Assembly: GCA_035944135.1 (NCBI GenBank)
Contig: DASZBM010000010.1
Coordinates: 620,001-684,000 of the forward strand
Length of the DNA stretch: 64,000 bases
Reading direction: 5' to 3'
DNA from: Acidobacteriaceae bacterium
GTDB taxonomy: Bacteria; Acidobacteriota; Terriglobia; Terriglobales; Acidobacteriaceae
Part shown: piece after piece, positions 1 through 64,000 of the stretch
How positions within the stretch are numbered: the first letter of the stretch is position 1
Layout of the letters: each line of letters begins with the position of its first letter
Position numbers and translations under genes: made by a program
Notes under the pieces: generated by a model
Seen by the model: only the letters and a program-made list of their open reading frames with translations
Databases searched by the model: none
What the model was told of the DNA's origin: nothing

Positions 1-2
1 TT

Positions 3-71
3 GTACAGCAGACGGAGACGGAACAAACGGCGCAGCAGGTCGTTGAGGTGATGAAGGTGCGCCATGCGTGA
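3..71 (+). CDS. 3' end of an unidentified upstream gene (partial)
   Basis: One frame is open from the left edge and ends at a TGA at 69-71. It gives 22 residues that are rich in Gln, Glu and Thr and end in VMKVRHA. The stop lies inside the start of the next gene (ATGCGTGA, 64-71), so the two overlap by 8 bases and are probably translationally coupled. Because the partner looks like a transporter membrane subunit, an ABC ATPase would be a natural identity, but nothing in these 22 residues shows that. Confidence 0.6.
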   Translation, partial: VQQTETEQTAQQVVEVMKVRHA

Positions 72-1725
72 AAGAACGATGCGCGAGCTGACACTGCACT
101 TCTTCCGTCGCCTTTTCGAGAACGATGTCGTGCAGAGTGGCGACGATATGGTCACGACTGTGGTGCGCGCATTGGCGGTAGTAGCCGCGCCGGGTTTGAT
201 GTTCGCTTTCTGGCTGCAGAATCAGTATCCGCAGCGCACACACTGGGGGAGGATTGAGGATGAGTACTTCTTCGTGATGTTCTCGTTCGTCGCGATGGCT
301 GGCGTCGCGATCTTTGAGTGGGAGATGCTCTTTCCCGATCATTTGGACTTCCTTGTGCTGACTCCTCTGCCTCTGCGGAGATGGCAGATGCCGGCAACGA
401 AGGCCGCGGCCCTCGTAATGTTCCTTGGCCTCTTTCTTGGCGCAGCTAACCTGTTCGGGCTCCTGATGCTTCCCGCGCTCACGAAGACGAACATCGGAAG
501 GCAGTTTGCGGCTCAGGCCACGGCGACGTTATCAGCGGGCATTTTCGGGGTGCTCGCTGTGATGTTGCTAGGCCGCGTGTTGGTTTCGGTCGTTCCCGCG
601 AGGCTGTTCCGCGGCATTTCGCTCATATTTCGGATGCTCACTGTAACCACTCTCGGTTTGTTGGTGATCCACTACGCGCGATTCGGAGATTCGATGCCGG
701 GACTACTGGCTGATGGTGGACAAAGGATGCGATGGTTTCCGACGTTCTGGTTCCTCGGTCTGTACCAGGCGATACAGTACGGAGGATCTGCGCCCGAGTT
801 TGCCCACTCAATGGCTCACCGCGCGGATACTGCGTTAGGCGTTGTCCTGCTGGGTGTGGTGGTCGTTTATCCAGTGGCATGGGATCGCATGCGAAGATTG
901 GCAGTTGAAGAACAAGTGAATCGAGGAGCAGGAAGCGGGCATTGGACACGTGCAGCGATCCATGCGATTGTTCGGCGCCCTGAAGAGCGCGCTGTGTTTC
1001 ACTTCATCGGAAAAACAATGACCCGGAACAGCCGGTATCACCTATATATGGCTGTTTACTTCGGGGCAGGCCTGGCGCTAGCTATCTCCTGTATCACGCA
1101 TGTCCGGACAGTTGGGGGAGTAGCGGAGCCAGGTCTGTCCGAGTTTGGGTTGCATGCCGTGATGCCGTTGCTTGTCTTTTGGGTGGTCGCGGGACTAAAG
1201 ATGGCATTCGCGTTCCCTCTGCAGCTTCACGCGAAGTGGATCTTCCGGACTACCGGCGCATCTTTGTCGAGGTGCGTCGCCGCGGCGAGCAAATGGGCTC
1301 TCGCGTGCGGACTCGCGGTCGTGATTTTAGTAGTAATCTTTCTCGCTTGTCTCCATTTGAGCGGTCGAGAACTGCTGGTGCAGACGGTGTTTGGCGTGTG
1401 CCTGTGTGCCGTATTGGTGGATGCATTTTTCTTCGCGCAGACCAGCGTGCCGTTCAGCCAGCCGCGCCATCCTGGAAGGACGAGTCTTCCGCTGGTGCTG
1501 ACGCTCTACCTCGGAATTTTGACGCCGTTCATCTTCGGAATGATTCTGCTGGAATTGAAAGTCGAGAAGAATCTGTTCCTGCTGATCGGGGTCGTTGGAT
1601 TGGTTCCTGTTGTGCACCAGCTATTACGGAAACTGCGTGACCGCGCTGTGCTCATCGAGGAGGAACGCGAGAATGCTGACGGAGAGTTCCAGCTACTTGG
1701 ACTCTGCGGCGACCTCACTGCCTGA
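64..1725 (+). CDS. Multi-pass membrane protein, possible ABC-2-type permease
   Basis: The 553-residue protein has a charged N-terminus and then many long hydrophobic stretches, roughly 10-12 by eye (for example around residues 33-52, 75-95, 115-140 and 155-175), and a charged C-terminal tail. I see no catalytic motif. The shape, and the 8-base coupling to an upstream gene, resemble the membrane subunits of two-gene ABC exporters. That role is an inference; no diagnostic motif is visible. It stops 104 bases before the rhamnosidase gene on the same strand, but the two need not share an operon. An alternative is an uncharacterised integral membrane protein of unknown role. Confidence 0.6.
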   Translation: MRERTMRELTLHFFRRLFENDVVQSGDDMVTTVVRALAVVAAPGLMFAFWLQNQYPQRTHWGRIEDEYFFVMFSFVAMAGVAIFEWEMLFPDHLDFLVLTPLPLRRWQMPATKAAALVMFLGLFLGAANLFGLLMLPALTKTNIGRQFAAQATATLSAGIFGVLAVMLLGRVLVSVVPARLFRGISLIFRMLTVTTLGLLVIHYARFGDSMPGLLADGGQRMRWFPTFWFLGLYQAIQYGGSAPEFAHSMAHRADTALGVVLLGVVVVYPVAWDRMRRLAVEEQVNRGAGSGHWTRAAIHAIVRRPEERAVFHFIGKTMTRNSRYHLYMAVYFGAGLALAISCITHVRTVGGVAEPGLSEFGLHAVMPLLVFWVVAGLKMAFAFPLQLHAKWIFRTTGASLSRCVAAASKWALACGLAVVILVVIFLACLHLSGRELLVQTVFGVCLCAVLVDAFFFAQTSVPFSQPRHPGRTSLPLVLTLYLGILTPFIFGMILLELKVEKNLFLLIGVVGLVPVVHQLLRKLRDRAVLIEEERENADGEFQLLGLCGDLTA

Positions 1726-1829
1726 GAGAAAGTTTGAGCGCCCAACAGAGATGCGACAAAAAGAGCAGAGAGACTGCGGTAGCATTCACCGCGACACCAT
1801 ATCAGAGAGCAGGATAGTTTGTTAGCAGG

Positions 1830-3896
1830 ATGAGAGCTCAGGGAAAGCGGTGGTTGTGCTTCTGTGTGGCTTTGGTCGGATGGGGATGCGGAACTGCGCG
1901 ATCGTTTGGGGAGACCACAACATGGAACGCTGAGTGGATCCAGGCCCCGTGGAGCACGGTGAGAGACGGGGCTGAGGCTGACGAAACAATTGCAACGGAT
2001 GCTCAGTGGAAGGTGGACCGCGGACCGGTATTGTTTGACTCCACGTACGGTGGGGAAGACTACGACGCGAGACGAGAGCAGAAGGGATGGAATCTGCCGG
2101 GTTTTGACGACACGGCGTGGACGGCGGCCGAAGTGGTGGCCGGACCTGGAGGGGAATTGATTCCGGCGATCGCCCCTAAGGTCGGGCAACATGAACGATA
2201 TGTGCCAGTGAAGCAGACGAACGTTGGTGATGGCCGCGTGGTCTATGATCTTGGGCAGAATTTTGCAGGGGTCGTCCAGGTGAAGGTTAAGGGGTCAGCG
2301 GGAGCAATTCTGCGGCTGACCCCAGGGGAGCTGTTGAACGCGAATGGCACGGTGAGTCAGGCGACTTTTCACGGCCCAATGTGGTGGAGCTATACGTTGC
2401 GCGGCGATGCGGCGGGTGAGACATGGGAGCCGTCGTTTGGCTACGGAGGGTTTCGCTATGTACAGGCAGAGTGGACGCCTGGCCCCGGAATGATTGCTGC
2501 CAAACTGAGGACGATAGTGCCGAAGGGTCGGTTGCTAAGTCTCGTAGGAATTGCGGAGCACTCGGATGCGTCGGTAGTAGGGAGCTTTGCGAGCTCAAGC
2601 GAAATGCTGAACCGGATTCACAAGCTGATCGTGGAGGCGATGCACAACAACGAGGTAAGCATACTAACGGATTGTCCGCATCGGGAGAAGCTGGGATGGC
2701 TAGAGCAGACGCATCTGCAGGCGCCAGGCCTGATGTTCAACAACGACATGAGAGAGATCTTCGCGGCGCTGGACCGCAATATGTCGGATGAACAGTTGGC
2801 GGATGGGATTGTGCCGACGATTGCGCCGCAATATACGCACTTCGGTCCAAAGAATGCCGTCTTCGATGATTCGCCGGAGTGGGGATCGGCAAGTGTGCTG
2901 GAGCCGTGGCGGGCGTACCGGTTTTACGGTGACAGGGCGCAGTTAGAACGAGATTATCCGATGATGCGGCGCTACTTGGTGGCGCTTCAGAGCAAGGTTG
3001 TGGATGGAATTGTGGCGTATGGATTGGGCGACTGGTACGACATTGGGCCGGGGTCACCAGGATTTGAGAAGAATACTTCGTTGGGTGTCACTGGGACGTT
3101 GATGCTTTATGAAGACGCCATTGCTATGAGTCACGTTGCGAAGTTGTTGGAGCGCACGGAGGACGCGGCGAGCTATGAGTCTCTGGCGAAGAGTACGGCA
3201 GATGCGTTCAACAGGCGGTTCTGGAACGCGGAGCATGGATGGTATGACACCGGCAGCCAGACCGCGAATGCGATGCCCTTGGCCCTGGGGGCCGTGCCGA
3301 CCGAGAGACGAGCAGCGGTGCTTCAACACGTTGTGGATGATATCCATGCGCACCAGGACCACGTGACCGCAGGTGAGATTGGCTATCCGTACCTGCTAAG
3401 GGCACTCGCCGAAGGCGGCCGCGACGATGTGATTCTAGCCATCATGTTGCGCAAAGATCCGCCGAGTTACGGATCGCAGCTTGAGGCGGGAGCTACGGCT
3501 TTGACCGAAGCGTGGGACGCGAATCCCCATTCAAGCCAGGACCACTTCATGCTGGGCAGCGCGGAAGAGTGGTTTTATCGCAGGTTGGGCGGGATGGACA
3601 TTGATCTGTCACGTGAGAACGAGGTTGAGCGGTTGACGGTGCGGCCGGTTGCGGTGAAAGGAGTCGACTGGGTGAGGTGCGGGTACGATTCTGCGCTGGG
3701 CAAAGTGGAGAGCGATTGGAGGCGTGCGAGTGGGAAGGTGCTGTACAGCGTGACTGTGCCGAAGCGAGCGACCGTCGTGCTGCCGGCAGGCGCGATTGCG
3801 GAGAGCAAACACGTTGTATCGTTGCGCTCGCGCGGAAACCAGGCGGTGTTTGAAGTGGCACGGGGGACGTGGAAGTTCAGCGCGTCTTCTAATTAG
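1830..3896 (+). CDS. Alpha-L-rhamnosidase, GH78, with an apparent internal deletion
   Basis: GH78 enzymes remove terminal alpha-L-rhamnose from plant glycosides and pectic side chains. The 688-residue protein has a signal peptide (residues 1-27). It then has the family blocks STYGGEDYDAR, YDLGQNFAGV and GPMWWSYTLRG, the catalytic-domain motif DCPHREKLGWLEQ (Asp281, Glu286) and a late Glu560 in TEAWD that matches the second catalytic Glu. GH78 proteins of this type usually carry an extra module of about 110 residues between the first tryptophan-rich block (NAEWIQAPW) and the ATDAQWK block. Here the two blocks are almost adjacent around residues 40-60, so an in-frame loss near base 1985 is likely. 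The catalytic residues are intact, so activity is possible, but stability or specificity may be altered. Confidence 0.88.
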   Translation: MRAQGKRWLCFCVALVGWGCGTARSFGETTTWNAEWIQAPWSTVRDGAEADETIATDAQWKVDRGPVLFDSTYGGEDYDARREQKGWNLPGFDDTAWTAAEVVAGPGGELIPAIAPKVGQHERYVPVKQTNVGDGRVVYDLGQNFAGVVQVKVKGSAGAILRLTPGELLNANGTVSQATFHGPMWWSYTLRGDAAGETWEPSFGYGGFRYVQAEWTPGPGMIAAKLRTIVPKGRLLSLVGIAEHSDASVVGSFASSSEMLNRIHKLIVEAMHNNEVSILTDCPHREKLGWLEQTHLQAPGLMFNNDMREIFAALDRNMSDEQLADGIVPTIAPQYTHFGPKNAVFDDSPEWGSASVLEPWRAYRFYGDRAQLERDYPMMRRYLVALQSKVVDGIVAYGLGDWYDIGPGSPGFEKNTSLGVTGTLMLYEDAIAMSHVAKLLERTEDAASYESLAKSTADAFNRRFWNAEHGWYDTGSQTANAMPLALGAVPTERRAAVLQHVVDDIHAHQDHVTAGEIGYPYLLRALAEGGRDDVILAIMLRKDPPSYGSQLEAGATALTEAWDANPHSSQDHFMLGSAEEWFYRRLGGMDIDLSRENEVERLTVRPVAVKGVDWVRCGYDSALGKVESDWRRASGKVLYSVTVPKRATVVLPAGAIAESKHVVSLRSRGNQAVFEVARGTWKFSASSN

Positions 3897-4065
3897 CTGC
3901 CTGCTGAGGTTTGGATCGAGCTACAGCAAGGCCTCGGATTTCCCGAGACAGCAAAGTAGAAGTGATAAAGCGCACCTTCGTGATAGATGAGAGATCGCTT
4001 TCGGTGAAGTGATCCAGTTCCTTCCGAGAAGCGCGTCTACACGGACGTGTTGCGAGGTGGCAAGC

Positions 4066-6870
4066 TTATCTCCGGTGACTATTAAGTCGCCCAAGTGCGC
4101 CTTTCAGCTCCTCAAGTTTTTGACCGGCTTCGGCGAGCTTGCCTTCAGCAGTAAGGCGCTGGTAGTCGTCGAAGTCTTTGCTGGCTTCTGCGATGAGCGC
4201 ATCGGTGTCGGTTGCAGGAGCTGCTGCTGCCGTGGACGGTGGGGCTGGGGTGGCTTCAGTCGGGTTCAGTGATGAAACTTCGCCGCCGAATAGCGACCTG
4301 AGCGCCGCCTCAAAGGTTGTGCCGTATGCCAATTTGTCCTGCAAGGCGAGCACGACAAGCCGCAGTTCAGGCATGGGACTCTGCTTGGCCTGAAGATAGA
4401 TTGGCTCTGCATAGAGCAGTGCGCGTCCGGATGGAATGACGAGCAGGCTTCCTCGCAGGACGTGTGAGCCCTGCTGATTCCAGAGCGTCAATTGACCAGA
4501 GAGCTGCGCGTTCTGATCGATGCGCGCTTCAATTTGTTGCGGTCCGTCGATGAGTCTCGTCTTGGGGAAGTCGTAGACAACTGCCGTTCCGTAGTTTGCG
4601 CCGTCGCATCGGCCGGCGATCCATCCGATCAGGTTGTTCCGGTTCGATGGAGTGAACGGCAGTATCTCGACGAACTCTTCGCTGGTGCCTCCAGGTAGTT
4701 TCATCAAGACAAAGTTCGGCTGCATCGGCTGGACAGCCTGGTTACCTTCGCTGTCGGTCGTCGTTTCGGTGGCAACGGTCCATAGGTCTTCGCGATTAAA
4801 GAAGACCTCCGGATTGGTCATGTGGTAGAGACCATAGACTTCCGATTGCAGCGTGAACAGTGCCTCCGGATAGCGGACATGCCTGCGAAGATCCGCCGGC
4901 ATTGCAGATGCGTCCTTGAAGAGGGTCGGAAAGATGCGGCGATAGGTTGCAAGGACCGGGTCTTCGCTGTCGAAGACGTAGAACGTTACGGTGCCGTTGT
5001 AGGCGTCGACAACAGCTTTGACGCTGTTCCGCAGGTAGTTCACGGAGTTGTCGCCAAGACCGTAGTGGGTCGAATAGGGATAACTGTCCGAGGTCGTGTA
5101 GGCATCCATGATCCAGGAAAGCCGGCCATCGTCACCGACGACGATGTAAGGATCCTGATCAAAGGTAAGGAATGGCGCGAGCCTGGCCACCCGTTGGCGA
5201 ATGTTGCGCCAGAGAAGCATGTGGCTCTGCGGGTTGACGTCATCGCTGAAGGGCAGCGTTGCGACATCGTTTCGGGCAATGGCGAGCAGCAGACGTCGCG
5301 CGAAGCCTCCCATTACGATCCCGCCGGTGCCCTGGTAGGACGTAAGCGTATTGTTCTGGCCTTGCGGATAGTCGAATTCCTGCTGCCTGGTCTTGACGTA
5401 AACATCGGTGTCGGTGAGTTCGCCGAAGTAGATTTCGGGGCGAGTCACCTTCAGACCAGGGATGGTGCTCTGGACGGGCATGTTGCTCAGCAGGAGATTG
5501 GGCAGACCTTCGGGCGTGAAGCCGTTGACCGGGTTCATCGTCACGCCGTAACCGTGGGTGTAGATCAGCTTTTCGTTGATCCAGTTGCGGCTGCTCTCCG
5601 GGAGTCTGTCGACGTTCAGCTCGCGGGCGGCGAGCATCACCTCGCGAGTTGTGCCGTTGAGGTTATAGCGATCGATGTCGATGTCCGGAAAGTCGTAATA
5701 GGTGCGAATTTCCTGGATCTGGCGCAGCGTGTCCTGCAGCGCGTGCCAATCCCAGAGCCGCACGTTTTGAAGTGTCGACTGATTGTTCGCTGCATCGACC
5801 GCATCAGGAGTGGTCTCGGCGGGAAACTCACTTTGCGAGAAGCGGTCGAGTCCATAGGCGTGGCGAGTCGCATCGATGTTGTGGGCAATATAAGGTTCTT
5901 CGCGATCCAGCTGATTCGGGTTCACGATGAAGCTGCCGACGTACCATCCGATGATCCCGACCATGATGTAGCACACTATGGCCGGAGCAACTGCAATCAG
6001 AATCCAACGTCCCCGCGATTCACGCGCCGCGTTGAACGCAGCGATTGCGGCGCCTAACAACAGAGCGGCGCAGATAACGAGCGCGCCGGGAATCGATATA
6101 TGCGCGTCGGTGTAGTTCACCCCATCGAAGATCGTGTGATGTTCGAGCAGCGTTTGGTAGCGATCTACAAAGGTAGTCATCGCCAGCACGAGCATCAGAA
6201 AGGCAACGGTGATGGAAAGCCCGCGCCAAGGCGCCGGGCCATAGCTGAGTTTGCGTTTTTCGAGGGTGCGCGAGCCACTGGTGATGAAGAGAAACAGGAC
6301 GGCGACGGCGCAGGTCGCAATTGCGAGCGTCAAGAGCCAGTTGTTGATGATTTGCCACGCAGGCAGGGTGAACAGGAAGAAGTTGAGAGGTTTGGCGAAG
6401 ATGGCGTCGGTTGCGCTGCCCGTGGAGTGCGGCGCGTACCAGAAGAGTGCCAGTGCCGGCCATTCGCCGACCATGGTTAAACCGGCTATCAGCGCGAAGA
6501 CGATCGAAACCGCTAATGAAATGTAGCGTAGCGCGGGCTCGACAGAGAACCGGACCGGTTCCCCTCCGATGATGATGGCGTGAGCCGCGGGCAGATTGCC
6601 TTCGTGAGACCGCCTGATGCCCCAAAGGGCCAGATAGAGAACTGCAAATGTGACCAGGCTGGCGACGGCAAAGATGATTACCTGAAGCCAGATCGTGGTC
6701 CAGAAGACGGAGCCGTAACCAAGTGACCTGAACCAGAGAAGGTCGACCCAATTGGATAACGCGATTCGCCCGAGAATGAAGGCGACGAAGAGCAGGACCG
6801 CAACGAGAAGCAGCTTACGACGCCTTCTTCTCCATTCCGGCGCCATCGCCGGATCGATGATCGTCTGCAA
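4066..6870 (-). CDS. UPF0182 family integral membrane protein
   Basis: The 934-residue protein has a basic N-terminus (WRRRRRK) and about seven membrane segments in the first 300 residues. A very large exported domain follows, with the family's recognisable NYTDAH, YIAHNIDATRHAYGL, THGYGV and GLPNLLLSNMP stretches. UPF0182 (COG1615) is widespread in Acidobacteriota, cyanobacteria and actinobacteria and has no established function. The C-terminus ends in an Ala/Pro/Thr-rich linker and a short charged helix (about residues 865-934). It lies downstream of the mannose-6-phosphate isomerase operon on the same strand after a 208-base gap, so it may have its own promoter. It is convergent with the rhamnosidase gene. 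Confidence 0.88.
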   Translation of the reverse strand: MQTIIDPAMAPEWRRRRRKLLLVAVLLFVAFILGRIALSNWVDLLWFRSLGYGSVFWTTIWLQVIIFAVASLVTFAVLYLALWGIRRSHEGNLPAAHAIIIGGEPVRFSVEPALRYISLAVSIVFALIAGLTMVGEWPALALFWYAPHSTGSATDAIFAKPLNFFLFTLPAWQIINNWLLTLAIATCAVAVLFLFITSGSRTLEKRKLSYGPAPWRGLSITVAFLMLVLAMTTFVDRYQTLLEHHTIFDGVNYTDAHISIPGALVICAALLLGAAIAAFNAARESRGRWILIAVAPAIVCYIMVGIIGWYVGSFIVNPNQLDREEPYIAHNIDATRHAYGLDRFSQSEFPAETTPDAVDAANNQSTLQNVRLWDWHALQDTLRQIQEIRTYYDFPDIDIDRYNLNGTTREVMLAARELNVDRLPESSRNWINEKLIYTHGYGVTMNPVNGFTPEGLPNLLLSNMPVQSTIPGLKVTRPEIYFGELTDTDVYVKTRQQEFDYPQGQNNTLTSYQGTGGIVMGGFARRLLLAIARNDVATLPFSDDVNPQSHMLLWRNIRQRVARLAPFLTFDQDPYIVVGDDGRLSWIMDAYTTSDSYPYSTHYGLGDNSVNYLRNSVKAVVDAYNGTVTFYVFDSEDPVLATYRRIFPTLFKDASAMPADLRRHVRYPEALFTLQSEVYGLYHMTNPEVFFNREDLWTVATETTTDSEGNQAVQPMQPNFVLMKLPGGTSEEFVEILPFTPSNRNNLIGWIAGRCDGANYGTAVVYDFPKTRLIDGPQQIEARIDQNAQLSGQLTLWNQQGSHVLRGSLLVIPSGRALLYAEPIYLQAKQSPMPELRLVVLALQDKLAYGTTFEAALRSLFGGEVSSLNPTEATPAPPSTAAAAPATDTDALIAEASKDFDDYQRLTAEGKLAEAGQKLEELKGALGRLNSHRR

Positions 6871-7078
6871 TCTTCGCCTCCCCGTTCAGTGAGTCTCGTT
6901 GACAACCGAAATTGTAGGGTTTTTTGGGCGGGAGTGCTGGATGATTCGAGAGGGAGTATGGCTCGGAGCAAGGATGGCACGCGCAGTCGTGGCAGGGCCA
7001 CGTCCAATCGCGCTGTCCTGGTTGATGACTACGACGAAGCGGTCTCTAGTGATCGGGAATTATGGTCCGCCCTACGAT

Positions 7079-8227
7079 TCATCGCGTCATGCTAGCCGTC
7101 AGGGGCGTTCTGACAACCTGTGGGTGGTAGATGTCGCGATGAGTCGGCAATTCGGAGACATCCATGGTGTTGCAAACATACGTGAAGACCAGATCAGAGC
7201 CGGTCTCCAATTCAGGATGTTCTTTGCCGGCATAGCAGAAGACATTCTTGTCACGTGTCGGACCAGGCTGCATCTCAGGAATCTCGTAGATTACTTCGCC
7301 TTCCATCCAGGGGCCTGTGAGATCAGGTGCTGTTCTCAGAATAATTTTGTTCGAAAACAATGCTGGATCCACCATGACAGCCAGCCACTTCTTGAGCGTT
7401 GGATGATAGCGAACCGATAGCTCCGTGCTGCCATGTTGCATAATGACTTTCGCTTTGGCCGGATCGAAGCCGCGCTTCCAGACCCCATCCGTTGCGAAGT
7501 ACTGGAGGTTAGCTGACGGTTCTGAAAGTCTTTCGAGTGGAATGCGAGTCACGAGCAGCGGGCGAGTACCTGTCTCGTAGAGCGCAAAAAGATAGACGTA
7601 TCCGGCATTTACTACGGCGGAGGCTGACGGGTAGGCCCGAACGCCATCAGGTACCAGCTTATGAATTGTGACCTGCCAGTGCTGAGGATCCCGCTCGAGA
7701 TGGCTCACCTGTGCGAGATCAGAGCCGCATGTCTCGAAATCGAATCCCGCGGGCGCTGGCTTGGAGGTGTGCCGAATGCAAAGCAGCGTTACCCAGAGAT
7801 CGCCGTTCGCGTAGAAGCCGTCCATGGCCCAGTACCAGTGAGTAGGATCCGCAGGAGAAAAGTAACTCTGCGCATTAGCCGAGGCATCGTGCTTCACGAC
7901 GTACTGCAGGTGCCATTGGCCATCTTTGCACGTTGAGATGCCAAGTGAGTTATGCACCATCTGCGGAGTCTGGCCGACGACGCGGCGCTCCGCACCATAC
8001 AGCGTGTCTCCAAAGATCCAAACATCTCGTCCATCCGGGAGAGGCACGGAATATGCCGCATCGGCTCCCTGCCAAGCGAGAGGCTTCCCCGATTCCAATG
8101 GAAATGTAGCGTCGCATTGAGAGGCTCGCATCGATCCAACGGCGATCATGAAGAGAAACGCCATCATGATCCCTCCCAGATGGATCGATCGACGAAGCGG
8201 AATTGTCAGTGCTGTGCTAGGAATCAT
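7079..8227 (-). CDS. Secreted DUF4185-like beta-propeller protein
   Basis: The frame can be read from 8278, but the start at 8227 is preferred. Its ATG overlaps the stop of the preceding gene as ATGA (8224-8227), and it begins a good signal peptide (basic residues, then a hydrophobic run ending near residue 35). The 382-residue product repeats short beta-rich units, including VPLPDGRDVWIFGDTLYG, YWAMDGFYANGDLWVTLL and YVYLFALYE. These recall DUF4185 and the five-bladed propellers of GH43/GH32-type proteins. No catalytic triad can be assigned with confidence. Coupling to a mannose-6-phosphate isomerase and a sugar kinase suggests a role in handling a mannose- or fructose-containing glycan outside the cytoplasm, which is inference from context. 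Confidence 0.6.
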   Translation of the reverse strand: MIPSTALTIPLRRSIHLGGIMMAFLFMIAVGSMRASQCDATFPLESGKPLAWQGADAAYSVPLPDGRDVWIFGDTLYGAERRVVGQTPQMVHNSLGISTCKDGQWHLQYVVKHDASANAQSYFSPADPTHWYWAMDGFYANGDLWVTLLCIRHTSKPAPAGFDFETCGSDLAQVSHLERDPQHWQVTIHKLVPDGVRAYPSASAVVNAGYVYLFALYETGTRPLLVTRIPLERLSEPSANLQYFATDGVWKRGFDPAKAKVIMQHGSTELSVRYHPTLKKWLAVMVDPALFSNKIILRTAPDLTGPWMEGEVIYEIPEMQPGPTRDKNVFCYAGKEHPELETGSDLVFTYVCNTMDVSELPTHRDIYHPQVVRTPLTASMTR

Positions 8228-9966
8228 GCGGTCGATGCCTCTGCCTGATCGCGAACATAGGCGAGCATCGTACCGCATTCTTTTCCTACAGAACGTCCAT
8301 GCGGGCGGATTGTGTACGCGCCAACCGTTGCCGGCACGATGAATGTTTCAGCATAGTGCACAACGAACGGATCGAACGCTTCCGTAGGGCTCTCGACGAT
8401 CGCTTCCTCGCCTTCCACCAGATTCAACACGTGCACGGTGCCACGCGTGCTGTGGGGAACGGTCCCAGTGAACCAATGGCGCCGTGTCTCAATGAATTCC
8501 AATTCATGCAAACCGGTTCGTTCCTCGCGCCATCCGTCGCCGGAGGCGACCGGAACAAATTGGTTGACCAGGTTCGTCCGCGCCCACTCGGTTGTCCGAT
8601 CCCATTGGATGTTGCGGGCGCCATGCTCAAGGTGGATGGGTCTGGGATACCCGTCTAGGCCCACGCGTCCCCAGTCCCACAACTTGAACGTGAAGATATA
8701 GGGTGTCGCGCTGATTTCCAGCACCATAGATCCCTTCCCGCTGCAATGCACCGTGCCGGCGGGAATCAGAAAATGATCGTGTTTGCGGGCAGGGAATTGA
8801 TTGACGTACTTCTCCGCTGGAAAATCGAAATCGCCTTGCTGCGCCCGATCAAGATCAGAGAGCATGCGCGATGGATCGATGCCATTCTTCAGGCCCAGGT
8901 AAACCGTCGCGCCCTCCTCGGCGTCGAGCAGGTAATAGCTCTCGTCCTGGGTGTACACCATGCCGAAGTGCTCGCGGATATATCCCGTAAGTGGGTGGAC
9001 CTGCAGCGAAAGATTGCCGCCGCCCATCGTATCCAGAAAGTCGAAGCGAATAGGGAACTCCGCGCCGAAGCGTTTATAGATGGCTTCACCCAAGAGTTCC
9101 TTCGGGTGCTGCAATACAAGATCGAGCGCAGGGACTTCGACCCGCTGATCACCGAAGCCAAGCAGAAGGCTGTTCTCTTCGGGTACGCAATCGAAACACC
9201 ACGCATGATTGGGCGCGCCGTCGTCGGGAAGGTCGCACACCCGTTCCATCCAATGTCCGCCCCATGGTCCCGGGTCGAAGAACGGAACAACCCGGAACGG
9301 ACGCGTGACAGCAGTGCTCATGCCTTTACGGAACGCGTCGCCGGAGATCATCTTCGGTGCATTGGGGGTATTGGTATCGAGGAGAAAGTCTAATTCTGGT
9401 AGCAACTCGGCCTTGGTGCGGTCTGCGGCACGCCAATCCAGGAAGAAGGCGCGCTTGTACTTCAGAGAGGGACGCTCACTAAAGTTATCCAATCCAAAGT
9501 TAGCAATCAGGTTTTTTCGTTGCCGCCTCTGCAACTCCCACCTTGCCATGTCCGCGTAGATCAGAACGGAAGGTTCCGGGGCGACCAAAGTCGCTCCAGT
9601 GCCGATAACAATTACCTTGCCCGAGCTGGATGCATCACTCTTCAACCTCGTTAGCGCGTCATGATCGAAGAAGTCCGCAAGAGTCGTCTCGCTCATCTGA
9701 CCAAACACCGGATCTTCGGTGAGCTGTTTCATGAAGCGTTCTTCGGTGACCTCTTTCGGCAGAAGAGCGTCGTCGGCGAGGACAACTCGCCAGCCATGCA
9801 TATGCTGCGAGATCGCTTGCACAATCTCCTGAACGAACACACCGGGGTAGCACTCAATGCAGATGCTGGAATCCTGGCGCTCTCGGAGGGAGCTTGCAAT
9901 CGCTTCCCATCCGACCAGGCACGCACTTTCGGGTGCAACATTGATAAAAGGAGCTTTGTCGTACAT
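8224..9966 (-). CDS. Class I mannose-6-phosphate isomerase with a degenerate kinase-like N-terminal domain
   Basis: The chosen ATG at 9966 begins 1 base after the stop of the ROK kinase; longer reading would run into that gene. The product is 580 residues, against about 300-400 for ordinary type I isomerases. Residues about 240-580 hold the cupin isomerase: the metal-site motif LQVHP (Gln322, His324), then HDHFLIPAGTVH (His407). It should interconvert mannose-6-phosphate and fructose-6-phosphate. Residues 1-200 form a separate domain. Its ending (IGTGATLV, then YADMARWELQRRQR) looks like the lid end of uridine-kinase-like proteins, but the P-loop position reads ECYPGVFVQE and lacks GKS/T. I therefore expect no phosphate transfer there; a regulatory or sugar-phosphate sensing role is a guess. 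Confidence 0.8.
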   Translation of the reverse strand: MYDKAPFINVAPESACLVGWEAIASSLRERQDSSICIECYPGVFVQEIVQAISQHMHGWRVVLADDALLPKEVTEERFMKQLTEDPVFGQMSETTLADFFDHDALTRLKSDASSSGKVIVIGTGATLVAPEPSVLIYADMARWELQRRQRKNLIANFGLDNFSERPSLKYKRAFFLDWRAADRTKAELLPELDFLLDTNTPNAPKMISGDAFRKGMSTAVTRPFRVVPFFDPGPWGGHWMERVCDLPDDGAPNHAWCFDCVPEENSLLLGFGDQRVEVPALDLVLQHPKELLGEAIYKRFGAEFPIRFDFLDTMGGGNLSLQVHPLTGYIREHFGMVYTQDESYYLLDAEEGATVYLGLKNGIDPSRMLSDLDRAQQGDFDFPAEKYVNQFPARKHDHFLIPAGTVHCSGKGSMVLEISATPYIFTFKLWDWGRVGLDGYPRPIHLEHGARNIQWDRTTEWARTNLVNQFVPVASGDGWREERTGLHELEFIETRRHWFTGTVPHSTRGTVHVLNLVEGEEAIVESPTEAFDPFVVHYAETFIVPATVGAYTIRPHGRSVGKECGTMLAYVRDQAEASTA

Positions 9967-9967
9967 C

Positions 9968-10897
9968 CTAGTCGGTTCCTTCGGGAAACAGAGTAGGAAC
10001 GCCGAGCGCTGCAGCCTGATCGCCGAGTTCGGCGACCGCAATGCGCACCTTTCCCCATGGCGTCCAGGTGTTCTGCTCCACGTACTGTTGCAGGGGCGGA
10101 ACAATCTGATTCGCTGCCCGCATCGCTCCGCCGCCCAGGACGATGAGTTCTGGATCGAAAGAATGGACGGCCGCGACGGCCATCATGCCCCAAATGGTCA
10201 GACAGTGTTCACGCACTTCAATCGCGATCTTGTCCCCCGCTGCACTGCAATCGAAAAGAGTCTTGAAGTTCAGCGGCTTATCCACCAGACAGCTCTCCGC
10301 GAATCCCGGCCATTCGCGGCAGATCTCTGGCAACGACCACCCAGAGGCCTCGGCCTCTGCGCAACCTTGTCCGCCGCAAGTGCAGCGACGGCCGTGGGCA
10401 CGCACCGGCACATGCCCACCTAGCACGCCCGCCTGTCCGTGAACGCCCACGAGGGGCGCTCCCTGCATTGCAGCGACTCCGCCGATCCCTGTTCCAAGAG
10501 TGAACATCACCACGTCCGAAACGCCTCGTGCCGCTCCTGCATGCATCTCGCCGCGAAGCGCAAGCCTCGCGTCGTTCTCCAGCCGCACAGGCACGCCGAG
10601 ACTCTGGAGGCCCCAACCTTCGAAGTCGAAAGCAACCGTGTCCTCGTATTTGCCATTAGTCGAGAGCACCCGGTTCCGTCTGGAATCAACCAGACCACAC
10701 ATCCCAACCCCAAGCCCGGACACTGGCTCTTTAGCCGAAAGTGCCAGTCTCTGGAGGCAGTTGGTTATTTCAGGCAAAACCGCTCTGAAGCTGGTGCTGT
10801 CTGCGAACGACAGGTGTTCAGTGGCTAAAACGGTCTGCTCACTGATCAGGCTGCAAGCTGCGTGGGAGCCGCCAAGATCAAGGCCAAGAAGTGTCAT
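9968..10897 (-). CDS. ROK-family sugar kinase
   Basis: The ATG at 10897 gives 309 residues starting MTLLGLDLGGSH, the ATP-binding phosphate-1 motif. The frame extends upstream to 10990, but those residues look like promoter DNA. Asp109 in LENDARLA is the catalytic base, LGTGIGG (about 134-140) is the phosphate-2 loop, and His162 with CTCGGQGC (Cys172, Cys174, Cys179) forms the ROK zinc site. The usual ExGH stretch that contacts the sugar reads GVLGGH here, so substrate preference may differ from glucokinase or NagK. It is the first gene of a tight operon with mannose-6-phosphate isomerase, which favours mannose or fructose as substrate. It diverges from TonB receptor 1. Confidence 0.85.
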   Translation of the reverse strand: MTLLGLDLGGSHAACSLISEQTVLATEHLSFADSTSFRAVLPEITNCLQRLALSAKEPVSGLGVGMCGLVDSRRNRVLSTNGKYEDTVAFDFEGWGLQSLGVPVRLENDARLALRGEMHAGAARGVSDVVMFTLGTGIGGVAAMQGAPLVGVHGQAGVLGGHVPVRAHGRRCTCGGQGCAEAEASGWSLPEICREWPGFAESCLVDKPLNFKTLFDCSAAGDKIAIEVREHCLTIWGMMAVAAVHSFDPELIVLGGGAMRAANQIVPPLQQYVEQNTWTPWGKVRIAVAELGDQAAALGVPTLFPEGTD

Positions 10898-10963
10898 GCG
10901 TGATTCGAGACTCCGGTTGCAGATCGAACTATACGGCCGACACGGAGACGCTGTCCAGCCTGA

Positions 10964-11051
10964 TTGTTCGTTTGCGGTCAAAAGGTCCAATTAATACGAA
11001 CCATATGGCGGAATAATTAGAGATACTTTGTTCGTTTTGGCGATAAACGAA
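10964..11051. promoter_or_regulatory. Candidate DeoR-type operator cluster (TTGTTCGTTT repeats)
   Basis: The decamer TTGTTCGTTT occurs at 10964-10973 and again at 11028-11037. The second copy is half of a perfect inverted repeat, TTCGTTT at 11031-11037 and AAACGAA at 11045-11051, with 7 bases between. The cluster lies in the divergent region between the ROK operon and receptor 1, just upstream of the receptor's -35 box. TTTCG/TTCGTTT repeats are common in operators of DeoR-family sugar regulators, and a DeoR gene lies at 18607, downstream on the receptor strand. Binding is inferred. Confidence 0.4.
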
Positions 11052-11061
11052 ACTTTGGCAC

Positions 11062-11089
11062 TTGACTATTGTAAGCACCGTTTCATAGC
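11062..11089 (+). promoter_or_regulatory. Candidate sigma-70 promoter of TonB receptor 1
   Basis: TTGACT at 11062-11067 is followed after 16 bases by CATAGC at 11084-11089. The -35 match is good and the -10 match is weak. It sits just downstream of the TTCGTTT repeats and about 58 bases before the start codon. Confidence 0.3.
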
Positions 11090-11146
11090 ATTCACACGTC
11101 TCGTCAAACACCATTCTTGGGCCCGTAATCGGAGGTCGTGTCACAA

Positions 11147-14100
11147 ATGCAAAGTGCTGTTCGGATAAGGGAACGCAAAAGTCCCCTTGCGTTTTTTCTG
11201 ACGTTGGTCTGCCTGTTAGTCTGCGTCGTGTTTTCAGCGGCAGCACAGTTTGATACGGGCACGGTGAGCGGAACGACCGTCGATAACTCGGGCGCGGTGA
11301 TCCCCAATGCAAAGGTCACCGTGACGAACGAGGGCACCGGGCGCTCCGTAACTCAGACGACGAACGGTGCGGGCGCGTTCAGCGCATCCGATCTTCCGTT
11401 TGGCACCTATACGGTTACCGCGACTGCCTCCGGGTTCGGGACTGCGACCAGCAAGAATATCGTTCTGAACGTCGGCGCAGCTGTACACGTAACGATGAAA
11501 CTTGCCGCCGCAGCCGTGTCGGAGAGCGTGACCGTCACGGGAACGGAAAACAGTGTCAACACTGAGACCACGGTGAGCGGCGAGACCTTCAACTCCACGC
11601 AAATCGAGAATCTTCCGGTGAACGGGAGAGATGTGAATGACTTCCTCGAGATCGCGCCCGGATCAGTAGGGTCGGCTCCGGAATTTCAAGGCAGCGTTAA
11701 CGGTCTGGAGAATATCTTCAGCGGCCTCAATATCACCGTCGACGGACAGAGCGCGGTTCGCGGCGACATTACTGGCTTCCTCAATACCGAGGGGCAAGAG
11801 CAGCCGCACATCACACGGTCCAGTCTCGACAGCATCCAGGAAATCGACTTCGCCAACAACGGCTATAGTGCCGAAACCGGCCACTCCCTTGGACCGCAGA
11901 TGAACATCATCACCAAGGGCGGAACGAACCAGTTTCACGGCACGCTGTTTGAGTTCTTCCGCAACGACGCTCTTGATGCTCACGATTATTTCGAGATCGG
12001 CCGCAAGCAGCCTCTGAAGCTGAATCAGTTCGGCGCAAACCTCGGCGGTCCCATCGTGAAGAACAAGCTGTTCTTCTTTACGAATTACGAAGGAACGCGC
12101 CAGCACCTCACCACGATTGATCCACTGAACCATACGGTCAGCGCCTATGTGCGCTCGAAGTTTGTTCCGTCGATGCAGCCGATTCTGCAGCAGCTAGCGC
12201 CGTTGCCTGCTGGTTGCAATGTCATCCCTACGCCTACGGCCTGCGCCTATCCGGGATCGCCGGTAGATATTGTCGGCGGCGTGAAGAGCGCACAGCTTGT
12301 GCTTGACCCGGTGGACCTCTCCGATGTTCTTCGCGAGGATACGGGCTCATTGCGTTTCGATTACAACCCCACAGACGCCGACCGCTTCATGGTCCGCTAC
12401 AACATCAATGACTCCGATACGGAGCACACGTATGGCGCCAACATCGGCCAGGTGTCGCCCCAGGCGTTGCGCACGCAATTGTTCAAGCTGGATGAGACTC
12501 ACACATTCAGCGCCACGCTGCTGAATGACGCAAGCCTCGCCTACACCCGCTTTTACTCCAATACCGCGTCCAACACACCAAAGCCGTACTACTCGATCGC
12601 TGGCTTCTTCACCGACCTCGGTTCGTTGCCCGGCGCAGGTGCCTTCAACCAGAACAATGCGTATAGCACCTACGAGTTTTTCGATAACATCACGAAGGTC
12701 CTGCATACCAGCAGTCTGAAGTTCGGCACGCAGATTCGCGTCAATCGGCAGGTGCAGTCGCTGGATCCCGAGCAGACCTACGACTTCGCGAGCTTCAGCG
12801 ATCTCGAGAACAACAATCCGTTCGTTCTCCAGAAGATCGGCTATGCGGGATCGCTGGGTATGCACAACTCCGAGTACGACTTCTATGTGCAGGACAACTG
12901 GCACGTTTCGCGCCGGCTTGTGCTCAATCTTGGATTGCGCTACGACTACAACACGACGTGGCAGGAGAACCGCAACCACTTCCAGAACTTCAATATTGCA
13001 ACGCAGACGGTCCTTCCGTCGACACAGCCGATGTATACCGCTCCCAAGGGAGACATCGCTCCTCGCATCGGTCTGGCATATGACCCGTTCGGCCGCGGCA
13101 AGACGGTCTTCCACGCATATGCCGGCATGTTTTATCTGCCGATGTGGCTCAGCTTCAATCTGTCATCGAATAACCCGGCATACGCGAGCTATAACGCAAA
13201 CGTGTTCGACGCGCTGTTTGGCGGGTATTCCATTGCATTCCCATCGCCCAATCCGCCTGTTACTGCTGGCACGCAGGTTGTCTATTCCTTCCCGACACAT
13301 CCTAAGGATCCCAATGCTCTCAACTGGCTATTTGGTGTTGAGCAGCAACTCCCGGGACAGTTTGTAACGGTGATCAACTACAGCGCCAACAGGGTCAATC
13401 ATCAGCAGGCAGGCGTAAACTTCGCCGCAATCAATGAAAATCCGGCGAACCCATTTACGGGCGTTTCGCAGGTGTATAGCCAATACGCATCAGAAAACTA
13501 CCTTGGTGACGACCTCGGCTCAGACTACCAGGCGTTGCAGGCGCAGTTGCGCCGTAACTACCACCACTTGAACTCTTCGTTGAACTACACCTGGTCGCAC
13601 GAGATCGACGACATGGTGAATGTATTCAGCGGCTACTCTGACCCATTCAATCCCAAGTTCGACCGGTCCAGCGGTGACATTGACGTTCGTAGCAACTTCA
13701 CCGCGAGCATGGTCTACGACTTCTCCGATTTGCACGACAGATCGCGATGGGAGCGGGTTGCAGGAGGTGGCTGGCAGCTCTCGAGTATCTTCCAGGCGCG
13801 CTCCGGCCTGCCGGAGAACATCACACTCGTGAGCGGATTCTTCGGCAACCCTGTGCGTCCGAACTATGTACCCGGCAAGAATGTGTACGTTCCGCACGTC
13901 ACGTGGGTGACGCAGAATGGAAGTTACAACAGCGCGGCGTTTGCAGTCCCCTCGGCGTATGACGGCACCTGGGGCGAGAACATGGGTAATGTTGGTCGCA
14001 ACGCATTGCGCGGACCCGGCTTCTTCCAGTGGGACTTCTCCGCGATGAAGAACTTCAGCCTCACCGAGAAGGCGAAGCTTCAGTTCCGGACTGACCTGTT

Positions 14101-14308
14101 CAACATCCTGAACCACCCGAACTACTCAAACCCGGATGGCGGCATCTGCCTGGCTGTTACGCCGGCTTCCGGTACCACTTCGGCCGGCTGCCTGCCGAAC
14201 GCCAACTTTGGTGTGACCGCTTCCACCGTCGCCAACCAGACGGGCAACGGTCAGATTGGCAATGGCACGGCGCGTCAGGCGCAGTTCTCGGTCAAACTGC
14301 TCTTCTAA
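11147..14308 (+). CDS. Oar-like TonB-dependent receptor 1
   Basis: The ATG at 11147 is chosen over an in-frame GTG at 11138 because the GGAGG at 11131-11135 is 11 bases from the ATG but only 2 from the GTG. The 1053-residue protein has a signal peptide ending near AAAQF. A carboxypeptidase-regulatory-like beta-sandwich follows (about residues 28-110, VSGTTVDNSGAVIPNAKVTV), then a plug region with ENLPVNGRDVNDFLEIAPG, and then a long outer-membrane barrel ending in the aromatic QFSVKLLF. Such receptors import large ligands, usually oligosaccharides, using TonB energy. The neighbouring symporter, esterase and glycosidase suggest a decorated, possibly acylated, glycan. No SusD-like lipoprotein is present. 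Confidence 0.88.
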   Translation: MQSAVRIRERKSPLAFFLTLVCLLVCVVFSAAAQFDTGTVSGTTVDNSGAVIPNAKVTVTNEGTGRSVTQTTNGAGAFSASDLPFGTYTVTATASGFGTATSKNIVLNVGAAVHVTMKLAAAAVSESVTVTGTENSVNTETTVSGETFNSTQIENLPVNGRDVNDFLEIAPGSVGSAPEFQGSVNGLENIFSGLNITVDGQSAVRGDITGFLNTEGQEQPHITRSSLDSIQEIDFANNGYSAETGHSLGPQMNIITKGGTNQFHGTLFEFFRNDALDAHDYFEIGRKQPLKLNQFGANLGGPIVKNKLFFFTNYEGTRQHLTTIDPLNHTVSAYVRSKFVPSMQPILQQLAPLPAGCNVIPTPTACAYPGSPVDIVGGVKSAQLVLDPVDLSDVLREDTGSLRFDYNPTDADRFMVRYNINDSDTEHTYGANIGQVSPQALRTQLFKLDETHTFSATLLNDASLAYTRFYSNTASNTPKPYYSIAGFFTDLGSLPGAGAFNQNNAYSTYEFFDNITKVLHTSSLKFGTQIRVNRQVQSLDPEQTYDFASFSDLENNNPFVLQKIGYAGSLGMHNSEYDFYVQDNWHVSRRLVLNLGLRYDYNTTWQENRNHFQNFNIATQTVLPSTQPMYTAPKGDIAPRIGLAYDPFGRGKTVFHAYAGMFYLPMWLSFNLSSNNPAYASYNANVFDALFGGYSIAFPSPNPPVTAGTQVVYSFPTHPKDPNALNWLFGVEQQLPGQFVTVINYSANRVNHQQAGVNFAAINENPANPFTGVSQVYSQYASENYLGDDLGSDYQALQAQLRRNYHHLNSSLNYTWSHEIDDMVNVFSGYSDPFNPKFDRSSGDIDVRSNFTASMVYDFSDLHDRSRWERVAGGGWQLSSIFQARSGLPENITLVSGFFGNPVRPNYVPGKNVYVPHVTWVTQNGSYNSAAFAVPSAYDGTWGENMGNVGRNALRGPGFFQWDFSAMKNFSLTEKAKLQFRTDLFNILNHPNYSNPDGGICLAVTPASGTTSAGCLPNANFGVTASTVANQTGNGQIGNGTARQAQFSVKLLF

Positions 14309-14316
14309 CCTCGTCG

Positions 14317-14347
14317 ATGGATCGTCCGCTTGAGGCGGGCGGTCCAT
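14317..14347 (+). terminator. Hairpin after receptor 1
   Basis: A 13-bp stem allowing G-U pairs (14317-14329 with 14335-14347) has a 5-base loop and lies 8 bases after the receptor stop. No T-run follows, so it may stabilise the upstream transcript or attenuate read-through rather than stop transcription completely. Confidence 0.4.
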
Positions 14348-14386
14348 TGACTTCATGTACTCTGCTGAGCGTGTAAGAGGAACGAA

Positions 14387-15394
14387 ATGCAAAGCACCGC
14401 AGGTGGGATGTGCCTGCTCATTTTGGCCGGCGTAATGAACGCGAGCTTCTCTTTGCCGATGAAGTTCGTCCGCTCATGGGCATGGGAAAACACGTGGTTG
14501 CTGTGGACCATCTTCGCGCTTCTCGTACTTCCCCCGGCTCTGGCGTTCAGCACGATCCCTTCGTTTGCATCTCTTCTGCACGCAAACGGTGGTGTCGTTC
14601 TGCTTGTAGCCGTGTGCGGGGCAGCCTGGGGCATTGCCCAGGTGCTCTTCGGTCTTGCACTCGATAAGATCGGAATTGCGCTCACCTTTTCTATTGTGCT
14701 GGGGCTTTCGGCAGCGATGGGAAGCCTGATACCGCTGCTCCGACTTCATTCTGACCGATTGTTCACTCGCGGTGGAATCATGTCGCTCGCGGGAATCGCA
14801 TTGGTTTTGATCGGCGTTGCGGCAAGCGCTGTGGCTGGCAAGATTCGTGACCGTGGAAAAGAAACTGGCACAACAAAGAATGCAGCAATCGGCGTCGGGT
14901 TGGTGATGGCCATCGTGAGCGGGGTCTGCGCTTCGATGATGAACGTGGGATTCGCTTACGGAGCTCCTCTTGCAGCCACGGCCGGAGCCCAGGGAGCAAA
15001 TTCGCTCTGGGTCACAGACGCGGTCTGGGTTCCGCTCATGGCGGGTGGCGCGGTTCCGAACGTGCTCTACTGCATCTTTCTACTTACCAAGCGCAAGACC
15101 GCGACAAACTACTCATCTCCCAGCTTTGCGCGCAACCTTTCGCTCACCTTCGCGATGGGAATCCTCTGGTTCGGCAGCAGCGTTCTCTATGGCATCGCCA
15201 CAGCGTTCCTCGGTGTGTTGGGTCCGGTTGTCGGCTGGCCATTATTCATGTCGCTCATCGTCATCATCGCGACACTCCTCGGTCTATGGACGGGAGAGTG
15301 GCGCGGCGCGGCCAAAAGTGCCTTCCGCGTACAAGGGTTTGCTGTTGCGGTGTTAGTTGCCGCAGTCATCGTGTTGTCACGTGCAAGCTTCTGA
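14387..15394 (+). CDS. RhaT-family sugar/proton symporter
   Basis: The 335-residue protein has about ten membrane segments. It has the N-terminal pattern GVMNASFSLPMKFVRSWAWENTW and the WGIAQVLFGLALDKIGIALTFSIVLGLSA block typical of the L-rhamnose/proton symporter RhaT of the drug/metabolite transporter superfamily. Its length is close to that of E. coli RhaT (344). It should carry a monosaccharide across the inner membrane. The substrate could be rhamnose or another deoxy- or aldohexose, because many RhaT-like proteins near glycosidase genes have unproven substrates. It is 78 bases after receptor 1, past a hairpin, and 7 bases before the esterase. No rhamnose isomerase or kinase is nearby, so the assignment to rhamnose is only family-based. 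Confidence 0.82.
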   Translation: MQSTAGGMCLLILAGVMNASFSLPMKFVRSWAWENTWLLWTIFALLVLPPALAFSTIPSFASLLHANGGVVLLVAVCGAAWGIAQVLFGLALDKIGIALTFSIVLGLSAAMGSLIPLLRLHSDRLFTRGGIMSLAGIALVLIGVAASAVAGKIRDRGKETGTTKNAAIGVGLVMAIVSGVCASMMNVGFAYGAPLAATAGAQGANSLWVTDAVWVPLMAGGAVPNVLYCIFLLTKRKTATNYSSPSFARNLSLTFAMGILWFGSSVLYGIATAFLGVLGPVVGWPLFMSLIVIIATLLGLWTGEWRGAAKSAFRVQGFAVAVLVAAVIVLSRASF

Positions 15395-15401
15395 GGTACT
15401 G

Positions 15402-16310
15402 ATGCGCCCTGTCGCGAAGACTTTCTACATTGCGCTGATGCTGTTCGTAGTTATTCTGCCACTGCAAAGCAGCGCCCAGCGGTTGAATCCTGCTCCGCCC
15501 GCGAGTGGAGATATCGTTGAGCAGCACAGTTTCTTCAGTGCAGCTCTCCAGCGGCAGATGCGCTACGACATTGTGCTGCCCGTAGGATATTCAGTAGGAC
15601 AGCAGCGTTATCCGGTCCTCTACCTTCTGCATGGCTGGCAGGGAGATGAGACGAACTGGGTGAAGCTCACTCACCTGGTCGAGCTGGCATCCCACTATGC
15701 GCTGATCATTGTCACTCCGGAAGCGGCCAACTCCTGGTACGTTAACTCTGCCACAAATCCTGCCGATCGCTATGCCGATTACATAGCGGACGATTTGATT
15801 ACCGAGATTGATGGGCATTACCGGACGATCGCTTCATCTCATCAGCGCGCTATAGCGGGTCTGTCGATGGGCGGTTATGGAGCGTTGCTGCAGACCCTTC
15901 ATCACCCAGGCCTGTTCAGCTTTACCGCTAGCATCAGTGGTGCATTCGACGGCCCCTCTGGTGCCGATCAGATCATGCCCCAGCTCAAGCCAAGCACTGA
16001 CCAGGCGTTCGGTAGCCCAGGAACCACGACGCGCAAGCAGAACGATCTCGACGTGTTGATCGCAGCCGCCGACCCTGCGAAGACGCCCTACATGCTTCTC
16101 GACTGCGGTACGGCCGATCCATTTCTTCCCTCGAATCGCCATGTCGTCGAAGAGCTATGGTCGCGGGGAGTCAGCTACGAGTACCACGAACTGCCTGGCG
16201 CCCACACGTGGTCCTTCTGGGACAACTCGCTTCCAAATCTTTTCGATGTGCTCTCCAGGAAGCTTCACCTCGAACAGCCAGCAGTTGCCGCACGCGCCGC
16301 TGTTCGCTGA
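15402..16310 (+). CDS. Secreted alpha/beta-hydrolase esterase (esterase D / feruloyl-esterase type)
   Basis: The ATG at 15402 follows a GAGGT ribosome-binding site that overlaps the end of the symporter gene. The product is 302 residues with a signal peptide (1-26, ending QSSAQ). The nucleophile elbow is GLSMGG (Ser155), the oxyanion region is YLLHGWQGDETNW, and Asp239 (GTADPF) with His268 (PGAHTW) complete the triad. The family includes S-formylglutathione hydrolases, feruloyl esterases and acetyl-xylan-type esterases. Export and the glycan-uptake context favour deacylation of a polysaccharide or of plant-wall esters. It is 9 bases before the next gene, so they are co-transcribed. Confidence 0.85.
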   Translation: MRPVAKTFYIALMLFVVILPLQSSAQRLNPAPPASGDIVEQHSFFSAALQRQMRYDIVLPVGYSVGQQRYPVLYLLHGWQGDETNWVKLTHLVELASHYALIIVTPEAANSWYVNSATNPADRYADYIADDLITEIDGHYRTIASSHQRAIAGLSMGGYGALLQTLHHPGLFSFTASISGAFDGPSGADQIMPQLKPSTDQAFGSPGTTTRKQNDLDVLIAAADPAKTPYMLLDCGTADPFLPSNRHVVEELWSRGVSYEYHELPGAHTWSFWDNSLPNLFDVLSRKLHLEQPAVAARAAVR

Positions 16311-16319
16311 AAGGCCTGC

Positions 16320-18551
16320 ATGTCGCAACGTTTTTCGCAAGGACGCTGGAATCTCGGCCGACGCACATTTCTCAAGTTGAGCGGTGCAGCGTTGGCAGGC
16401 GCAGGCGAGATAGCGAGTGCTTCAGTGCGGGTCCCGCGGATGCTTACACCTACTCCCGCCCCCAATGACCTTGTGAGCACGGAGATGGAGTACAGCTTTA
16501 CAGACCTGTTCAACATGCCCGTGTTCCAGAACGAATGGGGGTACGGCCAGGTATCAAAGTCCGTTTCTGGCGTAACTGGTATTACGTTTCCGCCATTCGC
16601 GTGCTGCGGCGTGCCGGAGGTCACCTGGAGCCCCGGACTGCTAACGTCCTGCGAGATTATATTGAACGGCCAGTTGCTCTCGATCGCGCCTCCGCCGGGC
16701 AATCGCGTGAAGTATCGGTGGCTTCCGCAGCGCGTGGATCGTGAACAGATCGTCAGTGGAATTCGTATTCGCACGCGCACGTTCATGCCCGTAAAGCAGC
16801 GGGCTGTTGCCGAGTGCATCGAGTTGACGAACGTCTCTAAGGAGCGACAAAGGCTCACACTCGGCTTCGATATGCAGGCCGCTGTCATCAAGAAAACCAC
16901 TTTTTGGATGGCCGGCTGCCCGGGCGAGGGAGGAAATCGCCAAGCCTGGGATCCCGCAAAGGGGCGCGTCACGTTCGTAGCGCAGCAATCCGCAGCGGCA
17001 TCTGCACAAGGTATTTTTCCCGTTGCTGGATGGCTGCAGGGTGGTCACATCCTTCAACACGATATGGCACTTGCTCCGGGCGAGACGCGCCGCTTCCAGT
17101 ATGTGAATGCGATCGCCGATACGCCTCAAGAGGCGAATCAAATTCACGATCATCTCCATGCCACCTTCGCAGATGCCGAAAAGGCGAACGAACTGTTCTA
17201 TGCCGGCATGCTTAATGCACTCTTTACTCCAAGAAACTCCTACTTCTCCGGCCATCTGCCCAGCTTGCACACCGACGACGAGACGTTGTGGAACCTCTAC
17301 TTTGCAGGGATCCGCAACCTCATCAGCGCCCGCCGTCAGTCACCGGATTCAAAGTACGGTCCAGCGTATCTCACGCTAGCCGGCCATACGCTTCCTACGC
17401 TGTCGTTTCCTTGGGACACGTCTCTAAGCGGCTTGAGCCTGGCGCTCTTGGATCCCTTTGCATTACGAAACATGGTTGAGGTCTGGATGTCACAAGACAT
17501 GCACCAGCATCTCGCGACAGATTATGTCAGTGGTACAGCCGTCGGTCCGTGGTACGCCGTCAACGACATGGCGATTGTTCGTTGCGCGCGAGACTATCTG
17601 CGTGTCACCGGCGACTTCGACTGGCTAAACCGCGTCGTCGATGGAAAAACCGTACTCGATCATTTAACTGAACATGCACTTTATTGGGAAAAGCTGATCC
17701 ATACCGATAGGGGATTGGCGGATTACGGCAACATTGAGAACCTGCTCGAGGTGGTCAGCACATACCTGCACGAAGTGGCAGGAATGAATGCTGGGAACGT
17801 CTCAAGCATGCGTTTCATTGCTGAGTTGCTCGATCGCCGCGGAGAGAGTGTCCGCGCGAACCAACTTCGCGCGAAAAGTAGGCAATTGGCTGAGCGTATC
17901 AATCGTCTCCTTTACGTTGATGGCAAGGGTTGGTGGCGTGCAGGCCAGCTTGATGGAACGTTCAATGAGGTTCGCCACTGCTACGACTTTCTGGCGGTCG
18001 CGGACAACATGGCTGCCGATCTTACTTCCACACAGAAGAGCGAGATGGCACATTTCTTCTGGACTCAACTGCACACGGGGAAATGGATGCGGGCGCTTTC
18101 CACCGGAGACTCCGATGCAACATGGAATATTCGCCCGGATCATAGTTGCATAGGGGCATATGCATCATGGCCACCGATGTCCGCCAAGGCCCTGTACCGG
18201 CTGGGTATGTCAGAGGGACAGATCGCAGGCTGGCTGCGTGAGGTCGCCAAGGCAGGCAATCAGGGTCCGATTGGACAAGCCCACTTCGTAGAAGACGTGT
18301 GGCCTCCATTGAAAGGCGGCGCGTTCAAATGTCCGAATGATCCGCCGTACCTTAACGAGTGGTCTTGCATCGCAGGAGGCGCGTTCGCTGATATGGTGCT
18401 TGACACTCTCTTCGGAGTGAATGTCTCTCTCGACGATTTGCGTGTCGAATCTTGCCTGGGTCAGTTCGACCCCAAGGCGGAGTTGCGCGGATTTCGTCAT
18501 CAGGCCAAAACGTACGTGGTCAACAGCCAGGGTGCCCGCGCCTCGGGCTAA
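16320..18551 (+). CDS. Tat-exported six-hairpin (alpha/alpha)6 glycosidase candidate
   Basis: The 743-residue protein starts with a twin-arginine signal (GRRTFLKLSG, about residues 13-22), so it should be exported folded. An N-terminal beta-rich region (about 50-290) leads into a helical-barrel region (about 310-700). Telling stretches are HTDDETLWNLYFAG, LPTLSFPWDTSLSGLSLAL and DYLRVTGDFDWL, which resemble the trimmed-helix barrels of clan GH-G/L-like enzymes such as GH63 relatives. PWDT and the acidic residues in ADYGNIENLLE are candidate catalytic positions, but I cannot name the family. It follows the esterase by 9 bases, and a deacylation-then-hydrolysis order is plausible. The product may instead be an unclassified glycan-binding protein. 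Confidence 0.62.
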   Translation: MSQRFSQGRWNLGRRTFLKLSGAALAGAGEIASASVRVPRMLTPTPAPNDLVSTEMEYSFTDLFNMPVFQNEWGYGQVSKSVSGVTGITFPPFACCGVPEVTWSPGLLTSCEIILNGQLLSIAPPPGNRVKYRWLPQRVDREQIVSGIRIRTRTFMPVKQRAVAECIELTNVSKERQRLTLGFDMQAAVIKKTTFWMAGCPGEGGNRQAWDPAKGRVTFVAQQSAAASAQGIFPVAGWLQGGHILQHDMALAPGETRRFQYVNAIADTPQEANQIHDHLHATFADAEKANELFYAGMLNALFTPRNSYFSGHLPSLHTDDETLWNLYFAGIRNLISARRQSPDSKYGPAYLTLAGHTLPTLSFPWDTSLSGLSLALLDPFALRNMVEVWMSQDMHQHLATDYVSGTAVGPWYAVNDMAIVRCARDYLRVTGDFDWLNRVVDGKTVLDHLTEHALYWEKLIHTDRGLADYGNIENLLEVVSTYLHEVAGMNAGNVSSMRFIAELLDRRGESVRANQLRAKSRQLAERINRLLYVDGKGWWRAGQLDGTFNEVRHCYDFLAVADNMAADLTSTQKSEMAHFFWTQLHTGKWMRALSTGDSDATWNIRPDHSCIGAYASWPPMSAKALYRLGMSEGQIAGWLREVAKAGNQGPIGQAHFVEDVWPPLKGGAFKCPNDPPYLNEWSCIAGGAFADMVLDTLFGVNVSLDDLRVESCLGQFDPKAELRGFRHQAKTYVVNSQGARASG

Positions 18552-18606
18552 CGCTGAAGTATCCTCTAGGGCAACCTCCCCGGTGATTTGTGAGGATAAA
18601 TAGCGC

Positions 18607-19437
18607 ATGGCCAAGCGCAAAGGTGAAAGTTTGAGAAATAAGCCGGAACTCGAAGCCAGAAACAAGCAGGAGGCTCGTTATCAAGCCATCCTGAACGTGC
18701 TTCACAAGACCGGATCCGTCTCGGTGGATGCGCTAAGTGAGCAACTCCAGGTGACTGTCGTCACGATCCGCAGGGATCTGGACACTCTGGAACGCAAAGG
18801 TCTCCTTCACCGCACTCACGGTGGAGCAGTGCCTATTCAGCCGCTGTTTTATGAACCGTTCCGTCGGGATCGTTCTTTCGTGATGCAGGTGGAGCGGCAG
18901 GCCGACGAAAAGAGACGCATCGGGTACGCTGCGGCAGCGCTCATTGAACCGGATGAAACAATTGCCGTGACTCCGGGCACTACGGCGGACGCTGTGGTCC
19001 GCGCATTGCCGCTGAATTGTAACCTGACGGTCGTAACCAACACGGCGAATGTGGCGATGGAGCTTTCGAAACGCAAAGACATCAAGGTTTTCGTCACTGG
19101 CGGGACACTTCACGGAGAGTGGTTTTCGCTGGTCGGTCCGCATGCGCTTCGCAGTCTCGACAACATGCTGATACACACACTGTTCATCGGCGCGGACGGT
19201 CTAGATCCGGATTGGGGGGCTACCTCGTTCGATCAGGATGAAGGGGAGTTATGTCGGACTATGGTCGAACATGCCCGTCGCCTTATCGCGGTTGTCGACC
19301 ATACGAAGTTACGAAAAGTGGCGAACTGGAGAATTTGCCAGGCGCGCAGTCTCCATACGATCGTCACCGACACCGGCGCGACGGATGCGATGGTTGCTCC
19401 CTTTCGCAATATGGGAATAGAGATCATCCGCGCCTAA
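18607..19437 (+). CDS. DeoR/GlpR-family transcriptional regulator
   Basis: The 276-residue protein has a basic N-terminal extension and then the DeoR winged helix (about residues 22-78: RYQAILNVLHKTGSVSVDALS, then VTVVTIRRDLDTLERKGLLHRTHGGA). The sugar-phosphate-sensing C-terminal domain has the typical TPGTTADAVVRAL, VVTNTANVAMELS, VTGGTL and FIGADGLDPDWG blocks. Such regulators usually repress sugar genes until a phosphorylated intermediate appears. Phosphorylated mannose or fructose from the nearby ROK kinase is an attractive inducer. TTCGTTT repeats upstream of receptor 1 are candidate binding sites. It lies 55 bases after the Tat protein on the same strand. Confidence 0.88.
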   Translation: MAKRKGESLRNKPELEARNKQEARYQAILNVLHKTGSVSVDALSEQLQVTVVTIRRDLDTLERKGLLHRTHGGAVPIQPLFYEPFRRDRSFVMQVERQADEKRRIGYAAAALIEPDETIAVTPGTTADAVVRALPLNCNLTVVTNTANVAMELSKRKDIKVFVTGGTLHGEWFSLVGPHALRSLDNMLIHTLFIGADGLDPDWGATSFDQDEGELCRTMVEHARRLIAVVDHTKLRKVANWRICQARSLHTIVTDTGATDAMVAPFRNMGIEIIRA

Positions 19438-19603
19438 AGCGTTGGCGATTTAGCCTACCTGAGCGATCGAGAGGCGTCGCGCAATGGTGGTCCTGGCTCT
19501 CATCGGGGCTAGGCGTCCTCTTTCCCGCCCGCTCAAGTGCGCCACTGCGAATGGCCGTCGATCTGCAGCGCAGCCACACGGTTTGATGGTAGTTTTGTGT
19601 GCG

Positions 19604-21325
19604 ATGAAATTGATCGTCTCCTTCGGAATACTCTGCCTTTCCGGAACCGCCCTCGCACAGATCCCGGATTTCGGTCCGAATGTGAATGTCTTTTCGCCGG
19701 ATACGCCGGTGAGTCTGATGCAACAAGAGATCGACAAGGTGTATGCGATTGAGCAGCACAGCGAATTCGGCAGCGACAGACATGCGTTTCTTTTCTTGCC
19801 CGGCGATTACCACGTAGACATTCCGATTGGTTTCTATACAGAGGTCGCAGGCCTCGGACAGACGCCGGACGCTACCCATCTGATCGGCAACATTCATGTT
19901 GATGCTGCGGCACGCAACAATAATGCGACGACGACCTTCTGGCGCTCAGCCGAGAACTTCGCGGTCACGCCGGAAGGAGGGACGATGCGCTGGGCGGTGT
20001 CACAGGCGGTGCCGATGCGACGCCTGCACGTGCTCGGAAATCTGGTACTGCACCAGAATGGGTGGGCTTCTGGCGGATGGATGTCCGACACATTGGTGGA
20101 TGGCACTGTGGACAGCGGCCCGCAGCAGCAGTGGATCTCGCGCAATAGCGAGTGGAAGAACTGGACCGGTTCAAACTGGAACATGGTCTTTGTGGGCGTT
20201 CCTCAAGCGCCGGCGGGTGAGTGGCCGGAGCGTACATTCACAAAGGTGGAGAAGACTCCACTTGAGCTTGAAAAGCCCTACATTGTTGCTCCGGATGCGC
20301 AGCACTGGAGCATTGTCGTTCCACAGCTGCAGCGCGATACTTCCGGGACGAGCTGGAGCCATAACGTTCGAGCTCCCGCAAGAACGATCCCGTTTCGCAA
20401 TGTGTATCTGGCTCATCCGGGCAGAGATACAGCAGAGACGCTGAACACGCAACTCGCCAAAGGGATGAATATTCTGTTCGTCCCGGGGCTTTACGAACTG
20501 GACGAACCAGTGCGCGTCAGTCGCCCAAATACTGTTCTGATGGGTCTGGGATTCGCGACGCTCAAACCAGTACACGGAACGGCTGCGATAGAAACCTCAG
20601 ATGCGGATGGGATCGTACTGACTGGCCTCCTAATCGACGCGGGCGAGAAACAGTCAACGGTGTTGGTACAAGTTGGACCTCGAGGCAGTACGCGCGATCA
20701 TCATGAGCATCCGATTGCAATCCAGGACGTTTTCTTCCGCGTCGGCGGAGCAGGTGTAGGTAAAACCAGAATTAATCTTGAGATCAACAGCAGTGGAACA
20801 ATCGTCGACCATACGTGGATCTGGCGCGCGGACCATGGCAACGGAGTTGGCTGGGACAAGAACCTGAGTGACAACGGCATTGTCGTCAACGGCAATGATG
20901 TGACGATCTATGGGCTATTCGTAGAGCATCACGAGCAGTTCCAAGTGTTGTGGAACGGCGACGGCGGGAGGACCTATTTTTATCAATCGGAGATTCCCTA
21001 CGATCCTCCGAACCAAGCCGCTTACACGAGTGTACGGGATGTCGACGGATGGGCATCCTACAAGGTCGCTGACACCGTAAAGAAGCATGAGGCGTGGGGC
21101 CTCGGTGTCTATAGCGTGTTCACGTATCCCGACGTCTTTATCTCGCATGCGATTGAAGTGCCGCAAACACCGCAGGTACGGCTTCATCACATGATTACGG
21201 TCTGCCTGCTCACACATGGTGGAATACGCCACATCGTCGACGATGCCGGCGATGCAACCCAATGTGCGCCGCACAGAGTCGATCCAAAACTGACAGAATT
21301 TCCGATGCCCCAGACGTCTAAGTGA
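19604..21325 (+). CDS. Secreted right-handed beta-helix protein (often mislabelled adenylyl cyclase)
   Basis: The ATG at 19604 opens a clean signal peptide ending GTALAQ; the frame is open further upstream but without a plausible export signal. The 573-residue product has features seen in secreted actinobacterial and acidobacterial proteins of pectate-lyase-like fold: FGPNVNVFSPDTP, FLFLPGDYHVDIPIGFYTEVAGLG, VSQAVPMRRLHVLGNL, WNMVFVGVPQAP and a second helix opening at KGMNILFVPGLYELDEPV. Two helix halves recall GH55 beta-1,3-glucanases, but I cannot place a catalytic Glu. It is convergent with GH3 (37 bases between stops). If it is a glucanase, it would fit the GH30/GH3 set next door. Confidence 0.65.
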   Translation: MKLIVSFGILCLSGTALAQIPDFGPNVNVFSPDTPVSLMQQEIDKVYAIEQHSEFGSDRHAFLFLPGDYHVDIPIGFYTEVAGLGQTPDATHLIGNIHVDAAARNNNATTTFWRSAENFAVTPEGGTMRWAVSQAVPMRRLHVLGNLVLHQNGWASGGWMSDTLVDGTVDSGPQQQWISRNSEWKNWTGSNWNMVFVGVPQAPAGEWPERTFTKVEKTPLELEKPYIVAPDAQHWSIVVPQLQRDTSGTSWSHNVRAPARTIPFRNVYLAHPGRDTAETLNTQLAKGMNILFVPGLYELDEPVRVSRPNTVLMGLGFATLKPVHGTAAIETSDADGIVLTGLLIDAGEKQSTVLVQVGPRGSTRDHHEHPIAIQDVFFRVGGAGVGKTRINLEINSSGTIVDHTWIWRADHGNGVGWDKNLSDNGIVVNGNDVTIYGLFVEHHEQFQVLWNGDGGRTYFYQSEIPYDPPNQAAYTSVRDVDGWASYKVADTVKKHEAWGLGVYSVFTYPDVFISHAIEVPQTPQVRLHHMITVCLLTHGGIRHIVDDAGDATQCAPHRVDPKLTEFPMPQTSK

Positions 21326-21362
21326 CGGCCAATCCAAGCTACAAAGGCCGATCGAAGATGTT

Positions 21363-23645
21363 CTACGGTTCTTCCACGAATGTCGCGTGTTCGGTGGCGG
21401 TCGAGGAATCACCTACCCACATATCAAAGGTTCCCGACCCCTCTTCCCATTTTCGTGTTTCGGCGCTCCAGTAGCGGAGATCTTCTGCGTGCAAGGGAAT
21501 CGTGACCATGCGGCTTTGTCCCGCCTTAATGCTGACGCGCTGGAACCCCTTGAGCTCGCGCACAGGCCGCGCTGAACTTCCCGCACGCTGGTGCACATAG
21601 AGCTCCACCACCTGGTCGCCGTCGCGATGGCTGGTATTTGCCATGGTTACAGTGGCCGATAGTATCCCTCCAGGCTGCAGCCTGTCGCTCGAGAGATTGA
21701 GGTCGTTGATCGAAATTCGGGAATAGCTCAAACCATAACCGAAGGGATAGAGCGGCGCATTGGAGCCATCCCAATACATGGTGTCGCGATCGGTTGGAAT
21801 CTGACTCAATGTGGGATTGTAGTAGAGCGGTTCCTGCCCCACGCTGCGCGGCCAGGTGATTGGCAGCTTGCCACCTGGATCCGCATCCCCAAAAAGCAAA
21901 TCGGCGACTGCGTTGCCCCCTTCAGTGCCGGGGTACCACATGTCGAGAATCGCAGGAACATGTGTGGCGGCCCAGTCGATGGTGAGAGGCCGGCCACTCA
22001 GCAGCACCAAGACAACAGGTTTGCCGGTCGCCACTGCAGCTTCGAGCAACCATTCCTGATCACCTGGCAGATCGAGCGACTGACGGGAGGCGCGCTCTCC
22101 ATTCATGCTTTGCAACTCACCCATAACCAGCACGGCAGCGTCGCTGTGCTTGATGGTGTCTATGGCTTGAGCGAACGCGGCATCTCTTTGCTGTTGCGTA
22201 AGCAGCCTTGGTTTCGGGCTGGCGAACTGCGGATCAAAGATGGATTCACTACCGCGATCGAGCTCGACACCGCGTGCGAATCGCACATCGACCGAACGGC
22301 CCAGTTTGGCGCGGATGCCTTCGAGGATGGTGACTGTGTCGTCGTAGTGACCCGCAAGGCTCCAGGAACCCATCGTGTCTGCTTTCGAGTCTGCCAGCGC
22401 ACCGACGACTGCGAGTGAGTGAAGCGAGGATCGATTCAGCGGAAGCAGATCGTTGTCGTTTCTCAGGAGAACAGCGGCCCGCTCTGCAGCGCGTCGGGCT
22501 GCTTGGCGCTGCTCCGCCGAGATCAACTCATGTTCTGCGGCGCCTTCGGGCGCGTACGGGTTAGTGAAGAGACCGAGTTTGTACTTTGCTTCAAGAATGC
22601 GCCGCACCGAATCATCAATCGTAGAGCTGGGCACTTTACCGGCTCTAACATCTGCAGCGAGATTCTGCAGATAAAGATGGGAGGTCATCTCCATGTCAAC
22701 ACCGGCATTTACGGCACGCGCAGCGGCGTCTGCATCGTTGGCGGCGAAACCGTGCGTCGTGAGGTTTGCGATGGTCTCCCAGTCGCTGACCACAAGTCCC
22801 TGGAAGCCCCAGTCCTGACGCAGAACATCATGCAGCAGAAAGCCGTTTGCGCTGGCGGGCACTCCGTTGAAATTCATGTAAGCCGCCATAAATGTTGCCG
22901 CGTGAGCCTTTTCTGCAGCGTGAAATGGAGGCAGATAGAGATTCCAGAGCAGATTGTCGCTGACGTCCACCTCGTCATAATCCCTGCCACCTGCCGCTGC
23001 ACCATAGCCGGCAAAATGCTTTACACACGCGAGTATGCTGTCCGGAGCACCGAGTGTGGATCCTTGAAAGCCACGCACCTGAGCTTCCGCCATTCGCTCA
23101 CCAAGGTAAGGATCCTCACCCGCTCCTTCCATGATGCGACCCCACCGAGCGTCACGGGCAATGTCCACCATAGGCGCAAAGGTCCAGCGGATGCCAACGG
23201 AAGCAGCTTCACCCGCCGCCATGTGTTGCACCGATTCCACCAGCGATGGGTCCCATGAAGCCGCCAACGCAAGAGGAACGGGATAGATCGTGCGGTATCC
23301 GTGGACGACATCGAACCCAAATAGCAGCGGGATGTGCAGTCGTGTCTCATCTACTGCAATGTGCTGGAGCCGATTGATCTCGTTCGCATCGCGCACGAAT
23401 AAGAAGGAGCCGACCTGCTCGCGCCGAATGCTCTCCTCATGCGGAATGAGGGGGGGTACGTGCTGCGCGATCTGTGACATTTGCCCGATTTTTTCCTCGA
23501 GCGTCATCCGCGCCATCAAGCCGCTCACGAAACGATGCATCTCAGCGTCTGAACCGTCGCCCTTCTGGGCGATGGCCCCCCAGGTAATCAGGTTCAGCAA
23601 TGCAGCAATGAGTAGATAGTCACATCGGATTCTTGCGGTGATCAT
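21363..23645 (-). CDS. bglX: Beta-glucosidase, GH3 (BglX type)
   Basis: The 760-residue protein matches BglX in length and layout: a signal peptide (1-26), then the GH3 barrel with MTLEEKIGQM, FGFDVVHGYRTIYPVP and ARWGRIMEGAGEDPYLG. The nucleophile is Asp288 in VVSDWETI. A second alpha/beta domain has VVLLSGRPLTIDWAA, and a C-terminal fibronectin-III-like domain has FGYGLSYS and VVELYVHQR. It should release terminal beta-linked glucose from oligosaccharides in the periplasm. It follows GH30 by 66 bases on the same strand, so the pair probably forms an operon. The symbol is given by family resemblance, not by proven orthology. Confidence 0.9.
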   Translation of the reverse strand: MITARIRCDYLLIAALLNLITWGAIAQKGDGSDAEMHRFVSGLMARMTLEEKIGQMSQIAQHVPPLIPHEESIRREQVGSFLFVRDANEINRLQHIAVDETRLHIPLLFGFDVVHGYRTIYPVPLALAASWDPSLVESVQHMAAGEAASVGIRWTFAPMVDIARDARWGRIMEGAGEDPYLGERMAEAQVRGFQGSTLGAPDSILACVKHFAGYGAAAGGRDYDEVDVSDNLLWNLYLPPFHAAEKAHAATFMAAYMNFNGVPASANGFLLHDVLRQDWGFQGLVVSDWETIANLTTHGFAANDADAAARAVNAGVDMEMTSHLYLQNLAADVRAGKVPSSTIDDSVRRILEAKYKLGLFTNPYAPEGAAEHELISAEQRQAARRAAERAAVLLRNDNDLLPLNRSSLHSLAVVGALADSKADTMGSWSLAGHYDDTVTILEGIRAKLGRSVDVRFARGVELDRGSESIFDPQFASPKPRLLTQQQRDAAFAQAIDTIKHSDAAVLVMGELQSMNGERASRQSLDLPGDQEWLLEAAVATGKPVVLVLLSGRPLTIDWAATHVPAILDMWYPGTEGGNAVADLLFGDADPGGKLPITWPRSVGQEPLYYNPTLSQIPTDRDTMYWDGSNAPLYPFGYGLSYSRISINDLNLSSDRLQPGGILSATVTMANTSHRDGDQVVELYVHQRAGSSARPVRELKGFQRVSIKAGQSRMVTIPLHAEDLRYWSAETRKWEEGSGTFDMWVGDSSTATEHATFVEEP

Positions 23646-23715
23646 CTCTTTCTCTCCAGCGATTACTCAAAGGTTGGCGCCGTCGCAGGACCTCGCTTCG
23701 GTTTATGACAGATGG

Positions 23716-25149
23716 TCACCACGCGTACGTCGCGACCCCGCCGGCGGGGAGCTTCACTTCGGAGAACTTTTGCTTGTACCCAATCCAGAATTGCTCGTCG
23801 ACGGCACCCGTATTGCTAACGACGAGTACATGTCTACCATGAGGCGTACGGAATGCGACCTGCGGCAGATCCAGACCTTCGGAGTCCGACCTGACACGAA
23901 CGCTGCCGGGAGGCACAAACTGCGTAAAGTGCGCAGTCACGTAGTACGCCAGATTCCGGGTGACCTTGTCCCCGTCCAGAGTGATCGCGCCGGAACACAC
24001 GGGACATCCTCCATCGTTGGTGTGTGGACCGTTCTCCGGGTCGGCGGCAAGGTTCCACAGCAGCACGTTTCGCGCCCAGTTTGTCGTGGCACCAATCATG
24101 ACGCGGGCCGCTGGTTCCGCGATGCCGAAGTTCGTTGCATTGCGATGAGGGATCACCAATTGTTCCGTGAAGAAGATGTCCTTATTCGGAAATGCATTGT
24201 GGACGACGGAGAGCGCTGTGATATTCCCCAGATATAAGTGGAACCCCGAGCCGCCCGTGAACTTGCCGGCATCGCTGTCGCTCAGGACGGTGATCGGGTA
24301 CTGCGGATGGTCGCAGTTGTGATCGAACGCAACAATCTCCGTGTGTAGATTGGCTCGCACCATCGCGGGACCGAGATACTTCCCGATAAAACGCGCTTCC
24401 TGCTCCGCAGTGAGCACCATGCTGGGCGTGTTCTTCGGGTTCTCCGGCTCATTCTGGACAGTAAGCGTCGTAATTGGAATGCCGAGAAGCTTCATTTCCT
24501 GGAGATACTTCACGAGGTACGAAGCGTAGACTTCGTAGTCTTCCTGCAGCAGCGTACCGCCCTTCGGTTTGCCGTTGTCCTTCATCCAGCTCGGCGGTGT
24601 CCATGGAGAGGCGAGAATGCGAATGCCAGGATGGATCGCAATAATCTCTTTGACTACGGGGATGACGTACGTCTCGTCTGGCGCAAGCGAGAAGTGGGAG
24701 AGAGTCGGATCGGTTGATCCATCGGGAAGATCGTCGTAGGTGTAGACAGACTCATTCATGTCGGAAGCACCTATGCTGACCCGGATGTAGCTCATGTTGC
24801 GCTGCCCTGGCCCGTGCCCGAACAGGTCCTCGAGAAGTGCATGCCGCGCGTCGTGCGACATCTTGATCATGAGCTGCGCTGTGCCTCCGGTGACTGCATG
24901 CCCGAACCCGTCGATGCTCTGGTAGCTGATCGAGTCGTCCACTCGGATCACATTCTTCGGTGTACCGGCGCGATGGAAGTGGCTTATCGGCTGCGGGGCG
25001 ACCAGGCTGGTGCGATCGGCCGTTGACAACCACGTTTCCAGTTTTTGGGCAGGCAGAACACCTCGCCCCACCAACGCCAGGAGAGCGACCGAGATCCACA
25101 GCGGCGAGGGCCGATGCTTGAAAAGTGAGATCGGATGGAGACGAAGCAC
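23716..25149 (-). CDS. Secreted GH30 glycosidase
   Basis: A GTG start at 25149 is preferred because GGGAG lies 7 bases upstream; a TTG at 25182 is also in frame. The 477-residue product has a signal peptide, the GH30 block IDGFGHAVTGG, RVSIGASDMN, LASPWTPPSWMKDNG, the acid/base Glu234 in VQNEPE and the nucleophile Glu329 in FFTEQ. A short beta-rich C-terminal domain follows. GH30 members split glucosylceramide, beta-1,6-glucan, xylan or fucosides. The GMTxSPW-like region and pairing with GH3 favour a beta-glucan or glucoside substrate, which is inference. It is divergent from TonB receptor 2 and probably reads from the TTGACT/GAGAAT promoter at 25175-25203. Confidence 0.88.
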   Translation of the reverse strand: MLRLHPISLFKHRPSPLWISVALLALVGRGVLPAQKLETWLSTADRTSLVAPQPISHFHRAGTPKNVIRVDDSISYQSIDGFGHAVTGGTAQLMIKMSHDARHALLEDLFGHGPGQRNMSYIRVSIGASDMNESVYTYDDLPDGSTDPTLSHFSLAPDETYVIPVVKEIIAIHPGIRILASPWTPPSWMKDNGKPKGGTLLQEDYEVYASYLVKYLQEMKLLGIPITTLTVQNEPENPKNTPSMVLTAEQEARFIGKYLGPAMVRANLHTEIVAFDHNCDHPQYPITVLSDSDAGKFTGGSGFHLYLGNITALSVVHNAFPNKDIFFTEQLVIPHRNATNFGIAEPAARVMIGATTNWARNVLLWNLAADPENGPHTNDGGCPVCSGAITLDGDKVTRNLAYYVTAHFTQFVPPGSVRVRSDSEGLDLPQVAFRTPHGRHVLVVSNTGAVDEQFWIGYKQKFSEVKLPAGGVATYAW

Positions 25150-25174
25150 GTTAAACTCCCGAATCGATCGCCTG

Positions 25175-25203
25175 ATTCTCAATCCTGTTTAGCGGCTAGT
25201 CAA
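25175..25203 (-). promoter_or_regulatory. Candidate sigma-70 promoter of the GH30-GH3 operon
   Basis: On the minus strand TTGACT (plus 25198-25203) is followed after exactly 17 bases by GAGAAT (plus 25175-25180), about 26 bases before the GTG start. The spacing is ideal and the -10 has four of six consensus bases. Confidence 0.45.
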
Positions 25204-25309
25204 TCGCTTGTCTAGCTATTTTTCCATTTGCACATAAAACAAGCGCCTGCTGGCTGGTACCTGCCGAGGCACGGGTGCCGAAACTTGTCAGACCGCATCT
25301 CTCGCCCTT

Positions 25310-25327
25310 AAGACAAACCTTTGTCTT
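25310..25327. promoter_or_regulatory. Palindromic operator candidate O1 between GH30 and receptor 2
   Basis: AAGACAAA and TTTGTCTT form a perfect 8-bp inverted repeat around CC. It lies about 50 bases upstream of the receptor 2 -35 box. A copy matching 16 of 18 bases is found 110 bases downstream (25420-25437). Confidence 0.55.
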
Positions 25328-25375
25328 CCAACTCGTGGGCCGACCGTTCTGCGGGCGACTCTGGAAAAATCGCGC

Positions 25376-25405
25376 TTGACATTTGCTCCACTCTTCAATT
25401 CGAAT
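25376..25405 (+). promoter_or_regulatory. Candidate sigma-70 promoter of TonB receptor 2
   Basis: A consensus TTGACA (25376-25381) is followed after 18 bases by TCGAAT (25400-25405). The predicted start of transcription, near 25412, falls just before palindrome O2, which would then cover roughly +8 to +25. Confidence 0.5.
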
Positions 25406-25419
25406 GCGGAACGTCAAGA

Positions 25420-25437
25420 AAGACGAACGTTTGTCTT
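25420..25437. promoter_or_regulatory. Palindromic operator candidate O2 downstream of the receptor 2 promoter
   Basis: AAGACGAAC faces GTTTGTCTT with one mismatched pair, giving an 18-bp palindrome centred on CG. It differs from O1 at two positions only. Its place just after the predicted transcription start suits a repressor site. A separate AAACGAAAC (25479-25487), shared with the receptor 1 promoter region, follows. Confidence 0.55.
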
Positions 25438-25510
25438 CGTGCAAACCGGGACATTTTCCTGGGATCTACGATGCGAACAAACGAAACAGCTGCAGTTCTG
25501 AGGAGGTTAC

Positions 25511-28500
25511 ATGAGGCGGACACTACCTGCGACCGCGTGCGCGCTGCTCGCGCTGCTATGCACGGGAGTTACATCTCCAGCAGACGCACAGAACACTAAC
25601 TCCGGCGATATTCGCGGAACAGTAACGGACACGACTGGGGCAGTCATTCCCGGAACCACCGTCACCGTCACCGACGTCGATAAGGACGTAACGAAGACCT
25701 ATACAACGGATAGCGCCGGCCTGTACGACACCGGATCCATCGTTCCCGATCATTACAAGATCACCTTCACCAAACAGGGCTTCGACGTCCTGGTCCGTGG
25801 CCCGATCACCGTCGAGGTGGGCGTTCAGGGCATCAATGCGCAAATGAAGGTGGGCACGACCAACGAACGGGTCGAGGTCACCACCGACGTGCCGTTGCTG
25901 AACACAGAGGAGGGCGCGCAGGAGCAGACCTTGACGGCGCAAACGATGTCGGAGCTGCCGCAGGTCGGTGCGGACTGGGAGAACTTCATCTGGCTGCAGC
26001 CGGGTGCAACAGGAACGCCGGAGAACAGCAGCACGGCCGTCCAACCAAATGGAGGGCAGACCTCCATCAACGGCAACCTGCCATTTGAAACCTACCTGTC
26101 TGATGGCGCGACAACAACGTTGCCCATGAGCACAAACTCCGACGTTACGATCTTCGAAACGACGGCCGAGGTAAAGATCAGCGACAGCGGCTTCTCCGCA
26201 CAGTACGGTGTCGGAAACGTTGTCTACAACCAGATCACCAAAGGCGGCACGGATCGCTTCCACGGCGCCGGCTACGAATACTTCCAGAACAATGCGCTGA
26301 ATGCGGCTCCTTACGCCTTCGGCCAGAAGGGATCGGTGCCGTTCCTTCGCTACAACAACTTCGGTTTCAACGTCGGGGGCTTTGTGTGGCCCCATAAGGT
26401 ATTTTTCTTCTTCGATTTTGATAAGACCATCGATCATGGTGGAGCGTCGAACGGTTTTGAAACTGTGCCTGATCCGACTGTGCAATCAGGAAACTTCAGC
26501 GCAACCGGCATTCCAACCCTCTACGACCCCACGACGCAGACAATTCAGCAGACCGGCACCTACACCTACGTGACCCCAGACGGGAATTACACGCAAAACT
26601 GCCCGTGCGTGATTCGCAAGACCTTCCTGTCGGAGTATGGGGTGAACGCGATCCCTGCTGCTCTGATCGACCCTGTGTCCGCAAAAGTTCAGGCTTACTA
26701 TCCCAAGGCCAACGTCAGCAATCCAACGATCAGCAATGGTGTGGCCATCAACAACTTCTTCTACAACGTTCCGAGCTCAAATCCGTTCACGAAGTTCTTC
26801 GGACGTTTGGACTATGACATTTCTACGTCGAACCGGTTGACGATCTCCGAGACGGAGAGCGACAACCCGGCCACCTATCTCAACCAAGGCATTTGTCCGA
26901 TTCAATGCCAGAATGGCGATGTTGGCCGCAACAATGCGCAGATCTCAGATGTGCATACGTTCAGTGCCCACTTCCAGAATGAGGCGCGTTTTGGCTTCAC
27001 CGATCAGCTCAACTTTTTCACGCCATACACGATCGGACAAGGCTATCCCAGCAAACTGGCCTGGCAATTCGCGAAGGCCGATAACTTCCCCAACACCACG
27101 ATTTCGAGCTACTACACGCTTGGATCGCAGAGCAACTCGGTCTATAAGGAGTTCGTCTTCGATCCCTCGGACGTAGTTACGCTCATCCACGGCAAGCATA
27201 TTTTGCACTTCGGAGGGGAGTTCCTGATCAGCCGTGCCGACTCCACAGCCTGGGGAAATATCAACGCCGGTTCCTTATCCTTTAACGGCCACTACACCTC
27301 CATCAACGGTCAGACGTCACTGAAACCGTGTACCGGTTGTACGCCCTACGCCTCCGGCTTTGGCTATGCGGACTTCCTGCTCGGCCAATCCCAGAGCTGG
27401 AGTGCGGGCGTAACGCCGGAGTTTGGCGCGCGACAGAAGAGCCCACAGCTCTTCGTCCAGGACGACATCAAGGTGACTCCGAAGCTCACCGTAAACGCTG
27501 GTCTGCGCTGGGAGGGGAATACGGGATGGTCTGAGGTCAAGGGCAACGAATCTACGTGGGACCCCACCGTCCTTAATCCAGGCACGAACACTCTGGGCGC
27601 GATCTGGTACGGGACAACTAAAGCAAATGGGCGTACTCAACTCGTCGCGCCGCAGTACAACATCTGGCTTCCGCGCGTTGGTTTTAGCTGGCAGGCGATG
27701 TCGAACACCGTACTTCGCGGCGCCTTCGGTATCTACTCGGCCCAACTCAGCGAGGACACCTACGGCGGCGGCATGGGCGGCGAGTTCGGCAGCAGCGGCA
27801 ACGTCAACGATTCCACCAACGGTATCTGCCCGGTCGTGCAGTTCAGCGGCACCGGAAGCACGCCTGACACAACCGATCCTGGATGCGGCACAGGCACGTT
27901 CAACAGCGTCAGCGTCAACTCGCAGTATCTCAACTCACCCACCGCACCGGATGCCAGAAATGCCGGCCATCAGAACGTTGGTTACACCCAGTACCACACG
28001 CCGGTACCTACGAACTATCAGTGGACTCTTTCGCTCGAGCGGCAGTTTGGCAACAGCTGGGCCACGAGTCTTGCGTATGTCGGAAATCACGGAACGAACC
28101 TGAATACCTCAGGGATCGATATCAACCAGGTGCCTCAGAGCAAGCTCGCTCCGAATGACCAGACATCAGAGCCTTATCCCATTTACGGCACCATCACCGG
28201 CAGCACCAATAACGCAATTTCGAACTACAACGCTATGCAGGCTGTCTTGAAGAAGAGGATGAGCCATGGCCTTGACTTCCAGGTCAACTACGTGTGGTCT
28301 CACTTCCTGAGTGATATGGATTCGTCTGGATGGGGCAGCCGCGAAGGCTACCAGAATTACCAGAACGCATATGATATCCACCAGAACTACAGCAATTCGA
28401 ACTTCGACGTAAGAAACGCCTTCAAAGGCAATGTCATCTACACGCTTCCCTTCGGCAAAGGGCAGCAGTTCCTAAACAACAATTGGGTCTTGGACGAGGT

Positions 28501-28987
28501 TCTCGGGGGTTGGCGCGTTTCCAGTTCCTTCGTTATTCAAGACGGCAATCCTATGGGTGTAACGACAGGAAATTACAACAACTCGTATAACCAGTCCGGT
28601 AGTTATACGCAGTTTGCGAATCTGGTCGGGGACTGGCATAAGGGTGGAAGCGTGTACTCTCGCTTGAAGGAGTGGTACAACACGGACGCGCTGACACTTC
28701 CCGCCCCGGCAACCTACGGTAACTTCCGCAGGAACATCATCACGGGACCGCCTCTCCAAGTCATGAATGCCTCACTCGGAAAGACGTTCGATCTGTATCC
28801 GGACCGGGGCGTTAAGTTGGAGATCCGTGCGGATGCCTTCAACGTGCTGAACCATCCTAGCTTCGGGCAGACTGGTAACAATCAGATCTCGGGCGTTCCG
28901 GCCACTGACGAGACTCAAGCGGCCGTAATCAACAGCGTCACCATCGGCGGCAGAGCAATGCAGTTGTACGGGAAGATCACGTTCTGA
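25511..28987 (+). CDS. Oar-like TonB-dependent receptor 2
   Basis: The start follows a strong AGGAGG at 25501-25506 with 4 bases of spacing. The 1158-residue protein has a signal peptide ending near SPADAQ, a carboxypeptidase-regulatory-like domain (about residues 34-115, GDIRGTVTDTTGAVIPGTTVTV) and a plug (about 130-250). The long beta-barrel ends in MQLYGKITF with the aromatic terminus of outer-membrane barrels. It should bind and import a glycan ligand. The divergent GH30/GH3 operon shares its control region, which suggests one regulon for a beta-linked glucan or glucoside. A terminator-like hairpin follows immediately. Confidence 0.88.
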   Translation: MRRTLPATACALLALLCTGVTSPADAQNTNSGDIRGTVTDTTGAVIPGTTVTVTDVDKDVTKTYTTDSAGLYDTGSIVPDHYKITFTKQGFDVLVRGPITVEVGVQGINAQMKVGTTNERVEVTTDVPLLNTEEGAQEQTLTAQTMSELPQVGADWENFIWLQPGATGTPENSSTAVQPNGGQTSINGNLPFETYLSDGATTTLPMSTNSDVTIFETTAEVKISDSGFSAQYGVGNVVYNQITKGGTDRFHGAGYEYFQNNALNAAPYAFGQKGSVPFLRYNNFGFNVGGFVWPHKVFFFFDFDKTIDHGGASNGFETVPDPTVQSGNFSATGIPTLYDPTTQTIQQTGTYTYVTPDGNYTQNCPCVIRKTFLSEYGVNAIPAALIDPVSAKVQAYYPKANVSNPTISNGVAINNFFYNVPSSNPFTKFFGRLDYDISTSNRLTISETESDNPATYLNQGICPIQCQNGDVGRNNAQISDVHTFSAHFQNEARFGFTDQLNFFTPYTIGQGYPSKLAWQFAKADNFPNTTISSYYTLGSQSNSVYKEFVFDPSDVVTLIHGKHILHFGGEFLISRADSTAWGNINAGSLSFNGHYTSINGQTSLKPCTGCTPYASGFGYADFLLGQSQSWSAGVTPEFGARQKSPQLFVQDDIKVTPKLTVNAGLRWEGNTGWSEVKGNESTWDPTVLNPGTNTLGAIWYGTTKANGRTQLVAPQYNIWLPRVGFSWQAMSNTVLRGAFGIYSAQLSEDTYGGGMGGEFGSSGNVNDSTNGICPVVQFSGTGSTPDTTDPGCGTGTFNSVSVNSQYLNSPTAPDARNAGHQNVGYTQYHTPVPTNYQWTLSLERQFGNSWATSLAYVGNHGTNLNTSGIDINQVPQSKLAPNDQTSEPYPIYGTITGSTNNAISNYNAMQAVLKKRMSHGLDFQVNYVWSHFLSDMDSSGWGSREGYQNYQNAYDIHQNYSNSNFDVRNAFKGNVIYTLPFGKGQQFLNNNWVLDEVLGGWRVSSSFVIQDGNPMGVTTGNYNNSYNQSGSYTQFANLVGDWHKGGSVYSRLKEWYNTDALTLPAPATYGNFRRNIITGPPLQVMNASLGKTFDLYPDRGVKLEIRADAFNVLNHPSFGQTGNNQISGVPATDETQAAVINSVTIGGRAMQLYGKITF

Positions 28988-28995
28988 TAAACAAC

Positions 28996-29038
28996 TGGGG
29001 ATGGCGACCGGAGGATCGGCGCTGTCCCCATTTCTTTT
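28996..29038 (+). terminator. Rho-independent terminator after receptor 2
   Basis: TGGGGA at 28996-29001 pairs with TCCCCA at 29025-29030. Further inner pairing includes CCG with CGG, and TTTCTTTT follows at 29031-29038. It begins 8 bases after the receptor stop and separates it from, or attenuates, the TPR/CRTAC1 pair. Confidence 0.65.
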
Positions 29039-29078
29039 CCGGCGATCCCCTCTTTACGACCGGATGGAGCATCCGGCA

Positions 29079-30275
29079 ATGCGTTCGCAAACTAAGTTTC
29101 TATTGGCCCCGCTTCTTTTGGCAGTCGTTGCGACGCGTTCTGGCGCCCTCCAGCAGCCCTCCACCTCTACCGCCTCCGAACAAACGCGTGTGCATCAGCA
29201 GAAGGCCGACGCATATCTCCGCGACAAAAGGCCTGACTTGGCGATCCCTGAGTTCTCCGCGGTTCTGGAGGCTGACCCGCAAAATCTCGATGCTCAGGCC
29301 AACCTGGGCGTCCTGCTTTTTTTCGCGGGTAAGCCAGATGAGGCCGAGCCTCACTTGCGCGCCGCGCTCACCATCGATCCTACCCTCGCGAAACTACGCA
29401 TGCTGCTCGGCACATCCGAGCACCGCCAGGGCCATCTCGAAGATGCGCGCCACGACCTTGTCGCTGCGCTTCCTCAGATCACCGATCCCAAGGTCCGTCA
29501 GCAAGCAGGTCTCGAGATCATCGAGATTGATACCGCGCTAAATGATCTGCCGGCCGCTGCAGATGTGGCCGCGCAGATGAAGAAGGATTTCCCACAAGAC
29601 CCCGAGGTTCTCTTCGCTGCGTGGAGCGTCTATTCGGACCTCGCCGATGAAGCCGTGCTCGACCTCTCTATTGCAGCTCCGCATTCCGCACAGATGCATC
29701 AGGCCATGGCCCACGTCCTCATTCGCGAGCGTGACAACAAGGCCGCCGTCGAAAACTTGCGCGAGGCGCTCAAGATCAACCCGGCGCTTCCCGGCGCACA
29801 TTACGAACTCGCGGAGTTGCTACGCCTTTCCACGGTTCCCGCCGACAAAGCGGAGGCCGCCGAGCAATACAAGCTCGCTATCCAGTACCAGCCCAACGAC
29901 GCCGCATCGCTCACAAGGCTTGGCGACATCGCAGGCGAGACGGAGGATCATACAACGGCCATCGCACGTTACAAGCAGGCACTTGCGGCGCAACCTAACT
30001 ACACAGACGCAGAAGTCGGCCTCGCCTATGAGCTCAGCGAGACTGGCCATTCGGACGAGGCGGTTCCACTGCTCCAGCAGGCAATCAATAATGACCCCAT
30101 GAGCATGCTTGCCCACTTCCGGCTCAGTGTCGTGTATCGTCGGCTGCATCGGCCTGATGATGCCAAGCGCGAGCTCGCACAGTATCAAAGCCTGAAGACA
30201 ATGAAAGACAATCTCCGCAATGTCTACGACACCATGCGGCTCGACTCTCCACAAGGTAAGGATGTCAGTAGATAG
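29079..30275 (+). CDS. Exported TPR-repeat protein
   Basis: The ATG at 29079 is chosen because ATGGAG sits about 10 bases upstream and a signal peptide begins there; an upstream in-frame start at 29001 would lie inside the terminator hairpin. The 398-residue protein carries about eight or more tetratricopeptide units (for example AIPEFSAVLEADPQNLDAQANLGVLLFFAGKP, shown here only by its opening AIPEFSAVLEADPQ, and later AAEQYKLAIQYQPND). TPR domains hold protein partners, so it is probably a periplasmic scaffold. It overlaps the CRTAC1-type gene by 14 bases, and such pairs are common next to acidobacterial TonB receptors. The exact partner is unknown. Confidence 0.8.
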   Translation: MRSQTKFLLAPLLLAVVATRSGALQQPSTSTASEQTRVHQQKADAYLRDKRPDLAIPEFSAVLEADPQNLDAQANLGVLLFFAGKPDEAEPHLRAALTIDPTLAKLRMLLGTSEHRQGHLEDARHDLVAALPQITDPKVRQQAGLEIIEIDTALNDLPAAADVAAQMKKDFPQDPEVLFAAWSVYSDLADEAVLDLSIAAPHSAQMHQAMAHVLIRERDNKAAVENLREALKINPALPGAHYELAELLRLSTVPADKAEAAEQYKLAIQYQPNDAASLTRLGDIAGETEDHTTAIARYKQALAAQPNYTDAEVGLAYELSETGHSDEAVPLLQQAINNDPMSMLAHFRLSVVYRRLHRPDDAKRELAQYQSLKTMKDNLRNVYDTMRLDSPQGKDVSR

Positions 30276-32001
30276 GTCTCTTTCGGTGTTTATAGCCGCA
30301 CTTTTGATCTGTGTCCCGTATGGTTGCGCGCAGAACGGGAAAGCGCCCGCCGAGAAGATGGAGACGGCTCACATCGTCGACATCACCGCCGCAACGGGCA
30401 TTCATTTCAACCACCTTTCCAGCCCCGAGGCCCGGTACATCGTTGAATCGATGAGCGGCGGCGTTGCCATCATCGACTACGACAACGACGGCTATCCTGA
30501 CCTCTACTTCACAAATGCACCGAGTGTCGCCATGCACAAGGCAGGCACACCCGCGCGCAGCGCTCTCTATCACAACAACCACGATGGCACATTCACTGAC
30601 GTGACCGACAAGGCAGGCGTCGGCTATCCCTGTTGGGCCATGGGCGTTGCCGTTGGTGACTTCGACAATGACGGATGGCCTGACCTCGCTGTCAGTTGCT
30701 TCAACGGTGTAGTTCTCTATCACAACAATCACGACGGTACCTTTACCAACGTGACAAAGAAATCCGGTCTCGACCGAGATCATGGTTGGGCCACCGGCCT
30801 TACCTTCGGCGATTACGACAACGACGGTTTCGTCGACCTCTTCGTGCCACACTATGTCGATCTCGACCTGAACAATCTTCCCGTCTTCGGCAAGGATCGT
30901 ACCTGCACCTATCACGCGATAGCCGTGCAGTGCGGCCCACGTGGTCTCAAGGGATCATCTGATTCCTTATATCGCAACAACGGCGACGGCACCTTCACGG
31001 ATGTTAGTGCGAAAGCAGGAGTTGATGACCCGCAGAAGTACTTTGGACTACAAGGCGTTTGGTCCGATTTTGACGGAGACGGCAAGCTCGATCTTTTTGT
31101 AGCTAACGATGGTGAACCGAACTACCTCTATCACAACGAAGGAAATGGTCACTTCAAAGATATCGCTGAAGACGCCGGCGTTGCGCTGAGCGAAGACGGC
31201 AACGAACAAGCCAATATGGGGGTTGCGCTCGGAGATTACACGCGCACCGGTCGGCAGAGCATCGCGATTACCCACTTCAGTGAGGAGTACACAATTCTCT
31301 TTCGCAACGATGGCGCGCTGAATTTCACCGACGTCGCCCACATTGCCCACATTGCGCAACCGACAGGACTCTACGTGGGTTGGGGCGACGCGTTTCTCGA
31401 TACCGATAATCGAGGGTTGCTCGACTTCATCATGGTCAATGGCCACGTTTACCCGCAACTGGATGAGGGCAAGCTGGGCATCACCTACCGGGAGCCTAAA
31501 CTGCTCTTCTGGAACAACGGCGACGGAACGTTCCGTGATATCAGCCCAGAAGCTGGCAAGGCCCTGAGCATCCCTCAAGTTAGCCGTGGTCTTGCGGTCG
31601 GTGATCTCTTCAATGACGGACGGCTCGACGTCGTCATCGAAAACTTGACCGGGGGACCGATGATCCTCGAAACGAGACCGAATCCCGCGAATCACTGGGT
31701 TAGCTTCCAGCTCGAGGGATCGCCCTCGAACCGCCTCGCTCTGAATGCGAGAGTATGGGTGACTTCGAATGGAGTGACGCAAATGAGTGAGGTGCTCAGC
31801 GGCAGCAGCTACCTATCGCAAAGCGATCTTCGCCTGCATTTCGGCCTGGGTTCGGCCGCCAGAATGACGGAAGTAAAGGTGCATTGGCCGGACGGGACCA
31901 CACAGACGTTCCACGATCTACCCGCTGATACTTTCTACCGGCTACACGAGGGAAGCACTCCTGTTGTAGACCAAAGAATCAGCCGACCTGCTGGCAGATA
32001 A
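30262..32001 (+). CDS. CRTAC1/UnbV-like FG-GAP propeller protein
   Basis: The ATG at 30262 lies inside the end of the TPR gene (overlap 30262-30275), so translation is coupled. The 579-residue product has a signal peptide with Cys22 that is only a poor lipobox match. FG-GAP/VCBS calcium-binding repeats follow, with loops DYDNDGYPDLYF, DFDNDGWPDLAV, DYDNDGFVDLFV and DFDGDGKLDLFV. A C-terminal ASPIC/UnbV domain holds LHFGLGSAARMTEVKVHWPDG. The family is linked to extracellular glycan or matrix binding, but no enzymatic activity is established. Together with the TPR partner it may form a surface or periplasmic assembly serving receptor 2. Confidence 0.85.
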   Translation: MSVDRSLSVFIAALLICVPYGCAQNGKAPAEKMETAHIVDITAATGIHFNHLSSPEARYIVESMSGGVAIIDYDNDGYPDLYFTNAPSVAMHKAGTPARSALYHNNHDGTFTDVTDKAGVGYPCWAMGVAVGDFDNDGWPDLAVSCFNGVVLYHNNHDGTFTNVTKKSGLDRDHGWATGLTFGDYDNDGFVDLFVPHYVDLDLNNLPVFGKDRTCTYHAIAVQCGPRGLKGSSDSLYRNNGDGTFTDVSAKAGVDDPQKYFGLQGVWSDFDGDGKLDLFVANDGEPNYLYHNEGNGHFKDIAEDAGVALSEDGNEQANMGVALGDYTRTGRQSIAITHFSEEYTILFRNDGALNFTDVAHIAHIAQPTGLYVGWGDAFLDTDNRGLLDFIMVNGHVYPQLDEGKLGITYREPKLLFWNNGDGTFRDISPEAGKALSIPQVSRGLAVGDLFNDGRLDVVIENLTGGPMILETRPNPANHWVSFQLEGSPSNRLALNARVWVTSNGVTQMSEVLSGSSYLSQSDLRLHFGLGSAARMTEVKVHWPDGTTQTFHDLPADTFYRLHEGSTPVVDQRISRPAGR

Positions 32002-32026
32002 GACCCGATTCAGAAACTGGTCCGGC

Positions 32027-32048
32027 GGGAACGGAAGACCTTGTTCCC
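32027..32048. terminator. Short hairpin between convergent genes
   Basis: GGGAAC (32027-32032) and GTTCCC (32043-32048) form a perfect 6-bp stem around a 10-base loop, 25 bases after the CRTAC1 stop. There is no T-run, so terminator function is uncertain. Confidence 0.3.
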
Positions 32049-32066
32049 ATACTTGTTGAAGAGAAG

Positions 32067-32100
32067 TGGTTGGGTTGATCAGATTCGAACCAACGATCTC
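32067..32100 (-). repeat. tRNA 3'-end remnant (T-arm, acceptor strand and CCA)
   Basis: Read on the minus strand, this stretch has GAGATCG, a T-loop core GGTTCGAATC, CAACCCA and a terminal ACCA. Laid against the tRNA-Pro 3' end at 63846-63879 it matches 26 of 34 bases, so it probably came from another tRNA. No anticodon or D-arm is visible next to it, so it is not a gene. Such fragments are usually left by integration into a tRNA 3' end; the matching intact tRNA is not in the window. Confidence 0.5.
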
Positions 32101-32182
32101 ACCGACGATTCTTAGAGCTTTCAATCCCTCACGAACCGGTCTCCATCCGACATCGAACAGTCTCAGAAATGTCACTCGACAC

Positions 32183-34366
32183 CTATCTGTTCTCAATATC
32201 CGCTCGAAACAGATTGCCCACGGTCAGGCGGGCGCGCAGCAATGGAACGTCGCCGGGAGCAAGGCCCGCGAAACGAAAGTCGGCAAACTCCATTGAATGC
32301 ATGTCGCCGACGAATGCGACAATCTCCGTGCGGCCATCCAGTGCATTCGCGCGATAGATGGCCTGCGTGTTACTTGCAAAATCGTGGAAATAAATCCATT
32401 GGCTGTCGGCTGACCAAACTGGATCTGCAGCCGGAATATTGGCGAGTGTGCGCCATCGTTGCGTTTGACGATCGAACACGGTCAGCGATCGCTGGCCAAG
32501 TGGAAGTGCCGCGATGAATCGTCCGTCGGGGGAACTGCGAGGGCTGAACAGACCTTCCGAGCCGGGGATAGGTTCTATCCGCCGCGTGGCCGCATGCCAT
32601 TGATAGATCATCTTCGGTTGCGCGCGCTCAGCCATAACATCGGGCGGACGGCCAAAGACGATATCGCCCGCACCGGAGACCCACGAGGGGTCAGCCTCGT
32701 TGTGATCCTCGCCTGGGAGCAGCGGTGTGAGGTTCGCGCTATCGGCCGCGACCGTATAAATTCGCCACAGCTTTCCGGGCTCTCGTGCCATCAGCACCAG
32801 CCTCTGGCCGTCAGGTGACCAATCGAACATGTAAACGTCCATGCCCGTGGGGCTGAGTTGTAGCTGTTGCGTGCCGTCTGCTCGACTCCGCCAGAGCACG
32901 CCATGAGCGTCGAGCCACGCGACCCAGGCTGCGTCCCGTGTGTAACGAACATACTGCGCAGTTTGCAATCGCGTGGACGGCTGGAAAGAATTCGTCGAGG
33001 CGTCAAAGCGCAGAAGCTCGGAGTGTTGGTTCAGACCGAGAAAGATGATGCTGTCGCTTTGCGGTATAGGAACAGGCGAACGGTAAGCAAGTGGTCCGTC
33101 GGTGACTGCGAAGGGCATGTACGGAAGCCATCTGCCGCGAAAGGGGCCTTCGCGCGTTGCCCAGATATCCGTCTGCCCATCGTGTGTCGCTTGGAAGACG
33201 AAGTAGCGCCCGTCGGCGGTCCAGTTGCCGCAGCATTCTGTGACGTTGGGATTCTGGCGGAAGTTCATCGCGTGGGCGTGTGAGCCATCGGCGTTTATCT
33301 CCCATAGGGCTGTCCTGTGATCGAGCGGGCGCAACAGAGTGAATCGCAACCGAGTGCTGTCCGTGGACCATCGCATCCAGAAAGCGCGCCCGGGAACCGT
33401 GGCGAAGTGACGGATGTCGCTGCCATCTTCGTTCGCAGTAAACATCTCATCCCCGTTCGCGTACAGGATGCGCTTGCCATCGGGCATCCAACTCGCATCA
33501 TGCGCGAGAATGTCGCCAACCTGTTGTGCGCGACCGCCAATGGCGGAGATGATCCAGATTGGGCCTTCGGTTTCACGCGCCATCTGGTTCTTGATCAGCA
33601 ACCGTTCGCCATCGGGCGAGATGTTTTCAAGAACGGGCGAGGCGCCCGAGACGGGGAAGGGAAGCGTCGTTGTCTCGCCATCGCCCACGGATGCGACTGA
33701 CAGCACGGTGCGGCCGTTCTGAATCTGTGAGAAGAACAGGCGCGTGCCGTCGGTCGCCGTCTGCCCGAGGCTCTCCTGCAACGGCAAGCCTGGGAAGACT
33801 CGGCCGGAGTCAGTAATTTCGCGGATATGTGCGGGCTTCAACTGAGGCTGCCGCAGCGTGACAACGGCGAGCCCCGCCAGTGCGGCAACGGCAACAATCC
33901 AACCCGCAGCGAGTGGGAGCCGTCCGCCACCTCGCACAACATTATGGATCGCCTCTGTATGGGTAGTTGGTCCGATTGCTGTCGGCAACCCCGCAACAAC
34001 TGGCTCGATGCTCCCAATGAATCGATAGCCACGGCGCGCGAGCGTCTCAACGTATCGCGGATCGCTGACAGTATCGCCCAGGATCTCGCGGACCTTATTG
34101 ATGGCAACGTCGAGGCCGTGATCGAAGTCGACTACAGTGCCATCTCCCCACACGCCGAGGCGAAGCTCTTCGCGGTTGACCACCTCGCCTGCCCGCTCGA
34201 CCAGGATCGAGAGAACTCGCAGCGGCTGGCCCTGCAGACGGAGCGAAACCCCGGACTTACGCAATTCACCGCTAGCCGTATTAAGAACGAACGGGCCGAA
34301 GCGAAACTCCGTAGTTCGGGTGGCTGGACCGGGTTTACTTGGTGTTGCCGTTTCCACGACACTCAA
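32183..34366 (-). CDS. Winged-helix / TM / WD40-like propeller one-component regulator A
   Basis: A TTG start at 34366 is chosen: GGAG lies 7 bases upstream and overlaps the stop region of the preceding gene, with only 4 bases between the genes. The 727-residue protein has an OmpR/CadC-type winged helix (about residues 20-118, with FGPFVLNTASGELRKSG and LARRGYRFIG), one membrane helix (about 147-168), and an exported domain built from PD40/TolB-like beta-propeller blades (for example WMPDGKRILYANGDEMFT, VWSADSQWIYF). Such proteins sense outside the inner membrane and bind DNA inside. It is in tandem with regulator B and divergent from receptor 3, so control of the alpha-glucan locus is plausible. 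Confidence 0.82.
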   Translation of the reverse strand: MSVVETATPSKPGPATRTTEFRFGPFVLNTASGELRKSGVSLRLQGQPLRVLSILVERAGEVVNREELRLGVWGDGTVVDFDHGLDVAINKVREILGDTVSDPRYVETLARRGYRFIGSIEPVVAGLPTAIGPTTHTEAIHNVVRGGGRLPLAAGWIVAVAALAGLAVVTLRQPQLKPAHIREITDSGRVFPGLPLQESLGQTATDGTRLFFSQIQNGRTVLSVASVGDGETTTLPFPVSGASPVLENISPDGERLLIKNQMARETEGPIWIISAIGGRAQQVGDILAHDASWMPDGKRILYANGDEMFTANEDGSDIRHFATVPGRAFWMRWSTDSTRLRFTLLRPLDHRTALWEINADGSHAHAMNFRQNPNVTECCGNWTADGRYFVFQATHDGQTDIWATREGPFRGRWLPYMPFAVTDGPLAYRSPVPIPQSDSIIFLGLNQHSELLRFDASTNSFQPSTRLQTAQYVRYTRDAAWVAWLDAHGVLWRSRADGTQQLQLSPTGMDVYMFDWSPDGQRLVLMAREPGKLWRIYTVAADSANLTPLLPGEDHNEADPSWVSGAGDIVFGRPPDVMAERAQPKMIYQWHAATRRIEPIPGSEGLFSPRSSPDGRFIAALPLGQRSLTVFDRQTQRWRTLANIPAADPVWSADSQWIYFHDFASNTQAIYRANALDGRTEIVAFVGDMHSMEFADFRFAGLAPGDVPLLRARLTVGNLFRADIENR

Positions 34367-34370
34367 GACG

Positions 34371-36605
34371 TTACTCCGGCGCTTCCAACTCGTACAGGTC
34401 CGCACTCGTGCGCGGAACGCTGACAGCGGGCGCGTCCCCCGCAAGCAACCCGACAAAGTACGGATTATCAAGGCTCGGTTCGGTGCGCAGGCCCTCAGCA
34501 TACGATGAGGTCTGATGTGTTAATAGATCCAGCTTCATCAGATCGAGTCCCGGAACCGAGAAGTTGCGGTATATGAGCGCATGGCCGCCACCGAGGAAAA
34601 CGGGGTCGTCAAAATGCCCAATCGCTGCGGTGCGCCAATCTCCAGTGTCGAGATTTAGCTGGCGAAGTACTGTTTGATCAACACTTAAGGCCACGAGGGT
34701 GCGGCCGTCACCGGAAACGCGTGGACTGAACAGACCATCGGAGCCGCTGAGTTTGACCATCCGGCGTGTTGCGAGATCGACTCGAAAGAGTGCGCGCGCC
34801 AGTGCGGGTTCTGCGAGCCTCGGCGGCAGACGGCCGAAAATGATAGAAGAGCCACCGGCAGCCCATTGCGGGTCGGCCTCGTTGTGAGGATCGTCACGCA
34901 GCAACTCCTCGATGTGGCTTGACTGCACGTCAGCGATGAGGATTCTCCATGGAGCGCCTGGGTGGCGGGCCATGATCGCGAGCCGGGCGGCATCCGGAGA
35001 CCATGCCATGCTGGAAACCCTGTAGGGCGCGCCGATCACGCGTACACGGTCGGTTCCATCAGCGCGGCTGCGCCACAACGTGCCATCGTCGCGCCGGACC
35101 CAGGCAACACGTTGGCCGTCGGGCGAAAACTCTACTTGCGCAGCATCGCTGAGATAGGCCGGCGCAGGGATCAGACGATGGTCCTTTGCGCTCCAGGTGA
35201 GTAGACGAAAAGAGCGGTCAAAGCCAGTGAAGATGACCCGGCGGCCGTTGTGCGTCGCCGCAGGAGACGTATACGCAAGTGGACCCTCTGCAAGCCGGAA
35301 AGGTTCCTGGCTTCGCTCCCACCAACCCCGGCGCACAGGCATGGCCCACAGACTGCCATCCCGTTCGTCTCCGGCTTGAAAGACATAGAGATCGCCGCTG
35401 CTGAGGAAGGTGCCGCAGCACAGAGGCGTCCCGGAGTGCCACCCGCCAAGGATCTGATGCGCCGCTGAACCGTCGGCCTTAATCTCCCACAACGTGGTAT
35501 CAAGCGTCCGGTCGTCCCGCAACGTCAGCCGGAGGATGCTGCCATCCGGCGACCAGCGCATATAGTACGGACGGCCCGGCAGGGAAGCGAATCTTGCATT
35601 CCCCGAGCCATTCTCGTGGATCGTGTACAAAACGTTGCCATTCGCATAAAGAATAGAGTCGCCATCGGGCATCCAGGCGCTGGCATGGGCCAGGACGCCG
35701 GGAACCTGGTGTGCGGTTTGGCCTTCCGGTGAGGCGATCCAAAGAGCTTGCTCGGCGGAGGTGGACAGTCGATTCCTCAACAGGAGACGGAGACCATCAG
35801 GTGAAATATCATCCGCGACAGGTTTCCCAAGCTCTTCCGGCAGAGAAATCGTGGTCGTGTCGCCGCCATTGAGCATCACGACCCCGAGTTCACCTAGATC
35901 GTCTTCGCTCCGAGCGAAGTACACGCGGGCATTGTCCGTGACAGTCACAGGAAAGCCCTGCGTCATCCCGCCCGGAAGAGTGATCGACGCGTTGTGGGTA
36001 AGGGCGTGGACAGCAGCAGAGCCCCGGGTGGGAGAACGAAAGGCCAGTGCGCAACACAACAGGGCAGCCAGACCGATGACCGCCAGCCAGAGTAGGACAA
36101 GGGGACCACCAAACAGCCACAATCGGCCCGATTTCGCGGCCGTTGGTGGTGGTGGAGTTGATGCGGCCGCATTGATATCGCCAGATAGCTCGGCCGCCCG
36201 CTCCGATCGAAAATGCCGCCCGGGCGATAGGAGCGGATCCTCGGCAGGGCTGTCCGGATGGATTTCCATCACTGGAGCGATAAAGCGGTACCCGGAACGC
36301 GACAGAGTCTCTATGAAACGGGGACTCGTCACGGAATCGTCCAAACACTCCCGTATCTTGTAAATCGCCGCTGCCAGGCTGCGTTCGAGATCGACGGCAG
36401 TGTCGGGCTTCCAGAAAGTGCGGTGAAGCTCCTCTCGGCTAACGATTGTGCCGGCGCGCTGCGCGAGATAGAGCAGAATGCGTAGCGGCTGACTCTGGAT
36501 GCGTACGGGGACGCCCGCCTTCCGCAGCTCCTGAGCCACCGGGTCGAGCTCGAACAGCCCGAAGCGCAGCCGCTCGGTAGAGACGGGTTCAAGGATCGTG
36601 GGCAT
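34371..36605 (-). CDS. Winged-helix / TM / WD40-like propeller one-component regulator B
   Basis: The 744-residue protein is a paralogue of its neighbour. The winged helix spans about residues 12-112 (FGLFELDPVAQELRKAG, RIQSQPLRILLYLAQRAG, LSRSGYRFIAPV). A Pro/Thr-rich linker follows, then a membrane helix (about 165-190, LWLFGGPLVLLWLAVIGLAA) and periplasmic PD40-type blades (WMPDGDSILYANGNVLYT, WSPDAARLAIMA). It is the first gene of the pair and starts 252 bases from receptor 3 on the opposite strand, across an AT-rich control region. Retention of two full copies suggests a heterodimer or two different ligands, which is inference. Confidence 0.82.
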   Translation of the reverse strand: MPTILEPVSTERLRFGLFELDPVAQELRKAGVPVRIQSQPLRILLYLAQRAGTIVSREELHRTFWKPDTAVDLERSLAAAIYKIRECLDDSVTSPRFIETLSRSGYRFIAPVMEIHPDSPAEDPLLSPGRHFRSERAAELSGDINAAASTPPPPTAAKSGRLWLFGGPLVLLWLAVIGLAALLCCALAFRSPTRGSAAVHALTHNASITLPGGMTQGFPVTVTDNARVYFARSEDDLGELGVVMLNGGDTTTISLPEELGKPVADDISPDGLRLLLRNRLSTSAEQALWIASPEGQTAHQVPGVLAHASAWMPDGDSILYANGNVLYTIHENGSGNARFASLPGRPYYMRWSPDGSILRLTLRDDRTLDTTLWEIKADGSAAHQILGGWHSGTPLCCGTFLSSGDLYVFQAGDERDGSLWAMPVRRGWWERSQEPFRLAEGPLAYTSPAATHNGRRVIFTGFDRSFRLLTWSAKDHRLIPAPAYLSDAAQVEFSPDGQRVAWVRRDDGTLWRSRADGTDRVRVIGAPYRVSSMAWSPDAARLAIMARHPGAPWRILIADVQSSHIEELLRDDPHNEADPQWAAGGSSIIFGRLPPRLAEPALARALFRVDLATRRMVKLSGSDGLFSPRVSGDGRTLVALSVDQTVLRQLNLDTGDWRTAAIGHFDDPVFLGGGHALIYRNFSVPGLDLMKLDLLTHQTSSYAEGLRTEPSLDNPYFVGLLAGDAPAVSVPRTSADLYELEAPE

Positions 36606-36857
36606 GGGGGCAGGTCCCTGTATATCGAAATCCGATGATGAGGGTCAAATCCAATTAATAAAACGAGGAAGTCAAAGAAGTAGTCCGGTACACCACCAAT
36701 TAAATCATCAACTTATCAGGTAATAAATTTTTGCGGAAAAAGAGAGGGCAAGATCATTGCCAGTTCACAGATCCGCTCTGTCTAGTGCATCCAGTGTGTT
36801 CGCGAACCTGCGCCGTTGCGCCTGCGAACCCCCTGCAATCTGTGGAGGCTTCGAAAT

Positions 36858-39800
36858 ATGTTCTCTATTAATAGATGCCAGCGAATGACTGGCACGCTCT
36901 GGTTCGCATCCCTGATGGTCCTGTCCGTGATCATCGTCCCACGTTCTGCCCCAGCGCAAACCGATACTGCTCAGGTGGAAGGGCTTATCGAGGACTCTAC
37001 GGGTGCGGCCGTGCCCAGCGCGACGGTCACCATCGAAAATCTCGATACCGGCGCCAAGCGAACCATTAAGACCGACGACCACGGCCATTTCAGTGTCACG
37101 AGCCTAGTTCGAGGACATTACCGTGCGCAGGTGGTCGATAGTGGATTCAGGACCGAGATCCAAAACTTTACTTTGGACGTCTCGCAATCGCAGGCCCTCA
37201 ACTTCCATCTGAAACTCGGAAGCGACACCCAGGAGGTGACCGTAACCGATGCGGCGCCGCTGGTTAACACGGTGACGTCGTCCACGAGCGCGGTGGTGGA
37301 AGGCCGGCAGGTTACGGAACTGCCGCTGAACGGGCGAAACTTTACCGAGCTTGCAATGCTGGTACCAGGTGTCACCCGCGGTGCCTATGGTTCGGACGCG
37401 GCCGGCCTAAACGCCAATGCGGAGACCTGGCGCAACAGTGAGACCGGCGGCGGGGCGCTTTCGGTGAACGGTCTGCGGCCCCAGGCGAATAACTTCGAGC
37501 TCGACGGTCTGGACAACAATGATGCGCTGGTGAACACGATCATCTTCTTCCCGCCCGTCGAGGCCACCGCGCAGTTCCGCGTGACCACATCGGTGGCCCC
37601 GGCTGAATTCGGCCGCGCCGGCGGAGCGATCATTCAGACCTCCATTAAGTCCGGTACGAACCAGTATCACGGGTCCGCGTTCATCTTCGATCGCGATCAG
37701 ATCTTCGACGCCAGCCCGAACTACTTCTCGCCGACCAAGGCGAACCCGACCTTCCACCGCGTGCAGTATGGCGGAACGCTCGGTGGCTACATTTGGAAGA
37801 ATCATCTGTTCGGGTTCGGCGACTACCAGGGGCTTCGGATGGAGCAGCCGAGTGGCGGAACATTTCAAACTGTGCCTACGGCGCTAGAGCGTACAGGAAA
37901 TTTCTCCGAACTGCTGGCGTCGACGAGCACGATAAACACCAGCACGCCTTACAGCAAGGCGACCGGCTGCAACACCAAGTCGGGACCGCATGGCACCATC
38001 TACGACCCCGTCACCTGCCTCCCGTTCCAAGGCAACATTATCCCCACAACGCGTGCGACCCTGGCGGGTCTCAACTACCTGAACGCCTTTCCGTTGCCCA
38101 ACTACGGGCCCGCCCAGGGCAACCTCACCAACGTCAACAACTACTACACCAACCCCGAGCAGACGCAGCGCATGGACGATTTCGACGTGCGTCTGGACTG
38201 GACGGCAACTCAACGCGATACTCTGTTCGCCCGCTATAGCTACGGGCAGGACGTACTGACCAAGGCCAGCTATTTTCCGAACCTTCCAGCCGGCTCGGGT
38301 TCGGGCGTGAATCCACAGCACCCGCGCGGTGAGGCGGCGGGTTGGACACACGTTTTCACCCCGCATTTGGTGAATGAGTTGCGCTATGGCCACATCTACG
38401 ATTTCTACGGGTACATCAACCCGTTCAACAATATTCCGCTGTCGGCGAACCTCGGTATTCAAAACGCGAACAGGAACGCGGAGCTTGGTGGTGGCGCGGC
38501 CATCAATGGCGGAACCCTGGCATACACGGGCGACGGCGGCCAGTACACCGTTCCGCAGGCTAGCCACGAGTTCGTGGACGAAGTCTCGTGGATTCACGGA
38601 CGCCACACTTTCAAGTTCGGGGGCTCGATCGAGCGCCGCCAGGTGGGCTTCTTCCATGGCAGCGACGACAAGGGTCTATTTGACTTCAGCGGCAACCACT
38701 TCACCGGCCTGGGCATGGCGGACATGCTGGCCGGCTTTGTGGGTACGTACACCATCGGCGTAGCTGACCGCTACTTTACGACGGTCAACTGGCAGTCAGG
38801 TGCGTTCGCGCAGGACGATTGGCGCGTTACGCCGCGGCTGACGCTCAACCTCGGCCTCCGCTATGACCTGTTCACATATCCGTATGAGGTCAACAACAAC
38901 CAATCGAACTTCGACCTGAACACGCTCACATTGCAGGTCGCGGGCCAGAACTCTAACTCACGCTCGCTGATCAACACAAACTTCAACAACTTCGCTCCGC
39001 GTGTCGGTTTCGCATACGACACAAATGGACAGGGGCAGACAGTTCTTCGCGGCGGATTCGGTGTCTTCTACTTCCTCGACCGTGGCGGTGTAGGCAAGCA
39101 ACTTGCGCAAAATCCCGACTTCGCCGGCGCGACCGCGTACTCGGACGTGTTGACAAACGGTGGCTTCCGCAACAACTTTGCCGGGCAGGCGAACTCTGGC
39201 GACAATAACAATCTTGACGCCACGCAGCCTTTGCCTCTGCCGACGTTCGGTCAGGCTGTGAATCGCGCGGATCCGATCAACGCCAGCCTGATCTCGTGGG
39301 ATCCGAACCTGCCCACGCCGCAAATCATGCAGTGGAACGTGCAGGTACAGCAGTTGCTGACCAGGAATTCCACGGTAAACATCGCTTATGTCGGAACGGC
39401 CTCAAACCATCTGCTGAGCTGGTTCAACCTGAACAGCCAGGAAATCGGCCAGCCCGTGAACGTCAAGCTGTACCCGCAATTCAATTCCATTACGCGTGCC
39501 GAATCCAATGGCATCAGCCGCTACAACGGTCTGCAGGTTTTCGTGAACAGCCAGATGTCGCACGGCCTGCACTACACCGCAGCGTACACCTGGTCGCACT
39601 CCCTCGATAACTCCAACGGCGCCTTCAATACAGGTACCAACACGCCGGATAACCGTCTGTTCATCACGCCAAACGGACCGGACTACAAAGACAACTACGG
39701 CTCGTCCGACCAGGACCAGCGCCATGTGTTCGTCTTCAGCCTGCTCGCTGAGCTACCCTTCGGCCACGGACACGAGTTCCTCTCGCACGCGAATCGCTTC

Positions 39801-40358
39801 GTGGACGCAGTGGCCGGTGGCTGGCAGTTGAACACCGTCACCATTCTCGGCTCTGGCACGCCGTTTGACGTGACGACCAGCGACTACTACTGCGCAAGTT
39901 GCAGCTCGCACCTGCTCAGCGCCACTCTGAATAATCGTGCGGATATTGCCGGTAACATCAGCTATCCGAAGAGCATCTACCAGTGGTTCAACGTCGGGGC
40001 GTTCAGCCACCCCGCGGCGATCCCCAACAACAACCAGACCAGCGTATTCATCGCACCGGGAACACTCGCACGCAACGCTATGGTTGGTCCTGCGCATGAG
40101 GTTGTCGATGCATCCCTCTTCAAGAACTTCCCGATCGTGGAGCGCGTCGAAGGCCAGTTCCGCGTGGAAGCCTACAACCTGACCAACACACCCCAGTTCA
40201 ACAACCCTAACGGCAATCTCGATAGCTGCATCAACACGTCGACCGCAACGTGTTCCGCAACCAACTACAGCTCCATTACAGGATCGTTTGGCCAGATCAA
40301 TGGCACACACGTTCATTCGGAGCGCCAGTTGCAGCTAGCGTTCCGCTTGCAATTCTAA
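36858..40358 (+). CDS. Oar-like TonB-dependent receptor 3
   Basis: The ATG at 36858 has GGAGG (36844-36848) about 9 bases upstream and begins the signal peptide; the longer frame from 36816 lacks such support. The 1166-residue protein has a carboxypeptidase-regulatory-like domain (about residues 38-115), a plug with ELPLNGRNFTELAMLVPGV and NGLRPQANNFELDGLDNNDA, and a barrel ending in LQLAFRLQF. Three alpha-glucan hydrolases follow on the same strand, so maltodextrin, starch or another alpha-glucan is the likely ligand. The upstream 252 bases contain a perfect GTTCGCGAAC palindrome (36798-36807). Confidence 0.88.
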   Translation: MFSINRCQRMTGTLWFASLMVLSVIIVPRSAPAQTDTAQVEGLIEDSTGAAVPSATVTIENLDTGAKRTIKTDDHGHFSVTSLVRGHYRAQVVDSGFRTEIQNFTLDVSQSQALNFHLKLGSDTQEVTVTDAAPLVNTVTSSTSAVVEGRQVTELPLNGRNFTELAMLVPGVTRGAYGSDAAGLNANAETWRNSETGGGALSVNGLRPQANNFELDGLDNNDALVNTIIFFPPVEATAQFRVTTSVAPAEFGRAGGAIIQTSIKSGTNQYHGSAFIFDRDQIFDASPNYFSPTKANPTFHRVQYGGTLGGYIWKNHLFGFGDYQGLRMEQPSGGTFQTVPTALERTGNFSELLASTSTINTSTPYSKATGCNTKSGPHGTIYDPVTCLPFQGNIIPTTRATLAGLNYLNAFPLPNYGPAQGNLTNVNNYYTNPEQTQRMDDFDVRLDWTATQRDTLFARYSYGQDVLTKASYFPNLPAGSGSGVNPQHPRGEAAGWTHVFTPHLVNELRYGHIYDFYGYINPFNNIPLSANLGIQNANRNAELGGGAAINGGTLAYTGDGGQYTVPQASHEFVDEVSWIHGRHTFKFGGSIERRQVGFFHGSDDKGLFDFSGNHFTGLGMADMLAGFVGTYTIGVADRYFTTVNWQSGAFAQDDWRVTPRLTLNLGLRYDLFTYPYEVNNNQSNFDLNTLTLQVAGQNSNSRSLINTNFNNFAPRVGFAYDTNGQGQTVLRGGFGVFYFLDRGGVGKQLAQNPDFAGATAYSDVLTNGGFRNNFAGQANSGDNNNLDATQPLPLPTFGQAVNRADPINASLISWDPNLPTPQIMQWNVQVQQLLTRNSTVNIAYVGTASNHLLSWFNLNSQEIGQPVNVKLYPQFNSITRAESNGISRYNGLQVFVNSQMSHGLHYTAAYTWSHSLDNSNGAFNTGTNTPDNRLFITPNGPDYKDNYGSSDQDQRHVFVFSLLAELPFGHGHEFLSHANRFVDAVAGGWQLNTVTILGSGTPFDVTTSDYYCASCSSHLLSATLNNRADIAGNISYPKSIYQWFNVGAFSHPAAIPNNNQTSVFIAPGTLARNAMVGPAHEVVDASLFKNFPIVERVEGQFRVEAYNLTNTPQFNNPNGNLDSCINTSTATCSATNYSSITGSFGQINGTHVHSERQLQLAFRLQF

Positions 40359-40442
40359 GGCGTCACCATCTGTAACCCCATCATCGCGTCCTGCGCTCGC
40401 TCCATCGAGCGGGTGCGGACGCGAAGAAAGCCTCTCTGCATC

Positions 40443-42323
40443 ATGTGTACGTCCTTGAAATCTGCGGCTCTTGCCTGCGCATTGCTCACACTGCCTTTGG
40501 TTGGACACGGGGCGCGCACGCCGCTCGCTGATTGCAGTCGCGCGACCGTACCGTGCGTGGATCAGATCGACCCACCGGATTGGTGGGCCGGCCTGCCCTC
40601 ACCGATGCTGCTGCTTCATGGCGTGCATCTGCGCGATGTGCGCCTTGGTGTGCAGGGAAACGGAGTCACCTTGGCAAAGGCACAGGTCTCGGCCAACGGA
40701 CACTACGCCTTCCTGTGGTTGCAAACTGACAAGGCCGGACCACAGCAACTGCGTGTGCTGCTTAGCGACGGCACAACGAATCTGGCTTTGCCGTTCACTC
40801 TGGCTGCGCGCACGCCGGCGAAGAATGCCGGATTTTCATCCGCAGACGCAATGTATTTGATCTTCACGGACCGTTTCGCCGACGGCGATACCTCCAATGA
40901 CGGATGGCCTTCCGATCCTTTCAGCCAGGTGGACCGGGCCAATCCGACCGCGTGGCACGGTGGCGACTATCGCGGAATCATCGAGCATGAAGACTATCTG
41001 CAGCAGCTTGGCGTCGATACCATCTGGATTACGCCGGCGTACGAAAACGCACACGAGCCACACGCATATCACGGTTACGACGCGACAGACATGTACGCCG
41101 TCGATCCTCACTTCGGCACTCTCGAGGACTACAGAAACCTGTCGGATACGCTCCATGCTCGCGGCATGAAGCTTGTCCTCGATCTGGTCCCGAACCATGT
41201 GGGTGCTGCCCACATTTGGGCAAATGATCCGCCCACTCCCTCATGGTTCCACGGCACACCCGCCGAGCATCTTCGCGCGCAAAGCAATTTCAAGACGATC
41301 GTCGACCCCCAGGAGGGCTCATCTGCCGCAGTGACAGAGGGTTGGTTTGCAAACTCCAAACCCGATCTGAACCAGGACGATCCGCTAGTCTCGCAATACC
41401 TGATCCAGAACGCCATCTGGTGGATTGAGAAAGGCGGCTTGGATGGATTCCGCCTGGATACCTTCCCTTACGTCCAGAGAACGTTCTGGCACGACTTTCA
41501 CAAGACGATCCACGAACTCTACCCACATTTCACCACCGTCGGAGAGATATTCAACCACGACCCAGAAATCACTTCGTTCTTCGCCGGCGGAGCCGCCCAT
41601 CGCGGAGTCGATACAGGGCTGGACACTCCTTTCGATTTCCCAATGTTCACGACGCTGCGCAACACGCTGATCAAAGGCGCTCCCATGAGCGACATCTCTG
41701 CGCTGCTGAAGGAAGATAAGCTGTACCCCCATCCGGAGCGGCTTGTGCCGTTTCTCGGCAACCACGACACCGGTCGTTTTTTGTCTGAGCCCGGAGCGAC
41801 GATCGACGAACTGAAGATGGGTTACGCCCTGTTAGTCACAATGCGTGGCATGCCCGAACTCTACGCAGGCGACGAGATCGCAATGCGCGGCGGCAAGGAT
41901 CCGGACAATCGGCATGACTTTCCTGGCGGCTTCCCCGGTGATGCCCAGGATGCCTTTACGCTCACCCGACGCACCGCGGAGCAGCAGGATATGTATGCGA
42001 CGGTCTCATCTCTTCTGCATTTCAGGGCCGAGCATCCTGCGATCCTTCACGGCGGACTCAGCGTCGTATCGGCGGACAAAGACACCCTCGTTTATCTCCG
42101 CGCGGCGAATCCGAATACTGGTTGCGCGTCTGGCGATGAACGATTGTTGATCGTGGCGAATCGCTCTAACGCGCCCACGACGATAGGCGTTCCGCTGACA
42201 TCGGCGCTACGTGGATGCACGAGCTTCAAAGCCGACCTCGGCGAAGGCAGTAGTGTAGTCACGGCGGATCGCGTCACGCTGCACGTGCCTGCGATGACGG
42301 TGGGCGTTTTCACGGTTCGGTAA
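40443..42323 (+). CDS. Secreted GH13 alpha-amylase / cyclomaltodextrinase-like enzyme
   Basis: I chose the ATG at 40443, which opens a signal peptide; a GTG at 40413 is also in frame. The 626-residue protein has an N-terminal maltodextrinase-type domain (IDPPDWWAGLPSPMLLLHG), then the amylase barrel with all four signature regions: DLVPNHVG, GFRLDTFPYV (nucleophile Asp339), VGEIF (acid/base Glu368) and LGNHDTGRF (Asp442). A C-terminal beta domain closes it. It should cleave alpha-1,4-glucan or cyclomaltodextrin in the periplasm. It lies 84 bases after receptor 3 and 9 bases before GH31, so the genes form an operon. Confidence 0.88.
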   Translation: MCTSLKSAALACALLTLPLVGHGARTPLADCSRATVPCVDQIDPPDWWAGLPSPMLLLHGVHLRDVRLGVQGNGVTLAKAQVSANGHYAFLWLQTDKAGPQQLRVLLSDGTTNLALPFTLAARTPAKNAGFSSADAMYLIFTDRFADGDTSNDGWPSDPFSQVDRANPTAWHGGDYRGIIEHEDYLQQLGVDTIWITPAYENAHEPHAYHGYDATDMYAVDPHFGTLEDYRNLSDTLHARGMKLVLDLVPNHVGAAHIWANDPPTPSWFHGTPAEHLRAQSNFKTIVDPQEGSSAAVTEGWFANSKPDLNQDDPLVSQYLIQNAIWWIEKGGLDGFRLDTFPYVQRTFWHDFHKTIHELYPHFTTVGEIFNHDPEITSFFAGGAAHRGVDTGLDTPFDFPMFTTLRNTLIKGAPMSDISALLKEDKLYPHPERLVPFLGNHDTGRFLSEPGATIDELKMGYALLVTMRGMPELYAGDEIAMRGGKDPDNRHDFPGGFPGDAQDAFTLTRRTAEQQDMYATVSSLLHFRAEHPAILHGGLSVVSADKDTLVYLRAANPNTGCASGDERLLIVANRSNAPTTIGVPLTSALRGCTSFKADLGEGSSVVTADRVTLHVPAMTVGVFTVR

Positions 42324-42332
42324 GGGAAAAAT

Positions 42333-44867
42333 ATGTGGCAGCTTTCGCCAAGGCAGACGCCTGCGCTCCGCGTAGCCGTCTTCGCGTCCATCGTGTTGTC
42401 TGCGCTCGCCTCCGTTGCGCAGGACGCCGTCACCGTATTGCACGGTCCCGCTGTCCCCACTCCACTGGCAAACGGGATTCAGGTTCGCACCAGTGATGCG
42501 TTGATGCAGGTCGAGGCCCTCTCCGACAGTGTTCTTCGCGTCCGAATCGCGCGTGGCAGCACGCTGCCGGAGGATGCATCGTGGGCTGTGCTGCCGAATG
42601 CGCGCCACGGTATGGCGAAGGTACAACAGCAGGTCACGAGCGGCACAGCAGGCTTCACAACCTCGGCCGTGTGCGTGACCGTGGATCTCTCAACGCTGCA
42701 GATGAAGGTGACAAATCTCGCGGGTAATGTGTTGCAGCAGGATGACCCGGCATGGCCAGTGGAGTTCCACGGCAGTTCGTTTCGCATCTACAAGGCCATG
42801 CCCTCAGACGAGCATTACTTTGGACTGGGCGACAAGCCGGGCCCTCTTGATCGTCGCGGTCACAGCTTCTCTATGTGGAACACCGACTCCTACGCCTTCC
42901 AGGAATCAACCGACGAGATCTACAAAACAATCCCGTTTTTCATGACGTTCCGAGAAGGACGCGCTGCCGGGACGCTCTTCGACAACACCTTTCGCAGCTC
43001 CTTCGACTTCGGTCAATCTAATCCTGCACTCTATTCATTCGGTGCGGCGGACGGCCCCATCGACTACTACGTCTTAGCTGGCCCCACACCCAAGGACGTG
43101 TTGCGCGAATACGCGTGGCTTACAGGCCTTCCCCCGCTTCCGCCTCGTTGGGCCTTCGGCTATCAGCAATCACGTTCCAGCTACTTTCCGCAGGCGCGTG
43201 TCGAGCAGATTGCCACTAAACTTCGAGCGGACCACATCCCCGCAGACGTGTTGTATCTCGATATCGACTACCAGAAAGACCTTCGCCCCTTCACGGTCGA
43301 TCAGGAGAGGTTCCCGGACTTCGCAAAGATGATCGCTGACCTGAAACATCAGGAGTTCCACGTCGTAGCGATCACAGATCCCCATGTCGCTGCTGTGTCA
43401 GACGGCTCCTACAAGCCTTATCAGAGTGGTGTGGCAGGCGATCATTTCATCCGCAATGCTGATGGATCTCTCTACGTCGGCAATGTCTGGCCGGGTCCTA
43501 GCGTGTTTCCGGAATTCACGCGCGCCAGCACGCGGCAATGGTGGGGAACGCTCTACGAAAATCTTGTTCACGATGGCGTGGCCGGCTTCTGGAATGACAT
43601 GAATGAACCGGCTGTCTTCGTCCCCGGTAAAACAATGCCGCCCGCCGTACAGCATCGAATCGACGAACCGGGCTTTGCCTCGCGCACAGCAACCCATGCC
43701 GAGATCCACAACGTCTACGGCATGCTCAACTCGCGTGCCACCTTTGAAGGTCTTCTAACGCTGCGGCCAGACGAGCGCCCTTTCGTCCTCACGCGTGCGA
43801 CCTACGCCGGTGGCCAGCGTTATGCGTGGACCTGGACCGGGGACAACACCAGCACGTGGAATCATCTGCGGATGACCACGCCGATGCTGCTCAATCTTGG
43901 CCTGAGCGGCTTCTCGCTGAGCGGCGCCGACGTAGGTGGTTTCGACGGAGTCCCTGGACCCGCGCTGCTGACAAAGTGGTTCGAAATCGGTGCCTTTCAG
44001 CCGCTCTTTCGCGAACACTCATCGCGGCAATCCGGCAATCGCGAGCCCTGGATGGATGGTCCTGTCGAGGAGGCTGCGCGACGCCACTCCATCGAAGAAC
44101 GCTATCGGCTCATGCCCTATCTATACACCGCCGCGGAGGAACTCTCACGGACGGGAGTGCCGATCATGCGTCCTTTATTCGTCGAATTTCCGCATGCGAA
44201 TGCCGACGGACATCCCATCGATCTCGATGCTGGCGGCGAGTTTCTCTTTGGGCCGCAGTTGTTGGTTGCGCCCCCGCCATATCCCGAGCAAATGGCCTCC
44301 TATGATGTAACGCTGCCTCCAGGCCGTTGGTTCGACTATTGGACGGGACGCCCCGTGAAGTTCAGCGCCAGCACGCGAGTGGCAAAACCTGGAACCAAAC
44401 CAAAGCCTGCAAAGGTGCTAACCGTTCAGCCGGCTGACAGTCTACTTCCGGTATATGTGCGTGCAGGCGCAGTGATACCCATTGCGCCCCTGACGGAGAG
44501 CACCATGGAAAGGCCGGCCGGCTCGCTCACGCTGCGTGTCTATCCCGGACAGGATTGTCACGGATCCGTCTACGTAGACGATGGAACAAGCCTTTCGTAT
44601 CGCAACGGGGACTTCGCGCGCGAGGAGTTTCACTGCGATGTCACTGCTCATTCCGTAGTGCTTTACATCGGCAAACGAGAAGGGACGTACCCGGTGTGGT
44701 GGTCACGCATGGCCGTGGAAATCTATGGAATGGAACGCGCACCGCAATCGGTGCGTGTCAACGGAGCCACTGCGGCAACCAAGGTCACGTTTGATAGCGC
44801 GACGCAGAGCGTACACGCTGAGTTTGCCGACGACGGCAGCGAACAGAAGATCGAGTTTTCGCGCTAA
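42333..44867 (+). CDS. Secreted GH31 alpha-glucosidase
   Basis: The 844-residue protein has a signal peptide ending near ASVAQ, the GH31 N-terminal beta domain with YFGLGDKPGPLDRRG, and the barrel motif GFWNDMNEP with nucleophile Asp422. The acid/base Asp504 lies in WTGDNTSTWNHL, and distal beta domains follow. It should release glucose from the non-reducing end of maltooligosaccharides or isomalto-type glucans made by the neighbouring GH13 enzyme. GH31 also holds alpha-xylosidases, but the GH13 neighbour favours glucosidase. It starts 9 bases after the GH13 stop and ends 35 bases before the next gene. Confidence 0.9.
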   Translation: MWQLSPRQTPALRVAVFASIVLSALASVAQDAVTVLHGPAVPTPLANGIQVRTSDALMQVEALSDSVLRVRIARGSTLPEDASWAVLPNARHGMAKVQQQVTSGTAGFTTSAVCVTVDLSTLQMKVTNLAGNVLQQDDPAWPVEFHGSSFRIYKAMPSDEHYFGLGDKPGPLDRRGHSFSMWNTDSYAFQESTDEIYKTIPFFMTFREGRAAGTLFDNTFRSSFDFGQSNPALYSFGAADGPIDYYVLAGPTPKDVLREYAWLTGLPPLPPRWAFGYQQSRSSYFPQARVEQIATKLRADHIPADVLYLDIDYQKDLRPFTVDQERFPDFAKMIADLKHQEFHVVAITDPHVAAVSDGSYKPYQSGVAGDHFIRNADGSLYVGNVWPGPSVFPEFTRASTRQWWGTLYENLVHDGVAGFWNDMNEPAVFVPGKTMPPAVQHRIDEPGFASRTATHAEIHNVYGMLNSRATFEGLLTLRPDERPFVLTRATYAGGQRYAWTWTGDNTSTWNHLRMTTPMLLNLGLSGFSLSGADVGGFDGVPGPALLTKWFEIGAFQPLFREHSSRQSGNREPWMDGPVEEAARRHSIEERYRLMPYLYTAAEELSRTGVPIMRPLFVEFPHANADGHPIDLDAGGEFLFGPQLLVAPPPYPEQMASYDVTLPPGRWFDYWTGRPVKFSASTRVAKPGTKPKPAKVLTVQPADSLLPVYVRAGAVIPIAPLTESTMERPAGSLTLRVYPGQDCHGSVYVDDGTSLSYRNGDFAREEFHCDVTAHSVVLYIGKREGTYPVWWSRMAVEIYGMERAPQSVRVNGATAATKVTFDSATQSVHAEFADDGSEQKIEFSR

Positions 44868-44902
44868 CGGTGCGCGAAGAAGCCTTGAGAGGAAGGTTGT
44901 TG

Positions 44903-47047
44903 ATGTCGATATCGAATCTTAATTGGAGACTGGTTTTACCGTTCTTGCTCGCCGTTCCGCCGTGTGCGCTAGGACAAAAATCAGGAGCACGAACCGCACA
45001 CAACTCGGCGATCGACTGCAGCCTGAGCGCAGACGGCAGCTATGTTGTGCGGTATTCCGCAACCGGATGGAAGTTGGATGGTCAGCTCCCCGAGCCCGTG
45101 GGCAAGGTAAAGAGCACTTCGGGTGAAGACAAAGTGGGGCGCTTCCATAGTCTCGCGATTAGTTTTTCCAGTGGCGCCCGTCGTGCGGAAATCCGAGTAT
45201 ACGATAGCCGCCCCACCGTTGAGTTTCGCGATGAGTGGGTTTCCGCCGGCGATAACACGACTCCGTTCCCGACCTTTGCGCATGTTCCGGTCGAGCAGGA
45301 ACAGCTGTCCTTCCAGTCGATCAACTTCGGCTTCTATCAGTTTGGCAAGCTGAATCCCGAGGGTCCGTGGGTCTTCTTCGACAAGTCCGCGCACGCGCTG
45401 ATCGTGTCACCCGCCGATCACTTCCTCGTCTCGAAAATGGCTGCTGATGAAACTGGAGGAGCGACGATCGGAATCGATCCAGAGATTAAGAGCATGCCTG
45501 CCGGTTTCGTTCACACCACGCTCCTCTCTACCGGTGATGGCGTAAACGATGCATTCAGTTCGTGGGGTTCCGCGCTCCTGGCAATCGGCGGCAAACACGC
45601 CGCGCCGAACAATGCCGACGCGCTACTGAACAAGCTTGGCTATTGGACGGACAACAAGACCGTCTACTACTACAAGTTCGACGAATCGAAAGGATACGCC
45701 GGAACACTGCTTGCCGTGCGCGACGAGCTCAAGCGACTCAACGTTCCGATCGGTTACATGCAGATCGATAGCTGGTTCTACCCAAAGGGGCCGCAGTCGC
45801 GCTGGGAAACGAAGGGCAACACGCCGGAATTTGGTGAGACGGAATATCGTGCCGACAAGACACTATTCCCAGATGGCATGAAGAAGTTCCAGCAGAATTT
45901 GGGACTCCCTCTTGTAACACACGCTCGCTGGATCGCTCCGCAAAGCCCATACCACCAGCAGTACAAAATGTCCGGTAACGTCGCGATCGATCCGAGGTTC
46001 TGGCAATCGACCGCGGACTACCTCCATGATGCCGGCGTGATCACGTATGAGCAGGATTGGTTGGACAAGAATGCACACGCCGAGACGAACCTTACGGATC
46101 CTGGTGCGTTTCTGCGCGAGATGAACGATGCCATGCAGGCTCAGAACATGAGCATTCAGTACTGCATGACGCTGCCGAGCGACTACATGGCAAGCACGCA
46201 GTATCCCGCAGTACGAACCACGCGCACCAGTGGCGACGGCTTTGAGCGTCGCAAATGGGACCGGTTTCTGTACGACTCGGAACTCGCCAAGGCTGTGGGG
46301 CTATGGCCGTGGACTGACGCCTTTTTCAGCAAGGACCTCGGCAATCTCGTGATCTCGACGCTCTCGGCCGGTCCGGTCGGTGTAGGCGACGCGATCGGCG
46401 ATTTCAACGTGAAGAATCTTATGTCCGTCATCCGCACCGATGCCACCATCATCAAACCAGACACACCACTCGTGCCCATCGATGACAGTTATCTTCGCGA
46501 CAGCGAATCACAAAACTCTCCGATGGTAGCCGAGGCCACCACTGCAACCGCCAATGGCGACGTGCGATACGTCTTCGCCTATCCCAGGCAAGCAGCGGAA
46601 ACGAGTGTCACGATTCCGTTGACCAAGCTTGGTGTGCGCAATCCGGTCTTCGCCTACGACTGGAGAGATCACACCGGAAGCGTCCTGAATCCGCAGGACA
46701 GTCTCACGATAGGGTTTGATTCCGGCTGGGGCTACGTTGTCCTAACGCCAGTAAACGCAGGCGGCGTTGCCTTGTTGGGAGACACGGAAAAAATTACCCC
46801 GATGGGAAGAACCCGTATCAGCGTGGAAGCTTCACATGGTGGTGAGTTGCTTGCCACAGTTCACTTCGCCGCCGGCGAAGGCCCCCGAGTCATCTCTGGA
46901 TACGCCGCAAATCAGCCTGAAGTGAAAGCAACGGTCGGTTCCGTGACCGGGATTCACTTCGATCCCGCAACCCACATCTTCAGCATCGCCGTCTCCGCCG
47001 GAACCGAGAACCGAGCCGTTCTAAGCATCCGTCCGCCGAAAAGCTAG
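44903..47047 (+). CDS. Secreted glycosidase-like protein, clan GH-D style barrel
   Basis: The ATG at 44903 follows a GAGAGGAAGG-type site and begins a signal peptide ending CALGQ. The 714-residue product has a beta-rich N-terminal domain (about 25-240) and a barrel-like middle, starting at YYYKFDESKGY and IGYMQIDSWFYPKG, that resembles GH27/GH36/GH31 relatives. Asp385 in YEQDWLD and Asp445 in RTSGDG sit where clan GH-D enzymes have the nucleophile and acid/base. A C-terminal beta domain follows. The family cannot be named from sight. In this operon an alpha-glucan debranching or isomaltosyl activity would fit. A strong terminator follows. Confidence 0.6.
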   Translation: MSISNLNWRLVLPFLLAVPPCALGQKSGARTAHNSAIDCSLSADGSYVVRYSATGWKLDGQLPEPVGKVKSTSGEDKVGRFHSLAISFSSGARRAEIRVYDSRPTVEFRDEWVSAGDNTTPFPTFAHVPVEQEQLSFQSINFGFYQFGKLNPEGPWVFFDKSAHALIVSPADHFLVSKMAADETGGATIGIDPEIKSMPAGFVHTTLLSTGDGVNDAFSSWGSALLAIGGKHAAPNNADALLNKLGYWTDNKTVYYYKFDESKGYAGTLLAVRDELKRLNVPIGYMQIDSWFYPKGPQSRWETKGNTPEFGETEYRADKTLFPDGMKKFQQNLGLPLVTHARWIAPQSPYHQQYKMSGNVAIDPRFWQSTADYLHDAGVITYEQDWLDKNAHAETNLTDPGAFLREMNDAMQAQNMSIQYCMTLPSDYMASTQYPAVRTTRTSGDGFERRKWDRFLYDSELAKAVGLWPWTDAFFSKDLGNLVISTLSAGPVGVGDAIGDFNVKNLMSVIRTDATIIKPDTPLVPIDDSYLRDSESQNSPMVAEATTATANGDVRYVFAYPRQAAETSVTIPLTKLGVRNPVFAYDWRDHTGSVLNPQDSLTIGFDSGWGYVVLTPVNAGGVALLGDTEKITPMGRTRISVEASHGGELLATVHFAAGEGPRVISGYAANQPEVKATVGSVTGIHFDPATHIFSIAVSAGTENRAVLSIRPPKS

Positions 47048-47118
47048 ATTCCGCCGGCGGCGCGCGCTGCCGACAAGACTTTGCATACGTCAACCGATCT
47101 TAGTTTGGGTCTCCTCGT

Positions 47119-47149
47119 GGGCCACCCGTATTGGGCGGCCCTTTTTTTT
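47119..47149 (+). terminator. Strong rho-independent terminator of the alpha-glucan operon
   Basis: GGGCCACCC (47119-47127) pairs with GGGCGGCCC (47133-47141) with one internal mismatch and a 5-base loop, followed by eight T residues (47142-47149). It lies 71 bases after the last gene of the operon and before the convergent NagB gene. Confidence 0.9.
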
Positions 47150-47252
47150 GCTTTGCTCGCGTCTGGCTACTCGCGAGCAGCGCACCCCATCGTGCGAGTC
47201 ACAAGAATAATCCCTCGGGACGACTAGAAACCGTCACTGTTATGGCGACGGT

Positions 47253-48029
47253 TCAAAGGTTTGCGGCTGCGTCCTGATCTAGGTAGAGCGTCGCGTCCGA
47301 ATGGCGACGTAGTATCGTCGCAGGGCAATTCGTAGAGATCGGCCCTTCAATCAAGCGCTCTACCGCCGTCGCTTTGCGGGAGCCCACCACCGTCAGCACG
47401 AGTTTGGGCACACGGAACAACGCAGGAATCGTTACAGTGACGGCTACTTCGGGTACCTCCTCCAGTGAATCAAACCATCCCTCGGAGGCCTGTTGCTGTC
47501 TGCAGACAGGGTCAAGACGGACGATTCTCACATCTTGCGGATCATTGAAGTTGGCTTCGTCGGGGTCATTGAACGCAAGATGACCGTTCTCGCCGACGCC
47601 AAGCAGGCAAAGCTGCGGCGCCGTTTTTTGCAAATTCAAAGCATATTGCCGGCAGATCTCGTCGATATTCGGCGCCGTGCCATCGATTTCGTTGAACTCT
47701 TTCAACGTAACCTTTCTAAGGAGATGACGCTGAAGATAGCCTCGAAAGGATGCAGGATGGTCAGCCGGCATGCCGATGTATTCATCCAAGTGGAATCCAA
47801 TCACCTTATTCCACGGCAAGCCCGGGATAGCCGTAAGAGCCTCAAGCGTCTCGATCTGTGAGGACCCGGTCGCAAAGATCACGCCAAACGCGCTGCAAGC
47901 CTTATCGAGGTTGACTAAAGCTTGCGCTGCCTCACGAGCCGCAGCATCGCTGGCGGATTTGAGATCTGCATAAATTTCGATATTCAAGGAATCGGCCTTG
48001 AGCCGTTGAAGCGCAGTAGTGGTCGCCAA
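47253..48029 (-). CDS. nagB: Glucosamine-6-phosphate deaminase (NagB-like)
   Basis: The 258-residue protein has the deaminase/6-phosphogluconolactonase fold. ATGSSQ (about residues 53-58) is the phosphate loop, FHLDEYIGM holds Asp82, and GVGENGHLAFNDP holds His150. It should convert glucosamine-6-phosphate to fructose-6-phosphate and ammonia. Compared with E. coli NagB, the NDGH aspartate is Asn148 and the following Glu is Asp155. This GENGHLAFNDP variant is common in NagB-like proteins of Bacteroidota and Acidobacteriota, so deaminase activity is likely but the subfamily differs. It lies 109 bases downstream of the LacI gene on the same strand. No NagA or NagK is nearby. Confidence 0.85.
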   Translation of the reverse strand: MATTTALQRLKADSLNIEIYADLKSASDAAAREAAQALVNLDKACSAFGVIFATGSSQIETLEALTAIPGLPWNKVIGFHLDEYIGMPADHPASFRGYLQRHLLRKVTLKEFNEIDGTAPNIDEICRQYALNLQKTAPQLCLLGVGENGHLAFNDPDEANFNDPQDVRIVRLDPVCRQQQASEGWFDSLEEVPEVAVTVTIPALFRVPKLVLTVVGSRKATAVERLIEGPISTNCPATILRRHSDATLYLDQDAAANL

Positions 48030-48138
48030 GCGTGTTTTCTCCGGGCAAAGTTTTTTGATGTATCACCCCGCGTTTACTCGCCGCGAAGTCGAAAGTGGGT
48101 ACTGGACACGGGAATGTCTTATCCCCGAATCAGGCGGT

Positions 48139-49230
48139 TCACCGCGTTAAGATTGTTGTGCTATTCGCCACCGCGCCGATCTCCTGAAGCGATTGTGGCT
48201 CGCTGGGTGCACTGCACGAATCTCGCTTCACAAACTCAGTCGGCATGGTGAGACGTCGTGGCTCGATGTCGGGCTTCGCGATGCGCTCCAGAAGCAGCTC
48301 CGCCATGTGCCGCCCCACCTGCTCAGGAAACTCGCGGATCGTAGTCAGCCCAGGGTTTAGCGAGCCGCCCACGGTGTCATTGCATCCGGCCACGCTGATG
48401 TCCTCGGGAATGCGCAGGCCGCGTTCGCGAAGTCCTCTATACACTCCACATGCCGTGGCATCGTTGCCAGCAAAGATCGCCGTTACCGGCTCACCCGTAG
48501 AGAGCAGATACTTCGTTCCGAGATATCCGATCTCCATCTCGTCGCTTGAATCGATGCTGCTCAATCGCGGCTGCAGTCGAACTTCCTCCATGCATCGCCG
48601 ATAGCCTTCGTAATATCGCGCAAACCACGGCAGACGAGTATTGCCCACAAACCAGATCTGTTGATGCCCTAGGTCGACCAGGTAGCGAGTCATCTCCTCG
48701 CCACCCCTCGTTTCTCCGGAAAACACAACGTCATTCTTCAGCTCGGATACTTCGCCAAGGATGTTGTTCCCCAGCACCACATAGCCGATGTCCTTCTGTT
48801 CCAGCAGCTCCAACAGATTCGGAGACGTATTGCCCGCCAAAATCACTCCCCGAACCGCATCCCGCCGATGCAGCACCCTCGGCAAATGCAACTCCTTGGC
48901 GGCGATGTTCAGTGGAGCGTTGAAGGAGCAATAGAGCAGGTCCCATCCGTGCGCGGTGCAATACGTCTCTGCTCCCACAAGAATGCTGGCGTGAAACGGC
49001 GGAAGCGTCGACCGGTTGCTCAAAATGAAGGCCAGCGATCCCGGCCGGTTACGCTGCACTGGGTCAATCTTCAACTTCGCAGCCGTGTCCAGCACCAGCC
49101 GGCGCATCGCAGGATCCACGCGGCTGCTCCCGCTCAACACGCGCGACACAGTGGCCACGCTCACATTCGCCGCAGATGCGATGTCCTTCAGCCCCAGGCT
49201 TCCTTTGCGGACCGTGCGTGTTTCTTTCAT
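48139..49230 (-). CDS. LacI-family transcriptional regulator
   Basis: The 363-residue protein has the LacI headpiece at residues about 12-60 (LGLKDIASAANVSVATVSRVLSGSSRV), a hinge, and a periplasmic-binding-protein-like effector domain with VRGVILAGNTSP, GHQQIWFVGNTRLPW, AIFAGNDATACGVYRGL and GLRIPEDISVAGCNDT. It should bind a palindromic operator and respond to a sugar. It is divergent from receptor 4 across 377 bases and followed by NagB. Palindromes in that gap (GGAAACTTTCC at 49468-49478, and TTTGC/GCAAA around the -35 box) are candidate targets. The AAGAC palindromes at 25310 and 25420 are a more distant possibility. Confidence 0.9.
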   Translation of the reverse strand: MKETRTVRKGSLGLKDIASAANVSVATVSRVLSGSSRVDPAMRRLVLDTAAKLKIDPVQRNRPGSLAFILSNRSTLPPFHASILVGAETYCTAHGWDLLYCSFNAPLNIAAKELHLPRVLHRRDAVRGVILAGNTSPNLLELLEQKDIGYVVLGNNILGEVSELKNDVVFSGETRGGEEMTRYLVDLGHQQIWFVGNTRLPWFARYYEGYRRCMEEVRLQPRLSSIDSSDEMEIGYLGTKYLLSTGEPVTAIFAGNDATACGVYRGLRERGLRIPEDISVAGCNDTVGGSLNPGLTTIREFPEQVGRHMAELLLERIAKPDIEPRRLTMPTEFVKRDSCSAPSEPQSLQEIGAVANSTTILTR

Positions 49231-49607
49231 CTGGACGACTCGCTTCGCATGCGACTTGTGTCTTCCTCACCAAAGAAGATCGAAGTGGGACTGGAGAAAA
49301 CTTACCATCTATGAAAGAAAAAGAAAACAGAATTGACTGCTTCCCGTGCGAACTTCTAGAGCGCAACCACACTCCACCACAGAACACGCCTTCCCCTTTT
49401 CGATTAACCTGCCTGCTATCATATGGATAATCGCCCCTAGCGTCACGGTTAGTGGCATACTCCTCTGGGAAACTTTCCGTGGTAGCTGTGTAAATTTGCT
49501 GTTGACAGCTGCAAAGCAGGCCGATAGGTTATTGTCACATTCTTTTCCAGCTGAGCTGAAGGGACGGGAAGCTCTTCGGCCTTTCACCTGATTCAAGGAG
49601 TTGTGAT
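49231..49607. promoter_or_regulatory. Divergent control region between LacI and receptor 4
   Basis: This 377-base gap has no gene. Toward receptor 4 there is a consensus TTGACA (49502-49507), 17 bases, and TAGGTT (49525-49530). The arms TTTGC (49495-49499) and GCAAA (49511-49515) straddle the -35 box, and GGAAA-C-TTTCC (49468-49478) lies 23 bases upstream. These are typical places for repressor sites. A purine-rich GAAAGAAAAAGAAAA run lies near 49312-49326, upstream of the LacI start. Confidence 0.45.
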
Positions 49608-52600
49608 TTGCCGCAACCACGATTCGTTCTCTCTAGGGCTCTCTCGCGTCGTCACATCGCTGGCACCTTTGCAGTTCTGGGATTAGCTACCTCGGCCGCC
49701 ATGGCGCAGGGATTCGGCAGCATTCAGGGTACGGTCGTCGATCCAAGCGGCGCACTCATATCCGGCGCGAGTGTCGTTGCAACACAGATGAGCACGGGCG
49801 AGTCGCTGACCGTGCCCAGCAACAGCAGTGGGCGGTTCATCTTCCCGCAGTTGCTCCCGATGGAATACTCGGTCCGGGTCACATCTCCAGGCTTCTCCAC
49901 CTACACGCAGAAGGGGATCACACTGCAGGCGGACCAGTCGCTGGTGCTGAATATCCAGCTGAGGCTAGGTTCGGAGAGCAGTAACGTCACCGTCGACGCC
50001 GATGCCGACCAGGTGAATACGACGAACGGTACGCTATCGCAGGTCATCAATCGCGCTCAGGTTGAAGAGCTTCCGCTGAACGGCCGCAACGCTGCTCAGC
50101 TCACAACGCTTGTCGCCGGAGCGGTGACCGGGCCAAATGACGGCGCTGACCAGGGTGTTACGAAGACATTTCCCGTCGTCGCCTCCACCTCTATTAACGG
50201 CTCGCAGATATTCGAGACCAATTACATGCTGGATGGCGGTAACAACGTCGACGAATACACCGACGTGAACGGCCCGTTCCCATTCCCGGATGCTCTTCAG
50301 GAGTTCAGCATTCAGACGAGCAACTACAACGCAGAGTACGGCCAGAACGCCGGCGGCGTAGTGAACATCGTCGTCAAGTCCGGCCAGGAGAAGTACCACG
50401 GCCTGCTCTTTGAGTACGTTCGCAACGGCATCTTTAATGCCGCATCACCCTTCGGCTATGTACAGTCTTCGCAGTACGGCCTCCCCGTGAAGACGGTGGA
50501 CCCGCTCAAGAGAAATCAGTTTGGTGGCACCTTCTCCGGGCCGCTGGCGATCCCGCACCTGTTCAACGCCCGCAAGACATTCTTCATGTTTGGCTATCAG
50601 AAGAGCTTGATCCGCGATGAGACGCCGAATAACTCCTTTGTCCCCACGGATGCAGAGCGGAGCGGCGATTTCTCCGCGCTCCTCACCGTCAACCCGGACA
50701 ACCCCATCGGTTCGGCTGAAAAGATAAAGAATCCGACAACTGGCGCAAAGTATTCCGGCAACCAGGTTAACCCGAGCACGTTCGATCCCGCTGCTGTGGC
50801 ATTGGAGCAGGATCTTCCGCACGCCACCGGCGACGGTCAGGTCTTCTACCAGGTGCCCCTCAAAGAAAACTTCGGTGAATATATCGCTCGCGTAGATCAC
50901 ACGTTCAGCGACAAAGATCAAATGTTTGCGCATTTCTTCTCCGACTCATTTCTCTACGGGGGCTATCTCAACCCTCAAAACCTGCTGACTTACACAGATC
51001 AGTCGACCATCGTCTACCGCAGCTCGCTCCTCTCCGAAACGCATATCTTCACCGCTCACCTGATGAACAACATCACGGTGAACTACATGCAGGAACTCGC
51101 CCAGCGTTATGCGCCGGACAACGCCCCTGACCTCGCCGACTATGGTGTCAACATCTGGCAGCCGGCTCTCAAGGCGATTGAGCGCCTGAAGGTGAAGGGC
51201 TATTTCAGCTTCGGCGCAAACCCCTACGCTCAATTCCAGCGCAACAGTTACAACCTGTCGGACGACATGCACTGGGTGCACGGCAACCATGACTTTGCGT
51301 TCGGCGGACGCATCGAGCTCAGCAAGATAGACAACGGCGGCCCGTATCAGGAGCCCGGTTTGTTCACCTTCAGCAAGCTCGCCGGCGACGGAGCAGCCAG
51401 CTTCCTGCTCGGCGCGGTCTCAACGTTCGTTCAGGGCGCTGGAACGTATACCTCGCTCCGCAACACATTCCCCGGCCTATACGCGCAGGATTCCTGGAAG
51501 GTCTCACGACGTCTCTCGCTCAACTATGGCCTCCGTTACGAGCCATATCTGCCCTGGGCGGAGGCGGATCATCGCGTCGAGATGTTCGATCCCCAGGCCT
51601 ATGCAGCAGGCATTACTTCATCGGTCTATGTCAATGCTCCTCCGGGCCTCCTGTTCCCGGGCGACAAAGGCGTTCCGGAGCAGGGCTATCGCGCGATCTA
51701 CACAGACTTTGAACCGCGCCTTGGCTTCGCACTGGATCTCTTCGGCAACGGCAAGACATCCTTGCGTGGTGGCGCCGGCGTCTTTTACGACACCCGCACC
51801 CAGGCCATCAACGCGTCCAATGCGTCGGGCGTGACACCGTTCGGCGTCTCCTTGCAGCTTACGAATCCCCAGGGACCCTTCTCGAATCCCTACAAGGGCA
51901 TCACCAACCCATTCCCGACCGCAACCCAGCTGCCTTACGACGGCGCATTTCCGGTGCCGGTTCAGGTCTACACCTATAACCCGGTTGGATCTTTACCTCC
52001 CCCGACCACCTATCAGTGGAACCTGAGCGTGGAGCAGTCCCTCACGCAGAATCTATTTGCTCGCCTCGCGTATGTAGGATCGCGCACCACCCATCTGACC
52101 ACCTTCCTGGAAGAGAACCCCGGTCAGGCCAATGCCTCCGGCACCGATGGCCCTCGTCGTTATTCGCAGTACGCGACCATCACCAATCTGAACGACGGCG
52201 CCAATGGAAGCTATAACTCGCTGCAGGCCACGTTGCAGCAACGGCTCTCGCATGGGCTCACATTTATGGCCAACTACACCTGGTCGAAAGCGCTGGATGA
52301 TGGCCCCTACGATTACGGCGACTCGTTGAGCTATGTTTACCCCATCTATTATCCAAACTTCCGCAGTCTGGATCGCGGCCGTTCCAACTTTGACCGTCGC
52401 CACGTCTTTTCAGGCTCGTATGTCTGGAAGCTGCCCAGGCTGAACTCTCAAGCAGCCGCGCTTCGTGCCGTTGTCAACGGATGGGAAACTACAGGCATTG
52501 TGCAGATTCAGTCCGGCGATCCCCTCACGGTGATCTCTTCGGCCGACAGCTCGGATACAGCGATCGGCAGCGATCGCGCTCAATATAACGGCACCGCTCC

Positions 52601-52937
52601 CTATGCAGGCGGCTCCTGCTCCTACTCTGCTGGGCCGTGCCGAGCTTTCCTTAACATCTCCGCATTTTCTGTTCCCGCTTACGGAACCTTCGGCAACGTC
52701 AGTAAAGGTGAGTTCACGGGACCACGTTATGCAAATTGGGACGCCGGTCTTTATCGCGTCTTCCCACTTCACGAGCGAGCAACATTGCAGTTCCGCGCTG
52801 AATACTTCAACCTTCTCAACCACACCAACCTGGCCGACCCGGTCAATGATGTGAATGCATCGGGATTTGGCAACGTCATCAGCAACGGCAGCTACACGCC
52901 GCGCATCGCTCAGTTCTCCCTCAAGCTGGGCTTCTGA
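49608..52937 (+). CDS. Oar-like TonB-dependent receptor 4
   Basis: A TTG start at 49608 is supported by AAGGAG (49595-49600) 7 bases upstream and by the signal peptide that begins there (LSRRHIAGTFAVLGLATSAAMAQ, given only by its ends here). The 1109-residue protein has a carboxypeptidase-regulatory-like domain (about 35-115, GTVVDPSGALISGASVV), a plug with ELPLNGRNAAQLTTLVAGA and MLDGGNNVDEYTDVNGPFPFPDA, and a barrel ending in AQFSLKLGF. Linked GH105 and uronate-carrier genes suggest pectic or other uronate-containing oligosaccharides as ligand. It probably shares an operon with GH105, whose start is 25 bases after this stop. Confidence 0.88.
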   Translation: MPQPRFVLSRALSRRHIAGTFAVLGLATSAAMAQGFGSIQGTVVDPSGALISGASVVATQMSTGESLTVPSNSSGRFIFPQLLPMEYSVRVTSPGFSTYTQKGITLQADQSLVLNIQLRLGSESSNVTVDADADQVNTTNGTLSQVINRAQVEELPLNGRNAAQLTTLVAGAVTGPNDGADQGVTKTFPVVASTSINGSQIFETNYMLDGGNNVDEYTDVNGPFPFPDALQEFSIQTSNYNAEYGQNAGGVVNIVVKSGQEKYHGLLFEYVRNGIFNAASPFGYVQSSQYGLPVKTVDPLKRNQFGGTFSGPLAIPHLFNARKTFFMFGYQKSLIRDETPNNSFVPTDAERSGDFSALLTVNPDNPIGSAEKIKNPTTGAKYSGNQVNPSTFDPAAVALEQDLPHATGDGQVFYQVPLKENFGEYIARVDHTFSDKDQMFAHFFSDSFLYGGYLNPQNLLTYTDQSTIVYRSSLLSETHIFTAHLMNNITVNYMQELAQRYAPDNAPDLADYGVNIWQPALKAIERLKVKGYFSFGANPYAQFQRNSYNLSDDMHWVHGNHDFAFGGRIELSKIDNGGPYQEPGLFTFSKLAGDGAASFLLGAVSTFVQGAGTYTSLRNTFPGLYAQDSWKVSRRLSLNYGLRYEPYLPWAEADHRVEMFDPQAYAAGITSSVYVNAPPGLLFPGDKGVPEQGYRAIYTDFEPRLGFALDLFGNGKTSLRGGAGVFYDTRTQAINASNASGVTPFGVSLQLTNPQGPFSNPYKGITNPFPTATQLPYDGAFPVPVQVYTYNPVGSLPPPTTYQWNLSVEQSLTQNLFARLAYVGSRTTHLTTFLEENPGQANASGTDGPRRYSQYATITNLNDGANGSYNSLQATLQQRLSHGLTFMANYTWSKALDDGPYDYGDSLSYVYPIYYPNFRSLDRGRSNFDRRHVFSGSYVWKLPRLNSQAAALRAVVNGWETTGIVQIQSGDPLTVISSADSSDTAIGSDRAQYNGTAPYAGGSCSYSAGPCRAFLNISAFSVPAYGTFGNVSKGEFTGPRYANWDAGLYRVFPLHERATLQFRAEYFNLLNHTNLADPVNDVNASGFGNVISNGSYTPRIAQFSLKLGF

Positions 52938-52962
52938 CAGGCCCGTTGATGTGTCGAGGAAT

Positions 52963-54183
52963 ATGGTCAACATCAAGCGATACCGCCGTTCCGCAGCAAC
53001 GCTCGCCCTGCTGCTTGCGGCTTTCTACGGAGCCATCCGGTCTGCGGGGGCGCAGAACGGGTCGGTGACCGGCGCGGAGAGATCGCTTCCCAGCGATCTC
53101 TCCGTCGCCGTCGTACAACAGACGATCAAGAACCATCCAACGCCAGCCTCGCTGGGACCGTGGGGCTACACGCGTGGCCTCACCCTCTATGCCATCGAGA
53201 AGGTGTATCAGAGAACGCGTGATCCGCAGTATCTCCATTACATCCAGGCTTGGGCAGATGCTCATGTCAACGCGCAGGGAGAGATCGATCACCCGATCGA
53301 TGCTCTCGACGACATCCAGCCCGGTATGTTGATGCTCTCGCTGTATCGTGACACTCACGAGCCACGCTACAAGCTGGCGGCCGAGAGACTTCGCAAACGA
53401 TTCGACTCCTACCCGCGCACTCGCGATGGTGGGCTCTGGCACGGCGCGGTCACCGATCACACCGATCAGCTATGGCTCGATGGCACCTATATGTCGCTGC
53501 CATTCCTGGTTCAATATGGGGAGCTCTTCGGAGGCCGCAACGCCGCGTGCGACGAAGCCGCTAAGCAGTTGTTGATTTACGCCAGTCATCTCAATGATCC
53601 CAGGACAGGATTGCTCTTCCATGCCTACGACGAATCCGGCACTCAGCCGTGGGCTCAGCCCGGCACGCATCATTCGTCCTTCTTCTGGGGCCGCTCCATG
53701 GGCTGGTACGGTATGGCGCTCATTGAGGTGCTCGACGTAATGCCGAGAAACAATCCTTACCGGCCGAAGCTGATTGCGCTGGTCAACCAATTTGTGGAGG
53801 CGTTTGACCGCTTCCAGGATCCGCAGACCGGTCTCTGGTACAACGTGGTCGACAAGCGCGATCAACCGGGCAACTGGCTCGAATCCTCCGCTTCGTCGAT
53901 GTACATCTACGTCATCTCCAGGGCGGTTCAGCGAGGATATGTTCCGGGCACGTACGAAGCGGTAGCGTGCAAGGGGTATCGCGGCATGCTGACGCAGTTA
54001 ATCGCTCACGCCGACCACGACGTCAGCGTAACGAATATCTGTGCCGGCACTGTCGTAGGAGACCTCTCATACTATCTGGCCCGTCCGCGGAACACCGACG
54101 ACCTTCATGGTATCGGTGCATTTCTCTTAATGAACGAACAGATGCGGAATGCATCGTGCGTCCGGCGCATGCGGGCGCACTGA
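52963..54183 (+). CDS. Secreted GH105 unsaturated rhamnogalacturonyl (uronyl) hydrolase
   Basis: The ATG at 52963 has GAGGA just upstream and begins a signal peptide; the longer frame from 52855 would overlap the receptor gene. The 406-residue protein has the (alpha/alpha)6 barrel with PWGYTRGLTLYAIEKVY, the active-site motif QLWLDGTYMSLPF (Asp173, the YteR-type catalytic Asp) and SFFWGRSMGWYGMALIEVLD. These enzymes hydrate and release the 4,5-unsaturated uronic acid left by polysaccharide lyases. No lyase is seen in this locus, so the lyase product must come from elsewhere or from other organisms. Confidence 0.88.
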   Translation: MVNIKRYRRSAATLALLLAAFYGAIRSAGAQNGSVTGAERSLPSDLSVAVVQQTIKNHPTPASLGPWGYTRGLTLYAIEKVYQRTRDPQYLHYIQAWADAHVNAQGEIDHPIDALDDIQPGMLMLSLYRDTHEPRYKLAAERLRKRFDSYPRTRDGGLWHGAVTDHTDQLWLDGTYMSLPFLVQYGELFGGRNAACDEAAKQLLIYASHLNDPRTGLLFHAYDESGTQPWAQPGTHHSSFFWGRSMGWYGMALIEVLDVMPRNNPYRPKLIALVNQFVEAFDRFQDPQTGLWYNVVDKRDQPGNWLESSASSMYIYVISRAVQRGYVPGTYEAVACKGYRGMLTQLIAHADHDVSVTNICAGTVVGDLSYYLARPRNTDDLHGIGAFLLMNEQMRNASCVRRMRAH

Positions 54184-54216
54184 CCGTATCGCACACAATA
54201 AGTATCGAGGGGCCGT

Positions 54217-55482
54217 ATGTCGAGGAAACAGATTGCACTGTTGTCGGGCATCGTCCTGCTATGTCTTGCGAAGACAGGGAACGCACAGGTTCCGAAGGCC
54301 GATCGTAATCACGAAGCAGACATTCGCTCCGACATGGTCAAGTTCAATCCTCACTACCGTGAGTTCGTCGTGCCGCGGCGAAACGAGCTCAACGCACTGA
54401 CCGCGCAGATCGAATCGCGCGAGGCTGCCGGAGAGAAGGTCACGTGCTCGCACCAAATCGCCATCGAGACTCGATGGCTGCTGGGCTACACGGCAGACTT
54501 CCCACGCATCGACCAGCGCCTCAGCGACCTGAAGGAAAGCTTGGCCCATCCGGAGAGGGAATCGAGAGCGGAGCAGGAAGATCCTCATGACGGCAGTTGG
54601 GGCGGCTGCTACACGGAGTGGTTCGAGCGCCTCGACGCATCCTATGACGTTCTCCAGATGGAAAAGGCCCGAGGCATTGCTCCGAAGTACCGCTTCAGTC
54701 TTCTCGACCGCGTCAATTCGCCTGAAAAGCTCCGTGCCTACTTCGCGTCCATCACCACCTCCGACGTCGCGCGCACCGGCGTCGATCACCGCAAGGAGCT
54801 CAACGCAGCCTTCGTTGATCTCATCCGTCTCATCGTCGCAGGCGATCCTGCAGAATACCCTTGGGACCCGCGATTAAAGCAGGAACTGCTGAACCTCACG
54901 TTCAATCAATACCGCAATCAGCAGACAGGGTGGTGGGGTGAGAGCTACATCCACGACAGCCGGCGCGAGTACGTCGACGATCTCAGCATCACCTTTCACA
55001 TCGTCGTCGCTCTGGACGACGATGTGCCACTGAAGCGCAAAGTGGCGAGAACTCTGTTCGCTCTTCAGGACATGAAGTACCCCGCAGGCTGGAGCGAAAA
55101 TCAGAGCAATCATGACAACATGGATGTCATCGTGCTCATGCGGGCGACCTGGAACGAGATGACCCCTGAACAGCGCGAGCGCGGAGCCGAAATCATCAAC
55201 CGCATGCTGCATTGGTGTCTCACCGAATCGCTGCAGCCGGACGGATCATTCAGGCCCGGCCCCGGCGGCGACGATTCCATCGAAGAAGGCGAGCACTTCG
55301 GTGTCGCCTTCCTCAGCCGCATCGGCTACTTCGACAAATCGAAACGCTTCTGGACCAGCCAGGACTTCCCGGAGGCCGAGACCAACCGCCAGCACATCAT
55401 CCAGTTCATCAAGGCTCATCAGAACACTGGCGCCGCCGGCGGCGCTTATTACTCCAGCGCTCTGCACGAAATCACGCAATAG
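54217..55482 (+). CDS. Secreted alpha-toroid-like protein of unknown function
   Basis: The 421-residue protein has a signal peptide (1-23, ending GNAQ) and an all-helical look. Motifs such as NQQTGWWGES and LQPDGSFRPG resemble the QxxDGSW-type repeats of alpha/alpha-toroid proteins (terpenoid-cyclase-like and some polysaccharide lyases). Conserved-looking acidic and His residues occur in HDGSWGGCYTEWFERLDASYD and NQSNHDNMD, but a catalytic set cannot be assigned. It starts 33 bases after GH105 and precedes a uronate-type carrier, so it may be the missing lyase or a pectin-active helper; that is inference from context only. Confidence 0.6.
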   Translation: MSRKQIALLSGIVLLCLAKTGNAQVPKADRNHEADIRSDMVKFNPHYREFVVPRRNELNALTAQIESREAAGEKVTCSHQIAIETRWLLGYTADFPRIDQRLSDLKESLAHPERESRAEQEDPHDGSWGGCYTEWFERLDASYDVLQMEKARGIAPKYRFSLLDRVNSPEKLRAYFASITTSDVARTGVDHRKELNAAFVDLIRLIVAGDPAEYPWDPRLKQELLNLTFNQYRNQQTGWWGESYIHDSRREYVDDLSITFHIVVALDDDVPLKRKVARTLFALQDMKYPAGWSENQSNHDNMDVIVLMRATWNEMTPEQRERGAEIINRMLHWCLTESLQPDGSFRPGPGGDDSIEEGEHFGVAFLSRIGYFDKSKRFWTSQDFPEAETNRQHIIQFIKAHQNTGAAGGAYYSSALHEITQ

Positions 55483-55517
55483 TTCATCAACTAATCTTCC
55501 AGGCGCACAAGACCACA

Positions 55518-56867
55518 ATGCCACAGTCCGCAGCCACAGCAGGTGAACTCGAGGACTTCGGTCTGCACAAGCGGCCGTCCTCCCGTTCACATTCCCTTCG
55601 CTGGTGGATCTGTGCGCTTCTCTTTGCCTCAACAGTCATCAACTATCTCGACCGTCAATCTCTGGCGCTGCTCGCTCCCAACCTCAAGACCATCTTTCAT
55701 TGGGACAACACTGACTACGCCGATCTCGTGATCGGCTTTCGCATCGCCTACACGCTCGGCCAACTCTTCTGCGGACGATTCCTGGATCGCGTCGGAACTC
55801 GCAAAGGCACATCCATCACCGTCGCATTTTATTCGGCAGCTTCGCTCCTGACGCCTCTCGCCAACGGCTTTGGCGCATTCCTCGGCTTTCGATCCCTGCT
55901 CGGACTCGGGGAGTCTGCCAACTGGCCAGCCGCTACAAAGGCCGTCTCCGAGTGGTTCCCCGCTCAAGAACGCGCTCTTGCCACCGCATTCTTTGACAGT
56001 GGCTCCTCGCTCGGGGGCGCCATCGCTCCCTTTCTGATCTTCTCGATCTACGATCACTGGGGATGGAGACCTGCATTCGTCGTGCCCGGCTTGCTGGGCG
56101 TCGTTTGGCTGTTTCTCTGGCGCCGTTTCTACTACAGCCCAGAGCAGCACCCGCACATTTCACCTGAAGAACTCTCTCTGCTCGAAAACGAGAGGCGGAC
56201 CAGCGGAACGCACGACTCCAGCGAGCGAATCCCACTCAGGGTTCTTCTGCGCCTCAGGCAGACCTGGGGCACCGTTGCGGCGCGCGCTCTCACCGATCCT
56301 GTCTGGTTTTTCATTACCGACTGGTTTCCCATTTACCTGGTCTCGAAAGGGTTCACGCTCAGCAACAGCCTCCTCGCAGTCTGGGTTCCGTTTCTCGCCG
56401 CTGACGCCGGAGCCTATGTCAGCGGAATCCTTTCCGGATGGCTCATTCGCCGCGGATGGCCTGTGTTGCGGGCACGCAAGGTAATCGTCCTGGTTGGCGG
56501 CCTCGGAACGCTCAGCCTGATCTTCACCATCTTTACTCACAATCTGCTGGTGATCACTCTGCTCTTCGCCATCGCGACGTTTACCTACCAGGGCTTCTCA
56601 GTCGTAGCCAACGTCCTGCCCTCCGACCTCTATCAACCCGGAGGAGTGGCCAGCGTCAGCGGCCTCTCAGGCGCCGCCGCCGGCCTCGGCACTATTGTCG
56701 GATTTAAGGCTATCGGCTACTTCACCGATTCCAGAACTGCCGTCGGCACGCACGCGTTTGACCCGATCATGATCGTTTGCGGATTGATCCCGTTCATTGG
56801 AGCGATGGTGGTAATAGTGCTGATCCGCAGTCAACGGACGGCTTCCTCCGCGCTCAAATCTGTCTAA
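55518..56867 (+). CDS. MFS hexuronate-type transporter (ExuT/ACS family)
   Basis: The ATG at 55518 gives 449 residues, the usual size; the frame is open upstream to 55212 but overlaps the preceding gene. About twelve membrane segments are visible. The first carries VINYLDRQSLALLAPNLK and the loop after TM2 has GRFLDRVGTRKG, both hallmarks of the anion:cation symporter branch that holds ExuT, GudP and related carriers. LGLGESANWPAATKAVSEWFPAQERALATAFFDSG also fits, shown here only by its start GLGESANWPAATKAV. It should import a hexuronate or a uronate-derived acid released by GH105. It ends the operon, followed by a 10-bp stem hairpin. Confidence 0.85.
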   Translation: MPQSAATAGELEDFGLHKRPSSRSHSLRWWICALLFASTVINYLDRQSLALLAPNLKTIFHWDNTDYADLVIGFRIAYTLGQLFCGRFLDRVGTRKGTSITVAFYSAASLLTPLANGFGAFLGFRSLLGLGESANWPAATKAVSEWFPAQERALATAFFDSGSSLGGAIAPFLIFSIYDHWGWRPAFVVPGLLGVVWLFLWRRFYYSPEQHPHISPEELSLLENERRTSGTHDSSERIPLRVLLRLRQTWGTVAARALTDPVWFFITDWFPIYLVSKGFTLSNSLLAVWVPFLAADAGAYVSGILSGWLIRRGWPVLRARKVIVLVGGLGTLSLIFTIFTHNLLVITLLFAIATFTYQGFSVVANVLPSDLYQPGGVASVSGLSGAAAGLGTIVGFKAIGYFTDSRTAVGTHAFDPIMIVCGLIPFIGAMVVIVLIRSQRTASSALKSV

Positions 56868-56908
56868 TGTGGAAGGCGTAGCAATCATAATTCGGTTCTG
56901 AGAACTCT

Positions 56909-56942
56909 CTGCAGCGTTGTGTAGTTTCGATAAACGCTGCAG
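56909..56942 (+). terminator. Perfect 10-bp stem hairpin after the uronate operon
   Basis: CTGCAGCGTT (56909-56918) and AACGCTGCAG (56933-56942) pair perfectly around a 14-base loop, 41 bases after the MFS stop. No T-run follows, so it may be a transcript-stabilising or rho-assisted end. Confidence 0.45.
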
Positions 56943-56999
56943 CTCTCGGAATCGCAACAATTCGATGAGTATTAGCCCTTATGGCTAAAGAAAGAGAAT

Positions 57000-57040
57000 T
57001 GGTCGGGACGACTAAATTCGAACTAGCGACCTCACCCACC
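57000..57040 (-). repeat. Distal att-like repeat: copy of the tRNA-Pro 3' end
   Basis: These 41 bases match 63846-63886 at 40 positions (the only change is A for G at base 16). They cover the CCA, acceptor 3' strand, T-arm and variable region of tRNA-Pro, in the same orientation. The D-arm, anticodon arm and 5' acceptor strand are absent. This is the expected structure of an att site at the far end of an element integrated into a tRNA 3' end. Confidence 0.88.
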
Positions 57041-57061
57041 AATTGTGCGGATCGCGAAAGA

Positions 57062-57083
57062 TAAATGGTCGGCCCTACTAGAC
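57062..57083 (-). repeat. Degenerate second copy of the tRNA-Pro 3' terminus
   Basis: TAAATGGTCGG matches 63842-63852 exactly, including bases outside the tRNA, and the next 11 bases match at seven positions (ACTAGA is shared). It lies 22 bases inside the distal att-like repeat. It may mark an older or nested integration boundary. Confidence 0.45.
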
Positions 57084-57706
57084 GATTTCAGAACTTTGGA
57101 CTTCTCAGAGACTGATGAGTGAGGCTGCTGGAGATCAGGTGGGGCGTGCGACGAGTGTGGCGGGCCTGTACCGGAGGAATCGACTAACTGATCCAATTTG
57201 ATTGGTCGGCAAAGCAATTCAAGAAGCGCGTTCTCGTACCAGTCGTGGACGATCTCGTACCACAGCTCAATGAGTGCTAAGCCCTGTTCGCAATTGCTCA
57301 CACTCAAGTTCCGGTCTGCGCGTTATCCGGGAGCGACTCGGATCCCCCCATAAGACCAGAATGTCGAGATGGTATTCGCGAGCCGTCCGCCAAATGGCGC
57401 AGGCGGCTCCACGTGGCGTTGGGCGTCAAGACTTGGAACCGCAGCGTTAGAGCTTCGAGTTATGATCGGGCGAGCCTCGCCTGCAGACAATTCGAACAGC
57501 TTGCAGTGAAGCCTCCGGCTATCCGAACTGATGTGACCAACCTCGACTGGCGGAGCCATATTTTACGACACATCGGGAGCCAATTGGTGCCGGGAACGCC
57601 AGAGACAAATAGACGTCGCCCTTCTTTCCATGCGTCCCGCAGACGTGCGAAGGCGAACATCTAGCCGTTCGCTAGATCGATTGTATAGGTTTCCCGTCGC
57701 CCTTCT
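57084..57706. other. Islet left margin with no recognisable gene
   Basis: No reading frame here looks like a protein family member, and no integrase motif (the tyrosine-recombinase R..H.R..Y set) is visible in the short frames. An imperfect hairpin with arms AGCCG and CGGCT occurs near 57385-57414. The stretch may hold decayed remains of the integration module. Confidence 0.5.
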
Positions 57707-58600
57707 TCAGCGCTGGCGCGCGAGTATGAGCTGTAGTTCCTCATTCAGTGCACGGCTGATTTCCTGAGCGCCGGCGGGCGTCAGGTGCGCGTCGTCGATG
57801 TAGTTATCCGGATTTTTTCGGAACTCGTCATATTTGTTGCTGTTGAAATCGATAAGAGCCTCTCCCGGGCGGATAGGGTTTACTCGCAACCTGTAACTCT
57901 GGAGAAAACCGCGTCGGGCCTCGAGGATGTTCGCACGGACGGGCGGTACCACAAAAACTATCTTGATTTCATGCGAGCGAAGCTCGCTCAGCAAAGCGTC
58001 ATAATCACGTATCCCTTCGGGATCCACCGGCCACACAGGAGGGAGCCAGTCCGCAAGCATTTTTTTAGCTTCAATCACCCTGTCGCCGTTCGGAAAATAC
58101 TCAGGCCCTTCACGAGAAAGCAGATCAAATTCCTTGCGAAATTCCTCACGCAGAATCGTCACCGAGCCTAGCGCCTCCGCCTTGCTTGGCGTGCCCATGC
58201 CTTTCTCCTTGATGTCGTGATCGATAGTCATTTCAGGGGCGAAGACACATAATGCAATGAGAAAATGCCCCGCAGGGAGAGCCTGGTCTATAAGTAGCTT
58301 TTCTTCGGTTGCGTTGCCGCCCGCGATTGATTCGTTATAGATTCGAAAATTTTGAATCGCACTTACGTCCCAATTTGCCGACATTGAAGAACCTATCAGC
58401 AATCCATTAAAGTTCTCGGGCACATACCGCTCGTTAAGCAGGTATTTTGCGGTGCGTTCGTTGTTATACACCCTCAACTGCCTACCCTGAGGGTTGCGAA
58501 ACACACCAAATATATCGATGGCGAAGCTACTCGCACCGACGACCAGAATCAACGTAACGGTAAAAAACAATGTCAGGTAGAACCAGTGGCGGTAGGTCAT
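57707..58600 (-). CDS. Membrane-anchored SGNH-like protein, partner of the MBOAT acyltransferase
   Basis: The 297-residue protein has one N-terminal membrane helix (about 7-30) and an exported domain. GLLIGSSMSANWD (Gly70-Ser71-Ser72) matches the GxS block of SGNH/DltD/AlgJ-like proteins, and DDAHLTPAGAQE (Asp269, His272) supplies the C-terminal DxxH pair. SGNH proteins beside AlgI-type MBOATs move or remove acyl groups on extracellular polymers, as AlgX/AlgJ do for alginate. It starts 9 bases after the MBOAT stop, so they are co-translated. Family matching is by motif only, and an acyl-transfer role is inferred from the partner. Confidence 0.7.
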   Translation of the reverse strand: MTYRHWFYLTLFFTVTLILVVGASSFAIDIFGVFRNPQGRQLRVYNNERTAKYLLNERYVPENFNGLLIGSSMSANWDVSAIQNFRIYNESIAGGNATEEKLLIDQALPAGHFLIALCVFAPEMTIDHDIKEKGMGTPSKAEALGSVTILREEFRKEFDLLSREGPEYFPNGDRVIEAKKMLADWLPPVWPVDPEGIRDYDALLSELRSHEIKIVFVVPPVRANILEARRGFLQSYRLRVNPIRPGEALIDFNSNKYDEFRKNPDNYIDDAHLTPAGAQEISRALNEELQLILARQR

Positions 58601-58609
58601 AGGGAAATC

Positions 58610-60031
58610 CTAGAACCGAAAATAGATGAAGCTTTGTGAGATATGGGAATTCATAAAAATGAGAGCTACAAGAAATATTCCGGCGACAGAAAGGGCATCA
58701 CGGTAGCCGGGCTTGAGTTCGCGGGCGATTTGATCAGATCCGCGACCGTAGAACGCCACGATTACACCTAGCAGCAGCGGGACGCCGAAGGTTGTCATAC
58801 TGAAGCTCCTTCGGGTCATCGCAAGGTGCTCCAATGCGAGGGGTTGATGATAGTTGAACAGCGCGTTAATGAAGTTGGCCGCATCCGGGATGGTATTTGA
58901 TCGGAAGAAGATGAACGCGATATCGACAAAAACAAGAGTTAAGCCCCAGGAAAGAGCCCAGTGGAGTTTTGGCAATTTCTTCTTGCGCCAGTATTGATTG
59001 ATTGCGAGCGCCACCCCATGTAGGGCGCCAAATACTATGAATGTCCAGTTCGGACCGTGCCACAAGCCCGCTATTGTCATGGCAAGTATAGTTGCCACCG
59101 CAGCAGTGCGGAGAGTGATCCGACTGAATGATTTGAGGATCGGTGTATACATGTAGGAGGTGATGAAGTTCGATAGTGTGATGTGCCAGCGCTCCCAGAA
59201 TTCGATGATCGACTTCGATCGCAGTGGCGCGTCGAAGTTTCGCGGGATTTCGATCCCGAGCATCATTGCCGAACCCCTAGCCATGTCGGTGTATCCGCTA
59301 AAGTCGAAGTAAATCTGTAAGGTGAAGGCGAGGCTGTAGGTCCATGCTTCAATCCCGGACAATCTCCCGGTTACATTGAAGCCGGAGTCGGCGATAGCTC
59401 CAAAGCAAAAAGCGAAGACTGTCTTCTTGAATGCTCCCATTGCGAAGAGGTAAAGGCCGCGCGAGAGTAGCTCGTAATAGTCGCCGGGCGGGTGACCGAA
59501 GTTCCCAAATTGACCCACCATTCGCTTTGCCTTCGCGATTGGACCGGAGATCACGTAGGGAAAGAACGAGACGAAGGTGGCATGATCGAGCAGATTAAGC
59601 GCAGGGACCAATTCGTCAGAGCAATCGACAAGGTACATGATTTGCGCGAGCGTGAAGAAGCTGATTCCAAGCGGGAATGCAAGATTAGGAAGGACGTGAT
59701 GCGATCCGAAGTAAGGGATAACTCCGAGAAAGAAATTGAAATACTTGAAGGAACAGAGAAATGCCACGTTTAGGATGATTCCAAGTCGTAGCCAATACCC
59801 GCGAACGTGCTGCGGTGCCCTTCTCATGAAATTCGCCACTGCCCAGTTCGCCAGGATCGACGCTGCAAGGAAGATCAGATTGCTAGGCTTCCCCCAAGCG
59901 TAGAACAGCAAGGATGCGGCTAATATACATAGCTGCGCAGCGAGAGGGCCGAAGGCTCTGCGAAGGAAGACGCATAGCAACACCGTGGCGGGCAGGAAGC
60001 TCGCGATATAGACAAATGAATTGAAGAGCAC
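58610..60031 (-). CDS. MBOAT O-acyltransferase (AlgI/DltB-like)
   Basis: The 473-residue protein has about ten to twelve membrane segments and the AlgI hallmarks YFDFSGYTDMARGSAMMLGI, FWERWHITLSNFI (His283) and GLWHGPNWTFIVFGALHG (His325, the invariant MBOAT His). Members carry acyl groups across or at the inner membrane onto extracellular polysaccharide (AlgI) or onto lipoteichoic acid through a carrier protein (DltB). An ACP gene upstream in the same cluster makes the DltB-like, carrier-protein-fed mode attractive. The length fits AlgI-type proteins. There is a 236-base gap to the ACP stop, mostly filled by a small coupled ORF. Confidence 0.9.
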   Translation of the reverse strand: MLFNSFVYIASFLPATVLLCVFLRRAFGPLAAQLCILAASLLFYAWGKPSNLIFLAASILANWAVANFMRRAPQHVRGYWLRLGIILNVAFLCSFKYFNFFLGVIPYFGSHHVLPNLAFPLGISFFTLAQIMYLVDCSDELVPALNLLDHATFVSFFPYVISGPIAKAKRMVGQFGNFGHPPGDYYELLSRGLYLFAMGAFKKTVFAFCFGAIADSGFNVTGRLSGIEAWTYSLAFTLQIYFDFSGYTDMARGSAMMLGIEIPRNFDAPLRSKSIIEFWERWHITLSNFITSYMYTPILKSFSRITLRTAAVATILAMTIAGLWHGPNWTFIVFGALHGVALAINQYWRKKKLPKLHWALSWGLTLVFVDIAFIFFRSNTIPDAANFINALFNYHQPLALEHLAMTRRSFSMTTFGVPLLLGVIVAFYGRGSDQIARELKPGYRDALSVAGIFLVALIFMNSHISQSFIYFRF

Positions 60032-60105
60032 TTATCGAACCTTTCCGCAAACCATTGGGCTAACAACGCAATCTGGCTTTCGGACCTCCGCGCGCGGAGT
60101 GATTG

Positions 60106-60270
60106 TCAAGATAAGCAAGGATCGCGATAGCCCAGATAGGCCGGGATGATCTCCACTTCCAGATACCTACGCATGCCATTCTTAGACGACCGGCGAGGCA
60201 GTCTCAATGTCACTTCGGGTACTGCTGAAGGTAATGCAGACAGTGGCACAAGGGTAACGTGCAGCGTCAT
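60106..60270 (-). CDS. Small ORF coupled to the ACP gene
   Basis: A 54-residue frame starts at an ATG that overlaps the ACP stop as ATGA (60267-60270) and fills most of the gap to the MBOAT gene. The product (MTLHVTLVPLSALP at its start, IIPAYLGYRDPCLS at its end) has no recognised domain and no clear membrane helix. The coupling is the only support. It may be a decayed gene or a chance frame. Confidence 0.3.
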   Translation of the reverse strand: MTLHVTLVPLSALPSAVPEVTLRLPRRSSKNGMRRYLEVEIIPAYLGYRDPCLS

Positions 60271-60509
60271 TTTGCCGAGAGCTTTGTTTTGATAAGGTCG
60301 ATCATGTCGCCCACATTCTTCAGTTCCTGTAGCTCGCCCAAAGCAAATTTTATACCGTAACGCCGCTCGATCGCCATCACAAGGTTGATATGCGATAGCG
60401 AATCCCAATCCTCGACGTTGCTCGCGTTCGACTCACGTGTCAGTACGAGATTGGGCTGATCGAGGATGTCACGAAAAATCGATTGCAGTTCTTCAAGAAT
60501 GCTATCCAC
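60267..60509 (-). CDS. Acyl carrier protein
   Basis: A GTG start at 60509 has GGAG about 7 bases upstream and overlaps the end of the FkbH-like gene by 8 bases. The 80-residue product has the size and four-helix pattern of an ACP and the phosphopantetheine motif DWDSLSH with Ser37. It should carry a thioester-bound acyl group. Its coupling to an FkbH-like protein makes a glyceryl or related hydroxyacyl group from central metabolism the most likely cargo. The longer frame that begins at 60650 lies inside the FkbH-like gene and is not believed. Confidence 0.88.
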   Translation of the reverse strand: MDSILEELQSIFRDILDQPNLVLTRESNASNVEDWDSLSHINLVMAIERRYGIKFALGELQELKNVGDMIDLIKTKLSAK

Positions 60510-62331
60510 GTACGGTCTCCAGAACTTTGATGTGTCGGTTGCGCGGGGTGTAGTCAGAAATGTCGAGGCTCCAAATGGAGGCTTTGGTTTCGGGGTCGAC
60601 GGAGACCGGACGAAATCCCAGCTTCTCATAGTGGTCCGCGACCATGCCATTTTTCTTTGTCGGAAGATAATACCCTTGAATCACGCGAACGCCCGCTTCG
60701 AAAGCATTTTGCACGATCGCATCAAGCATAGCGAGTTCCATATCACGCTTCAGGACGCGGCAGCTCATCAGCCAAAGATCGAGATGAAGCAGGTGGTACT
60801 CCCGCCGGCCGAGGATCACCGAGACCAGGCCATTGTCGCCAAAGCGATCGCTTAACTTGCCATAAATACCGATGTATTCGCCGTTGCGGGAAATGCCTTC
60901 CATCTCGGCTACGGTATATCGACGGGTTGTCAGGTTGAACTGATTTGCCTTATTCGTGAGTTGAACAATGCGATCGAGGTAGAGCGAGTTGAAACGCTCG
61001 ATCTCGGCAGTCATCTCGAGGGAGTCGAGATATTCGCCGTAGTTGGCAAACTTTGATTCCATCTGGCTGCGGGCGGCGTTGGCCTGATATAGAGCGGCGC
61101 GTGAGAGGTCCTCCTGTGACATCGAAACCGGTTCGAAGTAGCGGCCTTCGTCGAGGAGAGTCGCAAACCGGGTAACGTCGCTGCCAACATCGGGCACGGC
61201 AATCTCCGGGATTTGGGCTTCGACGATGGCGCGTTCGGCCGGATTATCATCCACGAAAACGAAGCTATCCACGCCGAGATTCAATTCCTTCGCGATCGCG
61301 AGGATGTTTTCGGATTTCGGTTCCCAATTTGCCTTGAAGCTGGAGAAGTGCTCGAGCTTCAGCACCGAATCGGGATGCTCGAACCCTTGCTTAGCGATCT
61401 TCTCGTCATTCTTTGAGCAGACTGCGAGCAGAATACCTCGCCGCTGCAGCGATAAGCAGTACTCCTGAAAAGCGGTGTAGGCTTCTGCCACTGGAGTTTC
61501 GCGGCCGATTTGTAAGTTGTCTATGCCATCGTCGCCAATCACACCGCCCCACAAGGTGTTGTCAAGGTCGAGTACGAGCACTTTCCGGCTTTTTCCGTAG
61601 ATTCCTCGAACCATCGATGCAATGGAACGCGCCATAGCCAGACTGGCTTCGCTGGTAACAAGAATTTTGTAGCTGAAGTAACGGGTCCAATCAAACCATT
61701 GATTCAGCCCAATTCTTGATGAGAGCCTATGGATATCGTGCAGAAGCAAACGCGGATCAGCTTCTGCAGCCCGCGCAAATGCGGCGTTCATCTCTAGAAA
61801 AAACCGGGTCGCACCCCCGTTCGAAGAAGAATCCATGTTCCCGAAGGTTGCATAGGGCGGTAGCTCGAAGTTGTTCTGGATGATCTGAGCGGAGACGTTC
61901 TGCTCGATCGATTGCCAAATCTGCTGATAGCGCCAAAGTTCAGCATCGACGCAGGCCTGTCGGTCGGCTGCGGTAGAGTTCGCAGGGGGTACCGTTCGAA
62001 CATTCAGGTAAGAAGTGTGAAGGTAAACGATGTCAGGCGCAAATGAGATTAGGTCCGCTGGATCCACCACTGTGTCTTCGTAAAACCTGCCGTACTCGGA
62101 CTGGTGGAACTCGGGCTTGAATCCAGAAGCCAAGAGTAGAATTTCCAGAAGGTCAACAACCTCGTTGGTTGTAGAGCCGCCGAGTACGGCAATCCGAACT
62201 GGCTGGAGGTTCGCCGCTGCACCAAATTGGCGGCGCAGGCTCTTACGCTTGAGCAGAAGATCGACGGCGCTGAGTTGATCAATACCCATGAACAGACGAT
62301 AGACCGCCTCTTTCCGAAAATACGATACCAC
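60502..62331 (-). CDS. FkbH-like HAD-IIIC protein (acyl-ACP loading)
   Basis: The 609-residue protein has three parts. Residues about 45-225 form an SGNH-like domain (VLGGSTTNE, with HDIH at 198-201). Residues about 245-400 are the HAD domain with VLDLDNTLWGG (Asp255, Asp257, Thr259), VCSKNDE and FVDDNPAERA. Residues about 440-600 are a GNAT-like domain. Known FkbH-type proteins take 1,3-bisphosphoglycerate, remove a phosphate and load the glyceryl group onto an ACP, and an ACP gene overlaps this stop. GTG at 62331 or ATG at 62289 could be the start; neither has a clear ribosome-binding site. Confidence 0.85.
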   Translation of the reverse strand: MVSYFRKEAVYRLFMGIDQLSAVDLLLKRKSLRRQFGAAANLQPVRIAVLGGSTTNEVVDLLEILLLASGFKPEFHQSEYGRFYEDTVVDPADLISFAPDIVYLHTSYLNVRTVPPANSTAADRQACVDAELWRYQQIWQSIEQNVSAQIIQNNFELPPYATFGNMDSSSNGGATRFFLEMNAAFARAAEADPRLLLHDIHRLSSRIGLNQWFDWTRYFSYKILVTSEASLAMARSIASMVRGIYGKSRKVLVLDLDNTLWGGVIGDDGIDNLQIGRETPVAEAYTAFQEYCLSLQRRGILLAVCSKNDEKIAKQGFEHPDSVLKLEHFSSFKANWEPKSENILAIAKELNLGVDSFVFVDDNPAERAIVEAQIPEIAVPDVGSDVTRFATLLDEGRYFEPVSMSQEDLSRAALYQANAARSQMESKFANYGEYLDSLEMTAEIERFNSLYLDRIVQLTNKANQFNLTTRRYTVAEMEGISRNGEYIGIYGKLSDRFGDNGLVSVILGRREYHLLHLDLWLMSCRVLKRDMELAMLDAIVQNAFEAGVRVIQGYYLPTKKNGMVADHYEKLGFRPVSVDPETKASIWSLDISDYTPRNRHIKVLETVRG

Positions 62332-62789
62332 CTATTGGCAAGGCCATGCTTCTCCACACGTCTTGCGCTGAGGACGGATCGTTTCAGGTCGGCAGAATCG
62401 ACAGGCGCTGTATCTTGGGACCAGTTTACAGAATCCCTCCCGCTCTAAGCCTGAGACGCTGACGTGGAGGTGGTGGGTACCCACCCATGCATTTGTCCGA
62501 TCATGCCCCGCCGTGTTTCTCTTAGCATCTCCAGTAAACAACTAAAGTTCGACCGTAGTATGGTTACCTACCGATGTCTTTCGCGCGCCTGGGCACCGAC
62601 TTTCCTTGCTGTCTCGCGGACATTCTCTTTCACCGGCAAACCTTGCCCACGCCGCGTTTTCGGTTTGCTTGCCCTCGGTGATGTCCTGGCTCACTCCAAG
62701 CGCGAAGGAGAGCCGCTAAGTTGTGAGGGAATTTGGTGGCGCTGAACCCTGTCGAACGAGTTCATGTATGCATATAAGAGGAGATTCTG
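62332..62789. other. Gap upstream of the FkbH-like gene, with a 14-bp palindrome
   Basis: No convincing gene is seen. GGTGGGTACCCACC (62472-62485) is a perfect 14-bp palindrome about 140 bases upstream of the FkbH-like start and is a candidate operator. CATATAAG near 62771 could be the -10 of the small plus-strand ORF that follows. Confidence 0.4.
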
Positions 62790-62945
62790 ATGGCTGAACG
62801 AATTGCGAGTTGCATGAACACCCTCGCGTTCAACTTGGCTCTCAATCTCTTAACCCGAGCGGGAATGGCGAGGTTTCGACTTGGAAAGCTCCGCAAAGAA
62901 CAATCCGGACAGCTACCGCCGCGGTGTTCAGCACCGCGAGGATGA
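62790..62945 (+). CDS. Candidate 51-residue protein
   Basis: An ATG at 62790 has a strong AGAGGAG (62778-62784) at good spacing. The frame runs 51 codons to TGA, giving a short hydrophobic-then-basic product (MAERIASCMNTLAFNLALNL, then a basic tail). It is the only plus-strand candidate in the islet and is convergent with the VOC gene (8 bases between the stops). No family is recognised. The ribosome-binding site is the main support. Confidence 0.3.
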   Translation: MAERIASCMNTLAFNLALNLLTRAGMARFRLGKLRKEQSGQLPPRCSAPRG

Positions 62946-62953
62946 GAGCGAGG

Positions 62954-63403
62954 TTAGGCGAGGCCAGGTGGGCAGAGGTCACCCTCGCTGCTGCGTTCGA
63001 CAAGTTCGATCGGCAGTAGATCATCGCCAATCAGCCAGCAGATCCTGCGGCCGGCGAATGCCAATCCTGGCTTTGGTTCCGAAATCAGGCGCATTCCGGC
63101 CTCCTCAAGCTGGGAAATAGCTTCTTCGAGTGGCCCTGCGATGAAGCAAAGATGGTTGAGGCCGCTTCCGCGCTTGACCGCATTGGCGAGCTTGCTCTCG
63201 GGACCGTCGGGCGCGACCAATTCAAGGTAGGAGCAGTCTCCGCGCAGCTTCAAGAACTGAACCAAGGCTGTCTGCAGCGGGTCGTGGATGATAGGGGTCA
63301 CGAGTTCGTAGCCGTAGCGGCTGACATAGCTTGCTGCGATGGGACCGATGCTGGCCGCGGCATAGCCGATGTGGTGAAGTTGTAGCGCGGTACCTGAGCT
63401 CAT
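62954..63403 (-). CDS. VOC-superfamily metalloprotein (epimerase/glyoxalase-like)
   Basis: The ATG at 63403 gives 149 residues; the frame is open to 63475 without better support. Two paired beta-alpha-beta-beta-beta units carry a full set of metal ligands: His11 (LHHIGYA), Glu61 (YLELVAP), His84 (LNHLCFIA) and Glu133 (PIELVE). The pattern is closest to methylmalonyl-CoA epimerase-type VOC proteins. In this cluster it could epimerise or rearrange the acyl unit before or after loading on the ACP. It lies 622 bases upstream of the FkbH-like gene on the same strand, so an operon is possible but unproven. Confidence 0.82.
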   Translation of the reverse strand: MSSGTALQLHHIGYAAASIGPIAASYVSRYGYELVTPIIHDPLQTALVQFLKLRGDCSYLELVAPDGPESKLANAVKRGSGLNHLCFIAGPLEEAISQLEEAGMRLISEPKPGLAFAGRRICWLIGDDLLPIELVERSSEGDLCPPGLA

Positions 63404-63845
63404 GGGCCATCCAAATGATTCGAGAAGTCTACCAGCTCGTTGTAATCTGTGACCTGGTCCAACAAGTTTGTGCAATGGACGGCGTTGCCCTTTTTCTTCG
63501 CGTGAAATAGGACGCTATCTAGACACAGGGCTTAGTAGTTCACCGTTCTGGTGGAAGGGATTCCTGAAAAGACATGATGTGTGTGTCGCGGGGCTGGAAG
63601 AGCACCGTGAATTTCGGGGCATTTTTATCCACAATAAATGGTGTTGCTCCGGAGCGCTGTCCTAGATATAGCGGCACTCATTCCGTATGTTACTAGCTCA
63701 TTTCAAAGAGACAGAGATTGCAACAGCGCGGCACACCGTCAGAGTGCAGAGCGTCTATCGTCAAAATCTCGATGACCTCATCCTGCCTCAGTGGGACGGG
63801 AATTCGTTTGCAGGAAGTGACGGCGGTTGGATCCCTACAGTTAAA
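63404..63845. other. Gap between the VOC gene and tRNA-Pro
   Basis: I see no gene with family resemblance and no recombinase remnant. The short frames here have no recognised motifs. The stretch should hold the promoter for the minus-strand islet genes, but no clear -35/-10 pair stands out. Confidence 0.5.
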
Positions 63846-63922
63846 TGGTCGGGACGACTAGATTCGAACTAGCGACCTCACCCACCCCAAGGGTGCGCTC
63901 TACCAGGCTGAGCCACGTCCCG
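63846..63922 (-). tRNA. tRNA-Pro (anticodon GGG)
   Basis: The minus strand folds as a complete tRNA with an encoded CCA. The acceptor arms are CGGGACG and CGTCCCG, the D-arm holds GGCTCAGCCTGGTAGAGC, and the anticodon stem CACCC/GGGTG encloses the loop TTGGGGT, which places GGG at positions 34-36. The T-arm is CTAGTTCGAATCTAG. It should read CCC and CCT proline codons. Its 3' end is repeated at 57000-57040, so it is the probable integration site of the islet. Confidence 0.95.
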
Positions 63923-64000
63923 ACCGTCACTGCATGCGCCGGCTCTTCAGCCCGCGCGGGGTACGTCCAGTCTACCACTGGACAGAAAAGTTAATTCGCC

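Follow-up and report, generated by a model that had tools for sequence, protein, structure and literature searches.

A five-gene cluster in an acidobacterial genome probably encodes a carrier-fed, Dlt-like transmembrane acylation system in which the carrier protein is charged by an FkbH-like enzyme instead of DltA. We put the probability of this reading at roughly 0.6. The cluster lies in a stretch of 64,000 nucleotides from an Acidobacteriaceae bacterium, referred to here as the window, and its features are listed in Table 1. The gene set, its conserved catalytic motifs, its conserved linkage, the lack of a detected ketosynthase in the surveyed loci and its placement with a tRNA gene on one side and a copy of the tRNA 3' end on the other were observed directly. 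The first-pass annotation had proposed a possible glyceroylation system consisting of five genes. All five were confirmed and follow one another as VOC, FkbH, ACP, MBOAT and SGNH on the minus strand. The first-pass reading gains partial support from the linkage, from the lack of ketosynthase matches and from an acyl-shuttle motif in the MBOAT protein, with glyceroyl as a candidate for the transferred group.

Table 1. Features of the cluster and its borders, in window coordinates.
Feature	Coordinates	Strand	Evidence or remark
VOC (glyoxalase I / methylmalonyl-CoA epimerase superfamily) protein, 149 aa	62954..63403	-	Glyoxalase_4 57.9 bits
FkbH-like protein, open frame 609 aa	60502..62331	-	TIGR01686 292 bits
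Acyl carrier protein (ACP), 80 aa	60267..60509	-	PF00550 (PP-binding) 32.1 bits, cut-off 20.8
MBOAT, 473 aa	58610..60031	-	PF03062 81.5 bits, cut-off 27
Codons of MBOAT C-terminal FIYFRF (FxYxxF acyl-shuttle motif, Tyr470)	58613..58630	-	
SGNH-like protein, 297 aa, N-terminal membrane anchor (by eye)	57707..58600	-	Conserved residues, weak profile matches
tRNA-Pro (GGG)	63846..63922	-	ARAGORN; 3' end bounds segment
Copy of last 41 bases of tRNA-Pro	57000..57040	-	40/41 identical; distal boundary repeat of probable island

The ACP gene starts at a corrected GTG codon (60509) and overlaps the FkbH stop codon. A gap of about 0.24 kb separates the ACP and MBOAT genes, and a gap of about 0.6-0.7 kb without a recognised gene lies between the VOC and FkbH genes. 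In the 4.43-Mb genome the TIGR01686 (FkbH) and PF03062 (MBOAT) models each gave a single match and these two matches are mutually adjacent, which together with the recurrence of the set in other genomes argues for clustering beyond chance. The gene set fills a 6.8-kb segment that runs from the tRNA-Pro gene to a copy of the tRNA 3' end, and this segment is probably a mobile island. The tRNA was matched in 26 of the 28 genomes of the genus, the window genome included. The exact tRNA occurs at 21 further loci. Their upstream side was similar in 20 cases, the DNA beyond the distal repeat was matched in none (searched up to 1.5 kb), and one locus gave an 84-bp match to the island. The comparison thus shows variable content at this tRNA but did not reveal an empty integration site.

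The FkbH-like protein scored well above the TIGR01686 cut-off of 147 bits and contains the HAD-type DxDxT motif, whereas the Pfam FkbH_N model gave 18 bits, under its cut-off of 27. Asp255 and Asp257 (HAD residues) and Cys524 in an SCR motif, numbered along the 609-residue frame, are invariant in 11 relatives. The start codon may be ATG 62289 instead of GTG 62331, since the alignment of most relatives begins around residue 15. The serine of the DSL motif in the ACP is Ser37. Family membership makes the FkbH-like protein the proposed loader of this ACP.

A profile of the MBOAT relatives strongly matched DltB structures (6e-45), but with the DltB model TIGR04091 the window protein scored 184 bits and that of locus L042 161 bits, both below the cut-off of 375 bits. 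His325, Tyr470 and Phe473 are invariant in 14 sequences. The C-terminal FIYFRF fits FxYxxF, which the excerpted text of PMC12148441 describes as the acyl-shuttle motif of PatA and DltX, and FxYxxF terminates 48 of 56 MBOAT ORFs. The assignment of the SGNH-like protein is weak. No Pfam model matched it above cut-off, and its label derives from a GSS serine (Ser72) and a C-terminal DxxH (Asp269-x-x-His272), both conserved in 11 relatives, and from weak profile matches to DltD (6o93, E 0.011), PatB (8tlb, E 0.35) and AlgX (4knc, E 0.91). These are three of the eight SGNH profile matches listed, the remainder being unrelated or uncharacterised.

Conservation was examined in 90 loci picked by FkbH similarity alone, the neighbourhood being defined as the region within 6 kb of the FkbH gene. 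DxDxTxW was found in 89 of these loci and the sole exception is a fragment. The co-occurrence called for in the first-pass annotation was borne out by an ACP near FkbH in 81 of the 90 loci and an MBOAT in 53, while no ACP was found within 6 kb in nine. Of the 51 loci with both ACP and MBOAT, 37 have an ORF of SGNH or DHHW type no more than 1.5 kb from the MBOAT. Independent arrangements occur in Sinorhizobium meliloti and on a Paracoccaceae plasmid. Against the preferred reading, 21 of the 90 loci have an ACP but no MBOAT, VOC, MaoC or SDR gene within 6 kb.

The genes accompanying the ACP and MBOAT genes vary. MaoC and/or SDR genes were found in 26 of the 51 ACP-MBOAT loci, a VOC gene in nine, both in one (L057) and neither in 15, so that VOC and MaoC/SDR mostly replace each other. 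A methyltransferase gene stands beside FkbH-ACP in six loci. The presence of MaoC and SDR genes in many loci, or of this methyltransferase, suggests that several related loci probably yield a modified acid such as lactate. FkbH-DH-KR lactyl loading is known in bryostatin-type synthases. The window VOC protein is a real partner: both L040 and L043 encode a 70%-identical VOC immediately after the ACP. It exceeded the Glyoxalase_4 cut-off of 27 bits, and His11, Glu61, His84 and Glu133 are invariant in seven relatives.

That the VOC protein sets stereochemistry is plausible. A serious competing assignment, although we would not bet on it, is that it acts as a glyoxalase-like isomerase or as an elimination helper replacing MaoC. 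The closest solved matches are annotated as glyoxalase I and the window protein has an H-E-H-E pattern, whereas the aligned epimerase chain has Gln at the position of Glu61. The methylmalonyl-CoA epimerase model TIGR03081 gave 36 bits, below its cut-off of 115. The largely alternative occurrence of VOC and MaoC/SDR fits such a replacement as well. However, no SDR gene lies beside the window VOC gene, and the gaps of the window locus gave no convincing match to a MaoC/SDR remnant; the best one (E 3e-6) coincided with the ACP gene, and the frame queried overlaps an ACP there. L057 moreover has both types of gene. Glyoxalase I products are 2-hydroxyacyl thioesters, and the same chemistry would therefore also fit epimerisation at C2.

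It is rather unlikely that MBOAT and SGNH form an ordinary acetyl-CoA-dependent O-acetyltransferase of the AlgI/PatA type while FkbH-ACP makes something else from the same operon. The shuttle motif is no proof of feeding by ACP since, in the excerpted text of PMC12148441, FxYxxF is also present in acetyl-CoA-using MBOATs, with PatA carrying it fused to the MBOAT as here. The FkbH-ACP pair further occurs with two MBOAT sub-types that are about 32-36% identical; in remoter loci the MBOATs are of another type and three are without the motif. In 37 of the 90 loci no MBOAT lies within 6 kb of FkbH. Against this alternative, all 14 genomes that have this FkbH clade also have an MBOAT, compared with 5 of 14 selected relatives that lack the clade. 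FkbH-ACP-MBOAT is also encountered in sequence records from about twelve phyla, and several distant loci, L061, L062, L063, L080, L083 and L091 among them, repeat the order ACP, tailoring genes, MBOAT and SGNH.

We consider it improbable that the hydroxyacyl group supplied by FkbH-ACP ends up on an acceptor in the cytoplasm, be it a nucleotide sugar, a lipid or a peptide, or on a synthase whose gene lies elsewhere. Such pairs serve polyketide and tetronate pathways according to the excerpted text of PMC7489565, on an alphaproteobacterial plasmid FkbH-ACP adjoins a WcbI-type protein and an SDR with no MBOAT listed in the stretch, and some clostridial pairs stand among housekeeping genes. A complete synthase in other neighbourhoods, which the first-pass annotation had named as counting against its reading, did not turn up as a ketosynthase match in any of the 90 loci (FabF-like query, E 1e-3, a query without a positive control inside these loci). 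AMP-binding queries matched in four of the 90 loci, one of them weakly, and the window genome has a ketoacyl-synthase match outside the segment and none inside it. The ketosynthase result also disfavours a polyketide starter unit, and a true Dlt operon was rejected because the MBOAT falls under the DltB cut-off and there is no DltA-type gene.

In the carrier-fed system that we favour, the FkbH-like enzyme would place glyceroyl on the ACP, presumably from 1,3-bisphosphoglycerate, as its family suggests. At the window locus the VOC protein would then work at C2 of glyceroyl-ACP, most likely by epimerisation, and in many sister loci MaoC and SDR may produce lactoyl-ACP via dehydration and reduction. 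By analogy with PatA and DltX, the MBOAT would pass the acyl group from the ACP across the membrane to its own FIYFRF tyrosine. The SGNH protein could subsequently transfer it to a hydroxyl group of some extracytoplasmic polymer or lipid.

A more tentative extension, which we hold to be possible but on balance doubtful, is a widespread class of envelope modification, spanning about a dozen phyla, that draws on glycolysis for carrier-bound hydroxyacids and sends them through the membrane. Exchangeable cytoplasmic modules (VOC, MaoC-SDR and methyltransferase) would convert a single glyceroyl-ACP to the L- or D-glyceroyl, the lactoyl or the O-methylglyceroyl form, and the carrier-fed MBOAT with its built-in shuttle would esterify surface polymers together with its SGNH partner. 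Glycerate esters like the one on gellan could be explained in this way; gellan bears an L-glycerate ester (excerpt of PMC9104527) drawn as derived from glyceraldehyde-3-phosphate (excerpt of PMC6796983). Our literature search found no gene named for adding this group in the excerpts that it returned. If the preferred reading holds, it ties a glycolytic intermediate to the cell surface, and the genes of the cluster become candidates for adding glycerate or lactate esters to polysaccharides. The cultured hosts Edaphobacter lichenicola (strain M8UP30, locus L059) and Sinorhizobium meliloti (pSymB, locus L137), which are not known to be pathogens, make the system testable.

The proposed system would join Dlt as a second MBOAT-SGNH system fed by a carrier protein, with another loader and another acid. 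It resembles the Dlt pathway (DltA, DltC, DltB, DltX and DltD; D-alanylation of teichoic acids) in its carrier protein adjoining a DltB-like MBOAT and an SGNH partner, the SGNH part of the likeness being weak, as well as in the FxYxxF tyrosine shuttle and in the predicted transfer across the membrane. It differs in having an FkbH-like loader where Dlt has the adenylating DltA, absent from the window cluster, and in the fusion of the shuttle motif to the MBOAT rather than its presence on DltX. The host is Gram-negative, the MBOAT lies below the DltB cut-off, and VOC or MaoC/SDR is added. With PatA-PatB, AlgI-AlgJ/AlgX and other MBOAT-SGNH O-acetyltransferases it shares a C-terminal FxYxxF and a conserved His on the MBOAT and has a separate, putatively SGNH-type protein, but here a carrier protein and FkbH are linked to them. 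The excerpted text of PMC12148441 describes MBOAT-SGNH pathways other than Dlt as lacking a carrier protein and evidently using acyl-CoA, a statement that the proposed system would contradict. As in the polyketide and tetronate systems with FkbH and ACP (glyceryl-ACP, methoxymalonyl-ACP), the FkbH-like gene adjoins a stand-alone ACP and an ACP-bound three-carbon unit would be tailored; unlike in those systems there is no nearby ketosynthase match, and the product would reach a membrane acyltransferase.

All five genes that the first-pass annotation had proposed for a glyceroylation system (FkbH-like, ACP, MBOAT, SGNH and VOC) are indeed encoded in a row on one strand, and their order is given in the table together with that of the compared loci. 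Across the 4.43-Mb genome FkbH (TIGR01686) and MBOAT (PF03062) gave one match each. The set lies between tRNA-Pro and a copy of its 3' end, and it accounts for all recognised genes in the 6,805 bases between them. The GC content is 0.49-0.56 inside this segment and 0.55-0.60 in the 9 kb profiled outside. The upstream side of the exact tRNA is alike in 20 of 21 other loci of the genus, while, apart from one 84-bp match, the downstream sides of these 21 loci had nothing in common with the island. No integrase was recognised for it. From this arrangement we infer a putative genomic island, with the tRNA as its hot spot. Partial 3' copies of the same tRNA-Pro also occur in two genus members, ~24 kb (G251) and ~18 kb (G261) from the full gene; with the copy at ~7 kb in the window, they make tRNA-Pro(GGG) a likely hot spot for islands in the genus (window; loci L174 and L175). 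Among the plus-strand genes beside the segment, the 421-aa protein had no Pfam match over the cut-off.

Features of the window and of compared loci, in local coordinates
Feature	Coordinates	Strand or orientation	Arrangement
Window, gene set	63403 to 57707	minus	VOC, FkbH-like, ACP, MBOAT, SGNH-like
Window, tRNA-Pro(GGG)	63846-63922		
Window, copy of last 41 bases of tRNA-Pro	57000-57040	same as tRNA	40/41 identical
Window, genes beside segment	52855-56867	plus	GH88 family protein, 421-aa protein, MFS transporter
Sinorhizobium meliloti pSymB			VOC-MBOAT-409 aa-ACP-FkbH
Paracoccaceae plasmid			ACP-FkbH-MBOAT-358 aa-VOC
Niveispirillum plasmid (L136)	6854-11334		FkbH-ACP, then WcbI-type protein and SDR-annotated protein with MaoC match
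Broken cluster (L046)	9132-10600		C-terminal FkbH piece head to head with shortened MBOAT frame; ACP, MaoC, SDR retained
LarA-type gene (L037)	11730-13121		directly behind tight-clade FkbH

Co-occurrence was checked across 90 FkbH loci, obtained from 94 regions (L002, L035-L047, L055-L134) by removing the duplicates or near-duplicates L039, L043, L055 and L059; near relatives such as L120 and L124 remain in the set. Locus L047 (~38% identity) is included, the distant loci L048-L054 are excluded, and L135-L138 and L181-L183 stand outside these counts. Within 6 kb of FkbH an ACP was present in 81 loci, an MBOAT in 53 and a VOC protein in 14, and 21 loci had an ACP with none of MBOAT, VOC, MaoC or SDR. 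The genes had been described as lacking a synthase, and a ketosynthase query matched 0 of the 90 loci. Four AMP-binding queries pooled matched 4 of 90, one weakly. An MBOAT was found in 14/14 genomes with tight-clade FkbH and in 5/14 relatives without an FkbH match, these being the first 14 so listed in the class-level search (p 0.0006, uncorrected, related genomes being taken as independent in this as in our other tests). Genomes G239, G072 and G275 have no MBOAT near FkbH, yet carry at least one elsewhere. In some Lachnospiraceae (L079, L081, L082) FkbH-ACP lies, by eye, among pfkA-, dnaX- and recR-like housekeeping genes with no MBOAT nearby.

The class-level search gave FkbH matches in 80 of 250 genomes. 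The tight clade (57-68% identity) comprises 10 same-family genomes besides that of the window, one of which (G194) has a C-terminal fragment only, and FkbH at ≥58% occurred in 4 of 28 genus genomes, the window genome among them. From the scan of named genomes we took the best 80 of 581 confirmed matches. Among the matches listed, FkbH occurs in at least 14 phyla, and its combination with both ACP and MBOAT no more than 6 kb away in at least 12, counted by record titles and lineage labels, some of which may be wrong because many records are metagenome-assembled genomes.

Among the 51 loci with ACP and MBOAT, 37 have an SGNH-type or a DHHW ORF no more than 1.5 kb away from the MBOAT. The remaining 14 have such an ORF farther away (L074, L100, L105), an unclassified ORF of ~300-400 aa adjoining the MBOAT (L072, L077, L089, L093, L096, L099), an MBOAT lying at the edge of the locus or close to it (L071, L075, L109, L115) or, in one case, the broken cluster (L046). 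In clostridial loci the DHHW protein (13 loci; one member scanned) in most cases lies immediately upstream of FkbH. The same FkbH clade pairs with two MBOAT sub-types, of which the long one shares 32-36% identity with the window MBOAT. The 409-aa protein of pSymB matched the SGNH profile at 7e-8, and the VOC match on the Paracoccaceae plasmid was weak (7e-6). For the Niveispirillum genes downstream of FkbH-ACP, another outlet for the carrier-bound acid is possible.

Several residues are conserved: D255, D257 and C524 of FkbH are unchanged in 11 sequences, and across the locus set DxDxTxW was found in 89/90 and SCR in 90/90. In 76/82 ACPs a DS pair precedes L, M, V or I. In the MBOAT H283, H325, Y470 and F473 are unchanged in 14. 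Of 56 MBOAT C-termini 48 have FxYxxF, three YxxF only and five neither, the last all stopping at or near locus ends; the Paracoccaceae protein ends in FIYFNF and that of pSymB in FLYQGF. Distant FkbH-ACP loci have MBOATs of a different type, ending without the motif (L048, L049, L051) or with YxxF only (L052, L054). In the SGNH-like protein H272 is unchanged and G70, S72 and D269 are nearly unchanged in 11; its profile gave eight weak matches including DltD, PatB and AlgX, the others being unrelated or uncharacterised. On this motif and weak profile it is a candidate SGNH protein. The VOC protein, closest to glyoxalase I-like solved structures, has H11, E61, H84 and E133 unchanged in 7.

The 51 loci divide into 26 with MaoC and/or SDR only, nine with VOC only, one with both and 15 with neither (Fisher p 0.0036 for the MaoC/SDR versus VOC split, kinship uncorrected). 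In the locus with both (L057) the VOC gene is flanked by MBOAT and SGNH. A quick tree built from 89 FkbH rows, with the fragment L046 excluded, was labelled by MaoC or VOC; the VOC label (13 rows) needed 10 changes on it, at least nine forced by well-supported branches. This fits repeated module exchange; losses or missed genes may also explain it. None of the three closest relatives in the genus (FkbH 72, 61 and 58%) has a VOC; ACP-MaoC-SDR is present in two of them, and the third carries a MaoC-like frame on the opposite strand. A methyltransferase family occurs near FkbH in six loci (one member scanned). In L037, with its gene of the LarA type (lactate racemase family), neither ACP nor MBOAT was found.

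In polyketide pathways FkbH-like proteins and stand-alone ACPs are described as giving glyceryl-ACP (PMC7489565), and one pathway tool has an entry in which FkbH loading modules turn 1,3-bpg and ACP into D-lactate-ACP (PMC7901079). A MaoC-SDR pair might do likewise in trans, removing the 3-hydroxyl to give enol-pyruvoyl, which on reduction would become lactoyl. Epimerisation of glyceroyl-ACP could be the work of a VOC enzyme that acts on the C2 proton of a 2-hydroxyacyl thioester. The acyl group, its stereochemistry and the acceptor are genomic predictions. In searches mostly without subscription papers, the literature found to join at least three of these themes (FkbH, DltB, AlgI, MBOAT, HAD-IIIC and SGNH) did not mention FkbH, and no title from a looser search concerned such a system; an earlier description may exist. 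The one paper found with FkbH, ACP and MBOAT together is on aeruginosins, for which it describes glycerate loaded by FkbH for a peptide synthetase and acylation by an MBOAT. In PatA and DltX the acyl group crosses via the FxYxxF tyrosine to the SGNH serine, and the same source describes MBOAT-SGNH pathways other than Dlt as working without a carrier protein (PMC12148441). The system proposed here, known from its genes, would differ from those non-Dlt pathways in being carrier-fed, and a carrier-fed MBOAT-SGNH pathway with a built-in shuttle would therefore be a new combination.
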